Below are positions 1 through 64,000 of a stretch of 64,000 nucleotides of DNA, piece by piece. Origin of the DNA: Geodermatophilus saharensis (GTDB taxonomy: Bacteria > Actinomycetota > Actinomycetes > Mycobacteriales > Geodermatophilaceae); contig NZ_FZOH01000001.1 in assembly GCF_900188205.1 (NCBI RefSeq), positions 530,359 through 594,358 of the forward strand. The letters run 5' to 3'. The position numbers were made by a program, and so were the translations under genes. The first letter of the stretch is position 1. The number at the start of each line of letters is the position of its first letter. The notes beneath the pieces are model-generated. The model did no database searches. It saw only the letters and a list, made by a program, of their open reading frames with translations, and was not told the DNA's origin.

Positions 1-599
1 GGCTTCCCGCCGCCGAGGCGCGGGCGGCGCTGGCCGAGGAGCTCGACGCGCTCGACCTCGGCCCGGGCTGGGCCGACCAGCGGCAGCGGATGGCCGCCCG
101 CGACATGCTCGACAACTTCCTCGGCTGGCACGCCGCCAGCCGCCGCGAGCTGCTGGCCGCCGAGGCCGACTTCGACGTCACCGTGGGCCGGGCCCGCCTG
201 CGCGGGCAGGTCGACCGGCTCGAGCGCGACGCCGCCGGGCGGCTGGTCGTCGTCGACCTCAAGACCGGCCGCACGCCGGCCCGCGACGTCGACACCCACG
301 GGCAGCTCGCCGCCTACCAGGTCGCCGTGGCCGCCGGCGCGTTCGGCGACCACGGCGACGCCCCCGGCGGGGCCTCGCTGCTGCAGGTCGGCTCGGGGAC
401 GAAGGCCAAGGAGCAGGCGCAGGAGCCGCTGCCGGCCGACGTGCCGCTCGCCGGTACCTGGGCCGGGCAGCTGATCGCGCAGGTCGGCGACGGCATGGGC
501 GCGGCCACCTTCGAGGTGCGCAGCGGCAGCCACTGCGCGCGCTGCCCGGCCCGGCGCAGCTGCCCGCTGCACGAGCGCGGCCGGCAGGTCACCTCGTGA
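1..599 (+). CDS. adnA: AdnA, C-terminal nuclease part of helicase-nuclease subunit (5' partial)
   Basis: The reading frame is open from base 3, so the gene starts outside the window. The visible 198 residues are a PD-(D/E)XK nuclease domain: GQVDRLE, then VVDLKTGR (catalytic D and K), then HGQLAAYQ. It ends in CARCPARRSC, a C-x2-C-x5-C set like the three C-terminal Fe-S cysteines of AddB-type nucleases. AdnA pairs with AdnB in actinobacteria to unwind and resect double-strand DNA ends. The call rests on this domain plus the following adnB, the same order as Rv3202c-Rv3201c. The helicase part is not visible. Confidence 0.82.
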   Translation, partial: LPAAEARAALAEELDALDLGPGWADQRQRMAARDMLDNFLGWHAASRRELLAAEADFDVTVGRARLRGQVDRLERDAAGRLVVVDLKTGRTPARDVDTHGQLAAYQVAVAAGAFGDHGDAPGGASLLQVGSGTKAKEQAQEPLPADVPLAGTWAGQLIAQVGDGMGAATFEVRSGSHCARCPARRSCPLHERGRQVTS

Positions 600-672
600 G
601 CGAGCTCGCGACCTCACGCATCGGCACAGCAGCCCGGCGAACGCGGCCTACGAGCGCCAGCGAGGAGGTCTC

Positions 673-3600
673 GTGAGCCGTCGCACGCCGGCGCCGCCGG
701 AGGAGCAGCTCGCCTTCGACGACGACCTCTTCGGCGCGCCGCCCGAGCCGGTCCGGCCCCGCCGGGTGCTCACCCCGGCCGAGGTCGCCGAGCGCTGCGG
801 CCTGTCCTACGCGCCCTCCGACGAGCAGGCGCGGGTGGTGGCGGCGCCGGCCGACCGGCCGCTGGTCGTCGTCGCCGGGGCGGGGTCGGGCAAGACCGAG
901 ACGATGGCCGCGCGGGTGTGCTGGCTGGTGGCCAACGAGCTGGTCGCACCCGACGCGGTCCTGGGCCTGACCTTCACCCGCAAGGCCGCCAGCGAGCTCA
1001 ACGAGCGCATCCGCATCCGGCTCGGCGCCCTGGCGCGGCACCCGGAGACCGAGCCGGAGCTGCGGGAGCGGCTGGGCGTCGCGATGCCCACGGTGTCGAC
1101 CTACCACGGCTACGCCGCGTCGCTGGTCAGCGAGCACGGGCTGCGCATCGGCGTCGAGCCCGGCGCCGGCGTCCTCGGGCCTGCCATGTGCTGGGGGCAG
1201 GCGGCGTCGGTGGTGTCGGGCTGGACCGGCGACATGGACGACGTCCCGCTGAGCCCGCTGACCACCGTCGAGGACGTGCTGGCGCTGGCCGGCGAGCTCG
1301 GCGAGCACGACATCGAGCCCGACCGGCTGCGCGCGTGGACCGCGCAGCTGGAGCGGCGGATCACCGGCTACCCCGACGCGAAGGGCAAGCGCGGCCCCTA
1401 CAAGACGGTGCTCGACGTGCTCGCCCGGCAGCGCGCCCGCGTGGCGCTGCTGCCGCTGGTCGAGGCGTTCGAGGCGCGCAAGCGGGCCGCCGGCGCCATC
1501 GACCACTCCGACCAGGTGGCGCTGGCGGCGAGGGTTGCGGTCAGCGCGCCGGAGGTCGGCCGCCGGGAGCGCGCCCGCTGGCGGATCGTGCTGCTCGACG
1601 AGTACCAGGACACCAGCGTCGGCCAGCTGCGCATGCTCGAGGCGCTGTTCGGCCGCACCACCGGGCACCCGGTGCTCGCCGTCGGCGACCCGCGGCAGTC
1701 CATCTACGGCTGGCGCGGCGCCTCGGCCGGGACCATCGAGCGCTTCGACCGCACCTTCCCCGGCACCCGCGGGAAGGAGGCCCAGCGGCTCACCCTGGCC
1801 ACCAGCTGGCGCAACGACGGCGCCGTGCTCGCCGTCGCCAACGACGTCGCCGGGCTGCTGCCGGCACCGCCGGTGCCGCTGCCCGACCTCGCGCCCGCCC
1901 CCGGCGCCGCGCACGGGCTGGTCACGGCCGGGCTCTACTCGACCGTCGCCGAGGAGATCGAGGCGCTGGCCGACCGGCTGGCCGCCTGCTGGCGCGGGGA
2001 GGACCCCGACCTGCCCCCGCGCCCCGACGGCCGCCCCCCGACGACGGCCGTGCTGGTGCGCACCCGCAAGCAGCTGCCCGGCATCGCCGCCGCGCTGCGT
2101 GCCCGCGGCCTGCCCGTCACCGTCGCCGGCCTCGGCGGGCTGCTCGAGGTGCCCGAGGTCTCCGACGTCGTCGCCACGCTGACGGTGCTCGTCGACCCCA
2201 CCGCCGGGGACGCGCTGGGCCGGCTGCTCACCGGCGCGCGCTGGCGGATCGGCCCGCACGACCTCGCCGCGCTGGAGGCCCGGGCCCGCGCGCTGGTGCA
2301 CGGCCGCCGCGCCGCCCCGGAGGACGACCAGGCCCGTCGCGCCACCGAGCGCGGCAGCATCGTCGAGGCCCTCGACGACCTCGGTGACCCCTCGGCCTAC
2401 TCCGCGGCCGCGTACCGCCGGCTGCGCCGCCTGGGCGCGGAGCTGGCGCACCTGCGCGGCCGGCTGGGGGAGTCGCTGCCCGACATGGTCGACGACGTCG
2501 TCCGGGTGCTGGGCCTGGAGACCGAGCTGGCCAGCGCCCCCGGCGTCAGCCCCGGCTCCGCGCGGGCGCACCTGGACGCGCTGCACGCCGTCGCCGCGGA
2601 GTTCACCGAGCTGGCCGAGCTGCCCTCGCTGCCGGCCTTCCTCGGCTACCTGAAGGACGCCGAGGAGCGCGAGCGCGGTCTCGAGCCCGGTGAGGTGGCG
2701 GTCGACCCCGAGTCGATCCAGCTGCTCACCGGCCACTCGGCCAAGGGCCTGGAGTGGGACGTCGTCGCCGTCCCCGGCATGACCGCCGACCAGTTCCCGG
2801 CCCGCACCGACACCGCCGACTCCTGGATCAAGGACCCCGGCGCGGTCCCGGTCGACCTGCGCACCACCGACCGCGCGGAGCTGCCGCAGCTGCGCCTGCC
2901 GGTGCCCGGGTCCGGCGACCAGGCCGCCGTGCGCGCCGCGCTCGAGGACTACGTCGAGGAGTGGAAGCGCTTCGGCGAGGCCGAGGAGATCCGGCTCGGC
3001 TACGTCGCGGTCACCCGGGCCCGGCACCTGCTGGTCTGCTCGGGCAGCTGGTGGCGCGAGGGCGTCAAGCCGAACGGCCCGTCGGTGCTGCTCGACGCCG
3101 TCCGCCGCGCCTGCACCGCCGGCGCCGGCGTCGTCGTCGCGTGGGCCGAGCCGCCGGAGGAGGGGGCGACCAACCCGGCGCTGGAGGAGTGGCCGGTCGG
3201 CGTGTGGCCGGCCGACCCGCTGTCCCCGCCGCGCCGCCGCGCGCTCGCCGCCGCCGCCGAGCTGGTCGCGGGCGCCGCCCCGCACCCGCTCGAGGCCGCG
3301 GCCACCCTGGGCGCCGGCGACCTCGTGGTCGAGCAGTGGGTGCGCGACGCCGACCTGCTGCTGCGGGAGCGGCGCCGCACCGCGCGGCCGAGCGTCGAGG
3401 TGCCGCTGCCCAGCCACCTGTCGGTGTCGGAGCTGGTGACCCTGCGCCGCGACCCGGCCGAGCTGGCCCGGCGGCTGCGCCGCCCGATGCCCACCGCGCC
3501 CGCGCCGCTGGCCCGCCGCGGCACCGCCTTCCACGCCTGGCTGGAGGAGCGCTTCGGCGTCGCGCGGCTGCTCGACCTCGACGAGCTGCCCGGCTCCGGC

Positions 3601-4116
3601 GACGAGTCCGCGGCCCCGGACGGCGCGCTGGGGGAGCTGCAGCGGGCGTTCCTGGCCGGCCCGTGGGCCGACCGGCAGCCGGTCGAGGTCGAGGTGCCCT
3701 TCGAGACGCCGCTGGGTCCGCTGACCCTGCGCGGGCGCATCGACGCGGTCTTCACCGACGGCGCCGGCGGCTTCGAGGTGATCGACTGGAAGACCGGCCC
3801 GCCGCCGTCCGGGCGGGAGCTCGCCGCCGCGGCCGTGCAGCTGGCCGCCTACCGGTTGGGCTGGTCGCGGCTGACCGGGGTCCCCGTGGAGCGGGTCAGC
3901 GCCGGTTTCCACCACGTCGCCGCCGGGGTCACCGTGCGCCCGGTCGACCTGCTCGACGAGGCCGGCCTGCTCGCCCTCGTCGCCGGGCAGGCGGTCCACG
4001 GTGACGTCCCCGAGGAGATGCTCGACGACCTGCCGCCCGAGCCCGACGACGACCTGCCGCCCCCGCCGGAGGACGACGACCTGCCGCTCCCGCTGGAGGA
4101 CCCGGAACTCGGTTGA
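673..4116 (+). CDS. adnB: AdnB, UvrD-family helicase with C-terminal RecB-like nuclease
   Basis: This 1147-residue protein is the second subunit of the AdnAB end-resection machine. Visible motifs: Q-motif SDEQARVV (~49), Walker A GAGSGKT (~69-75), DEYQDTS (Walker B/motif II), GDPRQSIYGWRGA (motif III), late helicase motifs GHSAKGLEWD and YVAVTRAR, and a C-terminal nuclease core VIDWKTG (~1036) followed by QLAAYR. The tail is an acidic proline-rich stretch rich in DDLPP. The GTG start at 673 sits behind a GAGGAGG ribosome site. A 73-nt gap separates it from adnA and the genes are probably one operon. Length is close to the mycobacterial protein. Confidence 0.93.
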   Translation: MSRRTPAPPEEQLAFDDDLFGAPPEPVRPRRVLTPAEVAERCGLSYAPSDEQARVVAAPADRPLVVVAGAGSGKTETMAARVCWLVANELVAPDAVLGLTFTRKAASELNERIRIRLGALARHPETEPELRERLGVAMPTVSTYHGYAASLVSEHGLRIGVEPGAGVLGPAMCWGQAASVVSGWTGDMDDVPLSPLTTVEDVLALAGELGEHDIEPDRLRAWTAQLERRITGYPDAKGKRGPYKTVLDVLARQRARVALLPLVEAFEARKRAAGAIDHSDQVALAARVAVSAPEVGRRERARWRIVLLDEYQDTSVGQLRMLEALFGRTTGHPVLAVGDPRQSIYGWRGASAGTIERFDRTFPGTRGKEAQRLTLATSWRNDGAVLAVANDVAGLLPAPPVPLPDLAPAPGAAHGLVTAGLYSTVAEEIEALADRLAACWRGEDPDLPPRPDGRPPTTAVLVRTRKQLPGIAAALRARGLPVTVAGLGGLLEVPEVSDVVATLTVLVDPTAGDALGRLLTGARWRIGPHDLAALEARARALVHGRRAAPEDDQARRATERGSIVEALDDLGDPSAYSAAAYRRLRRLGAELAHLRGRLGESLPDMVDDVVRVLGLETELASAPGVSPGSARAHLDALHAVAAEFTELAELPSLPAFLGYLKDAEERERGLEPGEVAVDPESIQLLTGHSAKGLEWDVVAVPGMTADQFPARTDTADSWIKDPGAVPVDLRTTDRAELPQLRLPVPGSGDQAAVRAALEDYVEEWKRFGEAEEIRLGYVAVTRARHLLVCSGSWWREGVKPNGPSVLLDAVRRACTAGAGVVVAWAEPPEEGATNPALEEWPVGVWPADPLSPPRRRALAAAAELVAGAAPHPLEAAATLGAGDLVVEQWVRDADLLLRERRRTARPSVEVPLPSHLSVSELVTLRRDPAELARRLRRPMPTAPAPLARRGTAFHAWLEERFGVARLLDLDELPGSGDESAAPDGALGELQRAFLAGPWADRQPVEVEVPFETPLGPLTLRGRIDAVFTDGAGGFEVIDWKTGPPPSGRELAAAAVQLAAYRLGWSRLTGVPVERVSAGFHHVAAGVTVRPVDLLDEAGLLALVAGQAVHGDVPEEMLDDLPPEPDDDLPPPPEDDDLPLPLEDPELG

Positions 4117-4137
4117 CGCCGCGGCGAGCCTGACCGC

Positions 4138-4632
4138 GTGGCACCGGAGATCCGGGACCTGCGCGACGACGACGTCGAGGCGGTCGTGACGCTGTCGCTG
4201 CGGGCGTGGGCGCCGGTGTTCGCCTCGTTCGAGGCCGTGCTGGGTGCCGGGGTGTACCGGCACCTGTACCCCGACTGGCTCGCGTCGCAGGCGGCGGCGG
4301 TCGAGCGGGTCTGCCGGGACCCGGCGACGCGGGTGCGGCTGGCGGTCGAGGACGGCCGCCCGGTCGGCTTCGTCGCCGTCCTCGTGCACGACGAGTCGTT
4401 CGACGAGCCGGACAGCGGTGAGGTCGAGATGCTGGCGGTCGACCCCGCCGCCCAGCGCCGCGGGATCGGCCGTGCCCTGCTCGATGACGGGGTGGAGCAG
4501 CTGCGGCGGGCCGGGGTGCGGATCGTCGCCATCGGCACCGGCGGCGACCCGGGGCACGCACCGGCCCGCCGCACCTACGAGGCGGCCGGCTTCACCGCGC
4601 TGCCGCTGGTGCGCTACTACCGGCTGGCGTGA
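4138..4632 (+). CDS. GNAT family N-acetyltransferase
   Basis: A 164-residue GCN5-related acetyltransferase. The central strand EVEMLAVDPAAQRRGIGRALL carries the acetyl-CoA pyrophosphate loop Q/RxxGxG/A (QRRGIGRA). The end, ARRTYEAAGF, is the usual alpha4-beta6 element. The substrate cannot be told from sequence. GTG start at 4138 lies 21 nt after adnB, so it is probably co-transcribed with the repair genes, though nothing shows a functional link. Confidence 0.9.
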   Translation: MAPEIRDLRDDDVEAVVTLSLRAWAPVFASFEAVLGAGVYRHLYPDWLASQAAAVERVCRDPATRVRLAVEDGRPVGFVAVLVHDESFDEPDSGEVEMLAVDPAAQRRGIGRALLDDGVEQLRRAGVRIVAIGTGGDPGHAPARRTYEAAGFTALPLVRYYRLA

Positions 4633-4743
4633 CCCGACGGTGACGCCGGCCCGTCAGGTGACCGGCTCGCCTGGACCCCGGCGGGATGCTGCCGCGCCTC
4701 GCCGGGTGGCCGTCCGGGGAGGTAGGACGCCTGCCGGCCGGCG

Positions 4744-5994
4744 TCAGTACGGCGGTGGGGTGGTGGTGGCGGTGAGGCCGGTGGGTGTGGTGACGGTGAG
4801 GGTGCCGGCGTCGTCGACGGCGCGGTCGGCGCGCGCCCACCACCCGCCGGGGACGGTCGGGGCGGAGCGGTGGCGCACTGCCGGGTCGTCGGGCCCGGTG
4901 TCGGGTGGTGGTCCGTCCTCGTCGAGGTAGCAGGGGGCCGGCTCGGCGTCGAACTCCCCGGCCAGGATGCGGCGCTCCATCTCCTCCGACCAGCGTGCGA
5001 AGTCCTCCTCCTCGGACACAACCGCGGAAGTGCGCGCCGTTGCAGCCGGATCCGGCTCGGTGGGCTCGTTATCGGTCGGCTCGGACTCGGTCGCCGCGGT
5101 GTCGACCCGGTGGCCGGTCAGGGCGGCGAGCAGCGCGCGCACCACCTCCGCGGGGACCACCTGCCCGTCGATCTCGCACGCGGCGTCTCCGCCGAGCAGC
5201 GCCCCGGCCGGGGCGACCACGGTCAGCGTCACCTGCACCGGCGGCAGGGCGGTCCCCCCGGGGCGGAGCACCAGGTCCAGCAGGCAGTCGGCCATCTTCT
5301 GCCCGCGGCTGCGGCCATCGGCCGGGTCGGCGGGCAGCGCGGCGGCCTCCGGGGTGGTCAGCAGGCCCGACACCACGCTCATCCCATCCACCCGGTCGGG
5401 GCGGGCGGACACGCCGCGCCGTCGGACGGCGCGGGCCAGGGCGCGGGCGGCGTCGCGGGCGGCGTGCCTGAGCACCACCCGGCGCACCTTGTCGCCCAGC
5501 TGCGCCGGAGTGGTCACCGACCGGCCGCCCAGCCACGCCAGCAGCTCGCCCTCGACGCGGGCGCGCAGGACGTCGTCGGCGATCGGCGCGACGTGCTCGA
5601 GCAGGCACCACAGATGCCCCGGGTGCAGCACCCCGGACTGCAGCGCATCCAGCACCCGCGGCAGCCGGTGCACCAGCGTGAGGGAGCGGGCCAGCTCCTC
5701 CTCCGCCCGCTGGGCGGTTACGTTCAGCGCCACGACGAGCTCCGGCACCGCCCACTCGCTCACCGGGCGCAGCACCTCGGCCCGAGACGCCCACCGCTCC
5801 GCCGACATCGCACCCGCCTCACCGGGCTGCCGATCGGCCGAGGCCGGCCGCGACGCGGCAAAGGCCGCGATCGCCCGCGCCCGCAGCGCCGCCTGCCGGC
5901 CGATCTCCCGGTCGGCGGCCTGCACCGCACCCAGCGGCCCCGACGCCCAGCCGACGGGAGGACCGCCGAGCGCCGGGTCGAGGACTGCTGTCAT
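4744..5994 (-). CDS. DUF222 (13E12-type) protein lacking the usual HNH nuclease domain
   Basis: The N-terminal ~300 residues match the DUF222 helical domain that precedes an HNH nuclease in the actinobacterial 13E12-repeat family. Here no HNH signature (HxxP...N...H with CxxC pairs) is present. After an acidic linker ending PGGWWARADRAVDDAG, the protein jumps straight to TLTVTTPTGLTATTTPPPY, which resembles the tail normally found after the HNH core. I infer an in-frame internal deletion. ATG at 5994 is preferred (MTAVLDPAL) because an SOS-box-like sequence lies just upstream at 6000-6013. ATG at 6006 or a start at 6030 would put the operator inside the gene. 416 residues; nuclease activity is not expected. 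Confidence 0.75.
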   Translation of the reverse strand: MTAVLDPALGGPPVGWASGPLGAVQAADREIGRQAALRARAIAAFAASRPASADRQPGEAGAMSAERWASRAEVLRPVSEWAVPELVVALNVTAQRAEEELARSLTLVHRLPRVLDALQSGVLHPGHLWCLLEHVAPIADDVLRARVEGELLAWLGGRSVTTPAQLGDKVRRVVLRHAARDAARALARAVRRRGVSARPDRVDGMSVVSGLLTTPEAAALPADPADGRSRGQKMADCLLDLVLRPGGTALPPVQVTLTVVAPAGALLGGDAACEIDGQVVPAEVVRALLAALTGHRVDTAATESEPTDNEPTEPDPAATARTSAVVSEEEDFARWSEEMERRILAGEFDAEPAPCYLDEDGPPPDTGPDDPAVRHRSAPTVPGGWWARADRAVDDAGTLTVTTPTGLTATTTPPPY

Positions 5995-5999
5995 GCAGT

Positions 6000-6013
6000 C
6001 GATCATACGTTCG
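6000..6013 (-). promoter_or_regulatory. SOS (LexA) box-like operator before the DUF222 gene
   Basis: On the minus strand the sequence reads CGAACGTATGATCG. The actinobacterial LexA consensus is CGAAC-N4-GTTCG, so this matches with one changed base in the right half. It lies 6 nt upstream of the chosen ATG. LexA control of 13E12/DUF222 genes is established in mycobacteria. Control here is inferred from the match. Confidence 0.6.
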
Positions 6014-6103
6014 AACAGGCGCCTCGGCAACGCCTATGAATGGAGAAAGTGCAGGTCAGTCGGTCGGAGAGCCGACGGTCGCGGCGTCGTCCCGACCGAG
6101 CGC

Positions 6104-6940
6104 TCAGCTGGACGCGATGCGGTCCAGGATCGCCGCGGCCAGGGCGTCGGGTGCCTCCTCGGGGATCCAGTGGCTCACGCCGGGCAATTCGACGAACCGG
6201 TAGTCGGCGCTCACGTGGGCCGAGCAGCCCTCGGCGGCGATCCGGCCGATGGCGATGTCGGCGTCGCTCCACACGAACGTGGTCGGCACCGCGACGTCGG
6301 CGACCGGGGTCGCCGAGGACATCGCCCGGTACCAGTTGAGCGCCGCGGTGAGCGCACCCGGCGCCGACAGCACCGCCACGTACTCCTCGACCGCCTCCGG
6401 GTCGACGGCGTCGCCGTACATCCGGCGCAGCCGCCGGGCGCCGTCGGCCAGCAGCACCTCCTCGGCCTTGCCCTCCTGCCAGAACAGCCGGATGTAGGAG
6501 GAGCGCTCCTTCTGCTCCGGGTCGCTGCGCCAGGCCATCGTGAACGCCGTCGGGTGCGGCACGGAGACGGCGGTCAGCGACCGCACCCGGTCGCTGGGCC
6601 ACGCCGCCAGCCCCCAGGCGACGTTGGCGCCCCAGTCGTGCCCGACGACGTCGGCCACCGGCGCGCCCATGGCCGTCATCAGGTCGGCGGTGACCTGTGC
6701 GAGGTTGGTCAGCGCGTACGCGTCGACCTCCTGCGGGCGGGCGCCGGGGGAGTAGCCGAGCTGGTCGACGGCGTAGCTGCGCAGGCCCGCCTCGGTCAGC
6801 CGCGGCTGCACCGCCGCCCACGACAGCGACGTCTCGGGGAAGCCGTGCAGCAGCAGCACCGGCCGCCCGTCCTCGGGGCCGTCGGCCCGCACGTCGAAGG
6901 TCAGGTCACCGACGTCCACCCGCAACAGCTCTCCGGCCAT
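6104..6940 (-). CDS. Alpha/beta hydrolase, epoxide-hydrolase-like
   Basis: A 278-residue alpha/beta-fold hydrolase. HGFPETSLSW is the oxyanion-hole HG-P motif. GHDWGAN carries an aspartate nucleophile (D in place of Ser), typical of epoxide hydrolases and haloalkane dehalogenases. WSDADIAIG supplies the acid and GVSHWIPEE the catalytic His. ATG at 6940 starts MAGELLRVD. The gene is divergent from the M20 peptidase with about 70 bp between starts. Substrate unknown. Confidence 0.88.
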   Translation of the reverse strand: MAGELLRVDVGDLTFDVRADGPEDGRPVLLLHGFPETSLSWAAVQPRLTEAGLRSYAVDQLGYSPGARPQEVDAYALTNLAQVTADLMTAMGAPVADVVGHDWGANVAWGLAAWPSDRVRSLTAVSVPHPTAFTMAWRSDPEQKERSSYIRLFWQEGKAEEVLLADGARRLRRMYGDAVDPEAVEEYVAVLSAPGALTAALNWYRAMSSATPVADVAVPTTFVWSDADIAIGRIAAEGCSAHVSADYRFVELPGVSHWIPEEAPDALAAAILDRIASS

Positions 6941-7010
6941 GGCGCCGAACCTAGCGGCCGGTCCGGCCCGGGACCGGGCGCGTCGGGGACCGCCGCTACC
7001 GTCGGCGACC

Positions 7011-8414
7011 GTGACGAGCCCGGAACGCCACTTCGTGCTGGCCCACCTCGACGACCTGCACGCCGACCTCGACGGCTGGCTGCGCATCCCGTCGATCTCG
7101 GCCGACCCGGCGCACGCCGGCGACGTCGCGGCGAGCGCGCAGTGGCTGGCCGACGCGCTGCGCCGCACCGGCTTCCCGACCGTCGAGGTGTGGGAGACCC
7201 CCGGCGCGCCGGCGGTGTTCGCCGAGTGGCCCAGCGCCGACCCCGGCGCCCCGGTCGCGCTCGTCTACGGCCACCACGACGTGCAGCCGGTCGACCCGCC
7301 CGAGCTGTGGGTGCACCCGCCGTTCGAGCCCACCCGGGTCGAGGGCCCCGACGGCCCCGAGCTGCACGCCCGTGGCGCCATCGACGACAAGGGCAACGTC
7401 GCCTTCCACCTGCTCGGCATCCGCGCGCACCTGGCCGCCACCGGCCGCGACACCCCCGCCGTCACGGTGAAGCTGCTGGTCGAGGGGGAGGAGGAGTCCG
7501 GCTCCCCGCACTTCGCCGACCTGCTGCGCGAGCGCGCCGACCGGCTCGTCTGCGACGTCGTCGTCGTCAGCGACACCGGCATGGCCGCGCCCGACGTGCC
7601 CAGCGCCGTCGTCGCCATGCGCGGGCTGGCCGACGCCGAGATCACCCTGCGCGGCCCCGCCGTCGACCTGCACTCCGGGTCCTTCGGCGGCGCCGTGCCC
7701 AACCCGCTACACGCGATGGCGTCCCTGCTCGCCGCCCTGCACGACGAGCACGGCCGGGTCACCCTCCCCGGCTTCTACGACCGGGTGCGGCCGCTCACCG
7801 ACCGCGAGCGCGAGCTCATGGCCCGGGTGCCCTTCGACGAGGCCGCCTGGCTCGCCGGCCCCGCCGCCTCCCGCGCGACCGCGGGCGAGGAGGGGTTCAG
7901 CACGCTGGAGCGGATCGGCGCCCGCCCGACCGCCGAGGTCAACGGCGTGTGGGGCGGCTACACCGGCCCCGGCCACAAGACGATCGTCCCCGCCGAGGCG
8001 CACGCCAAGCTCACCTTCCGGCTGGTCGCCGACCAGCGGCCGGAGGACGTCGGCCCGCTGCTGCGCGCGTGGGTCGACGAGCACCTGCCCGGGGGGATCG
8101 AGGCCGAGGTGCACACCCCGCCCGGCGGCGTCGCCCCGTGCGCCAGCGACCTGGACTCACCCCACATGGGTGCCCTGCTGCGCGCCATCGGGCGGGCGTT
8201 CGACACCGACCCCGCCGACGTGCTGTTCACCCGCGAGGGCGGCAGCGGCCCGGAGGCCGACCTGGTCGAGGTGCTCGGCGCCCCCCTGGTGTTCCTCGGC
8301 GCCGGCCTGCCCACCGACCGCATCCACTCGCCGAACGAGCGGGTGCTGCTCCCGATGCTGTACCGCGGGGCGGAGGCCGCCGCCCACCTGTGGCGGGAGC
8401 TGGCCGCGCGCTGA
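7011..8414 (+). CDS. M20 family metallopeptidase (dipeptidase type)
   Basis: 467-residue M20/M25/M40 enzyme that cleaves C-terminal residues or dipeptides using two metal ions. Metal and catalytic motifs in order: YGHHDVQPV (His, Asp), GAIDDKGN (bridging Asp), EGEEESGS (Glu pair), SDTG (Asp), and a C-terminal LPTDRIHSPNE with the last His ligand. GTG at 7011 is chosen because TACCGT (6997-7002) lies 8 nt upstream, giving a leaderless start. An in-frame upstream ATG at 6939 would add 24 residues of unlikely composition. Confidence 0.93.
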   Translation: MTSPERHFVLAHLDDLHADLDGWLRIPSISADPAHAGDVAASAQWLADALRRTGFPTVEVWETPGAPAVFAEWPSADPGAPVALVYGHHDVQPVDPPELWVHPPFEPTRVEGPDGPELHARGAIDDKGNVAFHLLGIRAHLAATGRDTPAVTVKLLVEGEEESGSPHFADLLRERADRLVCDVVVVSDTGMAAPDVPSAVVAMRGLADAEITLRGPAVDLHSGSFGGAVPNPLHAMASLLAALHDEHGRVTLPGFYDRVRPLTDRERELMARVPFDEAAWLAGPAASRATAGEEGFSTLERIGARPTAEVNGVWGGYTGPGHKTIVPAEAHAKLTFRLVADQRPEDVGPLLRAWVDEHLPGGIEAEVHTPPGGVAPCASDLDSPHMGALLRAIGRAFDTDPADVLFTREGGSGPEADLVEVLGAPLVFLGAGLPTDRIHSPNERVLLPMLYRGAEAAAHLWRELAAR

Positions 8415-8490
8415 CCGCACCGGCCGCCGCGTGGGTCGCCGCGCGCAGCGGCGGCCCTGATCGGCGCCCCCGCCGTCCTACCCTGACCGC

Positions 8491-9396
8491 GTGAGCGGAC
8501 CCGGCCAGACCATCGCACCGGCGGGGTGGTACCCCGACCCCGACGGCGCCGCGGGCACGGTGCGCTGGTGGAACGGGCAGACCTGGTCCGACGTCACGAC
8601 CCCGGCGGGGCCCGGCGTGGCGGTCCAGGCTCCACCGGTGGTCGCCCCGCCGCTCCCGCCGTCGGGCTGGGACGCCGGGCAGGGGAGCGGCTGGCAGGCC
8701 GGCCCGTCCTCGCCGCCGCCCCCGCGCCCGCGGACGGCGTGGTGGCTCGGGGGTGCGGTGCTCGCCGTCGTCGCCGTCGTCGTGGTGGCCCTCGTCGTCG
8801 GCTTCTCCGGTGAGGGCAGCCCCCCGGTGCCCGAGGACCCGCCGGTGTCCGCCGGCCCGTCGGGCACCCCGTTCCCGCCGGGCACCGTGCGGATCATCGA
8901 CGAGGAGTCGGGCATCTCCTACCCGTTCCTCGGCAACGGCTGGTTCGAGTACGACCTCGGCCTCATGCCCGAGACCCGCACCATCGCCGGGCAGTACTTC
9001 GTCACGCAGGAGGAGATCCCCACCGGGGGCAACTTCATCGCCCAGTGCACCTCCGGCCCGGTCAGCGACGGCTACGGCTGGAACGGGCCGGGCAGCGAGC
9101 AGGCGACCGTGACGGCGCTGGCCGACAGCGTCCGCACGGCCTACTACCCGTTCCCCAACGAGCGCGAGGTGCTGCGCGACGAGGCGCTCACCGTCGACGG
9201 GCACGCCGCGCACCTCGTCGAGTTCCAGCTCACCTGGGACGTCGAGGGCTACGACTCCACCGGCGAGCGGGCGGCGCTGGTGGTCGTCGACGTCGGCCGG
9301 CCCGACCCTGCGCTGCTGTACCTCTCCATCCCGAACACCCACGCCGAGCTCTACGGCGTCATCGACCGCGTGGTCGCCGACATCGACGTGCTCTGA
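8491..9396 (+). CDS. DUF2510 domain membrane protein
   Basis: 301 residues. The N-terminus AGWYPDPDGAAGTVRWWNGQTW is a DUF2510 domain, a short Trp-rich module of actinobacterial membrane proteins with unknown role. A proline-rich cytoplasmic linker follows, then one membrane segment (about residues 84-106) and an exported C-terminal domain of about 190 residues with no family I recognise. A TACCCT box (8479-8484) sits 6 nt before the GTG, suggesting a leaderless transcript. Confidence 0.85.
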   Translation: MSGPGQTIAPAGWYPDPDGAAGTVRWWNGQTWSDVTTPAGPGVAVQAPPVVAPPLPPSGWDAGQGSGWQAGPSSPPPPRPRTAWWLGGAVLAVVAVVVVALVVGFSGEGSPPVPEDPPVSAGPSGTPFPPGTVRIIDEESGISYPFLGNGWFEYDLGLMPETRTIAGQYFVTQEEIPTGGNFIAQCTSGPVSDGYGWNGPGSEQATVTALADSVRTAYYPFPNEREVLRDEALTVDGHAAHLVEFQLTWDVEGYDSTGERAALVVVDVGRPDPALLYLSIPNTHAELYGVIDRVVADIDVL

Positions 9397-9457
9397 CGCC
9401 GGGCCGCGCCCGTCGGCCGCCCGGCGCCGCGTCGTCCGACGTGGTTAGGGTCGGTCC

Positions 9458-10768
9458 GTGACAGCAGTCGGGGCCGATCTGACCTTGCGGCACCCGGTGG
9501 AACGCCTCTCGCTGGACAACGGGCTGCGGGTCGTCCTCGCGCCCGACCGCAGCGTGCCGGTCGTCGCCGTGACCGTCTTCTACGACGTGGGCATGCGCAA
9601 CGAGCCGGAGGGCCGCACCGGGTTCGCCCACCTCTTCGAGCACGTGATGTTCCAGGGCTCGGCGCACGTGCCGAAGATGGAGCACGCCCGCCTGGTGCAG
9701 GCCGCCGGTGGCACGTTCAACGGCTCCACCCACCAGGACTACACGAACTACTACGAGGCGCTGCCGGCCGAGGCGCTCGAGCGCGCGCTGTTCCTCGAGG
9801 CCGACCGCATGGCGGCGCCGGCCATCACCGAGGAGAACCTCCGCAACCAGATCGACGTGGTGAAGGAGGAGATCCGGGTCAACGTGCTCAACCGCCCCTA
9901 CGGCGCCTTCCCCTGGCTGCAGCTGCCGCAGATCGCGTTCGAGAGCTTCGCCAACACCCACGACGGCTACGGGTCCTTCGTCGACCTGGAGAGCTCCACG
10001 GTGGCCGACGCCACCGACTTCTTCTCCCGCTACTACGCACCCGGCAACGCGGTGCTGTGCATCGGCGGCGACCTCGACGTCGCGCAGACCGAGCGGCTGG
10101 TCCGCCGCTGGTTCGGCCCGGTCGAGGCCCGCGACGTGCCGCCCACGCCGCACACCGGCGAGCCCTCGCCGACGACGGTGCGCCGCGACGTCGTCGAGGA
10201 CCGGCTGGCGCCGGCGCCCGCCGTGGCGCTCGGCTGGCGGGTGCCCGACCCGGTCGGAGACCTCGACACCTACCTCGGCACCGTGCTGCTCGCCGAGCTG
10301 CTCAGCGAGGGCGACGCCTCCCGCCTCGAGCGCCGGCTGGTGCACGACGACCGGCTGGCGGTGGCGCAGAGCAGCTACGTGGGCCTGTTCGGCGACCCGT
10401 TCGACGTCCGCGACGCCACGCTGCTCACCACCCAGGTGCACCACCCGGCGGCGGTCCCGGTCGACGACGTGCTCGCCGCCGTCCACGACGAGATCGGCCG
10501 GGTGGCCGGCGAGGGCGTGACGGCCGAGGAGCTGGCCCGGGTGCAGGCCCGCGCCGGCGCCCAGCTGCTGCGCCAGGCCGACTCCGTCCTCGGCCGCACG
10601 CTGGCGTTCGGCGCCGCCGAGCTCGTCCACGGCCGCGCCGAGCTCGCCGGGGAGCTGGCCGCCCGGCTCGCCGCGGTCACCCCCGACCAGGTGCAGGCCG
10701 CGGCGCGCGGACTCGATCCCGGCACCGCCGCCGTGCTGGAGCTGCGGGCCACCGGAGGTGCCCGGTGA
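9458..10768 (+). CDS. M16 zinc peptidase, catalytic subunit
   Basis: 436-residue member of the M16 (pitrilysin/processing-peptidase) family. HLFEH (residues 58-62) is the inverted zinc motif HxxEH, and the distal Glu is supplied by NQIDVVKEEIR about 75 residues later. It overlaps the next gene by GTGA. The family commonly acts as a pair of homologous subunits of which one is catalytic, and that arrangement is seen here. TAGGGT (9446-9451) is placed 6 nt before the GTG. Confidence 0.93.
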   Translation: MTAVGADLTLRHPVERLSLDNGLRVVLAPDRSVPVVAVTVFYDVGMRNEPEGRTGFAHLFEHVMFQGSAHVPKMEHARLVQAAGGTFNGSTHQDYTNYYEALPAEALERALFLEADRMAAPAITEENLRNQIDVVKEEIRVNVLNRPYGAFPWLQLPQIAFESFANTHDGYGSFVDLESSTVADATDFFSRYYAPGNAVLCIGGDLDVAQTERLVRRWFGPVEARDVPPTPHTGEPSPTTVRRDVVEDRLAPAPAVALGWRVPDPVGDLDTYLGTVLLAELLSEGDASRLERRLVHDDRLAVAQSSYVGLFGDPFDVRDATLLTTQVHHPAAVPVDDVLAAVHDEIGRVAGEGVTAEELARVQARAGAQLLRQADSVLGRTLAFGAAELVHGRAELAGELAARLAAVTPDQVQAAARGLDPGTAAVLELRATGGAR

Positions 10769-12138
10769 GCGCGCCGGTCCTCGACCTGGACCTGATCCCC
10801 CCGCTGGGCGAGCCGCGTCCGCAGCCGGTCCCCGAGGTGGCGACGACGACGCTGCCGAGCGGGCTGGACGTCGTCGTCGTGCCGCGGCCCGGCGTCCCGC
10901 TGGTGGAGCTGCGGCTGCGGGTGCCCTTCGCCGCGGGCACCCCCCGCGGCGCCGCGCAGCACACCGCCCGCGCGTCGGTGCTCTCCGGCGCGGTCCTGCT
11001 CGGCACCGCCCAGCACGACGCCACCGGCATCGCCCAGGCACTGCAGGGCCACGGCGCCGAGCTGACCGTGGCCGCCGACCCCGACCGGCTGCTGTTCTCC
11101 ACCACCCTGCTGGCCGAGGGCCTGGCCCCCGTGCTCGGTGTCCTGGCCGAGGTGCTCACCGCCGCCGCCTACCCGGCCGACCGGGTGGAGGCCGAGCGCG
11201 ACCGGGTGGCCGAGCGCATCGCCATCGCCCGCTCCCAGCCCGGGGTCATCGCCCGGTCGGCGCTGGCCGCCCGCCGCTACGGCGCCCACCCCTACGCCGC
11301 CCAGCTGCCGGCACCGGAGCTGGTCGGCAAGGTCGGCGCCGCCGCGCTGCGCCGGCTGCACCGCGAGCGGGTGCTGCCGGCCGGCAGCACCCTGGTGCTC
11401 GTCGGCGACCTCGACGCCGCCGCGGCCACCGACGCCGTCGCCGCGGCGCTGGGGGAGTGGACCGGCGAGGGCACCGCCGTCGGTGCGCCACCGGCGCCCA
11501 CGCTCGCGCCCGGGCACCTGGAGGTCGTCGACCGGCCGGGCGCGGTCCAGTCCAACATCCGCCTCGGCGGGCCGGCGCCGGGGCGCACCGACCCCGACCT
11601 GCCCGCCGTCCGGCTGGCCGGCATGGTCTTCGGCGGCTACTTCTCCTCACGGCTGGTGGAGAACATCCGGGAGCGGCGCGGCTACTCCTACAGCCCGCGC
11701 AGCGCCGTCGACCACCTGGCCGCGGCGTCGTCGTTCCTCGTCGAGGCCGACGTCGCCACCGAGGTGACCGGCCCGGCCTTCCTGGAGACCTGGGCCGAGC
11801 TGGGCCGCATGGCCCTCGCCCCGGTCACCGAGGCCGAGCTCGACGCCGCGCGCCGCTACGTCCTGGGCTCCATGGCGCTGTCCACGGCCACGCACGCCGG
11901 GCTGGCCAGCACGCTCTCGGCGCTGGCGGGGTCGGGGCTGTCGGCGGAGTGGCTGGCCGAGCACCAGCGCGCGCTCGCCGAGGTCACCGTGGACCAGGTG
12001 CAGGAGGCCGCCCGCCGGTACCTGGCGCCGGCCGCGCTGACCGGCGTCGTGGTCGGGGACGCCGAGCGGGTCACCGACGCGCTGCGCGCCCTCGGCCCGG
12101 TCGACGTCACCGCGAGCGCGGCGGCGGACCCGGCGTGA
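10765..12138 (+). CDS. M16 peptidase-like, non-catalytic partner subunit
   Basis: 457 residues with M16 fold features: LPSGLDVVVVPRPGVPLVELRLRV at the N-terminus and ENIRERRGYSYSPRS (the substrate-contact R/Y element) in the C-terminal half. The region where HxxEH should stand reads RASVLSGAVLLG and has no zinc ligands, so it is the inactive partner of the preceding gene. GTG 10765 overlaps the previous stop (GTGA) and has GGAGG at 10753-10757. Confidence 0.9.
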   Translation: MSAPVLDLDLIPPLGEPRPQPVPEVATTTLPSGLDVVVVPRPGVPLVELRLRVPFAAGTPRGAAQHTARASVLSGAVLLGTAQHDATGIAQALQGHGAELTVAADPDRLLFSTTLLAEGLAPVLGVLAEVLTAAAYPADRVEAERDRVAERIAIARSQPGVIARSALAARRYGAHPYAAQLPAPELVGKVGAAALRRLHRERVLPAGSTLVLVGDLDAAAATDAVAAALGEWTGEGTAVGAPPAPTLAPGHLEVVDRPGAVQSNIRLGGPAPGRTDPDLPAVRLAGMVFGGYFSSRLVENIRERRGYSYSPRSAVDHLAAASSFLVEADVATEVTGPAFLETWAELGRMALAPVTEAELDAARRYVLGSMALSTATHAGLASTLSALAGSGLSAEWLAEHQRALAEVTVDQVQEAARRYLAPAALTGVVVGDAERVTDALRALGPVDVTASAAADPA

Positions 12139-13103
12139 GCGTCCCGCCGGGCGGGAGCACGCCGGCCGACAACCCGCCGCCCGACGTCGTCCCGCGGGGG
12201 TCCTGGCCGGCCGGCACCCCGCGGACGACGGGCACCGTGCCGGTGCTGTCCCGTTCGGCGCACGACCGCGACCACCTCGGCCGCTCGCTGCCCGACCCCA
12301 CCCGCGGCCGGCCGGTGCGGGTGCTCACCGTCGACGAGCGGCGCACCGTGCCGGTGGCCGAGGGTGCCGGCGGCCCGGCCCTGGTGTGGGACGAGCAGCC
12401 GGAGCTGCCGGTGGGCGCCGTCTACCTGGGCGAGGCCGACGGCACGCCGTACGCCGCGGTCCGCGGCGAGCGCGCGCTGACGGTCAACGGCCGCCCGGTC
12501 GACGTCTGGACCGGGCTGCGTGAGCTCGGCGCCGTCCTGGGCGACCTCGACGCCGGGCTGCTCGCCGAGGCCATCGGCATCCTCGAGTGGCACGAGCGGG
12601 CGCGGTTCAGCCCGCTGTCGGGGGCGCCGACGACCATCGAGCGGGCCGGCTGGGTGCAGCGCGACCCGGTCACCGGCACCGAGCTGTTCCCGCGCACCGA
12701 CCCGGCGGTGATCATGCTGGTGCACGACGGCGGGGACCGCTGCGTGCTCGGCCGGCAGGCGGTCTGGCCGCCCGGGCGGTACTCGGTCCTCGCCGGGTTC
12801 GTCGAGCCGGGGGAGTCCGCCGAGGGCGCGGTGGCCCGCGAGGTGGCCGAGGAGGTCGGCCTCGCCGTCACCGACGTCCGCTACGTGAGCAGCCAGCCCT
12901 GGCCGTTCCCGCAGTCGCTGATGCTCGGGTTCGTCGCCCGCGCCGTGGGCGACGACACGCTGCGGCTGGACCCCACCGAGATCGAGGAGGCCCGCTGGTT
13001 CACCCGCGACGAGCTGCGCGCGGGCCGCGGTCCCGAGGCGCTGCCGCCGCCGGTCTCCATCGCCCGCCACCTCATCGACCGCTGGGTCGACGGGGAGCTC
13101 TGA
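12135..13103 (+). CDS. nudC: NudC-type NAD(+)/NADH pyrophosphatase (Nudix)
   Basis: 322 residues. The Nudix box has G-x5-E-x7-REVAEEVGL (GFVEPGE ... REVAEEVGL). SQPWPFPQS directly after is the NudC signature that reads the NAD adenine/nicotinamide part; this family also removes NAD caps from RNA. The zinc-ribbon position before the Nudix fold reads FSPLSGAPT, where the usual form is FCxxCGxPT. No paired cysteines follow, so the zinc site is lost. GTG 12135 overlaps the previous stop. Mycobacterial nudC is likewise near uvrD2. Confidence 0.9.
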   Translation: MSVPPGGSTPADNPPPDVVPRGSWPAGTPRTTGTVPVLSRSAHDRDHLGRSLPDPTRGRPVRVLTVDERRTVPVAEGAGGPALVWDEQPELPVGAVYLGEADGTPYAAVRGERALTVNGRPVDVWTGLRELGAVLGDLDAGLLAEAIGILEWHERARFSPLSGAPTTIERAGWVQRDPVTGTELFPRTDPAVIMLVHDGGDRCVLGRQAVWPPGRYSVLAGFVEPGESAEGAVAREVAEEVGLAVTDVRYVSSQPWPFPQSLMLGFVARAVGDDTLRLDPTEIEEARWFTRDELRAGRGPEALPPPVSIARHLIDRWVDGEL

Positions 13104-13110
13104 GACGACG

Positions 13111-13761
13111 TCAGGCCCAGCGGCCCTGCAGCACGAGGGCGGGGTGCTCCGGCCGGTCGGCGAGCACGACGGCGTCGGCCAGCGCGGCCGGGTCGACCTC
13201 GTCGTCGTAGCGGTCGAACGCCGGCAGCTCCCAGGCCCGGTCCTCCGGCCAGCGCCGGCGCCGGGCGGCCGGGGCCACCCGCAGGTGGACGACGACGTCG
13301 AGGGCGAGCCCGGCGCCCTGCAGCAGCGCACCGGGCACCAGCAGCACCCCGCGCGGCGGCATCGCCTCGTAGCCGGCCCGGGCGGCGCGGTCGCGTGCGA
13401 CGTCCCACAGTACCGGCAGGTACTCACCCGGACCGCCGGGACCGACCCGGTCGAGGACCTCGCGGGCGAGCGCGCCGGTGTCCACCCAGTCGGTGTAGCG
13501 CGCGTCGGGGTCGGTGCGGCCGTGCTCGAAGCGCAGCGACGCCGGCCGCAGGAACCCGGCGGCGGGGACGACGACCGCCGGGCGGCCCAGCGCCGGCAGC
13601 CGCGCGGCGACGTCACGCGCCAGCGTCTCCGGGTCGGCGACGTCGGGACCGTCGACGCCGACCCGCAGCGCGGACGCACCGGGGAGGGGCTCGGCGTCGG
13701 CGAGGAGGGCGGCCAGCCGGTCGGCCAGCGCGCGCGGGGTCAGTGGTTCCGGCGACCTCAG
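13111..13761 (-). CDS. Uridine-kinase-like protein with degenerate P-loop
   Basis: About 216 residues. The opening LRVGVDGPDVADPETLA aligns with the uridine kinase/P-loop start (GVDGPxGAGKTTLA), but the GxxxxGK[ST] lysine and Ser/Thr are missing, so it may not bind ATP normally. Downstream DGFLRP-like FLRPASLRFEHGRTDPD, DWVDTGALAREVL and GVLLVPGALLQ fit the family. No ATG, GTG or TTG lies near the expected N-terminus. The best candidate is CTG at 13761, which overlaps the stop of the upstream ANTAR gene as CTGA. Start is uncertain. Confidence 0.62.
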   Translation of the reverse strand: MRSPEPLTPRALADRLAALLADAEPLPGASALRVGVDGPDVADPETLARDVAARLPALGRPAVVVPAAGFLRPASLRFEHGRTDPDARYTDWVDTGALAREVLDRVGPGGPGEYLPVLWDVARDRAARAGYEAMPPRGVLLVPGALLQGAGLALDVVVHLRVAPAARRRRWPEDRAWELPAFDRYDDEVDPAALADAVVLADRPEHPALVLQGRWA

Positions 13762-14357
13762 GGGCGGCCGTCCGCCGGGACCGAGGCGCCGGGGCGCACC
13801 GAGCCGCGCTCGACCCGCCGGGGCCCGGTCCGGCGGGGGACCGCGGCCAGCGCCGGGACGGCGTCGGCCGCCGGCTGCGGGGTGGGCTCGGTGAGCCGGT
13901 CGAGGGTGGCCATGACCTCGCGGGCGAGCTCGTGCACCGGCCGCCCGAGGGAGCGGGCCTGACCGCGCAGCACCTCGAAGGCCGACCGCGGCGCGGTGGC
14001 GTGCCGCTCGGCGAGCACGCCGATCGCCCGCTCGGTGACGACGCGGGCGGCAAGGGCGTGCTCGAGCTGGGCCACCGTCCGCTCCAGCGCGGCGATCCGG
14101 GCGTCGCGCGGGTCCTCGGCGTCGCCGTCGGCGGTCGTGCCGCGGGCGGCGCGGCGGGCGGCGCGGTCGGGCTCGGCCGGGCAGCCGAGCTCCTCGGCCA
14201 CCAGGTCGGCCAGCGACAGGCCCTCGAGCAGGTCGTCGACGTCCTGGGCGCACCCGGGTGCGAACACCCGCCAGCCGCGTCCGGTGCGGGCCACGACCAC
14301 CGACGGCGAGTCGGCCGCCTGGCCGGGTGCGGGGGAGGGCACGGAGTCCGAGGTCAC
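13758..14357 (-). CDS. ANTAR domain protein (putative RNA-binding antiterminator)
   Basis: 199 residues. The C-terminal half (LEHALAARVVTERAIGVLAERH ... HELAREVM) is an ANTAR three-helix domain, which binds paired RNA stem-loops to prevent transcription termination. The coiled stretch DARIAALERTVAQLEHAL precedes it, as in other ANTAR regulators. The N-terminal ~90 residues are not a recognised sensor. GTG at 14357 has GGGAG 8 nt upstream. It ends in a 4-nt overlap with the kinase-like gene, so the two are translated together. Confidence 0.75.
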   Translation of the reverse strand: MTSDSVPSPAPGQAADSPSVVVARTGRGWRVFAPGCAQDVDDLLEGLSLADLVAEELGCPAEPDRAARRAARGTTADGDAEDPRDARIAALERTVAQLEHALAARVVTERAIGVLAERHATAPRSAFEVLRGQARSLGRPVHELAREVMATLDRLTEPTPQPAADAVPALAAVPRRTGPRRVERGSVRPGASVPADGRP

Positions 14358-14478
14358 GACAGCGGCTCCCGCGAGGTGTGCGGCCCGGTGGCCGGTGGTC
14401 GGGTGGGGGTCACGGTCGTGACCCGCGCGGCCACGATGATGCACCGCCACCGGCCGCGTCCTCGGCAGCACCCGCCGG

Positions 14479-14742
14479 TCAGGCCTCCGGCGACCGGTCC
14501 AGCTGCGACCTGACCTGGTCGATGCTGGGGTTGGTCAGCGCGGTGCCGTCGGCGAAGACCAGCGTGGGCACGGTGCGGTTGCCGCCGTTGGCCTGCATGA
14601 CCAGGTCGGCCGCGGCGGCGTCGCGCTCGATGTCGACCTCGGCGAACGGGATGCCCTCGCGCTGCATCAGCTTCTTGAGCCGCACGCAGTACCCGCACCA
14701 GGTGGTGGTGTACATCGTCACGGCGGCGGGTGAGGCAGTCAC
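14479..14742 (-). CDS. mrx1: Mycoredoxin / glutaredoxin-like protein
   Basis: 87-residue glutaredoxin-fold protein with the active site WCGYC (Cys16 and Cys19) and the cis-Pro segment TVPTLVF. Mycoredoxin reduces mixed disulfides with mycothiol using electrons from mycothiol reductase. The gene sits beside uvrD2, as Rv3198A does in M. tuberculosis, but on the opposite strand here. GTG start with GGAGG upstream. Confidence 0.88.
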   Translation of the reverse strand: MTASPAAVTMYTTTWCGYCVRLKKLMQREGIPFAEVDIERDAAAADLVMQANGGNRTVPTLVFADGTALTNPSIDQVRSQLDRSPEA

Positions 14743-14835
14743 TCGGGGTCCTCCAGGGGGTCGTCGGCTCGGGGAGCAGCGCTCCCCCGGTCAGGAACGC
14801 GTGCCGGCGGGCGGACCTTCCCGCGCGCGCCGGGG

Positions 14836-14870
14836 GTGTCCCGGCCCGGTGTCGGTACCGGCTGGGACAC
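14836..14870. promoter_or_regulatory. Inverted repeat in the mrx1/uvrD2 divergent promoter
   Basis: GTGTCCC (14836-14842) and GGGACAC (14864-14870) form 7-bp arms 21 nt apart around a GGTACC palindrome. It lies between the divergent mrx1 and uvrD2 starts and could be a regulator site. No known operator is recognised. Confidence 0.3.
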
Positions 14871-14913
14871 TCGGTGCTGCCCGCCCGCCCCGTTCCCCGA
14901 GGAGACCCCCCAC

Positions 14914-16941
14914 ATGCCGCGGACCGCCGACCTGCCCGGGTCCCCGGCCACCTCCGCCGGCGCCGAGGCGGTGCTGGCCGGCCTCGACGACGAGCAGCGC
15001 GAGGCGGCCTCGGCCGTCAGCGGCCCGGTCTGCATCCTCGCCGGTGCCGGCACGGGCAAGACCCGCACGATCACCCACCGCATCGCCTACGGCGTGCACG
15101 CCGGCGCGTTCGTGCCCGAGCAGGTGCTGGCGGTGACCTTCACCGCCCGCGCGGCGGGGGAGCTGCGGTCCCGGCTGGCCGGCCTCGGCGTCGGCGGGGT
15201 GCAGGCCCGCACCTTCCACGCCGCCGCCATGCGCCAGCTGCGCTACTTCGCCCCGCGCGTGCTCGGCGGTCCCATGCCGCCGCTGGTGGAGAACAAGCTG
15301 CGCCTGGTCGCCTCGGCGGCCACCCGCGCCCGGCTGAGCACCGACCGCACCAGCCTGCGCGACCTCGCCAGCGAGATCGAGTGGGCCAAGACCACCCTGG
15401 CCACCCCCGAGGACTACGCCAAGCGCGCGCAGGCCGCCGGCCGCGAGCCGCCGTTCGACGCCGCGACCGTCGCCCGGGTCTACGCCTCCTACGAGTCGGC
15501 CAAGCAGCGCGACGGCGTGCTCGACTTCGAGGACCTGCTGCTCGTCACCGCCTACGCCCTCGAGGAGCACCCCGAGGTCGCCCGGCAGGTGCGCGGCCAG
15601 TACCGGCACTTCGTCGTCGACGAGTACCAGGACGTCAACCCGCTGCAGCAGCGGCTGCTCGACGCGTGGCTGGGCGGCCGGGCCGACGTGTGCGTCGTCG
15701 GCGACCCCAACCAGACGATCTACTCCTTCACCGGCGCCGACCCCGACTACCTCCTGGGCTTCGCCGACCGCTTCCCCGACGCCGCGGTGGTCAAGCTCGA
15801 GCGCGACTACCGCTCGACGCCGCAGGTGGTGGGGCTGGCGAACAAGCTGATCGGGCAGGCGCCGGAGCGCAAGAGCGTCTTCCGGCTCAAGCTCCTCGGC
15901 CAGCGGGCCGAGGGCCCCGAGCCGCGCTTCCTGGAGCACCCCGACGAGCCCACCGAGGCCGCCGCCGTCGCCCGGGCCTGCCGGGCGATGATCGAGGCCG
16001 GGACGCCGGCGTCGGAGATCGCCGTGCTGTTCCGCATCAACGCGCAGTCGCAGGTCTACGAGTCCGCGCTGGCCGACGCCGGGGTGCCCTACGTGCTCAA
16101 GGGCGGGGAGCGGTTCTTCGAGCGGCCCGAGGTGCGCGAGGCCGTCGTCCTGCTGCGCGGCGCCGCGGCGGGCGGCAGTGAGCCGGGCGCCCTGGTGACC
16201 ACCGTCCGCGACGTGCTGGCCTCCACCGGCTGGGTCGAGCACCGCCCGCCGCCGGGGGGAGCCGCGCGCGACCGCTGGCAGTCGCTGGCCGCCCTGGTCG
16301 ACCTCGCCGTCGACCTCGTGGCCGAGGACCCGACCACCGACCTGCCGCGCTTCGTCGCCCACCTCGCCGAGCGGGCCGACGCCCAGCACGCGCCGACCGT
16401 CCAGGGCGTCACCCTGGCCTCGATGCACGCGGCGAAGGGCCTGGAGTGGGACGCGGTGTTCGTCGTCGGCCTGGTCGACGGCGTGCTGCCGATCGCGCAG
16501 TCGCTGTCGCGGCCCGACGCCGTCGAGGAGGAGCGGCGGCTGCTCTACGTCGCCGTCACCCGTGCCCGGGAGCAGCTGACGCTGTCGTGGTCGCTGGTCC
16601 GCAACCCCGGCGCCAAGCGGCCCCGCCCGCGCAGCCGCTTCCTCGACGGACTCGTCCCGGGGTCCACGCCCACCGCCCCGGCGCCGCCGCGGAAGGCGAA
16701 GAGGGCGAAGGTCGTCCTCGACGGCGAGGCCGGCGAGCTCTTCGAGCGGCTGCGCGCCTGGCGCAGCACCACCGCCCAGGCCGCCTCGGTGCCCGCCTAC
16801 GTCGTCTTCACCGACGCCACGCTGCAGGCCATCGCGGAGGCCCGGCCGTCGAGCCTGCGCGAGCTCTCCGGGCTGCCCGGCGTCGGCGCCCGCAAGCTCG
16901 ACCTCTACGGCGAGGACGTGCTGGCCACCGTCAGCGGCTGA
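14914..16941 (+). CDS. uvrD2: UvrD2, ATP-dependent 3'-5' DNA helicase with HRDC domain
   Basis: 675 residues. Helicase motifs: Walker A GAGTGKTRT (~44-52), VTFTARAAGELRSRL (Ia), DEYQDVN (~236), GDPNQTIYSFTGAD (III), HAAKGLEWDAVFVVGL (V), YVAVTRAR (VI). The C-terminal 50 residues (TLQAIAEARP ... LPGVGARKLDLYG) form an HRDC domain, diagnostic for UvrD2. The linker between helicase and HRDC holds no cysteine, whereas the mycobacterial enzyme has a tetracysteine module there. GAGGAG lies before ATG 14914. In mycobacteria UvrD2 is an essential helicase. Confidence 0.93.
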   Translation: MPRTADLPGSPATSAGAEAVLAGLDDEQREAASAVSGPVCILAGAGTGKTRTITHRIAYGVHAGAFVPEQVLAVTFTARAAGELRSRLAGLGVGGVQARTFHAAAMRQLRYFAPRVLGGPMPPLVENKLRLVASAATRARLSTDRTSLRDLASEIEWAKTTLATPEDYAKRAQAAGREPPFDAATVARVYASYESAKQRDGVLDFEDLLLVTAYALEEHPEVARQVRGQYRHFVVDEYQDVNPLQQRLLDAWLGGRADVCVVGDPNQTIYSFTGADPDYLLGFADRFPDAAVVKLERDYRSTPQVVGLANKLIGQAPERKSVFRLKLLGQRAEGPEPRFLEHPDEPTEAAAVARACRAMIEAGTPASEIAVLFRINAQSQVYESALADAGVPYVLKGGERFFERPEVREAVVLLRGAAAGGSEPGALVTTVRDVLASTGWVEHRPPPGGAARDRWQSLAALVDLAVDLVAEDPTTDLPRFVAHLAERADAQHAPTVQGVTLASMHAAKGLEWDAVFVVGLVDGVLPIAQSLSRPDAVEEERRLLYVAVTRAREQLTLSWSLVRNPGAKRPRPRSRFLDGLVPGSTPTAPAPPRKAKRAKVVLDGEAGELFERLRAWRSTTAQAASVPAYVVFTDATLQAIAEARPSSLRELSGLPGVGARKLDLYGEDVLATVSG

Positions 16942-17008
16942 GCGGTCACGGACCGTCCCGACGGGTCGGCCCGGGGGGAACACGCCCACCCGTCGGGCGA
17001 CCCGCCCG

Positions 17009-17047
17009 TTAAATGCGTTGCGCCGCCCGCGCGACCTTCCCTACTGT
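17009..17047 (+). promoter_or_regulatory. WhiB7-type promoter of the whiB7 leader
   Basis: TTGCGC (17018-17023, -35) and TACTGT (17042-17047, -10) are 18 nt apart. TTAAAT (17009-17014) stands exactly 3 nt before the -35, in a region otherwise almost free of A/T. WhiB7 is known to activate promoters with an AT-rich stretch 3 bp upstream of the -35 through its AT-hook. This therefore looks like an autoregulatory site. Confidence 0.6.
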
Positions 17048-17134
17048 CCTGACTGCGCCCGAGGGACCACCACGGGCGCGCCAGACCGAGCCCGGTGCGA
17101 CAGCCGGGTTCCGACCCCGGGAGGAGAGGTTCCG

Positions 17135-17452
17135 ATGATCGACACGCGCTTCGCTCTCGCCCCCGCCGGGGTCTCCGCCTGGGGCGCCCTCGACGTGCGT
17201 CCGGCCGGTACCGGCGCGGTTCCGACCGCTCGCCACCGGTACGCGGTCGTCCGTGTCCTGAAGCCGTCCGACCTGGCCGGCGGCGTCTGCACGGCGCCCG
17301 GCGCCCCGCTCCAGGGGACCGGTGTGCCCACCGTCGGCGGCACCGCCGCGCCGTTCGGCACCGACGTGATCGGCACCGAGGTCTTCGACACCGACATCTC
17401 CACGCAGCGCACCACCCTCGGGATCCACTCCCCGGGGAGACCGCAGAGCTAG
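17135..17452 (+). CDS. 105-codon leader ORF upstream of whiB7 (possible regulatory uORF)
   Basis: ATG 17135 follows GGAGAGG, a good ribosome site, within the whiB7 leader. The predicted product is rich in Gly, Thr, Pro, Val and Ala (for example VGGTAAPFGTDVIGTEVFD) and matches no family I know. It ends 21 nt before the attenuator-like hairpin at 17474-17507. In mycobacteria and streptomycetes, whiB7/wblC leaders hold a uORF whose stalled translation under ribosome-targeting antibiotics lets RNA polymerase read through. The layout suggests the same role, though this ORF is unusually long and could also make a protein. Confidence 0.6.
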   Translation: MIDTRFALAPAGVSAWGALDVRPAGTGAVPTARHRYAVVRVLKPSDLAGGVCTAPGAPLQGTGVPTVGGTAAPFGTDVIGTEVFDTDISTQRTTLGIHSPGRPQS

Positions 17453-17473
17453 CCGCTCGACCGGTCCTCCTCG

Positions 17474-17507
17474 AGGCCGCGGAACCCGAACCCGGGATCC
17501 GCGGCCT
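17474..17507 (+). terminator. Attenuator-like terminator in the whiB7 leader
   Basis: AGGCCGCGGA (17474-17483) pairs perfectly with TCCGCGGCCT (17498-17507) across a 14-nt loop. The stem is followed by TCGTCTTTCT, the most U-rich run nearby. It lies between the leader ORF and whiB7, where a transcription attenuator would be expected. Confidence 0.65.
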
Positions 17508-17594
17508 TCGTCTTTCTCCGCGGCACCCGGCCCCGACCACCCGGTCGGCGGGCCCCGCCGGCCGCGCAGACGACGAGTACGAGGAGGAGCGGCA

Positions 17595-17942
17595 GTGCTA
17601 CAGACGATCGACCGCCCGACGTCCCACCGCCGAACCGGGCTCCCCCGGACCGGTGGCGCCACCCCGCGGACGCCGCACACGCCCCTGGCCCCGGCACCGG
17701 TGCGGCGACCGCTGCCGTGCCGCGGGACCGACGACCCGGACCTGTGGTTCGCCGAGAGCCCCGCGGCCCTCGAGCAGGCCAAGGTCCTGTGCGGCGACTG
17801 CCCGGTCCGCGACGCCTGCCTGGCCGGTGCGCTCGACCGCGGCGAGCCCTGGGGCGTCTGGGGCGGCGAGATCTTCGAGCGAGGTGTCGTCATCCCGCGC
17901 AAGCGACCGCGGGGTCGTCCCCGCAAGGTCGTCGCGGCGTGA
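17595..17942 (+). CDS. whiB7: WhiB7 transcriptional regulator
   Basis: 115-residue WhiB-family [4Fe-4S] protein. Cluster ligands are C42, C66, C69 and C75. The family turn GVWGGE is at 87-92, and the basic AT-hook RGRPRK at 106-111 separates WhiB7 from other Wbl proteins. WhiB7 binds the primary sigma factor and activates intrinsic antibiotic-resistance genes when translation is inhibited. GTG 17595 follows GAGGAGGAG. The gene keeps the mycobacterial position next to uvrD2. Confidence 0.95.
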   Translation: MLQTIDRPTSHRRTGLPRTGGATPRTPHTPLAPAPVRRPLPCRGTDDPDLWFAESPAALEQAKVLCGDCPVRDACLAGALDRGEPWGVWGGEIFERGVVIPRKRPRGRPRKVVAA

Positions 17943-17947
17943 TGGAG

Positions 17948-18000
17948 GGCCCCGTCCTCCTCACCCCTCGCACGCTCGGGGTGAGCCTCGGGACGGGGCC
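17948..18000 (+). terminator. Two-step hairpin after whiB7
   Basis: GGCCCCGTCC (17948-17957) pairs with GGACGGGGCC (17991-18000). Inside it CTCACCCC (17960-17967) pairs with GGGGTGAG (17978-17985). It follows whiB7 directly and has no U-tract; probable terminator or mRNA 3' end. Confidence 0.65.
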
Positions 18001-18045
18001 GCGAGAAACCGGAAGAAGTTCCACCAGAGACCGTGAGGAACCGAG

Positions 18046-18210
18046 ATGACCAGCTACGAGTACGACCTCGCCGTCACGCGGCTGACCGAGCTGCGTGCCG
18101 AGGCCGACGCCGCCGGCCGCCTGCGCCGGCTGCAGGCGGCCCGCCGCTGGGCCCGCCGCGCGGAGTACGCCAACCGGCGGGCCGCGCGGGCCAGCGCCGC
18201 GGTCCGCTGA
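18046..18210 (+). CDS. Small arginine-rich protein, 54 aa
   Basis: ATG 18046 with GAGGA 7 nt upstream opens a 54-residue frame. The product starts MTSYEYDLAVTRLTELRAEADAAG and continues as an Ala/Arg-rich amphipathic helix with about 14 Arg. No family is recognised. It lies between two strong hairpins (17948-18000 and 18274-18318), so it may have its own transcript or be read through from whiB7. Its helical, Arg-spaced composition with a good ribosome site supports a real gene. Confidence 0.55.
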   Translation: MTSYEYDLAVTRLTELRAEADAAGRLRRLQAARRWARRAEYANRRAARASAAVR

Positions 18211-18273
18211 ACCCCCGACCCGTCCCGCCCGGGACGGGCCACCGCAGGGCACGGGTCCGTGCCCTCCCCGGTC

Positions 18274-18318
18274 GAGGCCGGGTCCCCGACGCTCCCGGTG
18301 CGTCGGGGACCCGGCCTC
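18274..18318. terminator. Bidirectional terminator, perfect 18-bp stem
   Basis: The arms at 18274-18291 and 18301-18318 (core GGGTCCCCGACG / CGTCGGGGACCC) pair without mismatch across a 9-nt loop. It lies between the small + strand gene and the convergent ABC1 kinase gene. Confidence 0.8.
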
Positions 18319-18331
18319 CTGTCCGTGCGGC

Positions 18332-19654
18332 TCAGCCGACGAAGCCGGGCAGCCACTCCTCGAGCACGCTGCGGTAGTCGGCGGCGGCGTCGAGCTGGCA
18401 CAGCACGCCGATCGACCCGACGGTCACGCGGTGGATGAGCAGGTAGGCCGGCGGGAGGTTGAGCTGGCGCCCCAGCCGGCTGGCCTCGCTGCGGGGGTCG
18501 GCCAGGCGGGCGGCCTGCTCCTGCATCCACCGGCGGGTGAAGCGGAAGTTGTGGCTGACGATCGGCTCGAGCATCGGCCGCAGGTAGTCGAGCACCCCCG
18601 CCGCGTCGACCGCCACGCCCGGCCGGACGAAGCCCTCGGTGCGCAGGTCGGCGAGCACGTCCTCGGCCCGGCCCTCCAGCGCCCACCGCACCAGCCGGCC
18701 GATCGGCTCGGGCAGCCCGTCGGGCAGCCGGGCGGTGGCGCCGAAGTCGATGACGCCGAGCCGGTCGCCCTCGACGAGCCGGAAGTTGCCCGGGTGCGGG
18801 TCGGCGTGCAGCAGGCGGGCCCGGGAGGGCGCGGAGAAGTGCAGCACCGCCATCAGGTGGCCGGCCCGGTCCCGCTGCTCGGCGGTGCCCTCGGTGATCA
18901 CCCGCGACAGCGGCAGGCCCTCGAGCCACTCGGACACGATCACCTTCGGCGCGCTGGCCACCACCCGCGGGACGACGATCTGCCCGTCACCGGCGTAGGC
19001 CGCCGCGAACTGCCGCTGCGCGTCGGCCTCCAGGCCGTAGTCGAGCTCCTCCATGACCCGCGCCCGCAGCTCGGCGATCAGCGGCTTGACGTCCAGCCCC
19101 GGGAACACCGCGGCGAACAGCCGGGCGAAGCGGGCCAGCTGGTTGAGGTCGGCCATGAGGGCGGTGCCCGCACCCGGGTACTGGATCTTGACGGCGACGT
19201 CGCGGCCGTCACGCCACGTGGCGCGGTGCACCTGGCCGATGCTGGCGGCGGCGGCCGGCTGGTCGTCGAACTCGCGGAAGCGGGTGCGCCAGGTCCCGCC
19301 GAGCTGCTGGGCGAGCACCGCGTGCACGGTGCGCACCGGCATCGGCGGTGCCTCCTCCTGCAGCTTCACCAGCGCCTCGCGGTAGGGGGCGGCCACCTCG
19401 TCGGGCACGGCCGCCTCGAACACCGACAGCGTCTGGCCGAGCTTCATCGCCCCGCCCTTGAGCTGACCGAGGACGGCGAACAGCTGCTCGGCGGTGCGCT
19501 GCTGCAGCTCCGCGCTCACCGCCTCGGACGACTGCCCCGACAGCCGCTTGCCGATGCCGAGCGTGGCGCGACCGGCGGCCCCCAGGGGGAGGGAGGCCAA
19601 CCTCGCCGTGCGCGAGATCGAGCCCCGCGGGATCCCCCGTGCGTCGTCGCTCAC
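18332..19654 (-). CDS. ABC1/ADCK (UbiB) family kinase-like protein
   Basis: 440 residues, equivalent by position to Rv3197. Family hallmarks: KxGQ element [29 protein letters not shown], the Ala-rich loop [20 protein letters not shown] (Lys), [20 protein letters not shown] (catalytic HxDxxPGN) and [10 protein letters not shown] (metal-binding DFG). UbiB-type proteins are atypical kinases or ATPases linked to lipid and quinone metabolism; the actinobacterial substrate is unknown. GTG 19654 is preceded by GACAAT. Confidence 0.92.
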
Positions 19655-19707
19655 CCACCCATTGTCCCCTGCGGGACCGACGGGCCGCTGACGGACGGCA
19701 GCCGCCC

Positions 19708-20772
19708 TCACCCGGGAGGGCGGGTGGCCGCGCCCGGTCCGGCGCAGCCGCAGCCCGGGTGCAGCGGCCAGGGGCGCAGCCGGGGCGCCAGGTCCGGCGG
19801 GCGCAGCTCCACCACCGCCGAGAGCGCGGCCGGGCTGCCGCTGCCGTCGAGGTAGGCCAGCGCCTGCTGCGCGGCGGCCAGCGCGGTGGCCCAGCAGGTG
19901 AGCGTCGACCCGCTCGGAGCGTCCGCGCCGCCGGTCAGCTGCGCGGCCAGCGCCGGCCACCGCGGGTCGGCGTCGCGGCGGTACAGGTCGGCGCAGCGCA
20001 GGCAGCTGGTGACGCCGGGGACCACCAGCGGCCCCACCACGCCGGTCTCGCCGCGGACCGTGGCGACGAGGTGGGCCACGCCGGTGTCCCGCAGGCCGGC
20101 GACGAGCGGGTCGGACGCCGACCACGGCCGGGACAGCACCACGAGATCGGGGGAGACGCCCTGCGGCAGGGGACGCAGGTCGGTGAGCGGGCTGGCGCGG
20201 CGGACGGCGTCGGCGGCGGCCGGTCCGCCCGGGCGCCCCTCGTCCTCGGCCGTCAGTCCGCCCACGACCGCGTCGGCCGCGCCGACGACGCCGTCGTCGT
20301 CCACGGCGACCCGGCCGACGCCGCTGGCCGCGAGCAGTGCCGCGAGCGGCACGCCCACCCGGGTGGCGCCGTGCACCACGACCGACGCCGCCCGCCGGGC
20401 GCGCCAGCGGGAGGCGCCCCGCCCGTCGCGTGCGGCCGGCAGCTCGGCGGCGGTGCGGGCCGTGGCGGCGGGGCCGGCGTCGGAGGCGAGCAGCTCGGCG
20501 GCGTCGAGGTCGAGGAGGGCCCCGGCGCCACGCAGCCCGTCGAGGAGGGCGCCGACCGGGACCGGGTCCAGGCCCGCGGCGGCGGCGTCGGCGAGGACGG
20601 CCCGCTGGGAGCGGCGACCGTCGAGCCCGCGCAGCAGCGTGGCCACGGCGGTCACGTCGGCCCCGGCGAGCACCGCGCCGTCGCCGTCGACACCGCCGAC
20701 CTGCAGGGTGTCGGGCCCGCGGCGGAGCAGTGGCGTGCCGGGCGGCAGGAGCGGGTGGGCGGGATCGGGCAC
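19708..20772 (-). CDS. ThiF-family / TOMM leader-binding-like protein (orphan)
   Basis: 354 residues. A Rossmann-like central part ([31 protein letters not shown]) is the E1/ThiF core. [21 protein letters not shown] and the C-terminal HPGCGC supply the two Cys pairs of the zinc site typical of TOMM cyclodehydratase C-type proteins. No YcaO protein, precursor peptide or dehydrogenase is nearby, so thiazole/oxazole peptide synthesis is unlikely. An equivalent (Rv3196) lies next to the ABC1 gene in mycobacteria. GTG 20772 with CACCCT 9 nt upstream. Confidence 0.78.
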
Positions 20773-20811
20773 CGGCGCAGGGTGCCAGCCGGCGGCACGC
20801 GTCCGCTCCGG

Positions 20812-20820
20812 TTGTCCACA
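20812..20820 (+). promoter_or_regulatory. DnaA box (consensus)
   Basis: TTGTCCACA is the consensus DnaA box of high-GC actinobacteria. It sits in the 113-nt gap between the ThiF-like gene and DUF5679, about 340 nt from further DnaA-box-like sites in the next intergenic region. Confidence 0.45.
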
Positions 20821-20834
20821 GCCCCGTCGAACGG

Positions 20835-20869
20835 CGACGGCGGCGCCCGCCGAGCGGACGCCGCCGTCG
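20835..20869 (-). terminator. Terminator of the DUF5679 gene
   Basis: CGACGGCGGCG (20835-20845) and CGCCGCCGTCG (20859-20869) form an 11-bp perfect stem with a 13-nt loop, just past the DUF5679 stop on the minus strand. Confidence 0.6.
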
Positions 20870-20885
20870 AGGCGGTGCGAGCGCC

Positions 20886-21038
20886 CTACGCCTTGCCGAG
20901 GATCCGGTTCATCTTGGTGCCGCAGACCGGGCAGGTGCCCTGGGCCATGCGGCGGCCGGACTCGCTGACCTTGACCTCGCCGTCGAAGTCCCGCTTCTCC
21001 TTGCACTTCACGCAGTAGCCGTTGTAGCTGTCCGCCAC
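20886..21038 (-). CDS. DUF5679 zinc-ribbon small protein
   Basis: 50 residues with two CxxC knuckles, C9-x2-C12 and C36-x2-C39 ([11 protein letters not shown] and TCPVCGTKM), the pattern of DUF5679, a small actinobacterial zinc-ribbon family of unknown function. GTG at 21038 has GGAGGGAG upstream. Confidence 0.88.
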
Positions 21039-21407
21039 CGTGTCTCTCCCTCCGGCTGCTCGACCCCCGCTCCGGGCGCCGTCGCGGGGAACGCTACCCG
21101 GACCGCACGGTCCGCCCGCCGCGGCGGCCCGACCCCACCGGGGAGTCCACCCACAGCCTGTGGACAGGGCTGTGGGCAGTGTGGGGACCCGGCGGCGTGT
21201 CCCTGTGCGCAAGCGGGGGACGGCCTTCGGGGCCGAGCACCCGCCCGGTCCCGTCGCCGCGCCGTCACCTGCGGTGATGCCGCCGCGCGGCTGTGGACGG
21301 ACGCCCTGCCGCAGGTGGCGACGGGCTGTCCACCGTCCGTGCGACTCGTACCCGAGTGGGTGGCGCCCCTGGGCGCGTCGACCCCGGCCGCTGGCTACGG
21401 TCCTGCT
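21039..21407. other. Gene-free 369 nt with DnaA-box-like sites
   Basis: No gene is supported here. CCACAGCC (21151-21158) and GGCTGTGG (21168-21175) are perfect 8-bp arms that flank TGTGGACAG (21159-21167), the complement of CTGTCCACA, one base from the DnaA consensus. Weaker forms lie at 21292-21300 (TGTGGACGG) and 21326-21334 (CTGTCCACC). The right end holds the TACGGT box of the metallopeptidase gene. Confidence 0.4.
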
Positions 21408-21998
21408 GTGCCCGGAACGACCCCCGACCCCTCGCCCGGCCCCGCGTCCGCGCCCGGGCCGGTCGAGGTCCGCCGCAGCGCCCGCCGACGCCGGACGGTG
21501 ACCGCCTACCGCGAGTCCGGGCGCACGGTCGTGCTCATCCCGGCGGCGTTCACGCCGGCCGAGGAGCGGCGCTGGGTGGCGCAGATGGTGGCCAAGCTGC
21601 AGACCCGCGAGGAACGCCGGCGCCGGTCGATGGGCGGGGACGACGAGCTGATGGCCCGCGCCCGCACGCTGTCGCAGGCACACCTCGACGGCGCCGCGCG
21701 GCCGACCAGCGTCCGGTGGGTGGACAACCAGCAGCGCCGCTGGGGCTCGTGCACCCCGGCCGACGGCAGCATCCGACTGTCGAGCCGGCTGCGGTCCATG
21801 CCGACCTACGTCGTCGACTACGTGCTGGTCCACGAGCTGGCACACTTGCTCGAGGCCGGCCACGACGCCCGGTTCTGGGCACTGGTGGCCCGCTACCCCC
21901 GGGCCGAGCGCGCCCGCGGCTTCCTCGAGGGCATCGAGACCGCGCGGGCCGACGACGCCGAGCCCGCCGATCCGGACGAGGGCGACCTGGTCGACTAG
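21408..21998 (+). CDS. YgjP-like (DUF45/M48-type) metallopeptidase
   Basis: 196 residues. VHELAHLLEAGHDARFW carries the zinc HExxH and downstream His of the YgjP/DUF45 family. NQQRRWGSCTPADGSIRLSSRL is the other family signature. The N-terminal half (VEVRRSARRRRTVTAYRESGRTVVLIP) is the usual beta-strand part. Substrate unknown. GTG 21408 with TACGGT at 21396-21401, 6 nt upstream. Confidence 0.9.
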   Translation: MPGTTPDPSPGPASAPGPVEVRRSARRRRTVTAYRESGRTVVLIPAAFTPAEERRWVAQMVAKLQTREERRRRSMGGDDELMARARTLSQAHLDGAARPTSVRWVDNQQRRWGSCTPADGSIRLSSRLRSMPTYVVDYVLVHELAHLLEAGHDARFWALVARYPRAERARGFLEGIETARADDAEPADPDEGDLVD

Positions 21999-22013
21999 GC
22001 CGGCGGTCGCGGC

Positions 22014-22083
22014 CCGAGTGGGCAGTCGTGGTCGGCGACCCGCGCCGACACGCCGTGCCGGGCAGCGACGACTGCCCACTCGG
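22014..22083. terminator. Convergent terminator with 16-bp perfect arms
   Basis: CCGAGTGGGCAGTCGT (22014-22029) pairs with ACGACTGCCCACTCGG (22068-22083). A smaller hairpin (GTCGGCG 22031-22037 with CGCCGAC 22043-22049) fills the loop. It separates the metallopeptidase gene from the convergent DUF2342 gene and shares GCAGTCGTG with the hairpin at 63908. Confidence 0.7.
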
Positions 22084-22096
22084 CGGGCGGGTGCCG

Positions 22097-23491
22097 TCAG
22101 CGGGTGGGGGTCTCCCCGTCGCCGTCGGTGCTGTCGGGGTGGGTGTCCCCGCCGCCGGTGTCCCCGCCGCCCGGCTCGTCGGCCTCGGCCGTGAGCCGCC
22201 GCAGCTCGTCGTCGGCACCCTGGCGGGCGACGAAGTCCAGCGGCTCGTCGAGGTCGTCGGAGGTGGGCAGCAGGTCGGGGTGCGACCACAGCCGGTCGCG
22301 CTCGGCGGCGCCGTACCGCTGCTCCATCGCGCCCCACACGGTGGCCGCGTCCCGCAGCCGGCGCGGCCGCAGCTGCAGGCCGACCAGGGTGGCGAAGGTC
22401 TGCTCGGCCGGGCCCCCGGAGGCGCGACGGCGGCGCATCGTCTCGGCCAGCGCCCCGTGCCCGGGCAGCCGCTCACCGGCCGCGGCCGCGACGACGGCGT
22501 CGACCCAGCCCTCGACCAGCGCCAGCAGCGTCTCCAGCCGGCGCAGCGCCATCTGCTGCTCGGGCGTCTCCTCCGGCTCGAGCAGCCCGCTGCCGAGGAG
22601 CTCCTGGATGGCCTCGGGGTTCGACGGGTCAAACCCGCCGCCCATCGACCCCATGGCGTCGTTGAGGCCCCGCTCGATGGCCTCGCGGTCGATGGTGATG
22701 CCGCGGGCGTAGGCGTGGACGGCGTCGTGCAGCTGCTGGCGCAGCCACGGCACGTGCGCGAACAACCGCAGCGACGCCGCCTCGCGCAGCGCGAGGAACA
22801 GCCGCACCTCGTCGGCGGGCCGGTCGAGCCCCTCGGCGAACGCGGCGACGTTCTGCGGCACGAGCACGCCGGAGCCGGCCGGGGCCAGCGGCAGCCCCAC
22901 CTCGGTGCCGGTGAGGACCTCGCCGGCCAGCCGGCCCATCGCCTGGCCGACCTGGGCGCCGAACATCAGCCCCCCCATCCGGCCCATGATCCCGGCCAGC
23001 GGCCCGGCCATCGCCATGGCCTCCTGCGGCAGCGCGCTGGTCATCGCGGCGACGACCTTCTCCGCCAGCGGGTCGATGAGCGCCGTCCACGCCGGGAGCG
23101 TCTGCTCCACCCACTCCACCCGCGACCAGGCGACGGCGCGGTCGACACCGGAGGGCAGGTCGGTCACCTGGTCCAGCCACAGGTCGGCCAGCCGCAGCGC
23201 CTCGGTGACCGCCGCCTTCTCGGCCTCCGACGTCGGCTGGGTGCCGGTGGCCAGGGTGCTGATCGCGCCCTGCCGGGCCAGGTCCCAGTTCACCGGGCCG
23301 CCCGACCAGGTCATCAGCTTCTGCAGCTCGGCGAACAGCGGCATCTTGCCCAGCAGCTCCTCGGGCGTGCCGGCGCCCGCGCCACCGGCGCCGAAGAGGG
23401 CGCCGAAGCCGAAGGGGTCGTTCGAGCCGGGCTGGTCGCGTCGCTCGGGGTCGCGGTCGGGCAGCCCGAAGCCGAACGGCAGGTCGCTCAT
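22097..23491 (-). CDS. DUF2342 zinc-dependent metalloprotease-family protein
   Basis: 464 residues, positional equivalent of Rv3195. The DUF2342 (F420-biosynthesis-associated/metalloprotease) signature is present: REAASLRLFAHVPWLRQQL, GLMFGAQVGQAMGRLAGEV and WDLARQGAI. No classic HExxH is visible, so proteolytic activity is a family annotation and is not shown here. An acidic Gly/Thr-rich tail ends it. ATG 23491 has TACCGT 9 nt upstream. The gene is divergent from the Lon/PDZ protease, with their starts 105 nt apart. Confidence 0.85.
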   Translation of the reverse strand: MSDLPFGFGLPDRDPERRDQPGSNDPFGFGALFGAGGAGAGTPEELLGKMPLFAELQKLMTWSGGPVNWDLARQGAISTLATGTQPTSEAEKAAVTEALRLADLWLDQVTDLPSGVDRAVAWSRVEWVEQTLPAWTALIDPLAEKVVAAMTSALPQEAMAMAGPLAGIMGRMGGLMFGAQVGQAMGRLAGEVLTGTEVGLPLAPAGSGVLVPQNVAAFAEGLDRPADEVRLFLALREAASLRLFAHVPWLRQQLHDAVHAYARGITIDREAIERGLNDAMGSMGGGFDPSNPEAIQELLGSGLLEPEETPEQQMALRRLETLLALVEGWVDAVVAAAAGERLPGHGALAETMRRRRASGGPAEQTFATLVGLQLRPRRLRDAATVWGAMEQRYGAAERDRLWSHPDLLPTSDDLDEPLDFVARQGADDELRRLTAEADEPGGGDTGGGDTHPDSTDGDGETPTR

Positions 23492-23595
23492 GGGCTCCAC
23501 GGTAGACGCGTGATCACCCGGTCGCGGGCGGATCGGCACCCCGGCCGTCCGCTCTCGGCGGACGCTGCCAGCGCCACCACATACCCTGGCCGGTC

Positions 23596-24621
23596 GTGAC
23601 CCGTCGGATCGCCGTCCTCGCCGTCGGTGTGGTGCTGCTGCTGGTCGCCGGTGTCCTCGGCGCGGCGCTGCCGGTGCCCTACGTGGCCCAGGTGCCCGGC
23701 CCCACCTTCAACACCCTCGGCGACATCGACGGCGACCCGGTCATCAGCGTCCGCGGCCGGGAGCGCAACGACGTCAGCGGCAACCTGAACCTGACCACGG
23801 TCGGTGTCGGACGGGCGGGCCTGAGCCTGGTCGAGGCCGTCCGCGGCTGGTTCGACGACGAGGTCAGCATCGTCCCGGAGGAGTCGGTGTACCCGCCGGA
23901 CAAGACCGAGGACGAGATCGAGCAGGCCAACCGGCAGGCGTTCCTCACCTCGGAGGAGTCGGCCGAGGCCGCGGCGCTGGGGGAGCTGGGCTACCCGGTC
24001 AAGGTCGTCGTCCGCGGGGTGAGCGGCGAGGACTCGCCCTCGGAGGGGCTGCTGGAGGAGGGCGACGCCCTCGAGTCGGTGGCCGGACAGCCGACACCGG
24101 ACTCCGCGACCCTCATGTCCGTCCTCACCGGGATCCCGGCCGGCACCGAGGTGGAGGTCGCCTACACCCGCCTCGGGCAGCCGGGCACCGCCACCGTGAC
24201 GACGGCGGGCGCGCCGGACCGGGAGGGCTCGGTGCTCGGCATCGCGGTGCGCGAGCAGCCCTCGGCGCCCTTCGACGTGGACATCGACGTCGCCGACGTC
24301 GGCGGCCCCTCGGCCGGCCTGATGCTGACCCTGGGGATCCTCGACCTGGTGGGCGACACCGACCTCACCGAGGGCGCGGTCGTCGCCGGCAGCGGCACGA
24401 TCCAGGCCGACGGCACGGTCGGCCCGATCGGCGGCATCCAGCTGAAGATGGTCGCCGCCGAGGACATCGGCGCCGAGCTGTTCCTCGTGCCGGCCGACAA
24501 CTGCGCCGACGCGCTGGGCTCGCCGGCCACCGGGCTGACCCTGGCCCGTGTCAGCGACCTCGACGACGCCCTCACCGCCCTCGAGGACCTCCGCGCCGGC
24601 CGCACGCCCGCGGGGTGCTGA
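23596..24621 (+). CDS. PDZ and Lon-like (S16) membrane-anchored protease
   Basis: 341 residues: one N-terminal membrane anchor (IAVLAVGVVLLLVAGVLGAAL), a PDZ domain (about 130-210; GLLEEGDALESVAGQ) and a C-terminal Lon proteolytic domain. Ser239 in GGPSAGLM and Lys284 in QLKMVAA are the catalytic dyad, 45 residues apart as in Lon. There is no ATPase domain, so cleavage would be ATP-independent and outside the membrane. Equivalent of Rv3194c. TACCCT at 23582-23587, 8 nt before GTG. Confidence 0.93.
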   Translation: MTRRIAVLAVGVVLLLVAGVLGAALPVPYVAQVPGPTFNTLGDIDGDPVISVRGRERNDVSGNLNLTTVGVGRAGLSLVEAVRGWFDDEVSIVPEESVYPPDKTEDEIEQANRQAFLTSEESAEAAALGELGYPVKVVVRGVSGEDSPSEGLLEEGDALESVAGQPTPDSATLMSVLTGIPAGTEVEVAYTRLGQPGTATVTTAGAPDREGSVLGIAVREQPSAPFDVDIDVADVGGPSAGLMLTLGILDLVGDTDLTEGAVVAGSGTIQADGTVGPIGGIQLKMVAAEDIGAELFLVPADNCADALGSPATGLTLARVSDLDDALTALEDLRAGRTPAGC

Positions 24622-24643
24622 GCCTCCCGGCCGACGGCCCCGA

Positions 24644-24661
24644 CACGGACACCCGTCCGTG
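24644..24661 (+). terminator. Short hairpin after the Lon/PDZ gene
   Basis: CACGGAC (24644-24650) and GTCCGTG (24655-24661) pair across ACCC, 23 nt after the stop. The rest of the 233-nt gap to the UPF0182 gene shows no clear signal. Confidence 0.4.
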
Positions 24662-24854
24662 GGGGAAGCTGTCGGGCAGCACGGGCCCCGCGGGAACCCG
24701 GTGCCGCGCCGGTCGTTGGTCGGGGCGGCACCTGCCTCACGACGGGCCCGTGCCGGCGTCGGCGACGACGTCCGTCCGACCGCACGCGGTCGCCCCACCG
24801 CGGCGTGGCACCTCCCGGGTGCGGCGCCGCACCTGCAACTGAAGGAGACCGCTC

Positions 24855-27842
24855 GTGGCCATGCGGCCCCCCGTGTCCGTGCCGACGTTGTCGCGGCGGG
24901 CGAAGGTCGTCATCGGGTCCATCGCCGTGCTGCTGGTGCTGTTCACGGCCATCGGCACCCTGACGAACGTCTACGTCGACTACCTCTGGTTCGACGAGAC
25001 CGGGTTCACCGAGGTGTTCTGGACCGAGCTGCAGACCCGCGCGCTGCTGTTCGCCGTGGCCGGCGTGGCCACCGGCGGGCTCACCGCGCTGGCGGTGTAC
25101 CTCGCCTACCGGTTCCGTCCCGCCTTCCGGCCGATGTCGCTGGAGCAGCAGAACCTGGAGCGCTACCGGCAGTCGCTGGAGCCGCGCCGCACCCTGGTGC
25201 TCACCGCCGTCGCCGTCGTGGTCGGCCTGTTCGCCGGCTTCACCGCGCAGGGCAGCTGGGAGACCTGGCTGACCTTCCGCAACGCGGTGCCCTTCGGGCG
25301 GGTGGACCCGCAGTTCGGCCTGGACCTGTCGTTCTTCGTCTTCGAGTACCCCTTCTACCGGCTGCTGCTGGGCTTCGCGTTCGCGATCGTCATCCTGGCG
25401 CTGATCGGCTCGCTGCTCACCCACTACGTCTTCGGCGGCCTGCGGCTGCAGACGCCGGGGCAGAAGCTCACCGGCGCGGCGATGGTGCAGCTGTCGGTGC
25501 TGCTGGGCCTGTTCGTGGCGCTCAAGGCGGTGGCCTACTGGTTCGACCGCTACGACCTCGTCTACTCCGACCGCGGTGAGCTCTTCAGCGGCGCGAGCTA
25601 CACCGACGTCAACGCGCTGCTGCCGGCCAAGACGATCCTCGTGTTCGCCGCGGCGTTCTGCGCCGTCGCGTTCTTCGCCAACGTCGTCGTCCGCAACTTC
25701 CGGCTGCCGGCTGCCGCGCTGGTGCTGCTGCTGCTGTCGAGCCTGGTGATCGGCGTGGCCTACCCGGCGATCGTCCAGCAGTTCGTGGTGCGGCCCAGCG
25801 CCAACGAGCGCGAGGCCGACTACATCGAGCGGGCCATCGCCTCCACCCGCGACGCCTACGGGCTCACCGAGGTCGACTACGTCGACTTCGCCGAGGAGAA
25901 CACCGGCGACGAGGTCGACACCGACGCCGCCCTGGCCGAGCTGCGCGCCGACGACGCCACCATCCCCAACGCCCGGCTGCTCGACCCCAACGTGCTGGCC
26001 GGCACGTTCACCGCGCGCCAGCAGATCCGCAACGTGTACGGCTTCCCCGAGAAGCTCGACATCGACCGGTACACCATCGACGGGGAGACCCGCGACTACG
26101 TCGTCGCCGTCCGCGAGCTCGACAGCAACAGCCTCTCGGAGAACCAGGACACCTGGATCAACCGGCACACGGTCTACACGCACGGCAACGGCTTCGTGGC
26201 CGCGCCGGCCAACCAGGTCGTCACCGGCCAGGAGGGCGGCGAGCCGAACTTCACCAGCCGTGACCTGCCGACCGTCGGCGACATCGACGTCGACCAGGCG
26301 CGCATCTACTACGGCGAGCTGATCGAGGACTACTCGGTGGTCGGCGCGCCGGAGGACGCGACCCCGCGCGAGTTCGACCGGCCCGAGGACGGCTCCGACG
26401 GCGAGGTCAACAACACCTACGACGGCGAGGGCGGCGTCGCGATCGGCAGCTTCTTCCGGCAGCTGACCTTCGCGATCTACTACCGCGAGCGCAACTTCCT
26501 GCTCTCCGGTGCGGTCAACGACGCCTCGAAGGTGCTCTACGTCCGTGACCCGCGCGAGCGGGTGGAGAAGGCCGCGCCGTTCCTCGAGGTCGACGGCGAC
26601 CCGTACCCGGCGGTGATCGACGGCCGGGTCGTGTGGATCCTCGACGGCTACACGACGTCGGACGCCTACCCCTACTCCGAGCGGATGGAGCTGGGCGAGG
26701 CCGCGACCGACGCGCTCACCGGCACCGGCACGGCCGCGCTGCCCAACGAGCAGTTCAACTACATCCGCAACTCGGTCAAGGCCACCGTCGACGCCTACGA
26801 CGGCACCGTGCGGCTCTACGAGTGGGACGAGCAGGACCCGGTCCTCAAGGCCTACACGGCGGCGTTCCCGGGTGTCATCGAGCCGCGGGACTCGATGAGC
26901 CAGGAGCTCGTCGAGCACGTCCGGTACCCCGAGGACCTGTTCAAGCTGCAGCGGGACATCCTCACCCGGTACCACGTGAGCAACCCGAGCGACTTCTACA
27001 GCCAGAACGACCGGTGGGCGGTGCCGGCCGACCCGACGCAGTCGCAGGAGGCGACGGCGGCCGACGAGGCACAGCCGCCGTACTACATCCTCGCTGCGCG
27101 GCCCGACGAGCCGGACGCGACGTTCCAGCTGACCAGCGCGCTGAACGCGTTCCGCCGGCAGAACCTCTCGGCGTTCATCTCCGCCTCCAGTGACCCGGAC
27201 ACCTACGGGCAGATCCAGGTGCTGCGGCTGCCGGGCAACACCCCGTTCCGCGGGCCGCAGCAGGTGCAGCAGTCGTTCAACACCAACGACGAGGTCGCGC
27301 GTGACCTGACGCTGTTCAACAGCGAGGACTCGCAGGCGGTGTTCGGCAACCTGCTCACCCTGCCCATCGGCGCGAACGGCCTGCTCTACGTGCAGCCGCT
27401 CTACGTCGAGGGCACCGGGGAGAACTCCTTCCCGCTGCTGCGCAAGGTGCTGGTCAACTACGGCGGGCGGGTCGGCTACGCCGACACCCTCTCCGACGCC
27501 CTGGACCAGGTCTTCGGCGCCGGTGCGGGTGACACCGCCACCGACTCCGACGACGCCGGGACCACCCCGGACACGCAGGAGCCGGCGACGCCGACCGAGC
27601 CCGCCGAGCCCACGACGCCGGCGGAGCCGACCACGCCGCCGGCCGACGGCGGCGCGACGACGCCGGAGCTCGACCAGGCGGTGCGCGACGTCGACGCGGC
27701 GCTGCAGCGTCTCGAGGACGCCCAGCGCAACGGCGACTTCGCCGCGCAGGGGCAGGCGCTGGCCGACCTGCAGGCGGCGGTGCAGGCGTACGAGGCCGCC
27801 CGGGCCGCGGCGGGCGGCGCGGCGGCGACGCCGACGGGCTGA
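24855..27842 (+). CDS. UPF0182 family large membrane protein
   Basis: 995 residues, equivalent of Rv3193c. Seven or so membrane segments occupy the first ~320 residues (for example VVIGSIAVLLVLFTAIGTLTNVYVDYLWF). A long exported domain follows, then an acidic Thr/Pro/Glu-rich linker and a short helical tail (ALQRLEDAQRNGDFAAQG). Function unknown, though the family is highly conserved in actinobacteria. GTG 24855 follows GGAG; the ATG six bases later is an alternative start. Confidence 0.92.
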   Translation: MAMRPPVSVPTLSRRAKVVIGSIAVLLVLFTAIGTLTNVYVDYLWFDETGFTEVFWTELQTRALLFAVAGVATGGLTALAVYLAYRFRPAFRPMSLEQQNLERYRQSLEPRRTLVLTAVAVVVGLFAGFTAQGSWETWLTFRNAVPFGRVDPQFGLDLSFFVFEYPFYRLLLGFAFAIVILALIGSLLTHYVFGGLRLQTPGQKLTGAAMVQLSVLLGLFVALKAVAYWFDRYDLVYSDRGELFSGASYTDVNALLPAKTILVFAAAFCAVAFFANVVVRNFRLPAAALVLLLLSSLVIGVAYPAIVQQFVVRPSANEREADYIERAIASTRDAYGLTEVDYVDFAEENTGDEVDTDAALAELRADDATIPNARLLDPNVLAGTFTARQQIRNVYGFPEKLDIDRYTIDGETRDYVVAVRELDSNSLSENQDTWINRHTVYTHGNGFVAAPANQVVTGQEGGEPNFTSRDLPTVGDIDVDQARIYYGELIEDYSVVGAPEDATPREFDRPEDGSDGEVNNTYDGEGGVAIGSFFRQLTFAIYYRERNFLLSGAVNDASKVLYVRDPRERVEKAAPFLEVDGDPYPAVIDGRVVWILDGYTTSDAYPYSERMELGEAATDALTGTGTAALPNEQFNYIRNSVKATVDAYDGTVRLYEWDEQDPVLKAYTAAFPGVIEPRDSMSQELVEHVRYPEDLFKLQRDILTRYHVSNPSDFYSQNDRWAVPADPTQSQEATAADEAQPPYYILAARPDEPDATFQLTSALNAFRRQNLSAFISASSDPDTYGQIQVLRLPGNTPFRGPQQVQQSFNTNDEVARDLTLFNSEDSQAVFGNLLTLPIGANGLLYVQPLYVEGTGENSFPLLRKVLVNYGGRVGYADTLSDALDQVFGAGAGDTATDSDDAGTTPDTQEPATPTEPAEPTTPAEPTTPPADGGATTPELDQAVRDVDAALQRLEDAQRNGDFAAQGQALADLQAAVQAYEAARAAAGGAAATPTG

Positions 27843-27843
27843 G

Positions 27844-27884
27844 CGCAGGCGGGGGTGCACCGACCCGGTGCACCCCCGCCTGCG
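27844..27884 (+). terminator. Terminator after UPF0182, 19-bp perfect stem
   Basis: CGCAGGCGGGGGTGCACCG (27844-27862) pairs with its exact complement at 27866-27884 across a 3-nt loop, directly after the stop and before the tRNA promoter. Confidence 0.85.
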
Positions 27885-27920
27885 GGCCGCCGACCGGAGG
27901 GGGTATGGTGGTCTCACCGA

Positions 27921-27997
27921 CGCGGGGTGGAGCAGCTCGGTAGCTCGCTGGGCTCATAACCCAGAGGTCGCAGGTTCGAATCCTGCCCCCGCTACCA
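27921..27997 (+). tRNA. tRNA-fMet (initiator, CAT anticodon), copy 1
   Basis: 77 nt with encoded CCA. The anticodon stem GGG-CTCATAA-CCC has three G:C pairs, and position 1 (C) faces T72 unpaired; both mark the initiator tRNA. T-arm GCAGG-TTCGAAT-CCTGC. A TATGGT box lies at 27903-27908. Confidence 0.97.
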
Positions 27998-28002
27998 ACC
28001 GA

Positions 28003-28035
28003 CAGGGGTCCTCACAGTGACTGTGAGGGCCCCTG
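28003..28035 (+). terminator. Terminator after tRNA-fMet copy 1
   Basis: CAGGGGTCCTCACAG (28003-28017) and CTGTGAGGGCCCCTG (28021-28035) pair over 15 bp with one G:U, across TGA. Confidence 0.8.
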
Positions 28036-28127
28036 CCGCGTGTGCGTGCCTTCCACCGTGGACCCGCCGGAGTGCCCGTCACGCGGTCCCGCCCCCGTCC
28101 GCCGGACGTGGGGCAGCATGCGTGGCC

Positions 28128-28814
28128 GTGACAGCACAGCCTCACGACGACGCCGGGCCGGCGCGGGTCTTCCTCGTCGACGACCACAGGGTGGTCCGCA
28201 CCGGGCTGGCGGCCTACCTGGCGACCGAGCCGGGGATGACGGTGGTCGGGGAGGCCGACGACGGCAGGCGGGCGCTCGAGGCGCTGGCCGTCCTGGAGCG
28301 CGCCGGGGAGCTGCCCGACGTCGTGCTCATGGACCTGCAGATGCCGACGATGGACGGGGTGGCCGCCACCGCGGAGATCAAGCGGCGGTGGCCCGAGGTC
28401 GAGGTCGTGGCGGTGACCTCGTTCGTGGAGGAGGAGCGGGTCCGGGCGGCGCTGGAGGCGGGCGCCGCCGGTTACCTGCTCAAGGACGCCGACGCCGACG
28501 AGGTCGCCGCCGCCGTCCGGGCCGCCGTGGCCGGCGAGGTGCACCTCGACCCGGCCGCGGCACGTGCGCTCACCGCCGCGCTGCGGGCGCCTCGGCCAGC
28601 GGTGGACGCGCTCACCGCCCGGGAGCGGGAGGTGCTGGTCCTGCTCGCCACCGGGGGGACCAACCGGCAGATCGGCCGGCACCTCGGGGTGGCCGAGCGG
28701 ACCGCGCGCACGCACGTCTCCAACATCCTCGCCAAGCTGGGGCTGGTCAGCCGCACGCAGGCGGCGATGTGGGCGGTCCGGGAGGGGCTGGTGCCCGTGG
28801 AGGGCCGGCCGTGA
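28128..28814 (+). CDS. NarL/LuxR-type response regulator
   Basis: 228 residues. Receiver domain: FLVDDHRVVRTG (acidic pair), VVLMDLQMPTMDG (phospho-Asp), VVAVTSF (Thr), YLLKDAD (Lys). C-terminal LuxR helix-turn-helix: LTAREREVLVLLATGGTNRQIGRHLGVAERTARTHVSNILAKLG. GTG 28128 is preferred to an upstream start at 28017, which lies in the tRNA terminator. It overlaps the kinase gene by GTGA, an unusual regulator-first order. Confidence 0.93.
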   Translation: MTAQPHDDAGPARVFLVDDHRVVRTGLAAYLATEPGMTVVGEADDGRRALEALAVLERAGELPDVVLMDLQMPTMDGVAATAEIKRRWPEVEVVAVTSFVEEERVRAALEAGAAGYLLKDADADEVAAAVRAAVAGEVHLDPAAARALTAALRAPRPAVDALTAREREVLVLLATGGTNRQIGRHLGVAERTARTHVSNILAKLGLVSRTQAAMWAVREGLVPVEGRP

Positions 28815-30448
28815 CCGCCGCGCCCGGCCGGGACCTGCCGGCCTCGCTGCGCAGCACGTCGATGCCGGTCGAGGCGGTCGCCGAGCCGCTCCCGGTCAGC
28901 GCCGCGAGCCTCGACGCCCAGCTGCTGGACCTGGTCTTCGACCGTGCGCCGATGGGCGTGATGGTCTTCGGCGCCGACCTGCGGCTGCAGCGGATCAACA
29001 AGACCGAGGTCGGCTTCTTCGAGCACTACTTCAGGGTCCCGCCCGGCGCGATCGCCCCCGGCGCGCACGTGTACGACCTGCTCCCCGGCAGCGAGGACGT
29101 CGTCACGCCACTGTTCGAGCACGCCCTCGCCGGCCGGGTGGTGCGCCAGGCGGCGGTCCGGGTCGACGTCCCGGGCGGGGTGACGTACTGGGACGTCGTC
29201 TTCGCGCCGCTGTTCGCCGACGGCGAGGTCGTCGGCGTCGTCGACATCACCACCGACGCCACCGACCGGGTGCTGTCCCTGCAGCGGCTGGAGGACCGGA
29301 TCACCGCGTTCACCGCGATCGCGGCCGGGATGACCGTCGACCAGCCGCTGGACGTCACGCTGCGCGAGGTGGTGGCGCGGGTGCTGGCGACCACCCCGGC
29401 GGTGGGGTGCTCGATCGTGTCGTGGGCCGACGACCGTGCCCCGGCGCCGGTGGCGCACGTGGGGGAGGGGGCGGCGCCGGGCCTCGGCGACGCTCTCGCC
29501 CGCACGCTGACCGCCGGCTGGGAGCGGCTCGTGGGGACGCCGGAGGAACCAGCCGTCACCCGGATCGAGCGGCGTCGCGGCTTTCGCGCGCGGGCCCTCG
29601 CCGACCCGCTGTTCGAGCCGGTGTGGCCCTTCTGGCGGGAGGCGGCGTGGGACGACCTGCTCGTGGTCCCGCTGAGCTCGTCCGGGCGCACCTTCGGCGA
29701 GCTGCACGTGGCCCTGCCCAGCGCCGCGCACCTGGACGAGGACGACGAGGCCTACCTGGTGGCGCTGGCGGACCAGGCGGCGGTCGCCGCGCAGAACGCC
29801 GCGCTGTTCGGGTCGGCGGCGCAGTCGGCAACAGTGGTGGAGCGACAGCGGCTCGCCCGCGAGCTGCACGACTCGGTCAGCCAGGCGCTGTTCTCGATGA
29901 CGCTGCACGCGCGCGCCGCCGAGCGGCACCTCGCCGCTGCCGGGATCGGCGCGGGCGAACCCGTCGCCGAGCAGGTGTCCCGGCTGCGCGAGCTGACCGC
30001 CGGGGCGCTGGCGGAGATGCGGGCGCTGATCTTCGAGCTGCGGCCGGGCGCGCTGGCCGAGGAGGGGCTGGCCGCGGCGCTCGGCAAGCAGGCGGCCGCG
30101 CTGGCCGCGCGGACCGGTGTCCCCGTCGACGTCGCGGTCCCCGCCGACCGCGTGCCGGTGCCGCCGGACGCCGAGGAGCACCTGTACCGGCTGGCGCTGG
30201 AGGCGCTGAACAACGCGCTGAGGCACGCCGGTGCGACCCGGCTCGCCGTGGAGCTGACGGTCTCCGGCGGGGAGCTGCGGCTGGCCGTCGCCGACGACGG
30301 GGTCGGCTTCGACCCGGCGCTCGCGCGACCCGGGCACCTGGGCCTGTCGACGATGCGGGAGAGGGCGGCAGCAGCCGGCGGCCGGCTGGTCGTCCGCTCG
30401 GCCCCCGGCCGCGGCACCCGGGTGGAGGTCACCGTCCCGCTCGGCTGA
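28811..30448 (+). CDS. Histidine kinase (PAS-GAF-HisKA_3-HATPase), soluble
   Basis: 545 residues with no membrane segment. PAS-like domain about 35-155 (FDRAPMGVMVFGADLRLQRIN), GAF about 175-330, dimerisation/phosphoacceptor RELHDSVSQALFSMTLHARAAER with His near 353, then the HATPase: ALEALNNALRHAGATR (N box), VADDGVGFDP (G1) and LGLSTMRERAAAAGG. It should phosphorylate the overlapping upstream regulator. The PAS region holds RINKTEVGFFEHYFRVPPG and could sense a ligand; the signal is unknown. Confidence 0.92.
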   Translation: MTAAPGRDLPASLRSTSMPVEAVAEPLPVSAASLDAQLLDLVFDRAPMGVMVFGADLRLQRINKTEVGFFEHYFRVPPGAIAPGAHVYDLLPGSEDVVTPLFEHALAGRVVRQAAVRVDVPGGVTYWDVVFAPLFADGEVVGVVDITTDATDRVLSLQRLEDRITAFTAIAAGMTVDQPLDVTLREVVARVLATTPAVGCSIVSWADDRAPAPVAHVGEGAAPGLGDALARTLTAGWERLVGTPEEPAVTRIERRRGFRARALADPLFEPVWPFWREAAWDDLLVVPLSSSGRTFGELHVALPSAAHLDEDDEAYLVALADQAAVAAQNAALFGSAAQSATVVERQRLARELHDSVSQALFSMTLHARAAERHLAAAGIGAGEPVAEQVSRLRELTAGALAEMRALIFELRPGALAEEGLAAALGKQAAALAARTGVPVDVAVPADRVPVPPDAEEHLYRLALEALNNALRHAGATRLAVELTVSGGELRLAVADDGVGFDPALARPGHLGLSTMRERAAAAGGRLVVRSAPGRGTRVEVTVPLG

Positions 30449-30555
30449 GCGGCCGCTCTACGTCATCCGGCCGAGGCCGGGACCGGCCGGAGATCGCGGC
30501 CCTGCCCGGCCGTGCGGCCGGCGACGGGGACGCCGGCCCCGGCCAGGCTCGTCGC

Positions 30556-31071
30556 ATGACGGCGACCCAGTGGATCCTCAACGGCGCGCTGCTCGCCTGG
30601 GTGCTGCTGCGCAACCTCGGCGCCCGCGCCGTCGGCCCGGCCACCTACCTGGTCCCGCTGCTCGTGGTGAACGTGGCGGGTCTGGTCTTCCTGCGGGACG
30701 TGCCCACCGCCGGCAACGACCCGGCGCTGGAGGCGATCGGGATCGGCGCCGGCCTCCTGCTCGGCGTCCTCGCCACCGGCCTGACCCGGGTGGGCGCCGA
30801 CGCGGGGCGCACCGTCATCCGGGCCGGCGCGGCCTTCGCGGCCCTGTGGATCGCGGTGATCGGTGGCCGCGTGCTGTTCGCCGAGTGGGCGACGCACGGC
30901 GGCGCTCGAGCGGTGGGGGAGTTCTCGGTGCACCACGGCATCACCGGCGCGGACGCCTGGACAGCCGCCTTCGTGCTCATGGCGCTGGCGATGGTGGTCG
31001 GCCGCACGGTGAGCACCGGCGTGCTCGTCGCCCTCCGCACGCACCGGGCCCGACCCGCGGCCGCCCGGTGA
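30556..31071 (+). CDS. Hypothetical integral membrane protein
   Basis: 171 residues with four to five hydrophobic helices (starting WILNGALLAWVLLRNLGARA) and a histidine-containing extracellular or loop stretch EFSVHHGITGADAWT. No family recognised. Its stop overlaps the next start (GTGA), so it is in an operon with a lone receiver domain and a CPBP protease, downstream of a two-component pair. Confidence 0.75.
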   Translation: MTATQWILNGALLAWVLLRNLGARAVGPATYLVPLLVVNVAGLVFLRDVPTAGNDPALEAIGIGAGLLLGVLATGLTRVGADAGRTVIRAGAAFAALWIAVIGGRVLFAEWATHGGARAVGEFSVHHGITGADAWTAAFVLMALAMVVGRTVSTGVLVALRTHRARPAAAR

Positions 31072-31409
31072 CCTCCGGCCCGCTGCGGGTGCTGGTCCTC
31101 GACGCCGACCCCCGCGTGCGCGACGGCCTGCTCCGCCTGCTGGAGACCGACCCTGGGGTGACGGCCGTTCCGCCCGGCGCCCATGCCGACGTGGCGCTGG
31201 TCGACGTCGACCGGCCCGATCGATCCGCCGCCGTCGGCCGGGTGCGCCGGCTCGCCGGCCGGGTCCCGGTCGTCGCGCTGGGCCTCGACGGCGCCGTCCG
31301 GGCCGCCACTCTCGCCGCCGGCGCGCGGGCCTTCGTCGAGAAGGACGGCGCCACCGACGACCTGCTCACCGCCTTGTCCGCCGCCGTCCCCGGGAGGAGC
31401 CCCCGATGA
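31068..31409 (+). CDS. Stand-alone receiver-domain protein
   Basis: 113 residues. Receiver fold only: VLVLDADPRVRDGLLRLLE (acidic pair), VALVDVDRP (candidate phospho-Asp) and FVEKDG (conserved Lys). The usual Thr/Ser position reads VVALGLDG, so phosphotransfer may be weakened. No output domain. It overlaps both neighbours by 4 nt and may titrate or relay phosphate from a nearby kinase. Confidence 0.75.
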   Translation: MTSGPLRVLVLDADPRVRDGLLRLLETDPGVTAVPPGAHADVALVDVDRPDRSAAVGRVRRLAGRVPVVALGLDGAVRAATLAAGARAFVEKDGATDDLLTALSAAVPGRSPR

Positions 31410-32230
31410 CCGCCACCGACCTCCGCCACCCGCCCGCGTCCGCCCCGTCGGTCCGGGGACGGCACCTCGCCGTCCTGCTGGTCGCGGCCTTCGCCGGTCC
31501 CTGGCTGGTGTGGGGCTCGGCGATCGCGCAGGCGCACGGACTCCTCGGCTGGCGCCTGCCGCAGGGCCTGGCGCTGTGGACCCTTCCGCCGTCGCTGGTC
31601 GCCGTGGTGTTCGCGGTCGGCGGTACGACCGCCCTGCGGGACCTGACCGGCCGCCTGGCGCGGGTCCGCGCGGGCGCGCGGTGGTACCTGCTGGCACTCG
31701 CCGTCCCCGGGCTGGTGGGGGCGGGGGCGGTCGGGCTGGTCACGCTCGCCGGCGGGCCGACCCAGGTGGGCCACACGCTGGGGGTGACCTCGGCCCTGCT
31801 CTACCTGGTCTACGGCACCGGGCTGTTCCTGCTCACCGAGGAGGCGGTCTGGCGGGGCGCGATCCTGCCGCGGCTGCAGGCCCGGCTCGCTCCGCTGCCC
31901 GCCGCCCTGTTCCTCGGCGTCGTCTGGGCGCTGTGGCACCTGCCGCTGCTGTCGGTACCCGGTGCCGGAGACGAGGGCCTGCCGTTCCTGCCGTTCGCCG
32001 TCTGCGTGGTGGGCACCAGCGTGCTCATCTCCGCGCTGGTCAACGCCTCCGGCGGCTCCGTCGTGGTCGCCGCGGTGTTCCACGCCGCCTTCGACGCCGC
32101 CTACAGCTACGCCGGGGTGGTCGGCACCGAGCACGCCGTCCTGTGGGCCGCCGCCGGCCTCACCACCGTCGTGGCCGCCGCCGTCGCCATCGGCAGCCGC
32201 GGCCGGCTCGCCCTGCCCGCAGCCGCATGA
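31406..32230 (+). CDS. CPBP family intramembrane metalloprotease
   Basis: 274 residues with about seven membrane helices. Abi/CPBP motifs: TEEAVWRGAILPRL (EExxxR), ALWHLPLL (second His) and AAVFHAAFDAAY (third His), the ligands of Rce1-like proteases. Substrate unknown; related proteins act in self-immunity or signal peptide processing. ATG 31406 overlaps the previous stop as ATGA. Confidence 0.88.
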   Translation: MTATDLRHPPASAPSVRGRHLAVLLVAAFAGPWLVWGSAIAQAHGLLGWRLPQGLALWTLPPSLVAVVFAVGGTTALRDLTGRLARVRAGARWYLLALAVPGLVGAGAVGLVTLAGGPTQVGHTLGVTSALLYLVYGTGLFLLTEEAVWRGAILPRLQARLAPLPAALFLGVVWALWHLPLLSVPGAGDEGLPFLPFAVCVVGTSVLISALVNASGGSVVVAAVFHAAFDAAYSYAGVVGTEHAVLWAAAGLTTVVAAAVAIGSRGRLALPAAA

Positions 32231-32301
32231 CCCCGCGACACGACCCCTGCTCGTCACCGACCGCGGCCGCACCGGCGGCCGCCAATCCGAAGGAGCATCC
32301 C

Positions 32302-32904
32302 GTGCAGCAGATGCCTGACCCCGCCGATGTCCTCGACCGTCTCGAGTCGGCGCTGGGAACGACCGGTGCCGTGGTCGCCGGCATCGCTCCCACCCGGTGG
32401 AACGACCCGACACCGTGCCCGGAGTGGGACGTCCGCACGCTGACCAACCACCTCGTCGGTGGCCTGCGCATCTTCACCGCCCAGCTGACCGGCGCCGACG
32501 CCGGCGGGGCGCACGAGGACGACTGGCTCGACGGACACCCGTCCGCCGCCTACCGCGACGCCGCCGACGCCGTCCTGGCCGCCTGGCGAGCCCCGGGCGC
32601 GCTGGCGCGAACGCTGACGATCTCCCTCGGCCCGGTGCCGGCGCCGCTGGGCGCGGTCATCGAGCTGACCGAGGTCGTCGTCCACGGACTCGACCTCGCC
32701 GTCGCCACCGGGCGTCTCGACCAGATCGACCAGGCGCAGGCCGAGTGGCTGCTCGCGTTGATGGAGGGCATGGGGTTCGATGCGTTCCGGCTGCCCGGGG
32801 TGTTCGGACCTGCGGTGCCCGTACCCGTGACTGCTCCGGCGCACCTGCGGCTGCTGGGCTTCCTGGGCCGCGCCCTGCCGGCCGCAGAGCCGCTGCCGGC
32901 CTGA
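32302..32904 (+). CDS. TIGR03086-type DinB/maleylpyruvate-isomerase-like protein
   Basis: 200 residues. TPCPEWDVRTLTNHLVGG at the N-terminus and ELTEVVVHGLDLAVATG later carry the His residues of the metal-binding mycothiol-dependent DinB-fold family (TIGR03086). Likely a mycothiol-linked transferase or isomerase of unknown substrate. GTG 32302 follows AAGGAG. It lies 71 nt after the CPBP gene. Confidence 0.85.
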   Translation: MQQMPDPADVLDRLESALGTTGAVVAGIAPTRWNDPTPCPEWDVRTLTNHLVGGLRIFTAQLTGADAGGAHEDDWLDGHPSAAYRDAADAVLAAWRAPGALARTLTISLGPVPAPLGAVIELTEVVVHGLDLAVATGRLDQIDQAQAEWLLALMEGMGFDAFRLPGVFGPAVPVPVTAPAHLRLLGFLGRALPAAEPLPA

Positions 32905-33224
32905 GCCGTCCGATCTCGGGGCCCTGTGGCTGCTGGTGCTCGTCAACGTGTGGCCGACGCCGACGCCAGTCAGCTCTGACTCGCGAGAGCTCTTGGTGCT
33001 GCCGGCCATCGATCGCCCCTCGCGGTGGCGTAGCGCTTCCAGACGTATCGCCACCGAACGATCGGGGGCCTGAGCCGCCACGGGGGCCCAGCGCTGTGGC
33101 GTCCGACACCGACGGGGAACACGTCGCTGACGACGACACCGCGCTGACCGGACGGTTCGTGCCCGCCGAGAACTGCCCCTCGTGTTGCCGTGCTTCCATC
33201 GGTCCTGCAAGCAGTGGGCACGTC
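32905..33224. other. Gene-poor 320 nt
   Basis: No protein-like reading frame with start and ribosome site is seen on either strand. The A/T content is somewhat higher than in the neighbouring genes. It ends at the stop of the REC-TrxR gene. Possibly degraded coding DNA; no family recognised. Confidence 0.5.
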
Positions 33225-34985
33225 TCACACGGCTGTCGTGCTGGCGGCGGAGTGGTCCATCCGCAACGGGGGGACCGGGGCGGGTTCGGCCAGGTAGCGG
33301 TGCACGAAGCCGACGGCCACCGAGCCTTCGCCCACAGCACCGGCGACACGCTTGGCCGAGCCGTGCCGGATGTCACCGGCGGCGAACACCCCGGGGCGGT
33401 TGGTCTCGAACGGGTAGGGCTCCCGTGTCAGCGGCCAATCGGTCGATGCCAGGTCCCGGTCGGTGAGGACGAAGCCGCGCTCATCGAGGGCGAGAACGGG
33501 GGCGAGCCAGTCGGTGCGGGGTTCGGCGCCGATCATGACGAACACCGCCGCGGACGGCACCTCCTCGGTAATGCGGCGCTCGGCGTCCCGGAGGGTGAGG
33601 CCCTCCAGGCGCGCGGTACCGCGGCCCCCGACCACCTGGGTGCGCAGCCGGACGGTGATGTTGGGTGTCGCCTCGATCTGGCGGATCAGGTAGTCCGACA
33701 TCCCGGCGGTGAGCGACGTCCCGCGCACGAGCAGAGTGGCACGGGCGGCGTACCGGGCCAGGTGCAGGGCGGCCTGTCCGGCGGAGTTGGCCCCGCCGAC
33801 GACGTGGACCTCCTCGCCGACCACGGCCGGAGCCGTCACCCCGGCCGCGCCGTAGAAGACGCCGGCGCCGACCAGCTGGTCCAGCTCCGGTATGCCGAGG
33901 CGGCGGTAGGTGACGCCGCCGGCGAGGATGACCGCCCGGGCGGCGACCTGTCGGCCGTCGTCCAGGGTGAGCACCTGCCTGGCTCCGTCGGTGGCGAGCC
34001 CGGTGACGGAGTGGGTGAAGGCGAACTCGGCACCGAGCAGGGTGGCCTGCTGCCAGGCACGGTGGGCCAGCTCTCCGCCGCTGATGCCGCGCGGGAAGCC
34101 GAGGTAGTTGCGGATCATGGAGCTGGTGCCGGCCTGTCCGCCGATCGACCGCTCCTCCAGCAGCAGGGTGCGAAGGCCCTCGGAGGCGCCGTAGACACCG
34201 GCGGCCAGACCGGCCGGTCCGGCGCCGAGAACGACCAGGTCGTAATCGTCGGCGGTGGGGTGGACCTGGACGCCGTGCGAGGTCGCGAGCTCGGTCAGCG
34301 AGGGCTGGTGCAGCACGGTGCCGTCGTGCCGGATGACAGCAGGCAGCCGCACCTCGTCGACGCCGTGGTCGCGCAGGAGCCGCCGGCCGTCGTCACTGTC
34401 GGGCAGGTGGAAGGTGAAGGGCACGCCGTTCACCGTCAGGCCGTCCCGCAGGTCGTGGCAGACGGGATCCCACTGCTCACCAACGACGCGGTAGACGACG
34501 TGGCTCGGGCGGTGCGCCCGCGACCACGCGCTGAGCGCTTCCTGCACCAGCGGGTAGAACCACTCCTCGGAGTTGACCCAGCCCTTGACCATCCACGCGT
34601 CGATCTGGCCGAGCGCGCTGGCCCGCTGCAGCGCGGGCAACTCGGTGAACGGGATGCGGGTGTGGTGGATGTCCATGTCGAACAGCAGGACGCGGGCGAG
34701 GCCGCGGTACCGCGCGGCGGCCTGCACCAGGAGGTCGACGCCGTCGCCGTCGGGCAGATGGAGGTCGGCGGCGATCAGCGCCACCTGCTCGCCGGCCGGG
34801 CCCAGTCGGTCGAGATCGGCGAGCGCGGCGGCGGCCGAGCCGGCGGTGCGGACCCGGTAGTCCGGGGCGAACCGGTGCTCCAGCGCGGCGGCCGTGATCG
34901 CCACGTCGGCTGGGTCGCCGCCGACCACGAGCAGCACCGGTGCCTGCTGCCCGGCCAGCGGGGCGTCGTCGGCGGAGGCGCTCAT
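33225..34985 (-). CDS. REC-glutaredoxin-like-thioredoxin-reductase-like fusion protein
   Basis: 586 residues. Domain order: receiver (about 17-140; AADLHLPDGDG phospho-Asp, AWMVKGW Lys), a glutaredoxin-fold segment (about 160-240; single Cys in DPVCHDLRDG, LPAVIRHDG), then an FAD/NAD(P) module (about 250-570; GAGPAGLAAG, GGQAGTSSMIRNYLGFP, VVGGANSAGQAA, FAAGDIRHG). The redox CxxC of thioredoxin reductase is replaced by FYGAAGV, so it is not a classic disulfide reductase. It overlaps the upstream MFS gene by 4 nt (ATGA). Confidence 0.87.
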   Translation of the reverse strand: MSASADDAPLAGQQAPVLLVVGGDPADVAITAAALEHRFAPDYRVRTAGSAAAALADLDRLGPAGEQVALIAADLHLPDGDGVDLLVQAAARYRGLARVLLFDMDIHHTRIPFTELPALQRASALGQIDAWMVKGWVNSEEWFYPLVQEALSAWSRAHRPSHVVYRVVGEQWDPVCHDLRDGLTVNGVPFTFHLPDSDDGRRLLRDHGVDEVRLPAVIRHDGTVLHQPSLTELATSHGVQVHPTADDYDLVVLGAGPAGLAAGVYGASEGLRTLLLEERSIGGQAGTSSMIRNYLGFPRGISGGELAHRAWQQATLLGAEFAFTHSVTGLATDGARQVLTLDDGRQVAARAVILAGGVTYRRLGIPELDQLVGAGVFYGAAGVTAPAVVGEEVHVVGGANSAGQAALHLARYAARATLLVRGTSLTAGMSDYLIRQIEATPNITVRLRTQVVGGRGTARLEGLTLRDAERRITEEVPSAAVFVMIGAEPRTDWLAPVLALDERGFVLTDRDLASTDWPLTREPYPFETNRPGVFAAGDIRHGSAKRVAGAVGEGSVAVGFVHRYLAEPAPVPPLRMDHSAASTTAV

Positions 34986-36316
34986 GCCGCGGGTCCGGTC
35001 CGTCCGGGTGACGCCGTGGCCGCGGCCGGCTCGCCGTGGTCGGCGGCGGGCTCGGTCCGGTCGGTGTCGAGGCGGCGCAGGGCGGGGTTGAGCAGCATGC
35101 CCAGGGTGACCACCAGGTAGACGACGCCGAGGGCGACGATGGTGGGCACCAGGCCGGCTCCCTCGATGGTGAACCCGACGATCGCGATGACGATCGGGGC
35201 CAGCGACGCCGACAGCGACTGCAGCGCACCGAACACGCGGCCGTAGACCTCCGCCGGCGTGGTGGTCTGCACCACGCTGAAGATCAGCGGCACGATCGGG
35301 CCGGCCACGACGGCGCCGAGCAGGGCCAGCACCAGCATGAGCGCGAACGGCGGCCTCAGCGCCAGACCGCCGTAGAGCAGCACCACACCGCCCGCACCGG
35401 CGACCAGGAACACCAGTCGCCGGGGCATGCGGTGCCCGATCGCGCCGAAGACCGCGGCACCGATCAGGGCGCCTCCGCCGATGGCGGAGGTCAGCGCGCC
35501 GAAGGCGGTGGGGCTGCCCCAGATGTCGAGCGCGTAGACGGGGAGCACCACCGTGACCAGCGCGCCGTCCAGGGCGTTGGCGACCGCGACGACGGTGACG
35601 ATCGACAGCAGCAGGCTGTTCGAGAACACGAACTTCAGCCCGACGAGCAGGTCGGTCCGGTAGCTGCGGCCGGTCAGCGCCTGGGCGGCCGCGCCCTCCT
35701 CGTGGCTCCGGGGGTGCACGAACAGCGCGACCAGGACCGCGGACGCGGCGAAGGTCACCGCGTCGACGTAGAGCACGTTCTCGGGGCCGAACACGGCGAT
35801 GAGCACGCCGCCGACGATCGGGCCGACCAGCAGCGTGGCCTTCGCGACGGCGCGGTCGACGCCGTTGGCCCGCTCGATGGTCGTGCCCGCGCGGCGTGCC
35901 AGTCCGGGCATCAGCGCGTACCGGGCGGCGTCACCGGGTCCCTGCATGCAGGTGATCACGAAGACCAGGACGAGGATCAGCCAGAACGGCAGCGCCCCGG
36001 CGGCGTAGAGCAGTGGGATCGCGGCGACCAGCAACGCGCTGGCCACGTCGGTGAGGACGCTGAACCGCTTGAACCCGACGCGGTCGATCAGCGGGCCGCT
36101 GAGCACTCCGGAGAGCACAGCGCCGAGGGTCATCGCGGTCGCTACGAGCCCGGTGCGGGCGGCGCTACCGGTGGTCTGCAGGATGAACCACGGAACCGCC
36201 AGATTGGTCATCGCGCTGCCCAGCGCGGAGATCCCGTTGGCGCCCCACAGGGCGAACATGCCGGTCCGGTCGGCTCGGATTGCTGGGTGCGTGACGACGT
36301 CTTCGTTGGCGGTCAT
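34982..36316 (-). CDS. MFS transporter
   Basis: 444 residues and about 12 membrane helices. GPLIDRVGFKRFSVLTD is the MFS loop 2-3 motif A. Resembles MFS_3/enterobactin-exporter-like drug efflux permeases of actinobacteria; the substrate is unknown. ATG 36316 with GGAGG upstream. First gene of a two-gene operon with the REC-TrxR fusion. Confidence 0.88.
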   Translation of the reverse strand: MTANEDVVTHPAIRADRTGMFALWGANGISALGSAMTNLAVPWFILQTTGSAARTGLVATAMTLGAVLSGVLSGPLIDRVGFKRFSVLTDVASALLVAAIPLLYAAGALPFWLILVLVFVITCMQGPGDAARYALMPGLARRAGTTIERANGVDRAVAKATLLVGPIVGGVLIAVFGPENVLYVDAVTFAASAVLVALFVHPRSHEEGAAAQALTGRSYRTDLLVGLKFVFSNSLLLSIVTVVAVANALDGALVTVVLPVYALDIWGSPTAFGALTSAIGGGALIGAAVFGAIGHRMPRRLVFLVAGAGGVVLLYGGLALRPPFALMLVLALLGAVVAGPIVPLIFSVVQTTTPAEVYGRVFGALQSLSASLAPIVIAIVGFTIEGAGLVPTIVALGVVYLVVTLGMLLNPALRRLDTDRTEPAADHGEPAAATASPGRTGPAA

Positions 36317-36755
36317 CAGGTCCTCCGGCCTGCATGCGGCGCGGCAGCGGGCCCGTGGGCCTGGACCCGGTGTTCACCTGGTTCTCATGAACGGGGCGCC
36401 CATGATGCCGATCCCCAACCAGTCGCAACAGGCCCTCCGGAACAGCGTCGAGAAGTCCTAGTCCTACATCGGGACGAGTCCGGTGCCGCTCCGCTGCCCT
36501 GGAGCAGCGTCGACCGGCCAGAGGCAGCGGTCCTCGTCAACGGGGCATCGGGCGCGGTGGGCAGCGCGGTGGGCAGCGCGGCGGTGCAGCTGGCCGCGCA
36601 CGCCGGATGACGCGTCGCTCGCAGGGTGTCCATGTCGGTGCTCGACCACCAGGTGACCACCGGAGTCGATGGAGTGCCGGACTGCGTGGGGAGGGGAGGG
36701 CTGCCCGGGTCGGAGGGGACGGCCGACCCCGGTGCCTGCGGCACGACGTCGGGGG
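36317..36755. other. Gene-free 439 nt with a decayed gene piece
   Basis: Apart from the MDR relic at 36515-36610 nothing coding is supported. The left part contains the MFS promoter region; the right part is the tail region of the ABM gene. Confidence 0.5.
36515..36610 (+). pseudogene. Relic of an MDR zinc-type alcohol dehydrogenase/quinone reductase
   Basis: The frame reads RPEAAVLVNGASGAVGSAVGSAAVQLAAHAG then stop. VLVNGASGAVGSAAVQLA is the NAD(P)-binding GxGxxG start of MDR quinone oxidoreductases. Only this 30-residue piece remains. It also has a 12-bp in-frame tandem duplication (GCGGTGGGCAGC at 36554-36565 and 36566-36577). No start or rest of the enzyme is present. Confidence 0.6.
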
Positions 36756-37079
36756 TCACCGGTCCTGCTCCTGCTCTGCGGTGTTGTAGGCCACCTCGAC
36801 GGTGTACAGGCCGGGGGAGGGGGAGAAGTCGGCCATCCGGGCGGCGATCGCGGTGAAGTCGGGGCTGCCGACGGCGGACTGCCATGCCTCGACCGAGTCG
36901 AGTTCGGCGACGTTGACGTAGCGGAACCGGGTCTGCGGGCCGAGCGCCCTGTGCAGGCGTGTGGTGCGGTAGCCGCCCCTGCTGCGGAGCAGGTCGTCGG
37001 CCTGCCGCCACAGCTGCAGGAAGCGCTCGTCCTGCTCGGGTGCGACCTCGAAGCAGTTGATCAGGATCGCGGAGCTCAC
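36756..37079 (-). CDS. Antibiotic biosynthesis monooxygenase (ABM) domain protein
   Basis: 107 residues. INCFEVAPEQDERFLQLW at the start and TRFRYVNVAELDSVEAWQSA in the middle match the dimeric ferredoxin-like ABM fold, used by quinol monooxygenases and heme-degrading enzymes. Heme-ligand or quinone specificity cannot be read. GTG 37079 with GGGAGGG. Confidence 0.85.
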   Translation of the reverse strand: MSSAILINCFEVAPEQDERFLQLWRQADDLLRSRGGYRTTRLHRALGPQTRFRYVNVAELDSVEAWQSAVGSPDFTAIAARMADFSPSPGLYTVEVAYNTAEQEQDR

Positions 37080-37110
37080 GGGGCCCTCCCCCTTGCACGG
37101 GGATCCGGGA

Positions 37111-37785
37111 TCAGGCGGTGGAAGACGGCGTGTGCGAGCGAGCGGAGCGGGAGACGAGGTGGCCCACTGCAGCCGCCCAGGCGAGCAGGAGCACCAAGGA
37201 GACCTCGAGCACCGGCGTCAGGGCGTCGACGCCGCCCAGCGCCGCGCTGCCCACCAGCAGCAGGGGGACGAGGACGGCCGCGGTGAGCCGCAGCCAGCGG
37301 GGCGCGGCGCCGGCTCGCGCTGCGGCGGTGGTCGCGACCGCGGCGAAGGCCGCGAGCAGGGCGATCTTGAGCACGTCGACGGAGTCGATGGCGAGCAACA
37401 GCGTGCGGCTGGTCGTGGCGGCGTGCTGGCCGACCACCGCGGCAACGGCGAGGGCGAACTGCAGGAGGGACAGCACCGCAGCACCGAGGCCGATCCCGAC
37501 CACGGCCCGGCGCAGCCCGCCGTGGACCGCGGTGACCCGGGCGATCCCGACCGCGAGCCCGGCGAGGGCGAGGCCGGCGGTGCCGTGCACGAGCAGCGCG
37601 GAGGACACCACGGCCGACCCGTGCTCGGCGTAGAAGCCGGCGATCTCCGCGGGCGGCGCATCGTGCCCCGGCGCGGCCGGCGCGAGCAGCAGACCGGCGA
37701 CCCAGGACAGCACGTAGGCGGTAGCGGCGACCGCGGGAGCGCTGGGAGAACGCACGGCGGCGGGGGTGGGGACGGTGGTGGACAC
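37111..37785 (-). CDS. Hypothetical membrane protein, six helices
   Basis: 224 residues and about six hydrophobic helices. The segment LLAPAAPGHDAPPAEIAGFYAEHG between helices 1 and 2 recalls DUF4386-like proteins, but I do not assign it. GTG 37785 has GGAGGAG upstream. Same direction as the ABM gene 31 nt further on, so probably one operon. Confidence 0.75.
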   Translation of the reverse strand: MSTTVPTPAAVRSPSAPAVAATAYVLSWVAGLLLAPAAPGHDAPPAEIAGFYAEHGSAVVSSALLVHGTAGLALAGLAVGIARVTAVHGGLRRAVVGIGLGAAVLSLLQFALAVAAVVGQHAATTSRTLLLAIDSVDVLKIALLAAFAAVATTAAARAGAAPRWLRLTAAVLVPLLLVGSAALGGVDALTPVLEVSLVLLLAWAAAVGHLVSRSARSHTPSSTA

Positions 37786-37809
37786 GGCAGATCTCCTCCG
37801 GGTGGGGTG

Positions 37810-38145
37810 TCACTGGTTCCAGACGGCGAGCAGCACGGCGTTGCCGATGGCGAGCGCGGCCACCGCAGCGGTGGCGGGCAGGCGGGCACCGAGACGCCGG
37901 AAGGCGAGGAGGCCGAGGGCCAGGGCGCCCAGTTGGGCGCCCGTCTGCACCGGCTGTGGCACGGAGGCGCCGTGCACTAGCAGCACCCAGCCGACCGCCA
38001 CGGCGCCCGGGACCAGCACGACGGCGGCCAGCCGGGCCGCCCGCGACCGGACGCCTCGCCAGGAGGCGACGGCGACGACGGCCAGCAGTCCCAGCTCCAG
38101 CCCGAAGCGGACGGCGAGGTTGAGGTCCTGCGCTGCGGTGAGCAT
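37810..38145 (-). CDS. DUF2568 (YrdB-like) small membrane protein
   Basis: 111 residues with four helices. NLAVRFGLELGLLAVVAVASWRG is the typical start of DUF2568 proteins; function unknown. It is 24 nt upstream of the six-helix protein in the same operon and divergent from the kinase gene at 38232. Confidence 0.75.
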   Translation of the reverse strand: MLTAAQDLNLAVRFGLELGLLAVVAVASWRGVRSRAARLAAVVLVPGAVAVGWVLLVHGASVPQPVQTGAQLGALALGLLAFRRLGARLPATAAVAALAIGNAVLLAVWNQ

Positions 38146-38204
38146 GCGGAAACGGTTGCGCCGCCGGGCCGCCGGATCGTCGGCGCGCGGGTTGGTCTTC
38201 GGCG

Positions 38205-38220
38205 TCCACCCGTGGGTGGA
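38205..38220. promoter_or_regulatory. Candidate operator, TCCACCC-GT-GGGTGGA
   Basis: Perfect 7-bp arms around 2 nt, 11 nt upstream of the kinase start and inside the 86-nt gap between divergent genes. A binding site for the adjacent NarL-type regulator is possible; there is no other evidence. Confidence 0.4.
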
Positions 38221-38231
38221 GACTGTCGCCC

Positions 38232-39359
38232 GTGCACGGGCAGCGGCGGTGGGTCCTCCCGGTCGGGCTCGCCGTCGTCGCGCTGGTGGTCGTCGCCAAC
38301 GCCGGCAGCAGCGTCGGACTCGGGACCTCCGGCGACGCCCTGGTCGTCACGCTGGCGGTGGCGGTCTACGCAGCGGCGGCCCTGGTCTTCTTGCTGTGGT
38401 TCGACGCGCCGGTCCGGATCACCGTGGCACTGCTGCTGGTGATGGCCGTGGCCTCGGCCGCCGCCCGGCACGGGGACCCGACCGGCACCGGCGGCATCGG
38501 GCTCTACCTCGGCGTCGCCTACGCGCCGCTGCGGCTGCCGCGCGGCACGGCCGTGGCCGTCGCCGCGGTCAGCGTGCTCCTCTTCGACCTCGTGTTGGCG
38601 CTCGAGGCGCCGAATGCCGCGGTCTTCGTCACCGTGGTGACCGGCGGCGCGGCGCTGTTCTTCCTGTTCGGGTTGCTGCTGCGCAGTGAGCAGGAGCAGC
38701 GCGCGCGAGCCGACCGGCTGGTCGTGCAGCTGGAACGCAGCCGGGAGGCGGAGAAGGCCTCCGCTGCAGTCGCCGAGCGCGCCCGGATCTCGCGGGAGAT
38801 GCACGACGTCCTCGCACACACGCTGTCAGCGCTGGTCCTGCAGCTGGAAGCTCTCGCCGTCCGGGCCGAGCGCGCCGCCGACCCCCTGGCCGGCGGCCTG
38901 ACCCGCGCGCACGAGCTGGCGCGCGGCGGGCTGGCCGAGGCCCGGCAGGCGGTCTCCACGTTGCGCGGGGACGCCGTACCCGGACCCGACGCGCTACCGG
39001 AGCTCCTGGCGCAGCACGAGATGGCCACCGGGACGCCGTGCACCCTCGACGTCCGCGGCGACGCGGTGCCGCTGGCTCCCGAGGTGTCGCTGGCCGTCTA
39101 CCGCACCGTGCAGGAGGCGCTGACCAACGCCCGCAAGCACGCGGCCGGCGCTCCGGTGCACGTCCGGCTGGACTGGCGGCCCGACGGCGCGGTGGTCGAG
39201 GTGCACGACGGCGGCGGTCGCGAGCGGGTCGCGCTGCACGAGACCGGCGGCGGGCACGGCCTGTCCGGCTTGGCCGAGCGCGCGGCCCTGCTCGGTGGGC
39301 GGCTGCAGGCCGGGCCGGCCGAGAAGGGCTTCCGGGTGCGCCTGGAGGTGCCGGCGTGA
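38232..39359 (+). CDS. Histidine kinase, membrane-bound NarX/DesK type
   Basis: 375 residues. Five to six N-terminal helices (1-155), a short coiled coil (EQEQRARADRLVVQLERSREAEKA), phosphoacceptor ARISREMHDVLAHTLSALVLQLEAL, then the HATPase: VQEALTNARKHAAGAP (N box) and GGGHGLSGLAERAALLGG (G box). GTG 38232. Stop overlaps the response regulator start (GTGA). Confidence 0.93.
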   Translation: MHGQRRWVLPVGLAVVALVVVANAGSSVGLGTSGDALVVTLAVAVYAAAALVFLLWFDAPVRITVALLLVMAVASAAARHGDPTGTGGIGLYLGVAYAPLRLPRGTAVAVAAVSVLLFDLVLALEAPNAAVFVTVVTGGAALFFLFGLLLRSEQEQRARADRLVVQLERSREAEKASAAVAERARISREMHDVLAHTLSALVLQLEALAVRAERAADPLAGGLTRAHELARGGLAEARQAVSTLRGDAVPGPDALPELLAQHEMATGTPCTLDVRGDAVPLAPEVSLAVYRTVQEALTNARKHAAGAPVHVRLDWRPDGAVVEVHDGGGRERVALHETGGGHGLSGLAERAALLGGRLQAGPAEKGFRVRLEVPA

Positions 39360-39982
39360 TCCGCGTCCTGGTCGTCGACGACCAGCGGCTGGTGCGCGAG
39401 GGACTGACGGCGCTGCTCGAGCTGGTCGACGACCTCGAGCTCGTCGGCGTGGCCGAGGACGGCGCACAGGCGCTCGAGCTGGTCGCCGATCGGCAGCCCG
39501 ACGTCGTCCTGATGGACCTGCGGATGCCGGTGGTGGACGGCGTCGAGGCCACCCGCCGGATCCGTCGGGACCACCCGGGCGTGGAGGTCGTGGTGCTGAC
39601 CACGCACGCCGACGACGAGTCCGTCCTCGCCGCCCTGCGCGCCGGCGCCCGCGGCTACCTGACGAAGGACGCCGGGATGGCGGAGATCAGCCGCGCCGTC
39701 GCCGCCGCCGACGCCGGTCAGGCGCTGCTCGACCCGCAGGTGCAGGCCCGGGCGCTGCAGGGACTCACCACCGGCCACCGCCCCGGGCCGCTCACCGACC
39801 GGGAGACGGAGGTGCTCGCGCTGATCGCCCACGGGTTGTCCAACGCCGAGATCGCCACCCGGCTGGTCGTGTCCGAGGCGACGGTCAAGACGCACATCAA
39901 CCGGATCTTCGCCAAGACCGCGGCGCGCGACCGCGCCCAGGCGGTCCGATGGGCCTACCGGCACGGAGTCGCCCAGCCGTAG
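39356..39982 (+). CDS. NarL/LuxR-type response regulator
   Basis: 208 residues. Receiver: VLVVDDQRLVREG, VVLMDLRMPVVDG (phospho-Asp), VVVLTTHADD and YLTKDAG. HTH: LTDRETEVLALIAHGLSNAEIATRLVVSEATVKTHINRIFAKTA. Cognate to the overlapping upstream kinase. Confidence 0.94.
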   Translation: MIRVLVVDDQRLVREGLTALLELVDDLELVGVAEDGAQALELVADRQPDVVLMDLRMPVVDGVEATRRIRRDHPGVEVVVLTTHADDESVLAALRAGARGYLTKDAGMAEISRAVAAADAGQALLDPQVQARALQGLTTGHRPGPLTDRETEVLALIAHGLSNAEIATRLVVSEATVKTHINRIFAKTAARDRAQAVRWAYRHGVAQP

Positions 39983-40676
39983 CCGGGGGCGCAGCCGCAC
40001 CGCCACACGACGCAACGGGGCGGCGGGGCAGGTGGACGTGTCGCCGCATCGGCCGGATCGCGTCGCTGTCCGCCGCTGGCGTCATGATCACCGTCGTGTC
40101 CCGGTGCTGACGGAGGGCCGGGGGACGGACCACGACGGGTGTGCAGGTGCGTGGGCACGAGGTTGCGACCTGCGGAAACAGGCGACGCCGAACACGGCCG
40201 GCAGTGGTTCGGTCGGTCCCCTTCGCTGCGTTTCGGACCGGTTCCCTGGACGCCTGGTGGCCGCCCTCATGAGCGAGGTGGTGCCCGGCCGCGACTCCCC
40301 AGGCCGCGGCCTGGGCATCGGCTTCGTGCCCGTGTTCGTCGGCGCGATGGTCGCCTGCGCGATCGGCACCGACTGCGAGCCGCCGATCCGGGCGGTCCGC
40401 TGGCGGGCTCCTCGGTCGAGCGGGACCCGCTGCAGCCGGGACCCACATCCGGGCCCCGTCCCACGCCACCGGGCGGGCGCAGCCGGACCGGCGACCTGCA
40501 CCGGGTGGGTCCGGTGTGGTGGCGGCAGGCCCGCGGCCGCGGGCGGTAGCGCCGAGCGGCTACGAGGCGCAGGCCCTGATCGGGCCGCCGGGGTGGCACC
40601 GTCAGCCCGGTATCCTCGGCGCGCTCGCTCCGACAGGTGGCGGCGATCCGAGTGGTCCTGGTGCCGGGGGGGATGC
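39983..40676. other. Gene-poor 694 nt before the SpoIIE phosphatase
   Basis: No supported gene. The + frame stays open to the phosphatase, but its upstream translation is Arg/Trp/Cys-rich and not protein-like. A short hydrophobic stretch (GIGFVPVFVGAMVACAIG, about 40311-40364) may be a relic of a membrane protein. TATCCT at 40611-40616 is a possible -10 for the phosphatase, giving a leader of about 55 nt. Confidence 0.5.
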
Positions 40677-43262
40677 GTGTCCGGCTCGCTCCCGCCGAGC
40701 ACCGCGCTGCCCCCGCGCTCGGATCCCGCGTTCGAGCGGTTCGCCCGCCTGGTCCGCCGGCAACTGGACGTCCCGGTCGCGCTGGTGACGCTGGTGTCGG
40801 CCGACGAGCAGGTGTTCCCCGGCGCGGTCGGACTGCCCGAGCCGTGGCAGTCCACGCGGTGCACGCCGCTGAGCCACTCCTTCTGCCAGCACGTGGTGCG
40901 CTCCGCGGCACCGCTGGTCATCACCGATGCCCGCACCGAGCCGCTGGTCGCCGACAACCTGGCCATCCCCGACCTGCACGTCATCGCCTACGCCGGCGTG
41001 CCGATCACCGAGGCGGACGGGACGGTGGCCGGCTCGCTGTGCGCCATCGACAGCCGGCCGCGCACCTGGTCCGAGGACGACCTGGCCGTGCTGACCGACC
41101 TGGCCGGCGCCTGCAGCTCGGAGCTGCAGCTGCGTCAGGCCCAGCAGCGCGCGACCGAGACCGCCGCCCAGGCGCGGCGCCTGCTGGCCGAGCAGGAGAT
41201 CGCCCGGTCCCGGTGGGCGCTGGCGCTGAGCGCCGGGCAGGTGGGGACCTTCGACATGGACCTGGCCACCGGCGAGCTCACCGTCGACGACCGGCTGCTG
41301 GAGCTCTCGGGGATGGACCGGGCCACCTTCACCGGCCGCCCCGAGGACGTCTACGCCCGTGTCCACCCCGACGACGTCACCGACGTCACGGCCCGGGTCG
41401 AGCACGCCGTCAACACCGGCGGGACCTACGCCGCGGAGTACCGCATCCTGCTCGGCGAGGGGGCCCACCGCTGGCTGGCCGCCCGGGGGGAGGTGGTCGG
41501 GGCCGCCGCCGTTCGGCGCCTGGTCGGTGTGGTGCACGACATCACCACGCAGCGGGAGCCGTACGAGCAGGCCGCGCAGATCGTCGACGAGATGGCCGTT
41601 GGGTTCCTCGCGATGGACACCGACTGGGTGATCACGCACGTCAACCGCGAGGCGGAGCGGATCGCAGGTTCCCCCCGCGAGGAGCTGCTCGGCCGCACGC
41701 TGTGGGAGGCCTTCCCGGCGACGGTGGGCACCGTGTTCGAGGAGCGCTACCGGCGTGCCGCTGACACCGGGGAGCCGGTGTCCTTCGACGCCCACTACCC
41801 CGAGCCGCTGGACGTGTGGGTCGAGGTGCGCGCGGTCCCCCGCACGACGGGAGTGGCGCTGCACTTCGTGGACATCACCGCCCGCGCGCTGGCCGCCCAG
41901 CAGGCCGAGCGAGCCGTGGAGCGGGAGCGGCTGCTGTCGCGGATCACCGAGGAGCTGTCGGCGACGCTGGACGCCGACGAGGCCGCCCGCCGGCTGTCCC
42001 GGCTGGTGGTGCCCGGGATCGCCGACTGGTGCATCGTCACGCTCATCGACGACGAGGTGGCCGGCGGCGACCGCCGTGCGCTGCGCAACGTCACCTCCTG
42101 GCACCACGACCCGCACCTGCGCCCCGTGGTGGACGCCTACGCACAGCGCCGCCTGGGCGCCCTGCGCGATGACGCCCTGTTCGTCCGGGCGATGCGCACG
42201 GGGCAGCCGCAGCTGGTGACCCAGGACGCCACGGCGCAGGGCGAGGCGATGATGCAGCCGGGCCCGGTGCGCGACCTGGTTCGGCAGTTGGCGCCGGAGT
42301 CGATCGCCGTGCTCCCGCTGCCCGGCCGCGACGGTCCGGTCGGGCTGCTCAGCCTGGTCACGGACGGCAACCGCGGTGTGTTCGACGCCGAGGACCTGGT
42401 CACCGCACGGCACATCGCCGCCCGCGCCGGGCTGGTGCTGGACAACGCCCGCCTGTTCCGTCAGCAGAGGGGCCTGGCCGAGGGGCTCCAGCGATCCCTG
42501 CTCACCCCGCCGGCGGAACCCGGCCACCTGCAGATCGCCGTCCGGTACGTGCCCGCCGGACAGGCCGCGCAGGTGGGCGGGGACTGGTACGACGCGTTCC
42601 TGCAGCCCGGCGGCGCCGCCCTGCTGGTCATCGGTGACGTCGCCGGCCACGACGTGCAGGCCGCCGCGGCGATGGGACAGATCCGCAGCATCGTGCGCAC
42701 CGTCGGAGCGCTGGACCACGACGGCCCCGCCTCGGTGCTGCGCCAGGTGGAGCAGGTCATGCAGACCCTGCGATCGCAGATCCTGGCCACCACCGTGGTG
42801 GCACGGCTGGAGCAGACCGACGAGGAGAAGGCCGCCGGACTGACCCGGCTGCGCTGGTCGAACGCCGGACACCCGCCGCCGATGACGGTCACTCCCGATG
42901 GCGCGGTCACCGTCCTCGCCGCCGGACGCGCCGACCTGCTGCTGGGGGTCGACCCCACCGCACCACGCCGGGAAGCTCAGGTGACACTCGGCTGGGACAC
43001 CGTCGTCGTGCTGTACACCGACGGACTCGTCGAACGCCGCACCTCCGACCTCGACGCCGGCACCGCCCGGCTGCAGGCCGTGCTGGCCGACCTCGCCGGC
43101 CGCGAACTCGACGAGCTGTGCGACGAGCTGCTGGCCCGGATGCTGCCCGACGCACCCGACGACGACGTGGCCCTCATCGCAGTCCGCCTGCACCGGCAGG
43201 ACCGGCCGCGTCCGGCCGAGGCCGGCCCCGACCGGGTACCGCCGGGGTTCCCGGTCGACTGA
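40677..43262 (+). CDS. GAF-PAS-PAS-GAF-SpoIIE (PP2C) phosphatase
   Basis: 861 residues. GAF 1 (about 10-150; HSFCQHVV, VIAYAGVPI), PAS (about 175-290; WALALSAGQVGTFDMDLATGEL), PAS (about 300-410; VDEMAVGFLAMDTDWVITHVN), GAF 2 (about 425-590) and SpoIIE/PP2C (about 605-840; VGGDWYDAF, IGDVAGHD, LRWSNAGHPPP, LYTDGLVE, DDDVALI). Such RsbU/RsbP-type proteins dephosphorylate anti-sigma antagonists. GTG 40677 follows a GGGGGG run; longer in-frame starts (40032, 40269) are rejected on composition. Confidence 0.92.
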   Translation: MSGSLPPSTALPPRSDPAFERFARLVRRQLDVPVALVTLVSADEQVFPGAVGLPEPWQSTRCTPLSHSFCQHVVRSAAPLVITDARTEPLVADNLAIPDLHVIAYAGVPITEADGTVAGSLCAIDSRPRTWSEDDLAVLTDLAGACSSELQLRQAQQRATETAAQARRLLAEQEIARSRWALALSAGQVGTFDMDLATGELTVDDRLLELSGMDRATFTGRPEDVYARVHPDDVTDVTARVEHAVNTGGTYAAEYRILLGEGAHRWLAARGEVVGAAAVRRLVGVVHDITTQREPYEQAAQIVDEMAVGFLAMDTDWVITHVNREAERIAGSPREELLGRTLWEAFPATVGTVFEERYRRAADTGEPVSFDAHYPEPLDVWVEVRAVPRTTGVALHFVDITARALAAQQAERAVERERLLSRITEELSATLDADEAARRLSRLVVPGIADWCIVTLIDDEVAGGDRRALRNVTSWHHDPHLRPVVDAYAQRRLGALRDDALFVRAMRTGQPQLVTQDATAQGEAMMQPGPVRDLVRQLAPESIAVLPLPGRDGPVGLLSLVTDGNRGVFDAEDLVTARHIAARAGLVLDNARLFRQQRGLAEGLQRSLLTPPAEPGHLQIAVRYVPAGQAAQVGGDWYDAFLQPGGAALLVIGDVAGHDVQAAAAMGQIRSIVRTVGALDHDGPASVLRQVEQVMQTLRSQILATTVVARLEQTDEEKAAGLTRLRWSNAGHPPPMTVTPDGAVTVLAAGRADLLLGVDPTAPRREAQVTLGWDTVVVLYTDGLVERRTSDLDAGTARLQAVLADLAGRELDELCDELLARMLPDAPDDDVALIAVRLHRQDRPRPAEAGPDRVPPGFPVD

Positions 43263-43272
43263 TCCGGCCGCG

Positions 43273-43294
43273 CCCGCCGGGTCGACCGGGCGGG
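43273..43294. terminator. Convergent hairpin
   Basis: CCCGCCGGGTC (43273-43283) and GACCGGGCGGG (43284-43294) pair with one G-G mismatch. It lies between the convergent phosphatase and MEDS-kinase genes. Confidence 0.5.
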
Positions 43295-43297
43295 TGC

Positions 43298-44287
43298 TCA
43301 GGTCCAGCCGGTGGTGAGGCGGACGCTGGAGCCGTCTGCGTCGCGGCGCAGCGCCACGTGGTCGCACAGCTGGCGGGCCAGCCACAGGCCCATGCCGCCG
43401 GCGGAGAGGTCCTCGCCGTGCGCCGGCCCGTACCCGGCGAACGGGTCGGTCGGGCCGGGGCCGGCGTCGCGGATGGTGCAGACCAGCCGCCCGGGCGCAG
43501 TCCACAGCCGCAGACCGACCGGCCGGCGGCCGTGCCGGGTGCCGTTCGACGTCATCTCGTCGACGGCGAGCAGGAAGTCCTCGACGACGTCGGCGGGGCC
43601 GTCGACGGCCGACAGCACCCGGCGGATGGTGTGGCGCAGGCCGATGAGGTCGGTGACGTCCTCGGCGGCCAGCGCCGGCGGAGTGCGCTCCAACGGCTCG
43701 TCGGGCACCGGCAGCCCGGCCAGGTAGGTCGCCGGGTCGACGAAGTCCGGGTTGGCCCCGCGCCCCGCGGCGGTGACCAGGTGCGGATGGCTGTCACGGG
43801 CGCCGGCGAGCACCGCGTCGGACAGGCGGCGGGTGTCGAACACGCACAGCCCCCACAGCGGTGAGGCCGCGAACGCGTGGTTGATCACCGCCTCGTACCG
43901 CTGCCACTCCGTGCGGTCAGCGGCGGTGACGCCGAAGTCGACCTCGCCGACCACGCGGACCCGCCGGCCGGGGCCGGCCTGCTCACCCAGCCCGCGGAAG
44001 GTCCTGATCGCCGTCGGCGTCCGCGAGCGGTACAGGGCGTGCTGCTCGAGCACGAGGACGAGCGGGTGGTTGCCGAGCGCCTCCCGCAGGACGGACGTGG
44101 ACTCCGGGCTGACGGCGAGCACCGCACCGTCACCGGCGTCCAGGCCCTCGAGCAGGAACGGAGCGGCCACCGCGGCGAGGTCCTCGGCGGAGTCGTAGAA
44201 CGAGGCGTCGTGCCGGAAGCCGGGGGTCGCGCCGTCGGCGGCGACGTCCTGGCCGCCGTCGACGTGGGTGGGACCGCGTGAGTGCAA
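43298..44287 (-). CDS. MEDS-domain anti-sigma-factor-like HATPase
   Basis: 329 residues. The N-terminal MEDS (methanogen/methylotroph DcmR sensor) domain occupies about 25-190 (HDASFYDSAEDLAAVAAPFLLEGL, HALYRS). The C-terminal HATPase_c is RsbW-like (AVDEMTSNGTRHG, IRDAGPGPTDPFAG, GGMGLWLARQLCDHVAL). Proteins of this kind bind sigma-factor antagonists in partner switching. The convergent SpoIIE phosphatase is the natural opposing enzyme. TTG at 44287 is the only clear start near the expected N-terminus, with GGAG 9-10 nt upstream. Confidence 0.85.
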   Translation of the reverse strand: MHSRGPTHVDGGQDVAADGATPGFRHDASFYDSAEDLAAVAAPFLLEGLDAGDGAVLAVSPESTSVLREALGNHPLVLVLEQHALYRSRTPTAIRTFRGLGEQAGPGRRVRVVGEVDFGVTAADRTEWQRYEAVINHAFAASPLWGLCVFDTRRLSDAVLAGARDSHPHLVTAAGRGANPDFVDPATYLAGLPVPDEPLERTPPALAAEDVTDLIGLRHTIRRVLSAVDGPADVVEDFLLAVDEMTSNGTRHGRRPVGLRLWTAPGRLVCTIRDAGPGPTDPFAGYGPAHGEDLSAGGMGLWLARQLCDHVALRRDADGSSVRLTTGWT

Positions 44288-44908
44288 CGCTTCCGTCTCC
44301 CCGTGCCACTGGCCGTCCCTGCGAGGGCGAACGTCCTCACGGTGCCGCTCGACACCTGTGTACCCGAACCCGGGTCGGCTACGCCGTCACCGCGCGCGTG
44401 GCGTGGATCCGGACCGGCCGGTACCGCGAGCACCCGAGCGCGCGGGCCACGTTGCCGAACCCGTGGTGCTGCGCCGTGCTGTCGTCCCCGGGTCCGGTCG
44501 GCCAGGCCGGTGACGACAGCGAGGGCGTCCGGTCGGCCCAGCAGCACCGCACCGGCCTGGTCCACCCACGGGTGCGGCGACCAGGACCGCCTGGCCGGCA
44601 CGAGAGCGGGGAGTGGCACGCTCCGGCGGGCTCCCACCCGGACGACCACCTCGCGAGCCCGGCCTCGTGCCGGCCGGTGCGGCGATGCGCGCGGCTCCCG
44701 TCCCTGTCGTCCGGGTGCTGCGGCTCGGGGCCGTTCAGGTGGGGCCGAGGGCGCGAACGGCGCCCTTGCCCATGGTCGGCGGCTCGATCGTGCGGCTGCG
44801 GCGCCGTGGCGCTCCCGTGCCCCACAGGTCCGCGATGCGGGCAGCATGAGGCCGCCATCGACGACCGCCGGTACTCGGCCCGGCGACGCGGACAGCAGGG
44901 AGCCGGAC
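44288..44908. other. Gene-poor 621 nt
   Basis: No reading frame here has both a start with a ribosome site and protein-like composition. A minus-strand piece reading VDQAGAVLLGRPDALAVVTGLADR is protein-like but too short and unplaced. CCGGCACGAG near 44594 has an inverted copy near 44667. Confidence 0.5.
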
Positions 44909-45592
44909 ATGACGCGTGCGCAGCGCTCACCCTCCGAGGCAGCCGACCTCACGGCCGCGGCGGAGCCGTACCCGGCCGGGGAGTCCTCGCTGGGCTTCGA
45001 GCGGGTCGTCTTCTTCAGCGACGCCGTGTTCGCGATCGCCATCACGCTGCTGGTCCTGCCGCTGACCGCCGAGATCGAGCTGCCCGAGACCGGCCACGGG
45101 CTCGCGCGGCAGGTCTGGGAGCTGTGGCCCACCGTGCTCACCTTCGCCGTCAGCTTCCTGGTCATCGGCCAGTTCTGGATCGCCCACCACCGCACGTTCG
45201 GGCACATCCGCCGGCACGACACGGGGCTCATCTGGTGCAACCTGGTGGCCCTGCTGACGGTGGCGTTCGTGCCGTTCCCCGCAGCGCTGCTCGGCTCGCA
45301 CACCACTGCGGAGGACGCCTTCCCGGTCGTCTTCTACGCCGCCAGCCTGACCCTCACCAGCACCGCCATGACCGGCACGTGGCTGTACGCGGTGCACCGG
45401 CAGCTGGTCGAGGACGCCCTCAGCGTCGACGAGCGGCGGGCGATCACCCGACGCGCCTTCGCCACGACCGCCGTGTTCGCCGCCTCCATCGGCGCCGCCT
45501 TCCTCGGCCTGGGCGCCGCGGTCGCCTGCTGGCTGGTCGTGCTACCCGTCGCGCGCCTGGTGGCCGCGCGCCGAGCGGCTGTGCCGTCGTGA
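44909..45592 (+). CDS. TMEM175/DUF1211 family membrane protein
   Basis: 227 residues with six helices. FSDAVFAIAITLLVLPL carries the FSD motif of TMEM175 (DUF1211), and LVIGQFWIAHHRTF the second family signature. Eukaryotic TMEM175 is a potassium/proton channel; bacterial members conduct K+. ATG 44909 with AGGGAG upstream. Confidence 0.93.
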   Translation: MTRAQRSPSEAADLTAAAEPYPAGESSLGFERVVFFSDAVFAIAITLLVLPLTAEIELPETGHGLARQVWELWPTVLTFAVSFLVIGQFWIAHHRTFGHIRRHDTGLIWCNLVALLTVAFVPFPAALLGSHTTAEDAFPVVFYAASLTLTSTAMTGTWLYAVHRQLVEDALSVDERRAITRRAFATTAVFAASIGAAFLGLGAAVACWLVVLPVARLVAARRAAVPS

Positions 45593-45628
45593 GCTCCGGT
45601 GGTCCGGGCCGGTCCCCGCGGCTCGGGA

Positions 45629-45666
45629 CCGGACCCCGGTCCTCCAGCTGGAGGACCGGGGTCCGG
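45629..45666. terminator. 38-bp perfect palindrome, bidirectional terminator
   Basis: The 19-nt arms 45629-45647 and 45648-45666 (core GGTCCTCCAG/CTGGAGGACC) match exactly with no spacer. The element lies between two convergent gene ends. Confidence 0.75.
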
Positions 45667-45701
45667 TGCGTCGTGGCGGGTGTTGTCGTGCCGGGTTCCC
45701 G

Positions 45702-46166
45702 TCAGCCGGCGGGTGCGCCGGCCCCGGCCGGGACGGCGGGCGCCTCGCCGGGCACCACGCCGAGCTGGGCGAACAGGTCGGCCGGGTTCCAGTGCAGGTG
45801 GTGCCGGACGATCCGCCCGTCCCGCACCCAGCCGAAGGCGGCGTGGGCGAGGCGGAACGGGCGGCCGGTGGCGGGGATGCCGGCCAGCGGGCCGGTGTGG
45901 GTCCCGATCAGGAGGAACTCGTCGGCGAAGACGTCCCCGTCGCCGACGACGACGGTCTTCTCGATGCGCAGGTCGTCGGCCGCCGCCATGAGGGCGGCGA
46001 GGTCCTCGCGGATCGCCGCGCGCCCGACCACGCGCCGGCCGGTGCCGTGGTTGACGACCTCGGCGTCCTCCGCGTAGAAGGCGGCGGCCCGGTCCGGGTC
46101 GTGCTGGTTGAAGACCTCCGTGACGCCGAGGATGAACGCCTTGGGGTCGACGGGCTGTCCGGTCAT
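45702..46166 (-). CDS. SnoaL-like / NTF2-fold protein
   Basis: 154 residues. VTEVFNQHDPDRAAAFYAEDAEVVNHGTGRRVVGRAAIREDLAAL and RPFRLAHAAFGWVRDGRIVRHHLHW fit the SnoaL-like polyketide-cyclase/NTF2 fold. Such small enzymes or binding proteins are common and the ligand is unknown. ATG 46166 with GGAG upstream. Confidence 0.88.
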   Translation of the reverse strand: MTGQPVDPKAFILGVTEVFNQHDPDRAAAFYAEDAEVVNHGTGRRVVGRAAIREDLAALMAAADDLRIEKTVVVGDGDVFADEFLLIGTHTGPLAGIPATGRPFRLAHAAFGWVRDGRIVRHHLHWNPADLFAQLGVVPGEAPAVPAGAGAPAG

Positions 46167-46262
46167 CGGGGGCTCCTCTCGCGAGATCTGCGGACGACGC
46201 AGAGCCTGCTCGTCCCGACGTCCCCTGACATCGGGGATCGGCGCGTACCCGCGTCGGCGCGA

Positions 46263-49100
46263 CTACGTACGCAGGTGCCGCAGCTCGGTGCGCCGGCCCA
46301 GGCCGGTCTTGGCCAGCAGCCGCTCGACGTGCTTGTCGACGGTCCGCGGCGAGATGAACAACCGGCGCGCGATCTCGGTGCTGGTCAGGCCCTCAGCCAC
46401 GAGCGCGAGGACGTCGGCCTCCCGGTCGGTGACGCCCTTCTCCGCCAGCGCCGGCGGCACCGCGCGGTGCCCGGCGTCCCGGAGCACCAGCGGAGCGCCC
46501 GCCGTGCGCAGCAGCGACCGGCAGGCCCGCTCGAGGTGCACCTGGCCGGCGGCGCGGTAGAAGCGGGCGGCCTCGGTCAGCCACTCGACCGGCGCGCCCC
46601 AGCCGCCGGCGAGCGCCGACTCGGCGACCAGGCGGTCGGCCAGGTGCCGCTGCGCCCGGCAGCCGGGCGGGTCGAGCTGCCGCCGGGCATCCGCGACCAG
46701 GCGCTCGGCCTCGTCCCGCCGCCCGGCCCGGGCCGCGGCGACCGCGTCGGCATACCCGAGCAGCGCGGCGCCGACGGTGCCCGGCGGGGTCCGCGGCCGC
46801 ACCTCGGCGCGCGCTGCCGCGGCCGCCTCCTCGCCCCCGTCGAGGCTGCGCAGCAGCACCCAGTAGAACCAGAAGAAGCGCAGGTAGGGGCTGGGGACCG
46901 GCCGTGACGCCGCGACGGCGGCGTCGAAGGAGGCCAGTGCCGCGGCCCGCTCGTCGCGGACGAGGGAGTACAAGGCCCACCGGGCGTGCGCGGAGGCGTC
47001 GTGCTCGGGGAGCGGCACCCCGGCCTCGCCGATGCGGGCGAAGGCGGCCTCCATCGCCGCCCGGTCGCCGGCGATGGCGTGCAGCGCCGACTCCACCACG
47101 CACGCCTCGGCGAACGGCAGCCCCAGGCCGCTGCCCCGTGCGGTGTCCTGGCAGCGGCGGGCCGCGACCACCCCCGGCCCGACGTCCCAGCTGAGGTACC
47201 CCGAGCCGGCGATCTGCAGCTCGATGACGACCAGCGTGGACACCGCGCCGGCCCGTGCGGCCCGGTCGCGCGCCTGCCGCAGGCGCCCGACGTCGTTGCC
47301 GCGCACCAGGTCGATGGCGCCGAGCTCGTGGGCGGCGGTGATCTGCCACAGCGGCAGCGCCGCCTGCTCGGCCACCTGCAGCTGCCGGGTGAACAACTCC
47401 TCGGCGCGCTGCAGGTCCTCGTTGCGGGCGATCCGGCCCAGGACGTCGAGGGCCTCGCAGGTGGCGTCGGCCAGGCCGAGCTCCTCCGCGGCGTCCAGCG
47501 CGCGCCCGGCCGCGGCCCGCGCCTCCGCCACCCGGCCGGCGCCGATGAGCGCCCGCGCCGCGACGCCGTCCAGACGCGCCGCGGTGGCGGCGTCGGTGAC
47601 CAGCGCCCGGGCGCGGGCCAGGGCCGCGGAGGCGTCGTCCCACCGGCCGGCCGCCGTCGCGGCCTCCGCCACGCGCAGCGACACCCGCGCCCCCACGGCG
47701 GGGGTGCACCACGCGAGCAGGTCGGCGCCCAGGGCCAGCGTCGCGTCGACGTCACCGGCCGCGGCGGCCACCGCCACGCGGAGCTCGTCGACCTCCTGCC
47801 GCAGGTCCGGCGCCCCGCCGCACAGCCGGGCTGCCGCTGCCGCGACCTCCCCGGCGGTGGTCAGCGCCCCCTCCTCCAGCGCCCGGCGGGCGGCCGTCAG
47901 CAGCAGCCGGGCCGCCTCGGCGCCGTCCCCGGCCGACCGGGCCAGCTCGGCGGCCACGGTGCACCAGGGGCCGGGGAGCCCGGGGTGCGCCGCCCGGACC
48001 AGATCCAGCGCCCGGCCGGCCAGCGCGGCCCGCGACGCGGGACCGAGCTGGGCGAGCACCGTGTCGCGGGTCAGCGCGTGCCGGAACCGGTAGCCCGCCT
48101 CGTCGTCCCGCACCAGCAGCTGCAGCTCGACGCACCGCTCGAGCACCTCCTCCACCCCGACGGCCGGCCGGCCGAGCAGCGCGGCCAGGAGGGCGGAGTC
48201 GACGTCGCGGCCGAGCACGGCGGCCGCGCGCGGGACGAGCCGGTCGGGCACCGGGAGCTCGGCGACCTTCCACGCGAGGGCGTCGGCGAGGCTGCGCGGG
48301 ACCACCCAGGGCGCGTGCTCGGGCACCGTCCACCGGCCCGCCACGAGTTCCACGGCACCGCCACCGAGGAGCTCCTCGACCAGCAACGGCAGGCCGCCGG
48401 CGCGGGCGAGGACGGCGGACAGCCCGTCGGGGAGGGTGCCGGTGCCCAGGCAGGCGCGCGCCATGCGGGCGACGTCCTCGTCGGGGAGAGGCGCGAGCTC
48501 CACCACGCGCAGCTCGCGCCGGGCGGCCAGGGCCGCGACGACGTCCCGCCCGGGGCCGGGCTCGGGTCGCGCGGTGACGACCACCCGCAGCGCGCAGCCG
48601 GCGCCGTGGTCGGCGAGGTGCTCCAGGACGGCGAGCGACTCCCGGTCGGCCCAGTGCAGGTCCTCCAGGACCACCAGGACCCCGCAGCCGCCGTGCCGGC
48701 CGGCCGCGTCGAGCACGCGGAGCACCCCCTCGGCGACGACGACGCCGGACTCGACGCCGCCGCCGCCCTCGTCCCGCCACTGCGGGACCAGGCGCCCCAG
48801 CGCCGGCCGGAAGGGCGCCAGCCCGGCGTCCTCCGGCGGCCCGCCGCGGCGGCTCGCGGCCAGGAGCACCTCCTGCACCGGGCGGTACGGCACGGCCGCC
48901 CCGGCCGTCGCCCGGCCGCGCAGCACGAGCCAGCCACGGCCGGAGGCGGTCGCCGCCAGCTCCTCGACCAGCCGTGACTTGCCCACGCCGGCCTCGCCGA
49001 CGACGGCCAGCACGTGCCCGGACGACGCCGTCAGCAGGGACCGCAGCGTCTCGAGCTCGGCGTGCCGTCCGACCAGCTCCGGGCAGAGCGCGGCGGCCAT
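46263..49100 (-). CDS. Large LuxR-family regulator with AAA/STAND ATPase (MalT/LAL type)
   Basis: 945 residues. ELVGRHAELETLRSLL then Walker A GEAGVGKS (35-42) and Walker B VLVVLEDLHWAD make the AAA_16/NB-ARC-like sensor ATPase. A long helical TPR-like region (about 380-860) follows, and the last 65 residues are a LuxR HTH (VTDREADVLALVAEGLTSTEIARRLFISPRTVDKHVERLLAKTG). LAL regulators bind a signal molecule and ATP to activate nearby operons. ATG 49100. It lies beside, not within, the RR/HK operon at 49173-50986. Confidence 0.94.
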   Translation of the reverse strand: MAAALCPELVGRHAELETLRSLLTASSGHVLAVVGEAGVGKSRLVEELAATASGRGWLVLRGRATAGAAVPYRPVQEVLLAASRRGGPPEDAGLAPFRPALGRLVPQWRDEGGGGVESGVVVAEGVLRVLDAAGRHGGCGVLVVLEDLHWADRESLAVLEHLADHGAGCALRVVVTARPEPGPGRDVVAALAARRELRVVELAPLPDEDVARMARACLGTGTLPDGLSAVLARAGGLPLLVEELLGGGAVELVAGRWTVPEHAPWVVPRSLADALAWKVAELPVPDRLVPRAAAVLGRDVDSALLAALLGRPAVGVEEVLERCVELQLLVRDDEAGYRFRHALTRDTVLAQLGPASRAALAGRALDLVRAAHPGLPGPWCTVAAELARSAGDGAEAARLLLTAARRALEEGALTTAGEVAAAAARLCGGAPDLRQEVDELRVAVAAAAGDVDATLALGADLLAWCTPAVGARVSLRVAEAATAAGRWDDASAALARARALVTDAATAARLDGVAARALIGAGRVAEARAAAGRALDAAEELGLADATCEALDVLGRIARNEDLQRAEELFTRQLQVAEQAALPLWQITAAHELGAIDLVRGNDVGRLRQARDRAARAGAVSTLVVIELQIAGSGYLSWDVGPGVVAARRCQDTARGSGLGLPFAEACVVESALHAIAGDRAAMEAAFARIGEAGVPLPEHDASAHARWALYSLVRDERAAALASFDAAVAASRPVPSPYLRFFWFYWVLLRSLDGGEEAAAAARAEVRPRTPPGTVGAALLGYADAVAAARAGRRDEAERLVADARRQLDPPGCRAQRHLADRLVAESALAGGWGAPVEWLTEAARFYRAAGQVHLERACRSLLRTAGAPLVLRDAGHRAVPPALAEKGVTDREADVLALVAEGLTSTEIARRLFISPRTVDKHVERLLAKTGLGRRTELRHLRT

Positions 49101-49172
49101 CCCGGGAGTCTGCCGGAACCGCCGCGGCGGGCGGAGGGGTCCGCGCGCGGTCCCGGCTCGGCCGGCTCCGGA

Positions 49173-49832
49173 TCAGTCGGTCCCGGGGCCGACGAAGCCG
49201 GTCCGGTAGGCCCACACCACCGCCTGCGTGCGGTCGCGCACCCCGAGCTTGCCGAGGACGGCCTTCACGTGGGTCTTGACCGTCTCCGGCGAGAGCCACA
49301 CGCGGGCGGCGATCTCGGCGTTGGACAGTCCCTCGGCCATCGCGCGCAGCACCTCGACCTCGCGCTCGGTGAGCGCGGCGGCCGCGCGCAGCCGCTCGGG
49401 GTCGGCGGGCCGGCGGGCGGCGTGGACGGCCAGCAGCCGGCGGGTCACCGCCGGGGCGACGAGCGCGTCCCCGGCGTAGACCGTGCGGATGCCGTCGACC
49501 AGCTGCTCCGGGGTGGCGCGCTTGAGCAGGAAGCCGTCCGCCCCGGCGTCGAGCGCGTCGTCGACGACCTCGTCCAGGTCGAAGGTGGTGAGCACGAGGA
49601 CCCGCGGGCGTCGCGGCCAGGACACGATCTCCCGGGTGGCGGCGACCCCGTCGACCCGGGGCATCCGGACGTCCATGAGCACGACGTCGGGCCGCAGCGC
49701 CCGGGCGCGGTCGACCGCCTCCCGGCCGTCGGCCGCCTCGCCGACGACGGTGAGGTCGTCCTCGGCGTCGAGGAGCGCGCGCAGGCCGCTGCGCACCAGC
49801 CGGTCGTCGTCGGCCAGCAGCACGCGGATCAC
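49173..49832 (-). CDS. NarL/LuxR-type response regulator
   Basis: 219 residues. Receiver: VLLADDDRLVRSG, VVLMDVRMPRVDG (phospho-Asp), LVLTTFDLDE and FLLKRAT. HTH: LTEREVEVLRAMAEGLSNAEIAARVWLSPETVKTHVKAVLGKLG. GTG 49832 overlaps the kinase stop by GTGA. Confidence 0.94.
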   Translation of the reverse strand: MIRVLLADDDRLVRSGLRALLDAEDDLTVVGEAADGREAVDRARALRPDVVLMDVRMPRVDGVAATREIVSWPRRPRVLVLTTFDLDEVVDDALDAGADGFLLKRATPEQLVDGIRTVYAGDALVAPAVTRRLLAVHAARRPADPERLRAAAALTEREVEVLRAMAEGLSNAEIAARVWLSPETVKTHVKAVLGKLGVRDRTQAVVWAYRTGFVGPGTD

Positions 49833-50986
49833 GCCGGCACCCCCGTGCCGGCCGGCAGCACCGCGTGCACGCGGAACCCGCCCTCCACCGGGCCGGCCTC
49901 CAGCTCGCCGCCCTCGAGCCGGGCCCGCTCGCGCATGTTGACCAGCCCGCGCCCCGGGACCGGGTCGGGCAGGTCGCGCCCCTCGTTCGTGACGTCGAGC
50001 AGCACCCGGTCGGCCACCCGCGAGACCTCCACCCGGATCGGCCCGGAGGGGGTGTGCCGGACGGCGTTGGTGAGGGCCTCCTGCACGATCCGGTACAGCG
50101 CCCGCGCGGCGCCGGCGGACAGCGGCCCGCCGTCGGTGTGCAGCTCGACCGGGCGGCCGGTCGCCCGGATCCGGTCGGCGAGCTCCTCCAGGTCGGCCAC
50201 GGTCGGGGCGAACGGTCCGGCCCGCGCCCTGCGCTCGAGCGGCTGCAGCACGCGCAGCAGCCGGTCGAGCTCGTCGAGCGCGGAGCGCCCGGCGGACTCG
50301 ATCGACCCCAGCGCCTCGCGCGCGAAGGTGGGGTTGTCGTCGAACACCCGCCGTCCCACCCCGGCCTGCATGACCATGACGTTCACCGTGTGCCCGAGGG
50401 AGTCGTGCAGCTCGCGGGCCAGCCGGCCGCGCTCCTGCAGCAGCAGCCGCTCGGCCGCCAGCGCCTGCGCCCGGCTCTCCGCCGCCTCCCGGGCGCCGGC
50501 GGCCGCCGCCAGGGCACGGCGCCGGCTGAGCTCGCCGGCGACCACCGCGACCAGCGAGGTCATCGCGATGTCGGGCAGGGCGGCGAGCGAGTCGACGCGG
50601 TCGAGGGTCACGTACCCGGCGGCGCCCAGGACGGCGACCGCGGCGGCCGCCAGCCGCAGCCGCCGCCCGCCCGCGGCGAAGCAGGTGAACAGGGCGATCC
50701 AGGCCGGCCAGGGGAGGTAGCCGATGGAGTACCCGGCCGCCGCGTTGACCACCACGACGGCGTCGGCCGCGACGAGCGACGCGAGCGGCGCGGCCTGCCG
50801 CCACAGCAGGGCCAGCGGGCCGGCCGCGGCCAGCGCGACGGCCGCGGCGTCCACCGGCCGGTAGGGCGGGCCCGCCGGCACCGCCAGGGTGACGGTGACC
50901 GTGGCGAGGACCAGCACGCCGGCGAGCGCCGCGTCCGTGCGGCTCACGGCCCCGGTCCCGGGCGCGGGGGAGGAGGACGGCGACAC
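49829..50986 (-). CDS. Histidine kinase, membrane-bound NarX/DesK type
   Basis: 385 residues: five to six helices (from DAALAGVLVLATVTVTLAVPAG), a coiled helix, phosphoacceptor GRLARELHDSLGHTVNVMVMQAGV, and HATPase with VQEALTNAVRHTPSGP (N box) and PGRGLVNMRERARLEGG. Start uncertain: GTG 50986 has its ribosome site almost touching it, and the GTG of VSRTDAALAG a few codons on is an alternative. Phosphorylates the overlapping regulator. Confidence 0.9.
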   Translation of the reverse strand: MSPSSSPAPGTGAVSRTDAALAGVLVLATVTVTLAVPAGPPYRPVDAAAVALAAAGPLALLWRQAAPLASLVAADAVVVVNAAAGYSIGYLPWPAWIALFTCFAAGGRRLRLAAAAVAVLGAAGYVTLDRVDSLAALPDIAMTSLVAVVAGELSRRRALAAAAGAREAAESRAQALAAERLLLQERGRLARELHDSLGHTVNVMVMQAGVGRRVFDDNPTFAREALGSIESAGRSALDELDRLLRVLQPLERRARAGPFAPTVADLEELADRIRATGRPVELHTDGGPLSAGAARALYRIVQEALTNAVRHTPSGPIRVEVSRVADRVLLDVTNEGRDLPDPVPGRGLVNMRERARLEGGELEAGPVEGGFRVHAVLPAGTGVPA

Positions 50987-51041
50987 CTCCCATCGTCCCG
51001 CCGGCCGCGGCCCGGGGGGAGACCCGCGCGGGGGCGTCCGC

Positions 51042-51059
51042 CTCCCTCCCGCGAGGGAG
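51042..51059. promoter_or_regulatory. Candidate operator CTCCCTC-CCGC-GAGGGAG
   Basis: Perfect 7-bp arms (51042-51048 and 51053-51059) with a 4-nt spacer, in the 231-nt gap between the divergent kinase gene and the membrane protein gene. A plausible site for the neighbouring regulator. Confidence 0.4.
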
Positions 51060-51217
51060 CCGTGGTCCCTCACCCGGGTGCCGGCCGGGCGCCGCGGACC
51101 ACTCCCGCGGTGCCGCACGGGACCCGCGCGGGGCTCGTGGCCGGCAGCGCGGCGGCGCCACGCTCGGGCACCGCGGCGTCGCGGGGATCGCGGCGCCCCC
51201 ACTCCCGGAGGTGCACC

Positions 51218-52042
51218 GTGACCGACGTCCGACAGCCCACGTGGACCCCGCCCGGCCGGGCGAGCCGTGCCGGACGGGCCGTCGCGCTCGTCCTCGGCGT
51301 CCTGCTCCTGCTGCCCGGGCTGGCCCTCGGGACCGCGGGGGGAGTGCTGCTGTGGGCCGACGCGCACCGCTCCGGCGGCTTCGTCACCAGCCCCGAGGAG
51401 CGCTTCGTCTCACCCGGCTCCGCCCTGGTCAGCGACCGGATCGACCTGCGCGCCGGCCCCGACTGGCTCCCCGTCGGCTCGGCCCTGGGCACCGCCCGGA
51501 TCGAGGTCACCCCGGAGACGGCCGAGGAGGTCTTCGTCGGGATCGCGCCGGCCGCGGACGCGCGGGCCTACCTCGACGGCGTCCGGCGGACCGCCGTCGA
51601 CGGGCTCGGCTTCGACGGCCCGGCCGACGCCGAGGACGAGATCCCCGGCGGCCCGCCGCCCGGACCGCCCGGGGACCAGGACTTCTGGACCGCGCAGGTC
51701 GCCGGTACCGGACCGCAGCAGCTGACCTGGGACCCCGCCGACGGCGACTGGGTGTTCGTGGTGATGGACGCCGACGGCTCCGCCGGGGTCGACGTGCGCG
51801 CCCGGATCGGCGCCGAGCTGCCCGCGCTCACCGGCATCGGGTGGGCCGTCGTCGGCGCCGGCCTGGTCGTGAGCCTGCTGGCCGTGCTGCTCCTGCGCCC
51901 GGCGCTCGTCCGCCCGGTCGAGGACTGGCCGGCCGCGCGCCCGCGCCCCGCCGCGCCCCCGCCTCCGGTGGGCACGACGCCGGGCCCGTCCGGAGGAGGG
52001 CAGGCCGTGACCGGGGGCCGCGGCACGCCCGCCGGCGGCTGA
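51218..52042 (+). CDS. Hypothetical membrane protein, two helices
   Basis: 274 residues. Helix 1 (about 23-48; VALVLGVLLLLPGLALGTAGGVLLW), an exported domain with ARIEVTPETAEEVFVGIAP, then helix 2 (about 210-230) and a proline-rich cytoplasmic tail. No named family. GTG 51218 follows GGAGG. It faces a NarL-type two-component system, the usual arrangement for a target gene of such systems. Confidence 0.78.
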   Translation: MTDVRQPTWTPPGRASRAGRAVALVLGVLLLLPGLALGTAGGVLLWADAHRSGGFVTSPEERFVSPGSALVSDRIDLRAGPDWLPVGSALGTARIEVTPETAEEVFVGIAPAADARAYLDGVRRTAVDGLGFDGPADAEDEIPGGPPPGPPGDQDFWTAQVAGTGPQQLTWDPADGDWVFVVMDADGSAGVDVRARIGAELPALTGIGWAVVGAGLVVSLLAVLLLRPALVRPVEDWPAARPRPAAPPPPVGTTPGPSGGGQAVTGGRGTPAGG

Positions 52043-52047
52043 GCGGT

Positions 52048-52076
52048 CCGGCGGGCCCCTCGCCGGGGCCCGCCGG
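52048..52076 (+). terminator. Terminator after the two-helix membrane protein
   Basis: CCGGCGGGCCCC (52048-52059) and GGGGCCCGCCGG (52065-52076) form a perfect 12-bp stem with a 5-nt loop. Confidence 0.75.
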
Positions 52077-52111
52077 CACCCGCGCGGGGACGTGTACAGT
52101 GGAGTCACCGA

Positions 52112-52188
52112 CGCGGGGTGGAGCAGCTCGGTAGCTCGCTGGGCTCATAACCCAGAGGTCACAGGTTCGAATCCTGTCCCCGCTACCA
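52112..52188 (+). tRNA. tRNA-fMet (initiator, CAT anticodon), copy 2
   Basis: 77 nt, encoded CCA, identical to copy 1 except for the T-stem: ACAGG...CCTGT instead of GCAGG...CCTGC, a compensated A-T for G-C pair. C1/T72 mismatch and three G:C pairs in the anticodon stem. TACAGT at 52095-52100. Confidence 0.97.
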
Positions 52189-52192
52189 CCGC

Positions 52193-52228
52193 ACGAGGGC
52201 CCCGGAGCAGACGCTCCGGGGCCCTCGT
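52193..52228 (+). terminator. Terminator after tRNA-fMet copy 2
   Basis: ACGAGGGCCCCGGAGC (52193-52208) pairs perfectly with GCTCCGGGGCCCTCGT (52213-52228) across 4 nt. Confidence 0.85.
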
Positions 52229-52284
52229 CGTCTCCGCCGCCTGGCTCCGGAACACCGCCGGCCCACGGCCGGTTGGCCCCGGGC

Positions 52285-52572
52285 ATGGAGCCCACCGTGC
52301 ACGACGCCCCCGACGCCGAGCGCTACGAGATCCGCGACGGCGACCGCCTGCTGGGCCTGGCCGCCTACCGGCGCCGCGGCGAGGAGGTGGTGTTCACCCA
52401 CACCGAGGTCGACCCGCACGCCGAGGGCTCGGGGCTGGGCAGCACGCTGGTCCGCGGCGCCCTCGACGACGTCCGGTCCCGGGGCCTGCGCGCGGTGCCG
52501 CACTGCTCGTTCGTGCGCGGCTGGATCGAGCGGCACCCCGAGTACCGGGACCTGGTCGCGCGGGACTCCTGA
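52285..52572 (+). CDS. GNAT-like N-acetyltransferase (YjdJ/Gtn-type)
   Basis: 95 residues. Small acetyltransferase-like fold: VVFTHTEVDPHAEGSGLGSTLVRGALDDVRSRGLRAVPHCSFVRGWIERHPEY fits the N-acetyltransferase CG family, in which the Cys in PHCSFV is the likely acetyl acceptor. ATG 52285 chosen; GTG 52297 is possible. Confidence 0.88.
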   Translation: MEPTVHDAPDAERYEIRDGDRLLGLAAYRRRGEEVVFTHTEVDPHAEGSGLGSTLVRGALDDVRSRGLRAVPHCSFVRGWIERHPEYRDLVARDS

Positions 52573-52610
52573 CCGGCCGGCGCCCGACCCACCCGACGCG
52601 CCCGGGTGTG

Positions 52611-52640
52611 TTGCCTGCCACAGGCGCGTCTCTCTAGCGT
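52611..52640 (+). promoter_or_regulatory. Promoter of the P450-ferredoxin operon
   Basis: TTGCCT (52611-52616) and TAGCGT (52635-52640) with an 18-nt spacer precede the P450 start by 37 nt. Confidence 0.45.
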
Positions 52641-52677
52641 GCGGTCAACGGTGACCGTTTCGACGAGGGAGTCGCCC

Positions 52678-53979
52678 GTGACCATCGCAGCCGTGCCCCC
52701 GGCCGACGCCGAGCCCGCCGACGTCGACATGAGCACCGTCGACCTGTCCGACCGGGACTGGTGGACGACGCCGCCGGGGTACCGGCACGCCGCCTTCGAC
52801 CGGCTGCGGCGGGAGCGGCCGTTCGCCTTCTTCGCCGAGCCCGATCTCCCCGGCATCCCGGCCGGGCCCGGCTACCACGCGGTCACCCGCTACGCCCACC
52901 TCGAGGCGATCAGCTCCCAGCCGGCGGTGTTCTGCTCCGGCAGGGGCGCGGTGTCCATGCAGGACGTCCCGGCCGAGCTGCACGAGTTCTACGGCTCGCT
53001 GATCAGCATGGACGACCCGCGGCACGCCAGGCTCCGCCGGATCGTCTCGAAGACGTTCACCCCGCGGATGCTCGAGCGGACGTTGGACTCGGTGCGCGCC
53101 GTCGTCGACGACGTCCTCGCCCGCGCCCGGGCGACGGCGGCGGCGAGCGACGGCGCGATCGACGTCGTCGCCGACATCGCCGCGCCGATCCCGCTGCGGG
53201 TCATCTGCGACATGATGGGCGTCCCCGAGCAGGACCGACCGTCGGTGCTGGCCAACTCCAACGTCATCCTCTCCGGCGGCGACCCGGAGCTCATCGAGAA
53301 CGACGACCCGCTGACCGCGTTCCTCACCGCCGGCATGGAGATGGCCGCGCTGATGGAGCGGCTGGCGGCCGAGCGGCTGGCCGAGCCGCGCGACGACCTC
53401 ACCACCGCGCTGGTCACCACCGAGGTCGACGGCGAGCAGCTCTCGCACCAGGAGATCGCCTCGTTCTTCATCCTGCTGCTGGTGGCGGGCAACGAGACCA
53501 CCCGCAACGCCATCTCCCAGGGGCTGCTCGCGCTGTCGGAACACCCCGACCAGTGGGCGCGCTGGGCGGCCGACCCCGCGCTGGACCGCACCGGCGTCGA
53601 GGAGGTGGTCCGCTGGGTCAGCCCGGTCACCTGGATGCGGCGCACCGCCACGCAGGACGGCGAGATCGGCGGGCACCGCTTCACCGCCGGCGAGAAGTTC
53701 CTGCTGTTCTACGCCGCGGCCAACCGCGACCCGGAGGTGTTCGCCGACCCGCAGCGCTTCGACGTCGGCCGCGACCCCAACCCGCACGTCGGCTTCGGGT
53801 CCAAGGGACCGCACTTCTGCCTGGGCGCGCACCTGGCCCGCCGTGAGCTGCAGGTGACCTTCCGCGCGGTCTTCGACCAGCTGCCCGACCTCGAGGTCAC
53901 CGGCCCGCCGGACCGGCTCGCGTCGTCGTTCGTCAACGGCCTCAAGCGGCTGCCGGCGCGCCTGGGCGGGGAGCGCTGA
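52678..53979 (+). CDS. Cytochrome P450
   Basis: 433 residues. The I-helix oxygen motif AGNETTRN is near residue 270, EVVRW (ExxR-type) follows, and the heme loop FGSKGPHFCLGAH has the axial Cys at 381. MDDPRHARLRRIVSKTFTPRM resembles actinobacterial CYP families that oxidise lipids and steroids (for example CYP124/125/142), but I would not assign a family. GTG 52678 with GAGGGA upstream. The stop overlaps the ferredoxin start as TGATG. Confidence 0.94.
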   Translation: MTIAAVPPADAEPADVDMSTVDLSDRDWWTTPPGYRHAAFDRLRRERPFAFFAEPDLPGIPAGPGYHAVTRYAHLEAISSQPAVFCSGRGAVSMQDVPAELHEFYGSLISMDDPRHARLRRIVSKTFTPRMLERTLDSVRAVVDDVLARARATAAASDGAIDVVADIAAPIPLRVICDMMGVPEQDRPSVLANSNVILSGGDPELIENDDPLTAFLTAGMEMAALMERLAAERLAEPRDDLTTALVTTEVDGEQLSHQEIASFFILLLVAGNETTRNAISQGLLALSEHPDQWARWAADPALDRTGVEEVVRWVSPVTWMRRTATQDGEIGGHRFTAGEKFLLFYAAANRDPEVFADPQRFDVGRDPNPHVGFGSKGPHFCLGAHLARRELQVTFRAVFDQLPDLEVTGPPDRLASSFVNGLKRLPARLGGER

Positions 53980-54164
53980 TGCGGGTCACCGCCGACCGGG
54001 AGGTCTGCGTGGGCTCGGGCCAGTGCGAGCTGCTGGCCCCCGACGTCTTCGAGGTCGACGACGACGGCGCCGTCCGGGTGCTGCAGGAGCACCCCGACGC
54101 CGCCGCCGCGGTCCGGGACGCGGTGTCCCAGTGCCCGACCGGGGCGCTGTCGCTGGCCGAGTGA
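53979..54164 (+). CDS. 3Fe-4S ferredoxin
   Basis: 61 residues. Cluster Cys are C10, C16 and C52 (CVGSGQC and QCPTGAL), three and not four, so a [3Fe-4S] type usual for P450 partners. ATG overlaps the P450 stop by one base, so translation is coupled; it is the likely electron donor. No ferredoxin reductase is nearby. Confidence 0.93.
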   Translation: MRVTADREVCVGSGQCELLAPDVFEVDDDGAVRVLQEHPDAAAAVRDAVSQCPTGALSLAE

Positions 54165-54165
54165 C

Positions 54166-55310
54166 TCAGCCGAGGGCCTGCGCCAGGTCGGCGAGCAGGT
54201 CGTCGACGTCCTCGATGCCCACCGACAGCCGCACCAGGTCGGCCGGCACCTCCAGCGGCGAGCCGGCCGCGCTGGCGTGGGTCATCCGGTGCGGGTGCTC
54301 GATGAGCGACTCGACCCCGCCCAGGGACTCCGCCAGCGTGAACAGCCGCGCGCGCTCGCAGACCCGCAGCGCCGCCTCCTCGCCGGCGGCCAGCCGGAAC
54401 GACAGCATCCCGCCGAAGCCGGACATCTGCTTGGCCGCGATGTCGTGGCCGGGGTGGTCGGGCAGGCCCGGGTAGAGGACGGCCGACACCGCGTCGTGCC
54501 CGAGCAGGAACTCGGCGATCCGCTCGGCGTTGGCCTGGTGCCGGTCCATGCGCACGCCGAGGGTCTTGATGCCGCGCAGCACCAGCCAGTCCGACAGCGG
54601 GCCGGAGACCGCCCCCATGGCGTTCTGGCTGAACACCAGCTGGGCGGCGAGCTCCTCGTCGCGCACGACCAGCGCCCCGCCGACGACGTCGGAGTGCCCG
54701 CCGAGGTACTTCGTCGTCGAGTGCACGACGACGTCGGCGCCGAGGGTCAGCGGCCGCTGCAGGTAGGGCGAGGCGAAGGTGTTGTCGACGACGAGCAGCG
54801 CGCCGGCCTCGTGGGCGACCTCCGCGGTCAGGGCGATGTCGGCGACGTTGAGCAGCGGGTTGGTCGGCGTCTCGCACCACACCACGCGGGTCGAGCCGGG
54901 CCGGATCGCGGCGCGCAGCGCGTCGGGGTCGTTGAGGTCGGCCGGCGTGTGCTCGACGCCCCAGCGGGAGACGACCTTCGAGATCAGCCGGAACGTGCCG
55001 CCGTAGGCGTCGCCGCCGAGGACGACGTGGCTGCCCGGCTCGCACACGGTGCGCAGCAGCGTGTCCTCGGCGGCCAGGCCGGAGGCGAACGCCAGGCCCG
55101 CGGTGCCCTCCTCGAGGGAGGCCAGCAGCTCCTGCAGCGCGTCGCGGGTGGGGTTGGCGCTGCGGGCGTACTCGTAGCCGTTGCGCAGCCCCCCGACGCC
55201 GTCCTGCTTGAACGTGGTGGCCAGGTGCAGCGGGACGACGACCGCGCCGGTGGCGGGGTCGGGGTCCTGCCCGGCGTGGATGGCGCGGGTGTCGAAGCCG
55301 GAGAACTCGG

Positions 55311-55314
<4 letters not shown>
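54166..55314 (-). CDS. metB: Cystathionine gamma-synthase (MetB-like)
   Basis: 382 residues, PLP fold type I. FDTRAIHAGQDPDPATGAVVVPLHLATTF (start), YARSANPTRDALQE, ETPTNPLLNV, VVDNTFASPYLQRPL and the PLP-lysine segment HSTTKYLGGHSDVVGG. Forms cystathionine from an O-acylhomoserine and cysteine, or cleaves it. GTG 55314 overlaps the CBS stop by GTGA, so the two form an operon. Confidence 0.93.
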
Positions 55315-56708
<1,394 letters not shown>

Positions 56709-56853
56709 TCGGACCTCCTCGGCGGTGCCCCGGGCGGGCGCTCGCCTCTCCATCCCACCACCCGGGACGGCTGCGGGCGCGCGGGCCGGTCACCGGCCGC
56801 CCGGGGACCGCGCCGCGGGTGTCGGCGCGAGGGGAGTCGGGCAGGGCAGCGGC

Positions 56854-57633
56854 ATGACCGACGCTCTCCCCGCCGCCGCACTGACCGGCGGCGGTGCCAT
56901 GCCGCTGCTCGGGTTCGGCACCTGGCAGATGACCGGTGCGACCTGCTACGACGCCGTCCGGACCGCGCTGGACGCCGGCTACCGGCACCTGGACACCGCG
57001 ACGATGTACCGCAACGAGGCCGAGGTGGGCCGGGCGCTGCGCGACTCCGGCGTCGACCGCGACGAGGTGTTCGTCACCACCAAGCTGCCGCCGCGCGAGG
57101 CCGGCCGCGCCGAGCGGACGCTGACCGCGTCGCTGGACGCGCTCGGGCTCGACGCGGTCGACCTGTGGCTGGTGCACTGGCCGCCCGGCGGCGCGGGGGA
57201 GGACCTGTGGGAGCGCTTCGTCGCCGCCCGGGAGGCCGGCCGCGCCCGCGCGATCGGCGTCAGCAACTACTCGCTGGCGCAGGTCCACCGGCTGACCGCG
57301 GCCACCGGGGTGACGCCGCAGGTCAACCAGGTCAGCTGGGCGCCGGCGCTGTTCGACGCCGCCGTCGAGGCCGGGCACCGCGAGCGCGGTGTCGTCCTGG
57401 AGGGCTACAGCCCGTTCAAGAACACCGACCTGCGCGACCCGGTGCTGCGCGAGGTCGCCGACGCGCACGGCGTCACCCCGGCGCAGGTGGTGCTGCGCTG
57501 GCACGTCGAGCACGGCGTCGTCGTCATCCCCAAGTCGGCCACGCCCGAGCGGATCCGGGCCAACCTCGGGATCGGGGGCTTCGCGCTGACCGCCGACGAG
57601 GTGGCCCGCGTCGACGGGCTGTCGCGGCGCTGA
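56854..57633 (+). CDS. Aldo/keto reductase (2,5-diketogluconate-type)
   Basis: 259 residues. Catalytic tetrad positions are visible: Asp and Tyr in HLDTATMYRNE, Lys in VTTKLPP and His in LVHWPP. VIPKSATPERIRANL is the NADPH-binding end. Short AKR like the prokaryotic 2,5-DKG reductases. ATG 56854. Converges, 5 bp apart, with the next gene. Confidence 0.92.
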   Translation: MTDALPAAALTGGGAMPLLGFGTWQMTGATCYDAVRTALDAGYRHLDTATMYRNEAEVGRALRDSGVDRDEVFVTTKLPPREAGRAERTLTASLDALGLDAVDLWLVHWPPGGAGEDLWERFVAAREAGRARAIGVSNYSLAQVHRLTAATGVTPQVNQVSWAPALFDAAVEAGHRERGVVLEGYSPFKNTDLRDPVLREVADAHGVTPAQVVLRWHVEHGVVVIPKSATPERIRANLGIGGFALTADEVARVDGLSRR

Positions 57634-57638
57634 GCCGG

Positions 57639-58139
57639 TCAGGACCGGGGGGCCACCGGCGTCCGGGGCTCGCCGGCCAGCGCGCGACGGACGTCGACCA
57701 TCGGTGCGACCAGCCCCGTCGTCGGCCGGCGGACCGGGGTCGGGCGCGGCGGAGCCGTGCGGCGGCGACGGGAGCCCCGGGAGCGCAGCGCGGTCAGCAG
57801 GTCGAGCAGGGCCAGCGCCGAGGCACCGACGACGACGTTGCCCAGCCGCCGCTGCCGCTCGCCGCCGCGGTTGCCGAGGGCGACGCCCAGGGCGGCCAGG
57901 TCGACGACGTCGCCGGCGACGCGGGTCCAGGCCCAGCCGGGGCGCCCGGCGAGCAGGCCCGCGGCGTGCGCGAGCTCGCGGGCACCGACGGCGGTGAGCA
58001 CCGGCAGCGCGACCGGGGAGTCGTCGACCCCGGCGAACCGGGCCACCTCCTGGGGCGAGACGAGCATCGCGGTGCCCAGACCCAGGCTGGCCAGGCCGAG
58101 CAGGCGGCCCGTGCGGCGGGGGGCGGATCGGGCGGTCAT
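57639..58139 (-). CDS. Hypothetical membrane protein
   Basis: 166 residues with four helices (first [19 protein letters not shown]), then a basic tail. [13 protein letters not shown] and [13 protein letters not shown] recall the membrane part of cyclase/dehydrase-linked proteins (DUF4267-like). ATG 58139 with GGGAGGA upstream. Confidence 0.75.
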
Positions 58140-58261
58140 GGGTCCTCCCGGGGTCGGTGCCCGGGGCGGCTACCCGGGGAGGCGACCAGGAAACGGCGGC
58201 GGGGGACGGCGCCGGAGGCGGCCGCTGGCGGACCGGCCGACGGCGGGGCGAGGATGCGGGC

Positions 58262-59278
58262 ATGACCTCCCCCTCCGCCGGCACCCGCACGCTCGGCCGG
58301 GACGGCCTGGTCGTCTCCGCCCTCGGCCTGGGCTGCATGGGGATGAGCCAGATGTACGGCACCGCCGACCGCGACGAGTCGATCGCGACGGTCCACCGGG
58401 CGCTCGACCTCGGGGTGACGTTCCTCGACACCGCCGACGTCTACGGGGACGGGCACAACGAGGAGCTGGTCGGCGAGGCGATCCGCGGCCGCCGCGACGA
58501 GGTGCAGCTGGCGACGAAGTTCTCGCTGCGGCGCAACGACCGCGGGGGCATGGACATCGACGGCCGGCCGGAGAACGTGCGGGCCTGCGCCGAGGCGAGC
58601 CTGCGCCGGCTGCGGGTCGACGTGATCGACCTCTACTACCAGCACCGGGTCGACCCCCGGGTGCCGATCGAGGACACCGTCGGCGCGATGGCGGAGCTGG
58701 TGGCGCAGGGGAAGGTGCGGTTCCTCGGGCTGTCGGAGGCCTCGGCCGCCTCGGTCCGCCGCGCGGTCGCCGTCCACCCGGTCGCGGCGCTGCAGAGCGA
58801 GTGGTCGCTGTGGACCCGGGACGTCGAGGCGGAGGTGCTCGGCGTCGCCCGCGAGCACGGCATCGGCGTCGTCCCGTTCAGCCCGCTGGGCCGCGGCTTC
58901 CTCACCGGCGCCATCCGCGGCCCGGAGGACTTCGCCGACGACGACTGGCGCCGCGGTCACCCCCGCTTCACCGGGGAGGCCTTCGAGGCGAACCTGCGGC
59001 TGGTCGACGCCGTCCGGGCGATGGCCGAGGAGAAGGGCTGCACGCCCGGGCAGCTGGCGCTGGCCTGGGTGCTCGCCCAGGGCGAGGACGTCGTGCCGAT
59101 CCCCGGCACCAAGCGACGGCCCTACCTGGAGGAGAACGCCGGCGCGCTGGCCGTCTCGCTGTCGGCCGGCGACCTGGCCCGGCTCGGGGAGATCGCCCCG
59201 CCCGGCGTCGCGGTCGGCGGCCGCTACGTCGACTCCTCCTACGCCTACGGCGACAGCCCGGAGCGGGGCGCCGCGTGA
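58262..59278 (+). CDS. Aldo/keto reductase (YajO/Gas-type)
   Basis: 338 residues. Asp/Tyr in [13 protein letters not shown], Lys in LATKFSL, His in YYQHRVD, and [17 protein letters not shown] for NADP. The start [16 protein letters not shown] is typical for the pyridoxal-/gas-family AKR. It overlaps the next gene by GTGA. Confidence 0.93.
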
Positions 59279-60066
59279 CCGCGACGACCACCACGGCGCC
59301 CCTGCGGGTGCCCGGTGCCGACGGCGTCGCGGTGGCCGTGCACCGGTGGGGGACCCCGGGCGGGCTCCCGCCGGTCTACCTGCAGCACGGCTTCGTCGCG
59401 GACACCCGGCTCAACTGGGTCGGCACCGGCACGGTCGCGGCGCTGCTGGCGGCCGGGCGCGAGGTCGTCGGGGTCGACGCCCGCGGGCACGGCCGGTCGG
59501 ACAAGCCGCACGACCCCGCCGCCTACGGCGAGCTGCGCATGGCCGGCGACCTGCGCGGGGTGGCCGACGCGCTCGGCCACGACGCCTTCGACCTGGCCGG
59601 GTACTCGATGGGCGCGACGGTCGCGGTGCTGGTCGCCGCCGCCGACCGGCGGGTGCGCCGGCTGGTGGTCGGCGGCGCCGGGGCGGCGCTCGTCGAGCCC
59701 GGCGGTGCCGAGCGGCACCGCGTCCTGATGGGGGAGCTGGCCGCCGCGCTCGAGGCCGCCGACGTCGCCGACGTGCGCGACCCCGCCACCGTCCTCTTCC
59801 GCCGGATGGCCGACGCCCTCGCCGCCGACCGGCAGGCCCTCGCCGCGCACGCCCGGGCGGTGCACACCCGCGACGCCGACCTGGCGGCGATCACCGCGCC
59901 CACGCTCGTCCTCGCCGGCGACGCCGACCCGCTGGCGGCCCGCCCCGAGGCGCTCGCCGCGGCCATCCCCGGCGCCCGGGTCACCGTCGTCCCCGGCGAC
60001 CACTCCACCGTGCTCCGGGCGCCGGCCTTCGCCGCGGCGCTGGTGGCGTTCCTGGGGGAGTCGTGA
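59275..60066 (+). CDS. Alpha/beta hydrolase
   Basis: 263 residues. [12 protein letters not shown] (oxyanion HG), GYSMGATVA (nucleophile Ser), GDADPLAAR (Asp) and PGDHSTVLR (His). No lid signature identifies the substrate. GTG 59275 overlaps the reductase stop; the stop overlaps the first start of the next gene. Confidence 0.92.
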
Positions 60067-60098
60067 GCGGGGGAGTCGTGAGCGGGGGAGTCGTGAGC
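60054..60098 (+). repeat. Three tandem 15-bp copies of a ribosome-site/start unit
   Basis: GGGGGAGTCGTGAGC occurs three times in direct tandem (60054-60068, 60069-60083, 60084-60098). Each copy holds a Shine-Dalgarno-like GGGGGAG and an in-frame GTG. The first GTG forms GTGA with the hydrolase stop. Confidence 0.9.
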
Positions 60099-60596
60099 GA
60101 CCCGGCCTGCGGCGTGGCCCACGGCGCCCCGGCCCCGGAGGCGACCGGGCGGGTGCTCGTGGCGGTGTTCGACTCGCCGGTGGCGGAGGTGCTGCTGCGG
60201 TGGGCGCCGGAGCTCGGCTTCCGCACCGTGCTGCTCGACCCCGACCCCGCCCGCGGCGCCGGGGTCACCGCTCTGGCCCACCTCACGGGGGACCTGTCCG
60301 ACGCCGACGTGGTGGTCACCGACCACCACCGGCCCGAGCTCGGCGAGGTGCTGCGCGACGCGCTGGCCCGGCGGGTGCGCTGGGTCGGCGTCATGGGCAA
60401 CCCCCGGCACGAGGGTCCGCACGTGGCCGCGCTGGCCGCCCTCGGCGTCCCGCCGGAGGAGGTGACGCGGGTGCACCGGCCGATCGGCCTGGACATCGGC
60501 TCCCGCACCCCGGCGGAGATCGCGCTGAGCACGCTCGCCGGGCTGCTCGCCGACCGCAACGGGCGCAGCGGCGGAGCCGCCCACCGTCCGCGGTGA
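60063..60596 (+). CDS. XdhC C-terminal-domain protein (Rossmann)
   Basis: Up to 177 residues from GTG 60063; GTG 60078 and 60093 are equal candidates in the triplicated unit. VLVAVFDSPVAEVLLRWAPELGFRTVLLDPD and DIGSRTPAEIALSTLAGLLADRNGR with VGVMGN are the XdhC_C Rossmann domain that helps insert sulfurated molybdenum cofactor. No xanthine dehydrogenase gene is in the window and the N-terminal XdhC/CoxI domain is absent. Confidence 0.85.
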   Translation: MSGGVVSGGVVSDPACGVAHGAPAPEATGRVLVAVFDSPVAEVLLRWAPELGFRTVLLDPDPARGAGVTALAHLTGDLSDADVVVTDHHRPELGEVLRDALARRVRWVGVMGNPRHEGPHVAALAALGVPPEEVTRVHRPIGLDIGSRTPAEIALSTLAGLLADRNGRSGGAAHRPR

Positions 60597-61936
60597 GCGC
60601 CGTCCTGCTCGGCGCGGACCTGGGCACCAGCGGGCTCAAGCTCGTCGCGCTGGGCGGGGACGGCCGGCTCGTCGCGGAGGCGGAGGCCGGCTACGCGGTC
60701 GAGCAGCCGCACGAGGGCTGGGCCGAGTGCGCCGTCGGCACCTGGCGGGCCGCGCTCGACGACGCGCTGGCCCGGCTGCTGCCGCAGCTCGGGGGCCGCC
60801 CGGTGGCCGGGCTGGGCCTGGCCGGCCAGATGCACGGCACCGTCCTGGTCGACGACGCCGGTGCCGCGCTGGCGCCGGCGGTGCTGTGGCCCGACCGGCG
60901 GGCCGCCGCGGAGGTCGCCCGCTGGCGCGGGATGCCGGCCGCCGACCGCGCGGCGCTGGCCAACCCCCTCGTCCCCGGGATGACCGGTCCGGTGCTGGCC
61001 TGGCTGGCCGTCCACCGGCCGGACCTGGTCGGGCGCGCGGCCGCCGTCGTGCTGCCCAAGGACGCGCTGCGGGCCACCCTGCTGCCCGGCGCCGACCCGC
61101 GGGTCACCGACCGCAGCGACGCCTCCGCGACGCTGCTGTGGAACGTCGTCGCCGACGGCTGGTCCGACGCCGCCCTGGCCGCGGCGGGTGTGCCGGCGTC
61201 CCTGCTGCCCGCGGTGCGCCCGTCGGCGGGGGTCGCGGGAACCGCCGTGCTCGGGGGTGCTGAGGTGCCGGTCGTCGTCGGGGGTGCCGACACGCCCCTG
61301 GCGATGCTGGCCGCCGGCTCCGGCGGGGCGCTGCAGGTCAACCTCGGCACCGGTGCGCAGGTGCTGCGCCCCGGCTGGACGCCGGTGCCGGCCGACGACC
61401 CGCCCGTGCACGGCTACGCCGACACCGGCGACGGCTGGTACGCGATGGCGGCGCTGCAGAACGGCGGCTCGGCGTGGACGTGGGTGGCCGGCGTGCTCGG
61501 CGTCGCGCCCGGGGAGCTGTTCGACCTCGCCGCGACCGCGCGGCCCGGTGCAGGAGGAGCGGTGTTCCGGCCGTTCCTCACCGGCGAGCGCGGGGGCGTC
61601 GCCGGCCCCGGCGACCGCGCCGGGTGGTCCGGCCTGTCCGCCGGGACCACCCGCGCCGACCTCGCCCGCGCCGCCGTCGAGGGGGTGCTCGCGGCCGTGG
61701 CCGCCGCCGCCGGGCTGCTCGGCGGGGCGCCGCGCGAGCCGGTGGTCCTCACCGGCGGCGGGGGACGGGTGCCGCTGGTGCGGCAGCTCCTGGCCGACCT
61801 GCTCGACCGGCCGGTGACCTACCTGCCGCTGCGCAGCGCGTCGGCCGTCGGCGCCGCGGTGCTGGCCGGCCGCGGCGTCGGCCGGCCGGTGGAGCCGCAG
61901 CGGACACCGTCGCCGCCGGTGACCCCGAGGGCCTGA
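60593..61936 (+). CDS. FGGY carbohydrate kinase, xylulokinase-like
   Basis: 447 residues. GADLGTSGLKLV (phosphate 1), GLAGQMHGTV (xylulokinase MHG), DASATLLWNV, NLGTGAQV (phosphate 2) and TGGGGRVPLVRQLLADLL (adenosine). The MHG form favours D-xylulose, but related sugars are possible. GTG 60593 overlaps the XdhC stop, so it is in the same operon. Confidence 0.92.
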   Translation: MSAVLLGADLGTSGLKLVALGGDGRLVAEAEAGYAVEQPHEGWAECAVGTWRAALDDALARLLPQLGGRPVAGLGLAGQMHGTVLVDDAGAALAPAVLWPDRRAAAEVARWRGMPAADRAALANPLVPGMTGPVLAWLAVHRPDLVGRAAAVVLPKDALRATLLPGADPRVTDRSDASATLLWNVVADGWSDAALAAAGVPASLLPAVRPSAGVAGTAVLGGAEVPVVVGGADTPLAMLAAGSGGALQVNLGTGAQVLRPGWTPVPADDPPVHGYADTGDGWYAMAALQNGGSAWTWVAGVLGVAPGELFDLAATARPGAGGAVFRPFLTGERGGVAGPGDRAGWSGLSAGTTRADLARAAVEGVLAAVAAAAGLLGGAPREPVVLTGGGGRVPLVRQLLADLLDRPVTYLPLRSASAVGAAVLAGRGVGRPVEPQRTPSPPVTPRA

Positions 61937-62020
61937 CCGGGCCGCGGAACGGTGCCGGTCGGACGGCCGTTGACCGGGACGAGGGGCCCGGACGGGGCCC
62001 GGCGAGAGGAGGCGCACGAG

Positions 62021-62215
62021 ATGGCGTCGGTGTTCGACAAGGTGGCCCAGTACGCCCGCAGCCCGAAGGGCCAGCAGGCGCTGAAGCAGGTGTCGGAGAA
62101 GGCCCAGCGGATGGCCAAGGACCCCAGGACCAAGGCCCGGATCGACGACGCCCGCCGCCGGTTCTCCGGCGGGCGCGGCACCGGCAGCGGCGGCGGGACC
62201 ACCCCCACCGCCTGA
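62021..62215 (+). CDS. Small conserved-looking protein, 64 aa
   Basis: MASVFDKVAQYARSPKGQQALKQVSEKAQRMAKDP is a basic helix; the tail is Gly/Thr-rich. Resembles short actinobacterial proteins I cannot name. ATG 62021 with GAGAGGAGG upstream. Followed by a strong hairpin. Confidence 0.75.
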   Translation: MASVFDKVAQYARSPKGQQALKQVSEKAQRMAKDPRTKARIDDARRRFSGGRGTGSGGGTTPTA

Positions 62216-62220
62216 GGAAG

Positions 62221-62276
62221 GGCCCCCCTGCCCCCGCCGCTCGCGAGCTCGCGGCGGGACCCTGCAGGGGGGGGCC
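62221..62276. terminator. Convergent terminator, two nested stems
   Basis: GGCCCCCCTGC (62221-62231) pairs with GCAGGGGGGGGCC (62264-62276, two extra G); inside it CCCGCCGC (62233-62240) pairs with GCGGCGGG (62251-62258). Confidence 0.75.
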
Positions 62277-62290
62277 ACCCTCGTCCGTCG

Positions 62291-63094
62291 CTAGGCCGGG
62301 TCGGGCAGCCGCAGGCGGGACAGCGCGGCGTCGTGCAGCGCGCCGTTGGTGGCCAGCGCGCTGCCGCCGGCCGGGCCGGGGACGCCGGACAGGTCGGTGA
62401 ACCGCCCGCCGGCCTCGCGGACGATGACGTCGAGGGCGGCGAGGTCCCACAGCGACACCTCGGGCTCGCAGGCGACGTCGACCGCGCCCTCCGCGAGCAG
62501 CACGTAGCTCCAGAAGTCGCCGTAGGCCCGGGTACGCCAGACCGACCGGGTGAGGTCGAGGAACCCGTCGAGCAGGCCGCGCTCCTCCCAGCCCGACAGG
62601 CTCGAGAACGACAGGCTCGCGTCGCCGAGGTCGGAGACGCCCGAGACCCGGCAGCGGGTGGCCGACTCCAGCCGCCGCCCTGTCCAGGCGCCGACGTCCT
62701 TGGCCGCCCACCAGCGGCGGTTGAGCGCGGGTGCCGACACCAGGCCGACCACCGGCTCGTCGCCGTCGAACAGCGCGATCAGCGTCGCCCAGACGGGCAC
62801 GCCGCGGACGAAGTTCTTCGTCCCGTCGATGGGGTCGAGCACCCACCGCCGCGGCCCGTGGCCGGTGACGCCGAACTCCTCGCCCAGGACGGCGTCGCGG
62901 GTGCGGGCGCGGGAGAGGGTGATCCGCAGCTGCTCCTCGACGGCGCGGTCGGCGTCGGTGACCGGCGTCAGGTCGGGCTTGGTCTCGACGGTGAGGTCGA
63001 GCGCCCGGAAGCGGTCCATGCTCAGCGAGTCCGCCTGGTCGGCGAGCACGTGCGCGAGGTGCATGTCCCCCGTGTAGTCCCGGCCCGGTGTCAT
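62291..63094 (-). CDS. hisN: Histidinol-phosphatase / inositol monophosphatase family (HisN-like)
   Basis: 267 residues. GEEFG (metal Glu), DPIDGTKNF (metal Asp pair) and [15 protein letters not shown] (last Asp) are the IMPase motifs. The actinobacterial form with [16 protein letters not shown] is usually the histidinol-phosphatase HisN. ATG 63094 is favoured because TAGGTT on that strand lies 8 nt before it; GTG 63100 is alternative. Confidence 0.9.
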
Positions 63095-63116
63095 GGGCAC
63101 CGAACCTAGCGGGGCG

Positions 63117-63293
63117 TCAGTCGAAGACCGCGGCGCTCACGCCGCTGGGCCCCTCGTACTCGCGGTCGTCGATCTTCTGCAGCGCCTCGATCACGTCCTT
63201 GTCGCCGCCCTTGGCGTGCTCGAGGATCTGCTCCTTCGTGGCCGGGTAGTCCATGCCCTTGAGGGCCTTCTGGATGTCGATGGGGCTCACCAT
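63117..63293 (-). CDS. DUF2795 small protein
   Basis: 58 residues: [51 protein letters not shown] matches DUF2795, a compact helical family of unknown function common in actinobacteria. ATG 63293 with TAGGCC 6 nt upstream. Confidence 0.88.
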
Positions 63294-63346
63294 GCCGTCG
63301 GCCTACCCCCGCCTGCCTGCTCCGATGCGCGGATACCGTCCTGGGG

Positions 63347-63889
63347 GTGCAGGCGACGACGATCGTGGGGCTGCTGGCCGACCCCACCCGGCTCAAGGTG
63401 GTGGCCGCGCTCGCCCTGGGTGCCGGGACGATCGAGGAGGTCGCCGCCGCCGGCGGCCTGCCGCTGAAGGACGTCGCGCTGGCCGCCCGCCGGCTGGCCC
63501 GCGCCGGGCTGGTGCGCCGCGACGGTCACGCCCTCGAGCTGCTCACCGAGCGCTTCGGCGCCGCCGCCCGGGCCGCGGCCGAGGCCGCCCCGCCGCCGGA
63601 GCCGCTGTCGGACGACCCCGCCGAGTCCGCCGTCCTCGCCTCCTTCATCCGCGACGGGCGGCTGACCACGATCCCCGCTCAGCTGACCAAGCGCCGCGTG
63701 GTGCTCGAGCACGTGGTGCGGGTGTTCGACGTCGGCGTCCGCTACCCCGAGCGGGAGGTCAACGCCCTGCTCGCCGTGTGGCACCCGGACACCGCCGCGC
63801 TGCGCCGCCATCTGGTCGACGAGGGGCTGCTCTCCCGCGAGGCCGGGCTGTACTGGCGCACCGGCGGCCCGGTCGACGTCGACCCCTGA
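63347..63889 (+). CDS. HTH (ArsR-like) plus DUF2087 regulator
   Basis: 180 residues. N-terminal winged helix (TIVGLLADPTRLKVVAALALG, DVALAARRLARAGLVRR), C-terminal DUF2087 (LTTIPAQLTKRRVVLEHVVRVFDVGVRYPEREVNALL). Such proteins are transcription regulators with unknown ligand. GTG 63347 with TACCGT at 63334-63339. Confidence 0.9.
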   Translation: MQATTIVGLLADPTRLKVVAALALGAGTIEEVAAAGGLPLKDVALAARRLARAGLVRRDGHALELLTERFGAAARAAAEAAPPPEPLSDDPAESAVLASFIRDGRLTTIPAQLTKRRVVLEHVVRVFDVGVRYPEREVNALLAVWHPDTAALRRHLVDEGLLSREAGLYWRTGGPVDVDP

Positions 63890-63907
63890 TACTCCTCCCG
63901 CGCGCAG

Positions 63908-63941
63908 TCGTGCTCTGCACACAGGTGTGTGCAGAGCACGA
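63908..63941. terminator. Perfect 16-bp stem-loop
   Basis: TCGTGCTCTGCACACA (63908-63923) and TGTGTGCAGAGCACGA (63926-63941) pair across GG, 19 nt after the DUF2087 stop. Shares GCAGTCGTG with the hairpin at 22014. Confidence 0.75.
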
Positions 63942-64000
63942 GTACTCGCAGGACACGTGTCGAGCTGCCGGGCCACACTGCCGGTCGTGCCCGACGCCGA

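Follow-up and report, generated by a model that had tools for sequence, protein, structure and literature searches.

Introduction

Burian and Thompson (2018) and Lee, Lee and Roe (2022) reportedly described attenuators of whiB7/wblC that comprise an upstream ORF (uORF). In the accessible excerpts of the literature, whiB7/wblC controls intrinsic antibiotic resistance in actinomycetes, its uORF senses several classes of ribosome-targeting drugs, and the gene is attenuated by this uORF together with an antiterminator; in mycobacteria, a conserved uORF is found with a terminator. The excerpt of PMC7157823 adds that the site bound by WblC, GAAAWY, lies 3 nt 5' of the -35 element, and that of PMC12121999 (eLife 2025) states that antibiotic-induced stalling within the whiB7 uORF had not yet been tested.

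Two other kinds of leader bear comparison. As far as its excerpt goes, PMC8298421 describes Arg/Lys-X-Arg/Lys (hereafter +X+) as an arrest motif for macrolides and ketolides, and reports that the leader ErmDL arrests ribosomes at Arg-Leu-Arg. In ErmDL, this motif occupies residues 6-8 and a methyltransferase gene is controlled; in ErmDL-type leaders, the stall remodels the mRNA. On the other hand, ilvB1 of mycobacteria is presented in the excerpt of PMC13236596 as having an amino-acid attenuator.

Here, we analyzed the whiB7 leader of Geodermatophilus saharensis (4.89-Mb genome) within a window of 64,000 nucleotides, that is, the whole stretch of DNA under study, to which all coordinates refer; the leader and whiB7 lie on the + strand. 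Read from 5' to 3', the locus has a promoter of the WhiB7 type, a uORF of 105 codons, a terminator and whiB7 itself. The anatomy is that of a member of the whiB7/wblC uORF attenuators, and we are highly confident that the locus is a uORF attenuator of whiB7. The original prediction had recognized this anatomy, with a WhiB7-type promoter, a leader ORF and an attenuator as in the published ribosome-stall model, and was incomplete regarding uORF length and a possible protein function. In keeping with the described part of these systems, the locus combines a promoter box 3 nt before the -35 (PMC7157823), a uORF, a predicted Rho-independent terminator, and a predicted antiterminator sharing sequence with both the uORF and the terminator. 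Unlike in the available descriptions, the uORF has another sequence, its tail is conserved as RNA, and its stop codon lies in the antiterminator loop; the RLR/RPR/RHR motif and the GGN-ACC-GGT-STG element described here set it further apart. With ErmDL-type macrolide leader peptides, as excerpted (PMC8298421), it shares Arg-Leu-Arg (+X+) in the leader ORF, but here the motif occupies codons 33-35 in a uORF of 105, what follows downstream is a transcription terminator and the gene of a transcription factor, and the arrest is predicted. With ilvB1 (PMC13236596, excerpt) it has in common a leader ORF with competing antiterminator and terminator and, unlike the amino-acid attenuators of that type as described there, the whiB7 leader has no stretch of codons specifying a product amino acid. 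What this leader may add to the known attenuator is a tail conserved as RNA and as an antiterminator arm, and a +X+ motif kept within a hypervariable body, which together give a sequence-level account of what the leader may sense.

Architecture of the whiB7 leader

All the ordered elements that had been proposed from the sequence are present, each at the place given or at most 1 nt away. The AT-rich WhiB7-type box TTAAAT (17009-17014) lies, as predicted, exactly 3 nt 5' of the -35 element TTGCGC (17018-17023), which is separated by an 18-nt spacer from the -10 element TACTGT (17042-17047). This distance between box and -35 is a hallmark of whiB7/wblC attenuators, a WhiB7 site is predicted here, and transcription would start near 17054. 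A scan of the whole 4.89-Mb genome for TTAAWT-N3-TTG-(20-21 nt)-TANNNT gave a single hit, and a scan with the reversed pattern gave none. Moreover, an equivalent promoter was found in 76 of the 79 leaders of the family, as compared with 0.13% of mononucleotide-shuffled regions, a count made with a pattern that was relaxed after the sequences had been viewed and on loci oriented by tblastn. Among the 79 leaders scanned, L032, L033 and L127 gave no match. The family consensus is TTAATT-N3-TTGACC-18-TANNNT, and the -35 stands 98-169 nt upstream of the uORF start.

The predicted intrinsic terminator (17475-17517) consists of the stem GGCCGCGGA-A-CCCG/CGGG-A-TCCGCGGCC (17475-17506) followed by TTCGTCTTTCT. 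Between the uORF stop codon and the stem lie 22 nt, and not 21 nt as originally proposed. A Rho-independent terminator is thereby predicted between the uORF and whiB7, as in the known attenuators. When searched for, the terminator arms were present in all 79 family leaders, and 99.1% of the cells in the family alignment are paired. Since 10 of the 13 pairs never vary, this nearly invariant hairpin provides conservation and no covariation.

The whiB7 gene (17595-17942) has a GTG start, is preceded by the Shine-Dalgarno sequence GAGGAGGAG (17581-17589) and encodes a product of 115 aa that matches the Pfam Whib family (6.8e-15). Searching its own genome with this protein yielded five matches, the first being the protein itself and the next sharing 41% identity. 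The whiB7 orthologue lies directly downstream of the leader, as in the whiB7/wblC uORF attenuators, and 107 of 112 family genomes have a whiB7 match. A second, divergent whiB7-like match (60% identity) was seen in one genome of the same genus (G001:C17:2272-2520, locus L161), within a long open frame.

Constraints on the uORF

The uORF (17135-17452) begins with ATG at 17135, ends with TAG at 17450-17452 and is preceded by the Shine-Dalgarno sequence GGAGGAGAGG (17120-17129), with a score of 6 of 6. A tblastn search with the leader peptide returned 32 locus records at E <= 1e-3, including the window itself and some same-strain duplicates. The alignment across Geodermatophilaceae, which had been suggested as a check of the prediction, showed that the ORF is conserved, with one and the same uORF tail anchoring 79 of 84 distinct family leaders. 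The resulting set of 79 leaves out L137, L139, L140, L148 and L149, even though the first three of these show an ORF. By its sequence, the uORF appears to be translated and, as in other whiB7/wblC attenuators, is conserved and has a Shine-Dalgarno sequence. The 79 family uORFs start with GTG (40), ATG (36) or TTG (3) under a rule that favors a good Shine-Dalgarno sequence and an A/T-rich second codon.

The length of 105 codons had been read correctly from the sequence, and the contrast drawn with the short uORF of mycobacteria is not peculiar to this family. Family uORFs range from 71 to 132 codons. Outside the family, a class rule that combined a Shine-Dalgarno score with the presence of a T-tract 40-75 nt 3' of the stop picked a uORF in 91 of 117 loci (the 26 loci without a passing uORF were left out), and 70 non-redundant ones span 31-158 codons. 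Since such lengths occur across the class, and uORFs of about 105 codons are also present in Streptomyces-like genomes, length is not the novelty of this leader. In many of the loci listed for other families the T-tract begins about 50-65 nt after the stop, an apparently near-constant geometry for which the class rule selects. In some rows, such as L073, this rule may have picked the wrong start or ORF. The description of the peptide as Gly/Thr/Pro-rich was roughly right for the family, where Ala leads: the 79 uORF bodies contain 17.0% Ala, 12.4% Thr, 12.4% Gly, 9.0% Val and 8.8% Pro. The body is hypervariable across the family and in some species contains expansions in tandem, of which GTDVFGTDVFG is one. 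In L007, L008, L010 and L014, such expansions in the middle of the uORF are partly degenerate, for instance GTDVFGTDVFGTDV. It therefore seems that uORFs change in length through the gain of repeats.

The tail of the uORF behaves differently from a coding sequence such as whiB7. In its last 12 codons, identity is highest at third positions (0.896, as compared with 0.827 at first and 0.877 at second positions), while whiB7 shows the usual reverse (0.916, 0.899 and 0.743 at first, second and third positions); both series come from 43 of the 79 sequences, those of the window's tail type that were matchable in both the tail and whiB7. This opposite pattern indicates that the uORF tail is under constraint at the RNA level. 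The result also bears on the idea, raised in the original prediction, that the uORF might encode a small functional protein acting away from the leader. Its 105 codons, good ribosome site and conserved reading frame would suit such a protein. However, Pfam gave no match to the peptide of the window at E values up to 1, the length varies between 71 and 132 codons within the family, the body is hypervariable, and the C-terminus is best conserved at third positions. A trans-acting protein is for these reasons hardly credible.

The predicted antiterminator

The last uORF codons (17418-17449) are predicted to form the 5' arm of an antiterminator whose 3' arm (17455-17489) includes the 5' arm of the terminator. 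Together they make an imperfect hairpin of 26 bp, whose apical loop contains the stop codon of the uORF. In silico, this structure overlaps both the uORF and the terminator, as expected for an attenuator of this kind. Across 78 distinct sequences, 88.5% of the cells are paired, as compared with 26-56% when the partners are slid. Seven pairs are changed on both sides (shuffled mean 3.5, with 0 of 500 shuffles reaching 7), and further pair types are no more frequent than in shuffles in the same 78 sequences (19 versus 18.8). Three pairs are often broken, in 32, 28 and 27 of the 78 sequences. The changes on both sides amount to 33 cells, of which 18 belong to a single outermost pair (U-A to C-G), all within the 19 rows of a second tail type. 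These 18 are not simple compensations, because the true register is shifted in the second tail type. When each tail type is read in its own register, the outermost helix pairs in 298 of 300 cells in the 60 rows with the window's register, and in 108 of 114 cells in the 19 rows where the register is shifted by one nucleotide. It should be noted that the antiterminator was tested as a named structure derived from L001, so that the test leans towards it. RNAalifold, run on alignment A1, recovered the terminator and did not find the long antiterminator.

Regarding energetics, the antiterminator has a lower predicted free energy than the terminator hairpin alone in every one of the 79 leaders (means of -40.5 and -28.2 kcal/mol, respectively), its outer helix contributing 6.5-15.3 kcal/mol. 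Once an inner hairpin is added to the terminator, the order is inverted: -56.4 versus -40.6 kcal/mol in the window, and -55.4 versus -40.5 kcal/mol for the family mean. Since the inner hairpin plus terminator is the most stable state overall, antitermination would have to be kinetic, depending on the order of folding, or aided by a protein. Kinetic antitermination is also what occurs in the trp attenuator. In stepwise folding, the terminator first appears in the MFE structure on average 4.7 nt before the end of its own 3' arm when the uORF tail is free, and 9.1 nt before it when the tail is occluded. Thus, a free tail delays the predicted terminator by about 4 nt.

A conserved +X+ motif in the uORF

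Within the hypervariable body, the window encodes Arg-His-Arg (CGC CAC CGG, 17231-17239), a +X+ motif that is RPR or RLR in most relatives. We found +X+ in 75 of the 79 family uORFs (mean 28.2, maximum 41 in 1000 shuffles, which control for composition and not for relatedness), and exactly one copy in 73 (mean 23.1, maximum 37 of 1000). RLR alone occurs in 49 family uORFs (mean 1.9, maximum 7 of 1000). Of note, RLR is encoded in 12 different ways with variable third positions, which indicates that +X+ is constrained as a peptide.

The signal extends beyond the family. In 101 non-redundant actinomycete uORFs, +X+ is present in 85, as compared with 39.5 in shuffles; these divide into 35 of 37 family uORFs (shuffled mean 13.3) and 50 of 64 others (26.3). 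When 400 gapped residue-class patterns were ranked in this set, +X+ had the highest z (10.0, the next being 5.5), and Pro-Pro was the most depleted (z -5.6; in 7 of 101 uORFs versus 30.2 shuffled). Other spacings are not enriched in the 101 uORFs: ++ occurs in 43 versus 39.8, +XX+ in 35 versus 39.1 and +XXX+ in 29 versus 38.3. A held-out set was then drawn from 60 further loci, previously unused matches chosen non-randomly and treated with the same rule, of which 11 were left out. Agreement in the remaining 49 uORFs is weaker, with +X+ in 36 (mean 23.9, maximum 35 of 1000), Pro-Pro in 4 (mean 11.7, minimum 4) and +XX+ mildly high (30 versus a mean of 23.7). Among the 21 held-out uORFs unlike the earlier ones the signal is small, with +X+ in 16 versus 9.4 (shuffle maximum 17) and Pro-Pro in 1 versus 4.5 (minimum 0). 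The motif is absent from 4 of the 79 family uORFs, 18 of 91 outside the family and 13 of the 49 held out, and RLR is rare outside the family (9 of 91, versus 1.6 shuffled). Altogether, the +X+ signal is very strong among family uORFs and of moderate strength elsewhere.

The original prediction held that this uORF could sense a different block, and our results narrow that suggestion to the conserved +X+ motif, at which arrest is predicted. In all 75 motif-bearing family uORFs, 29 codons or more separate +X+ from the stop, and the motif precedes the antiterminator arm, so that a ribosome arrested at +X+ would not keep the switch from refolding. In its occurrence beyond chance and in this position, the motif agrees with what is expected of a macrolide-arrest leader. 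By analogy, ribosomes that carry a macrolide or ketolide would stall at Arg-X-Arg (RHR here), and we lean towards +X+ being a working drug-arrest site. Counting against a macrolide sensor, the excerpt of PMC8298421 reports that erythromycin depends less on +X+ than telithromycin does.

Pro-Pro avoidance fits this picture. Pro-Pro is a drug-independent slow signal for ribosomes, and stalling at polyproline is cited in the literature. A sensor with +X+ and without Pro-Pro would stay quiet when no drug is present. Pro-Pro avoidance also weighs against the alternative that the uORF is a general sensor of translation rate without a dedicated stall site, in which slowing along some 90 codons would free the antiterminator, and +X+ would be kept by descent or for another reason. 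Several facts speak for such a sensor: the accessible literature reports that drugs of many classes, and also starvation for amino acids, cause induction, uORFs are long and variable, and the +X+ signal is weaker outside the family and was measured against shuffles that do not correct for relatedness. A rate sensor would nevertheless leave unexplained a motif that is spacing-specific and kept, with synonymous variation, in a hypervariable body, as well as the avoidance of Pro-Pro; we consider it unlikely. Very unlikely is a uORF acting mainly as an amino-acid attenuator, for instance for arginine, in which a shortage of charged tRNA would stall the ribosome at Arg or other codons. Starvation for amino acids induces whiB7/wblC in the excerpted literature, and Arg makes up 6.8% of the family uORF bodies; yet no enrichment is seen for Arg/Lys pairs spaced otherwise, as the ++ count above illustrates, and no run of a single amino acid was seen by eye in the window's uORF.

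Judged by titles, abstract openings and excerpts, we found no report of +X+ in whiB7 uORFs in the searched part of the literature, which did not extend to key papers of 2018, 2022 and 2024, and we make no claim of priority. A conserved, spacing-specific +X+ names candidate codons for drug sensing. If a stall site at +X+ is the true reading, macrolides and ketolides would depend on the motif, and other drugs need not.

Proposed mechanism

We consider it likely that the leader is a ribosome-controlled transcription attenuator of whiB7 in which Arg-X-Arg serves as the macrolide/ketolide stall site. The anatomy, its conservation, the RNA-level constraint on the tail, the support for pairing and the enrichment of +X+ are observations of this study, and the regulatory steps that we infer would all run as follows. 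WhiB7 would activate the promoter at 17009-17047, after which a ribosome would translate the 105-codon uORF. By reaching the stop, the ribosome would cover, or keep clearing, the uORF tail; no antiterminator would form, and the terminator (17475-17517) would halt RNA polymerase. If the ribosome stalled upstream or was not loaded, the tail (17418-17449) would pair with 17455-17489 and hold the terminator 5' arm, and transcription would continue into whiB7. Arg-X-Arg (RHR here) would arrest macrolide- or ketolide-bound ribosomes upstream of the antiterminator arm, and other drugs or a shortage of amino acids could slow the ribosome at any position of the uORF. Given that Pro-Pro is avoided and that the tail is conserved as RNA, such a sensor would seem to be divided into two parts: a sensing stretch that evolves fast and freely, and a switch that stays fixed.

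A mid-uORF element

RNA polymerase pauses at elemental sites with the consensus G-11 G-10 T-3 T-1 G+1. The segment GGGACCGGTGTG (17315-17326), in the middle of the uORF and encoding GTGV, resembles such a site and was found in many relatives. The element can be written GGN-ACC-GGT-STG, and a loose form of it occurs in 51 of the 79 family uORFs (7.4 in codon shuffles, maximum 16) and in 23 of 91 outside the family (8.4, maximum 18). It is missing from L015, L018-L027, L029 and L030. In several relatives, the positions matching the pause consensus in GGGACCGGTGTG are kept while the amino acids change. The element is in frame in 52 of 53 family cases, a placement that does not separate the two roles it may have, an RNA polymerase pause site or a second peptide signal. 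As a separate candidate, pairing of the GTG codons with the post-stop sequence ACCGGTCC was dropped after inspection by eye; the second tail type includes leaders in which the codons are retained and their complement is missing.

A broader reading, which we offer tentatively and to which we give slightly less than an even chance, is that whiB7/wblC uORFs across Actinomycetes contain a dedicated drug-sensing signal. In these uORFs, a +X+ arrest site would have been selected within an otherwise free-running, Pro-Pro-avoiding peptide, joined in some lineages by a mid-uORF RNA polymerase pause element that would hold the polymerase and the translating ribosome at a matching pace until the switch is made.

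Surroundings of the leader

Between the terminator and the whiB7 ribosome-binding site lies a second inverted repeat, GGTCGGCGG/CCGCCGGCC (17543-17563). GGTCGGCGG is found in 70 of 79 relatives and a repeat of at least 7 bp in 71 of 79, both counts being made without a chance control, and among the 10 folds listed the repeat is formed only in part. The sole Rfam match near whiB7, a Guanidine-II riboswitch on the minus strand (17910-17963), reaches 23.7 bits, short of the gathering score of 32, and is probably due to chance. On the 3' side of whiB7 there is an ATG ORF of 54 codons (18046-18210) with no Pfam match. The leader and whiB7 are located 3' of a gene for a UvrD-like helicase with an HRDC domain (14836-16941). 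A similar protein end is found upstream at the locus of Mycobacterium sherrisii (L077), and the neighborhood may for this reason be old.
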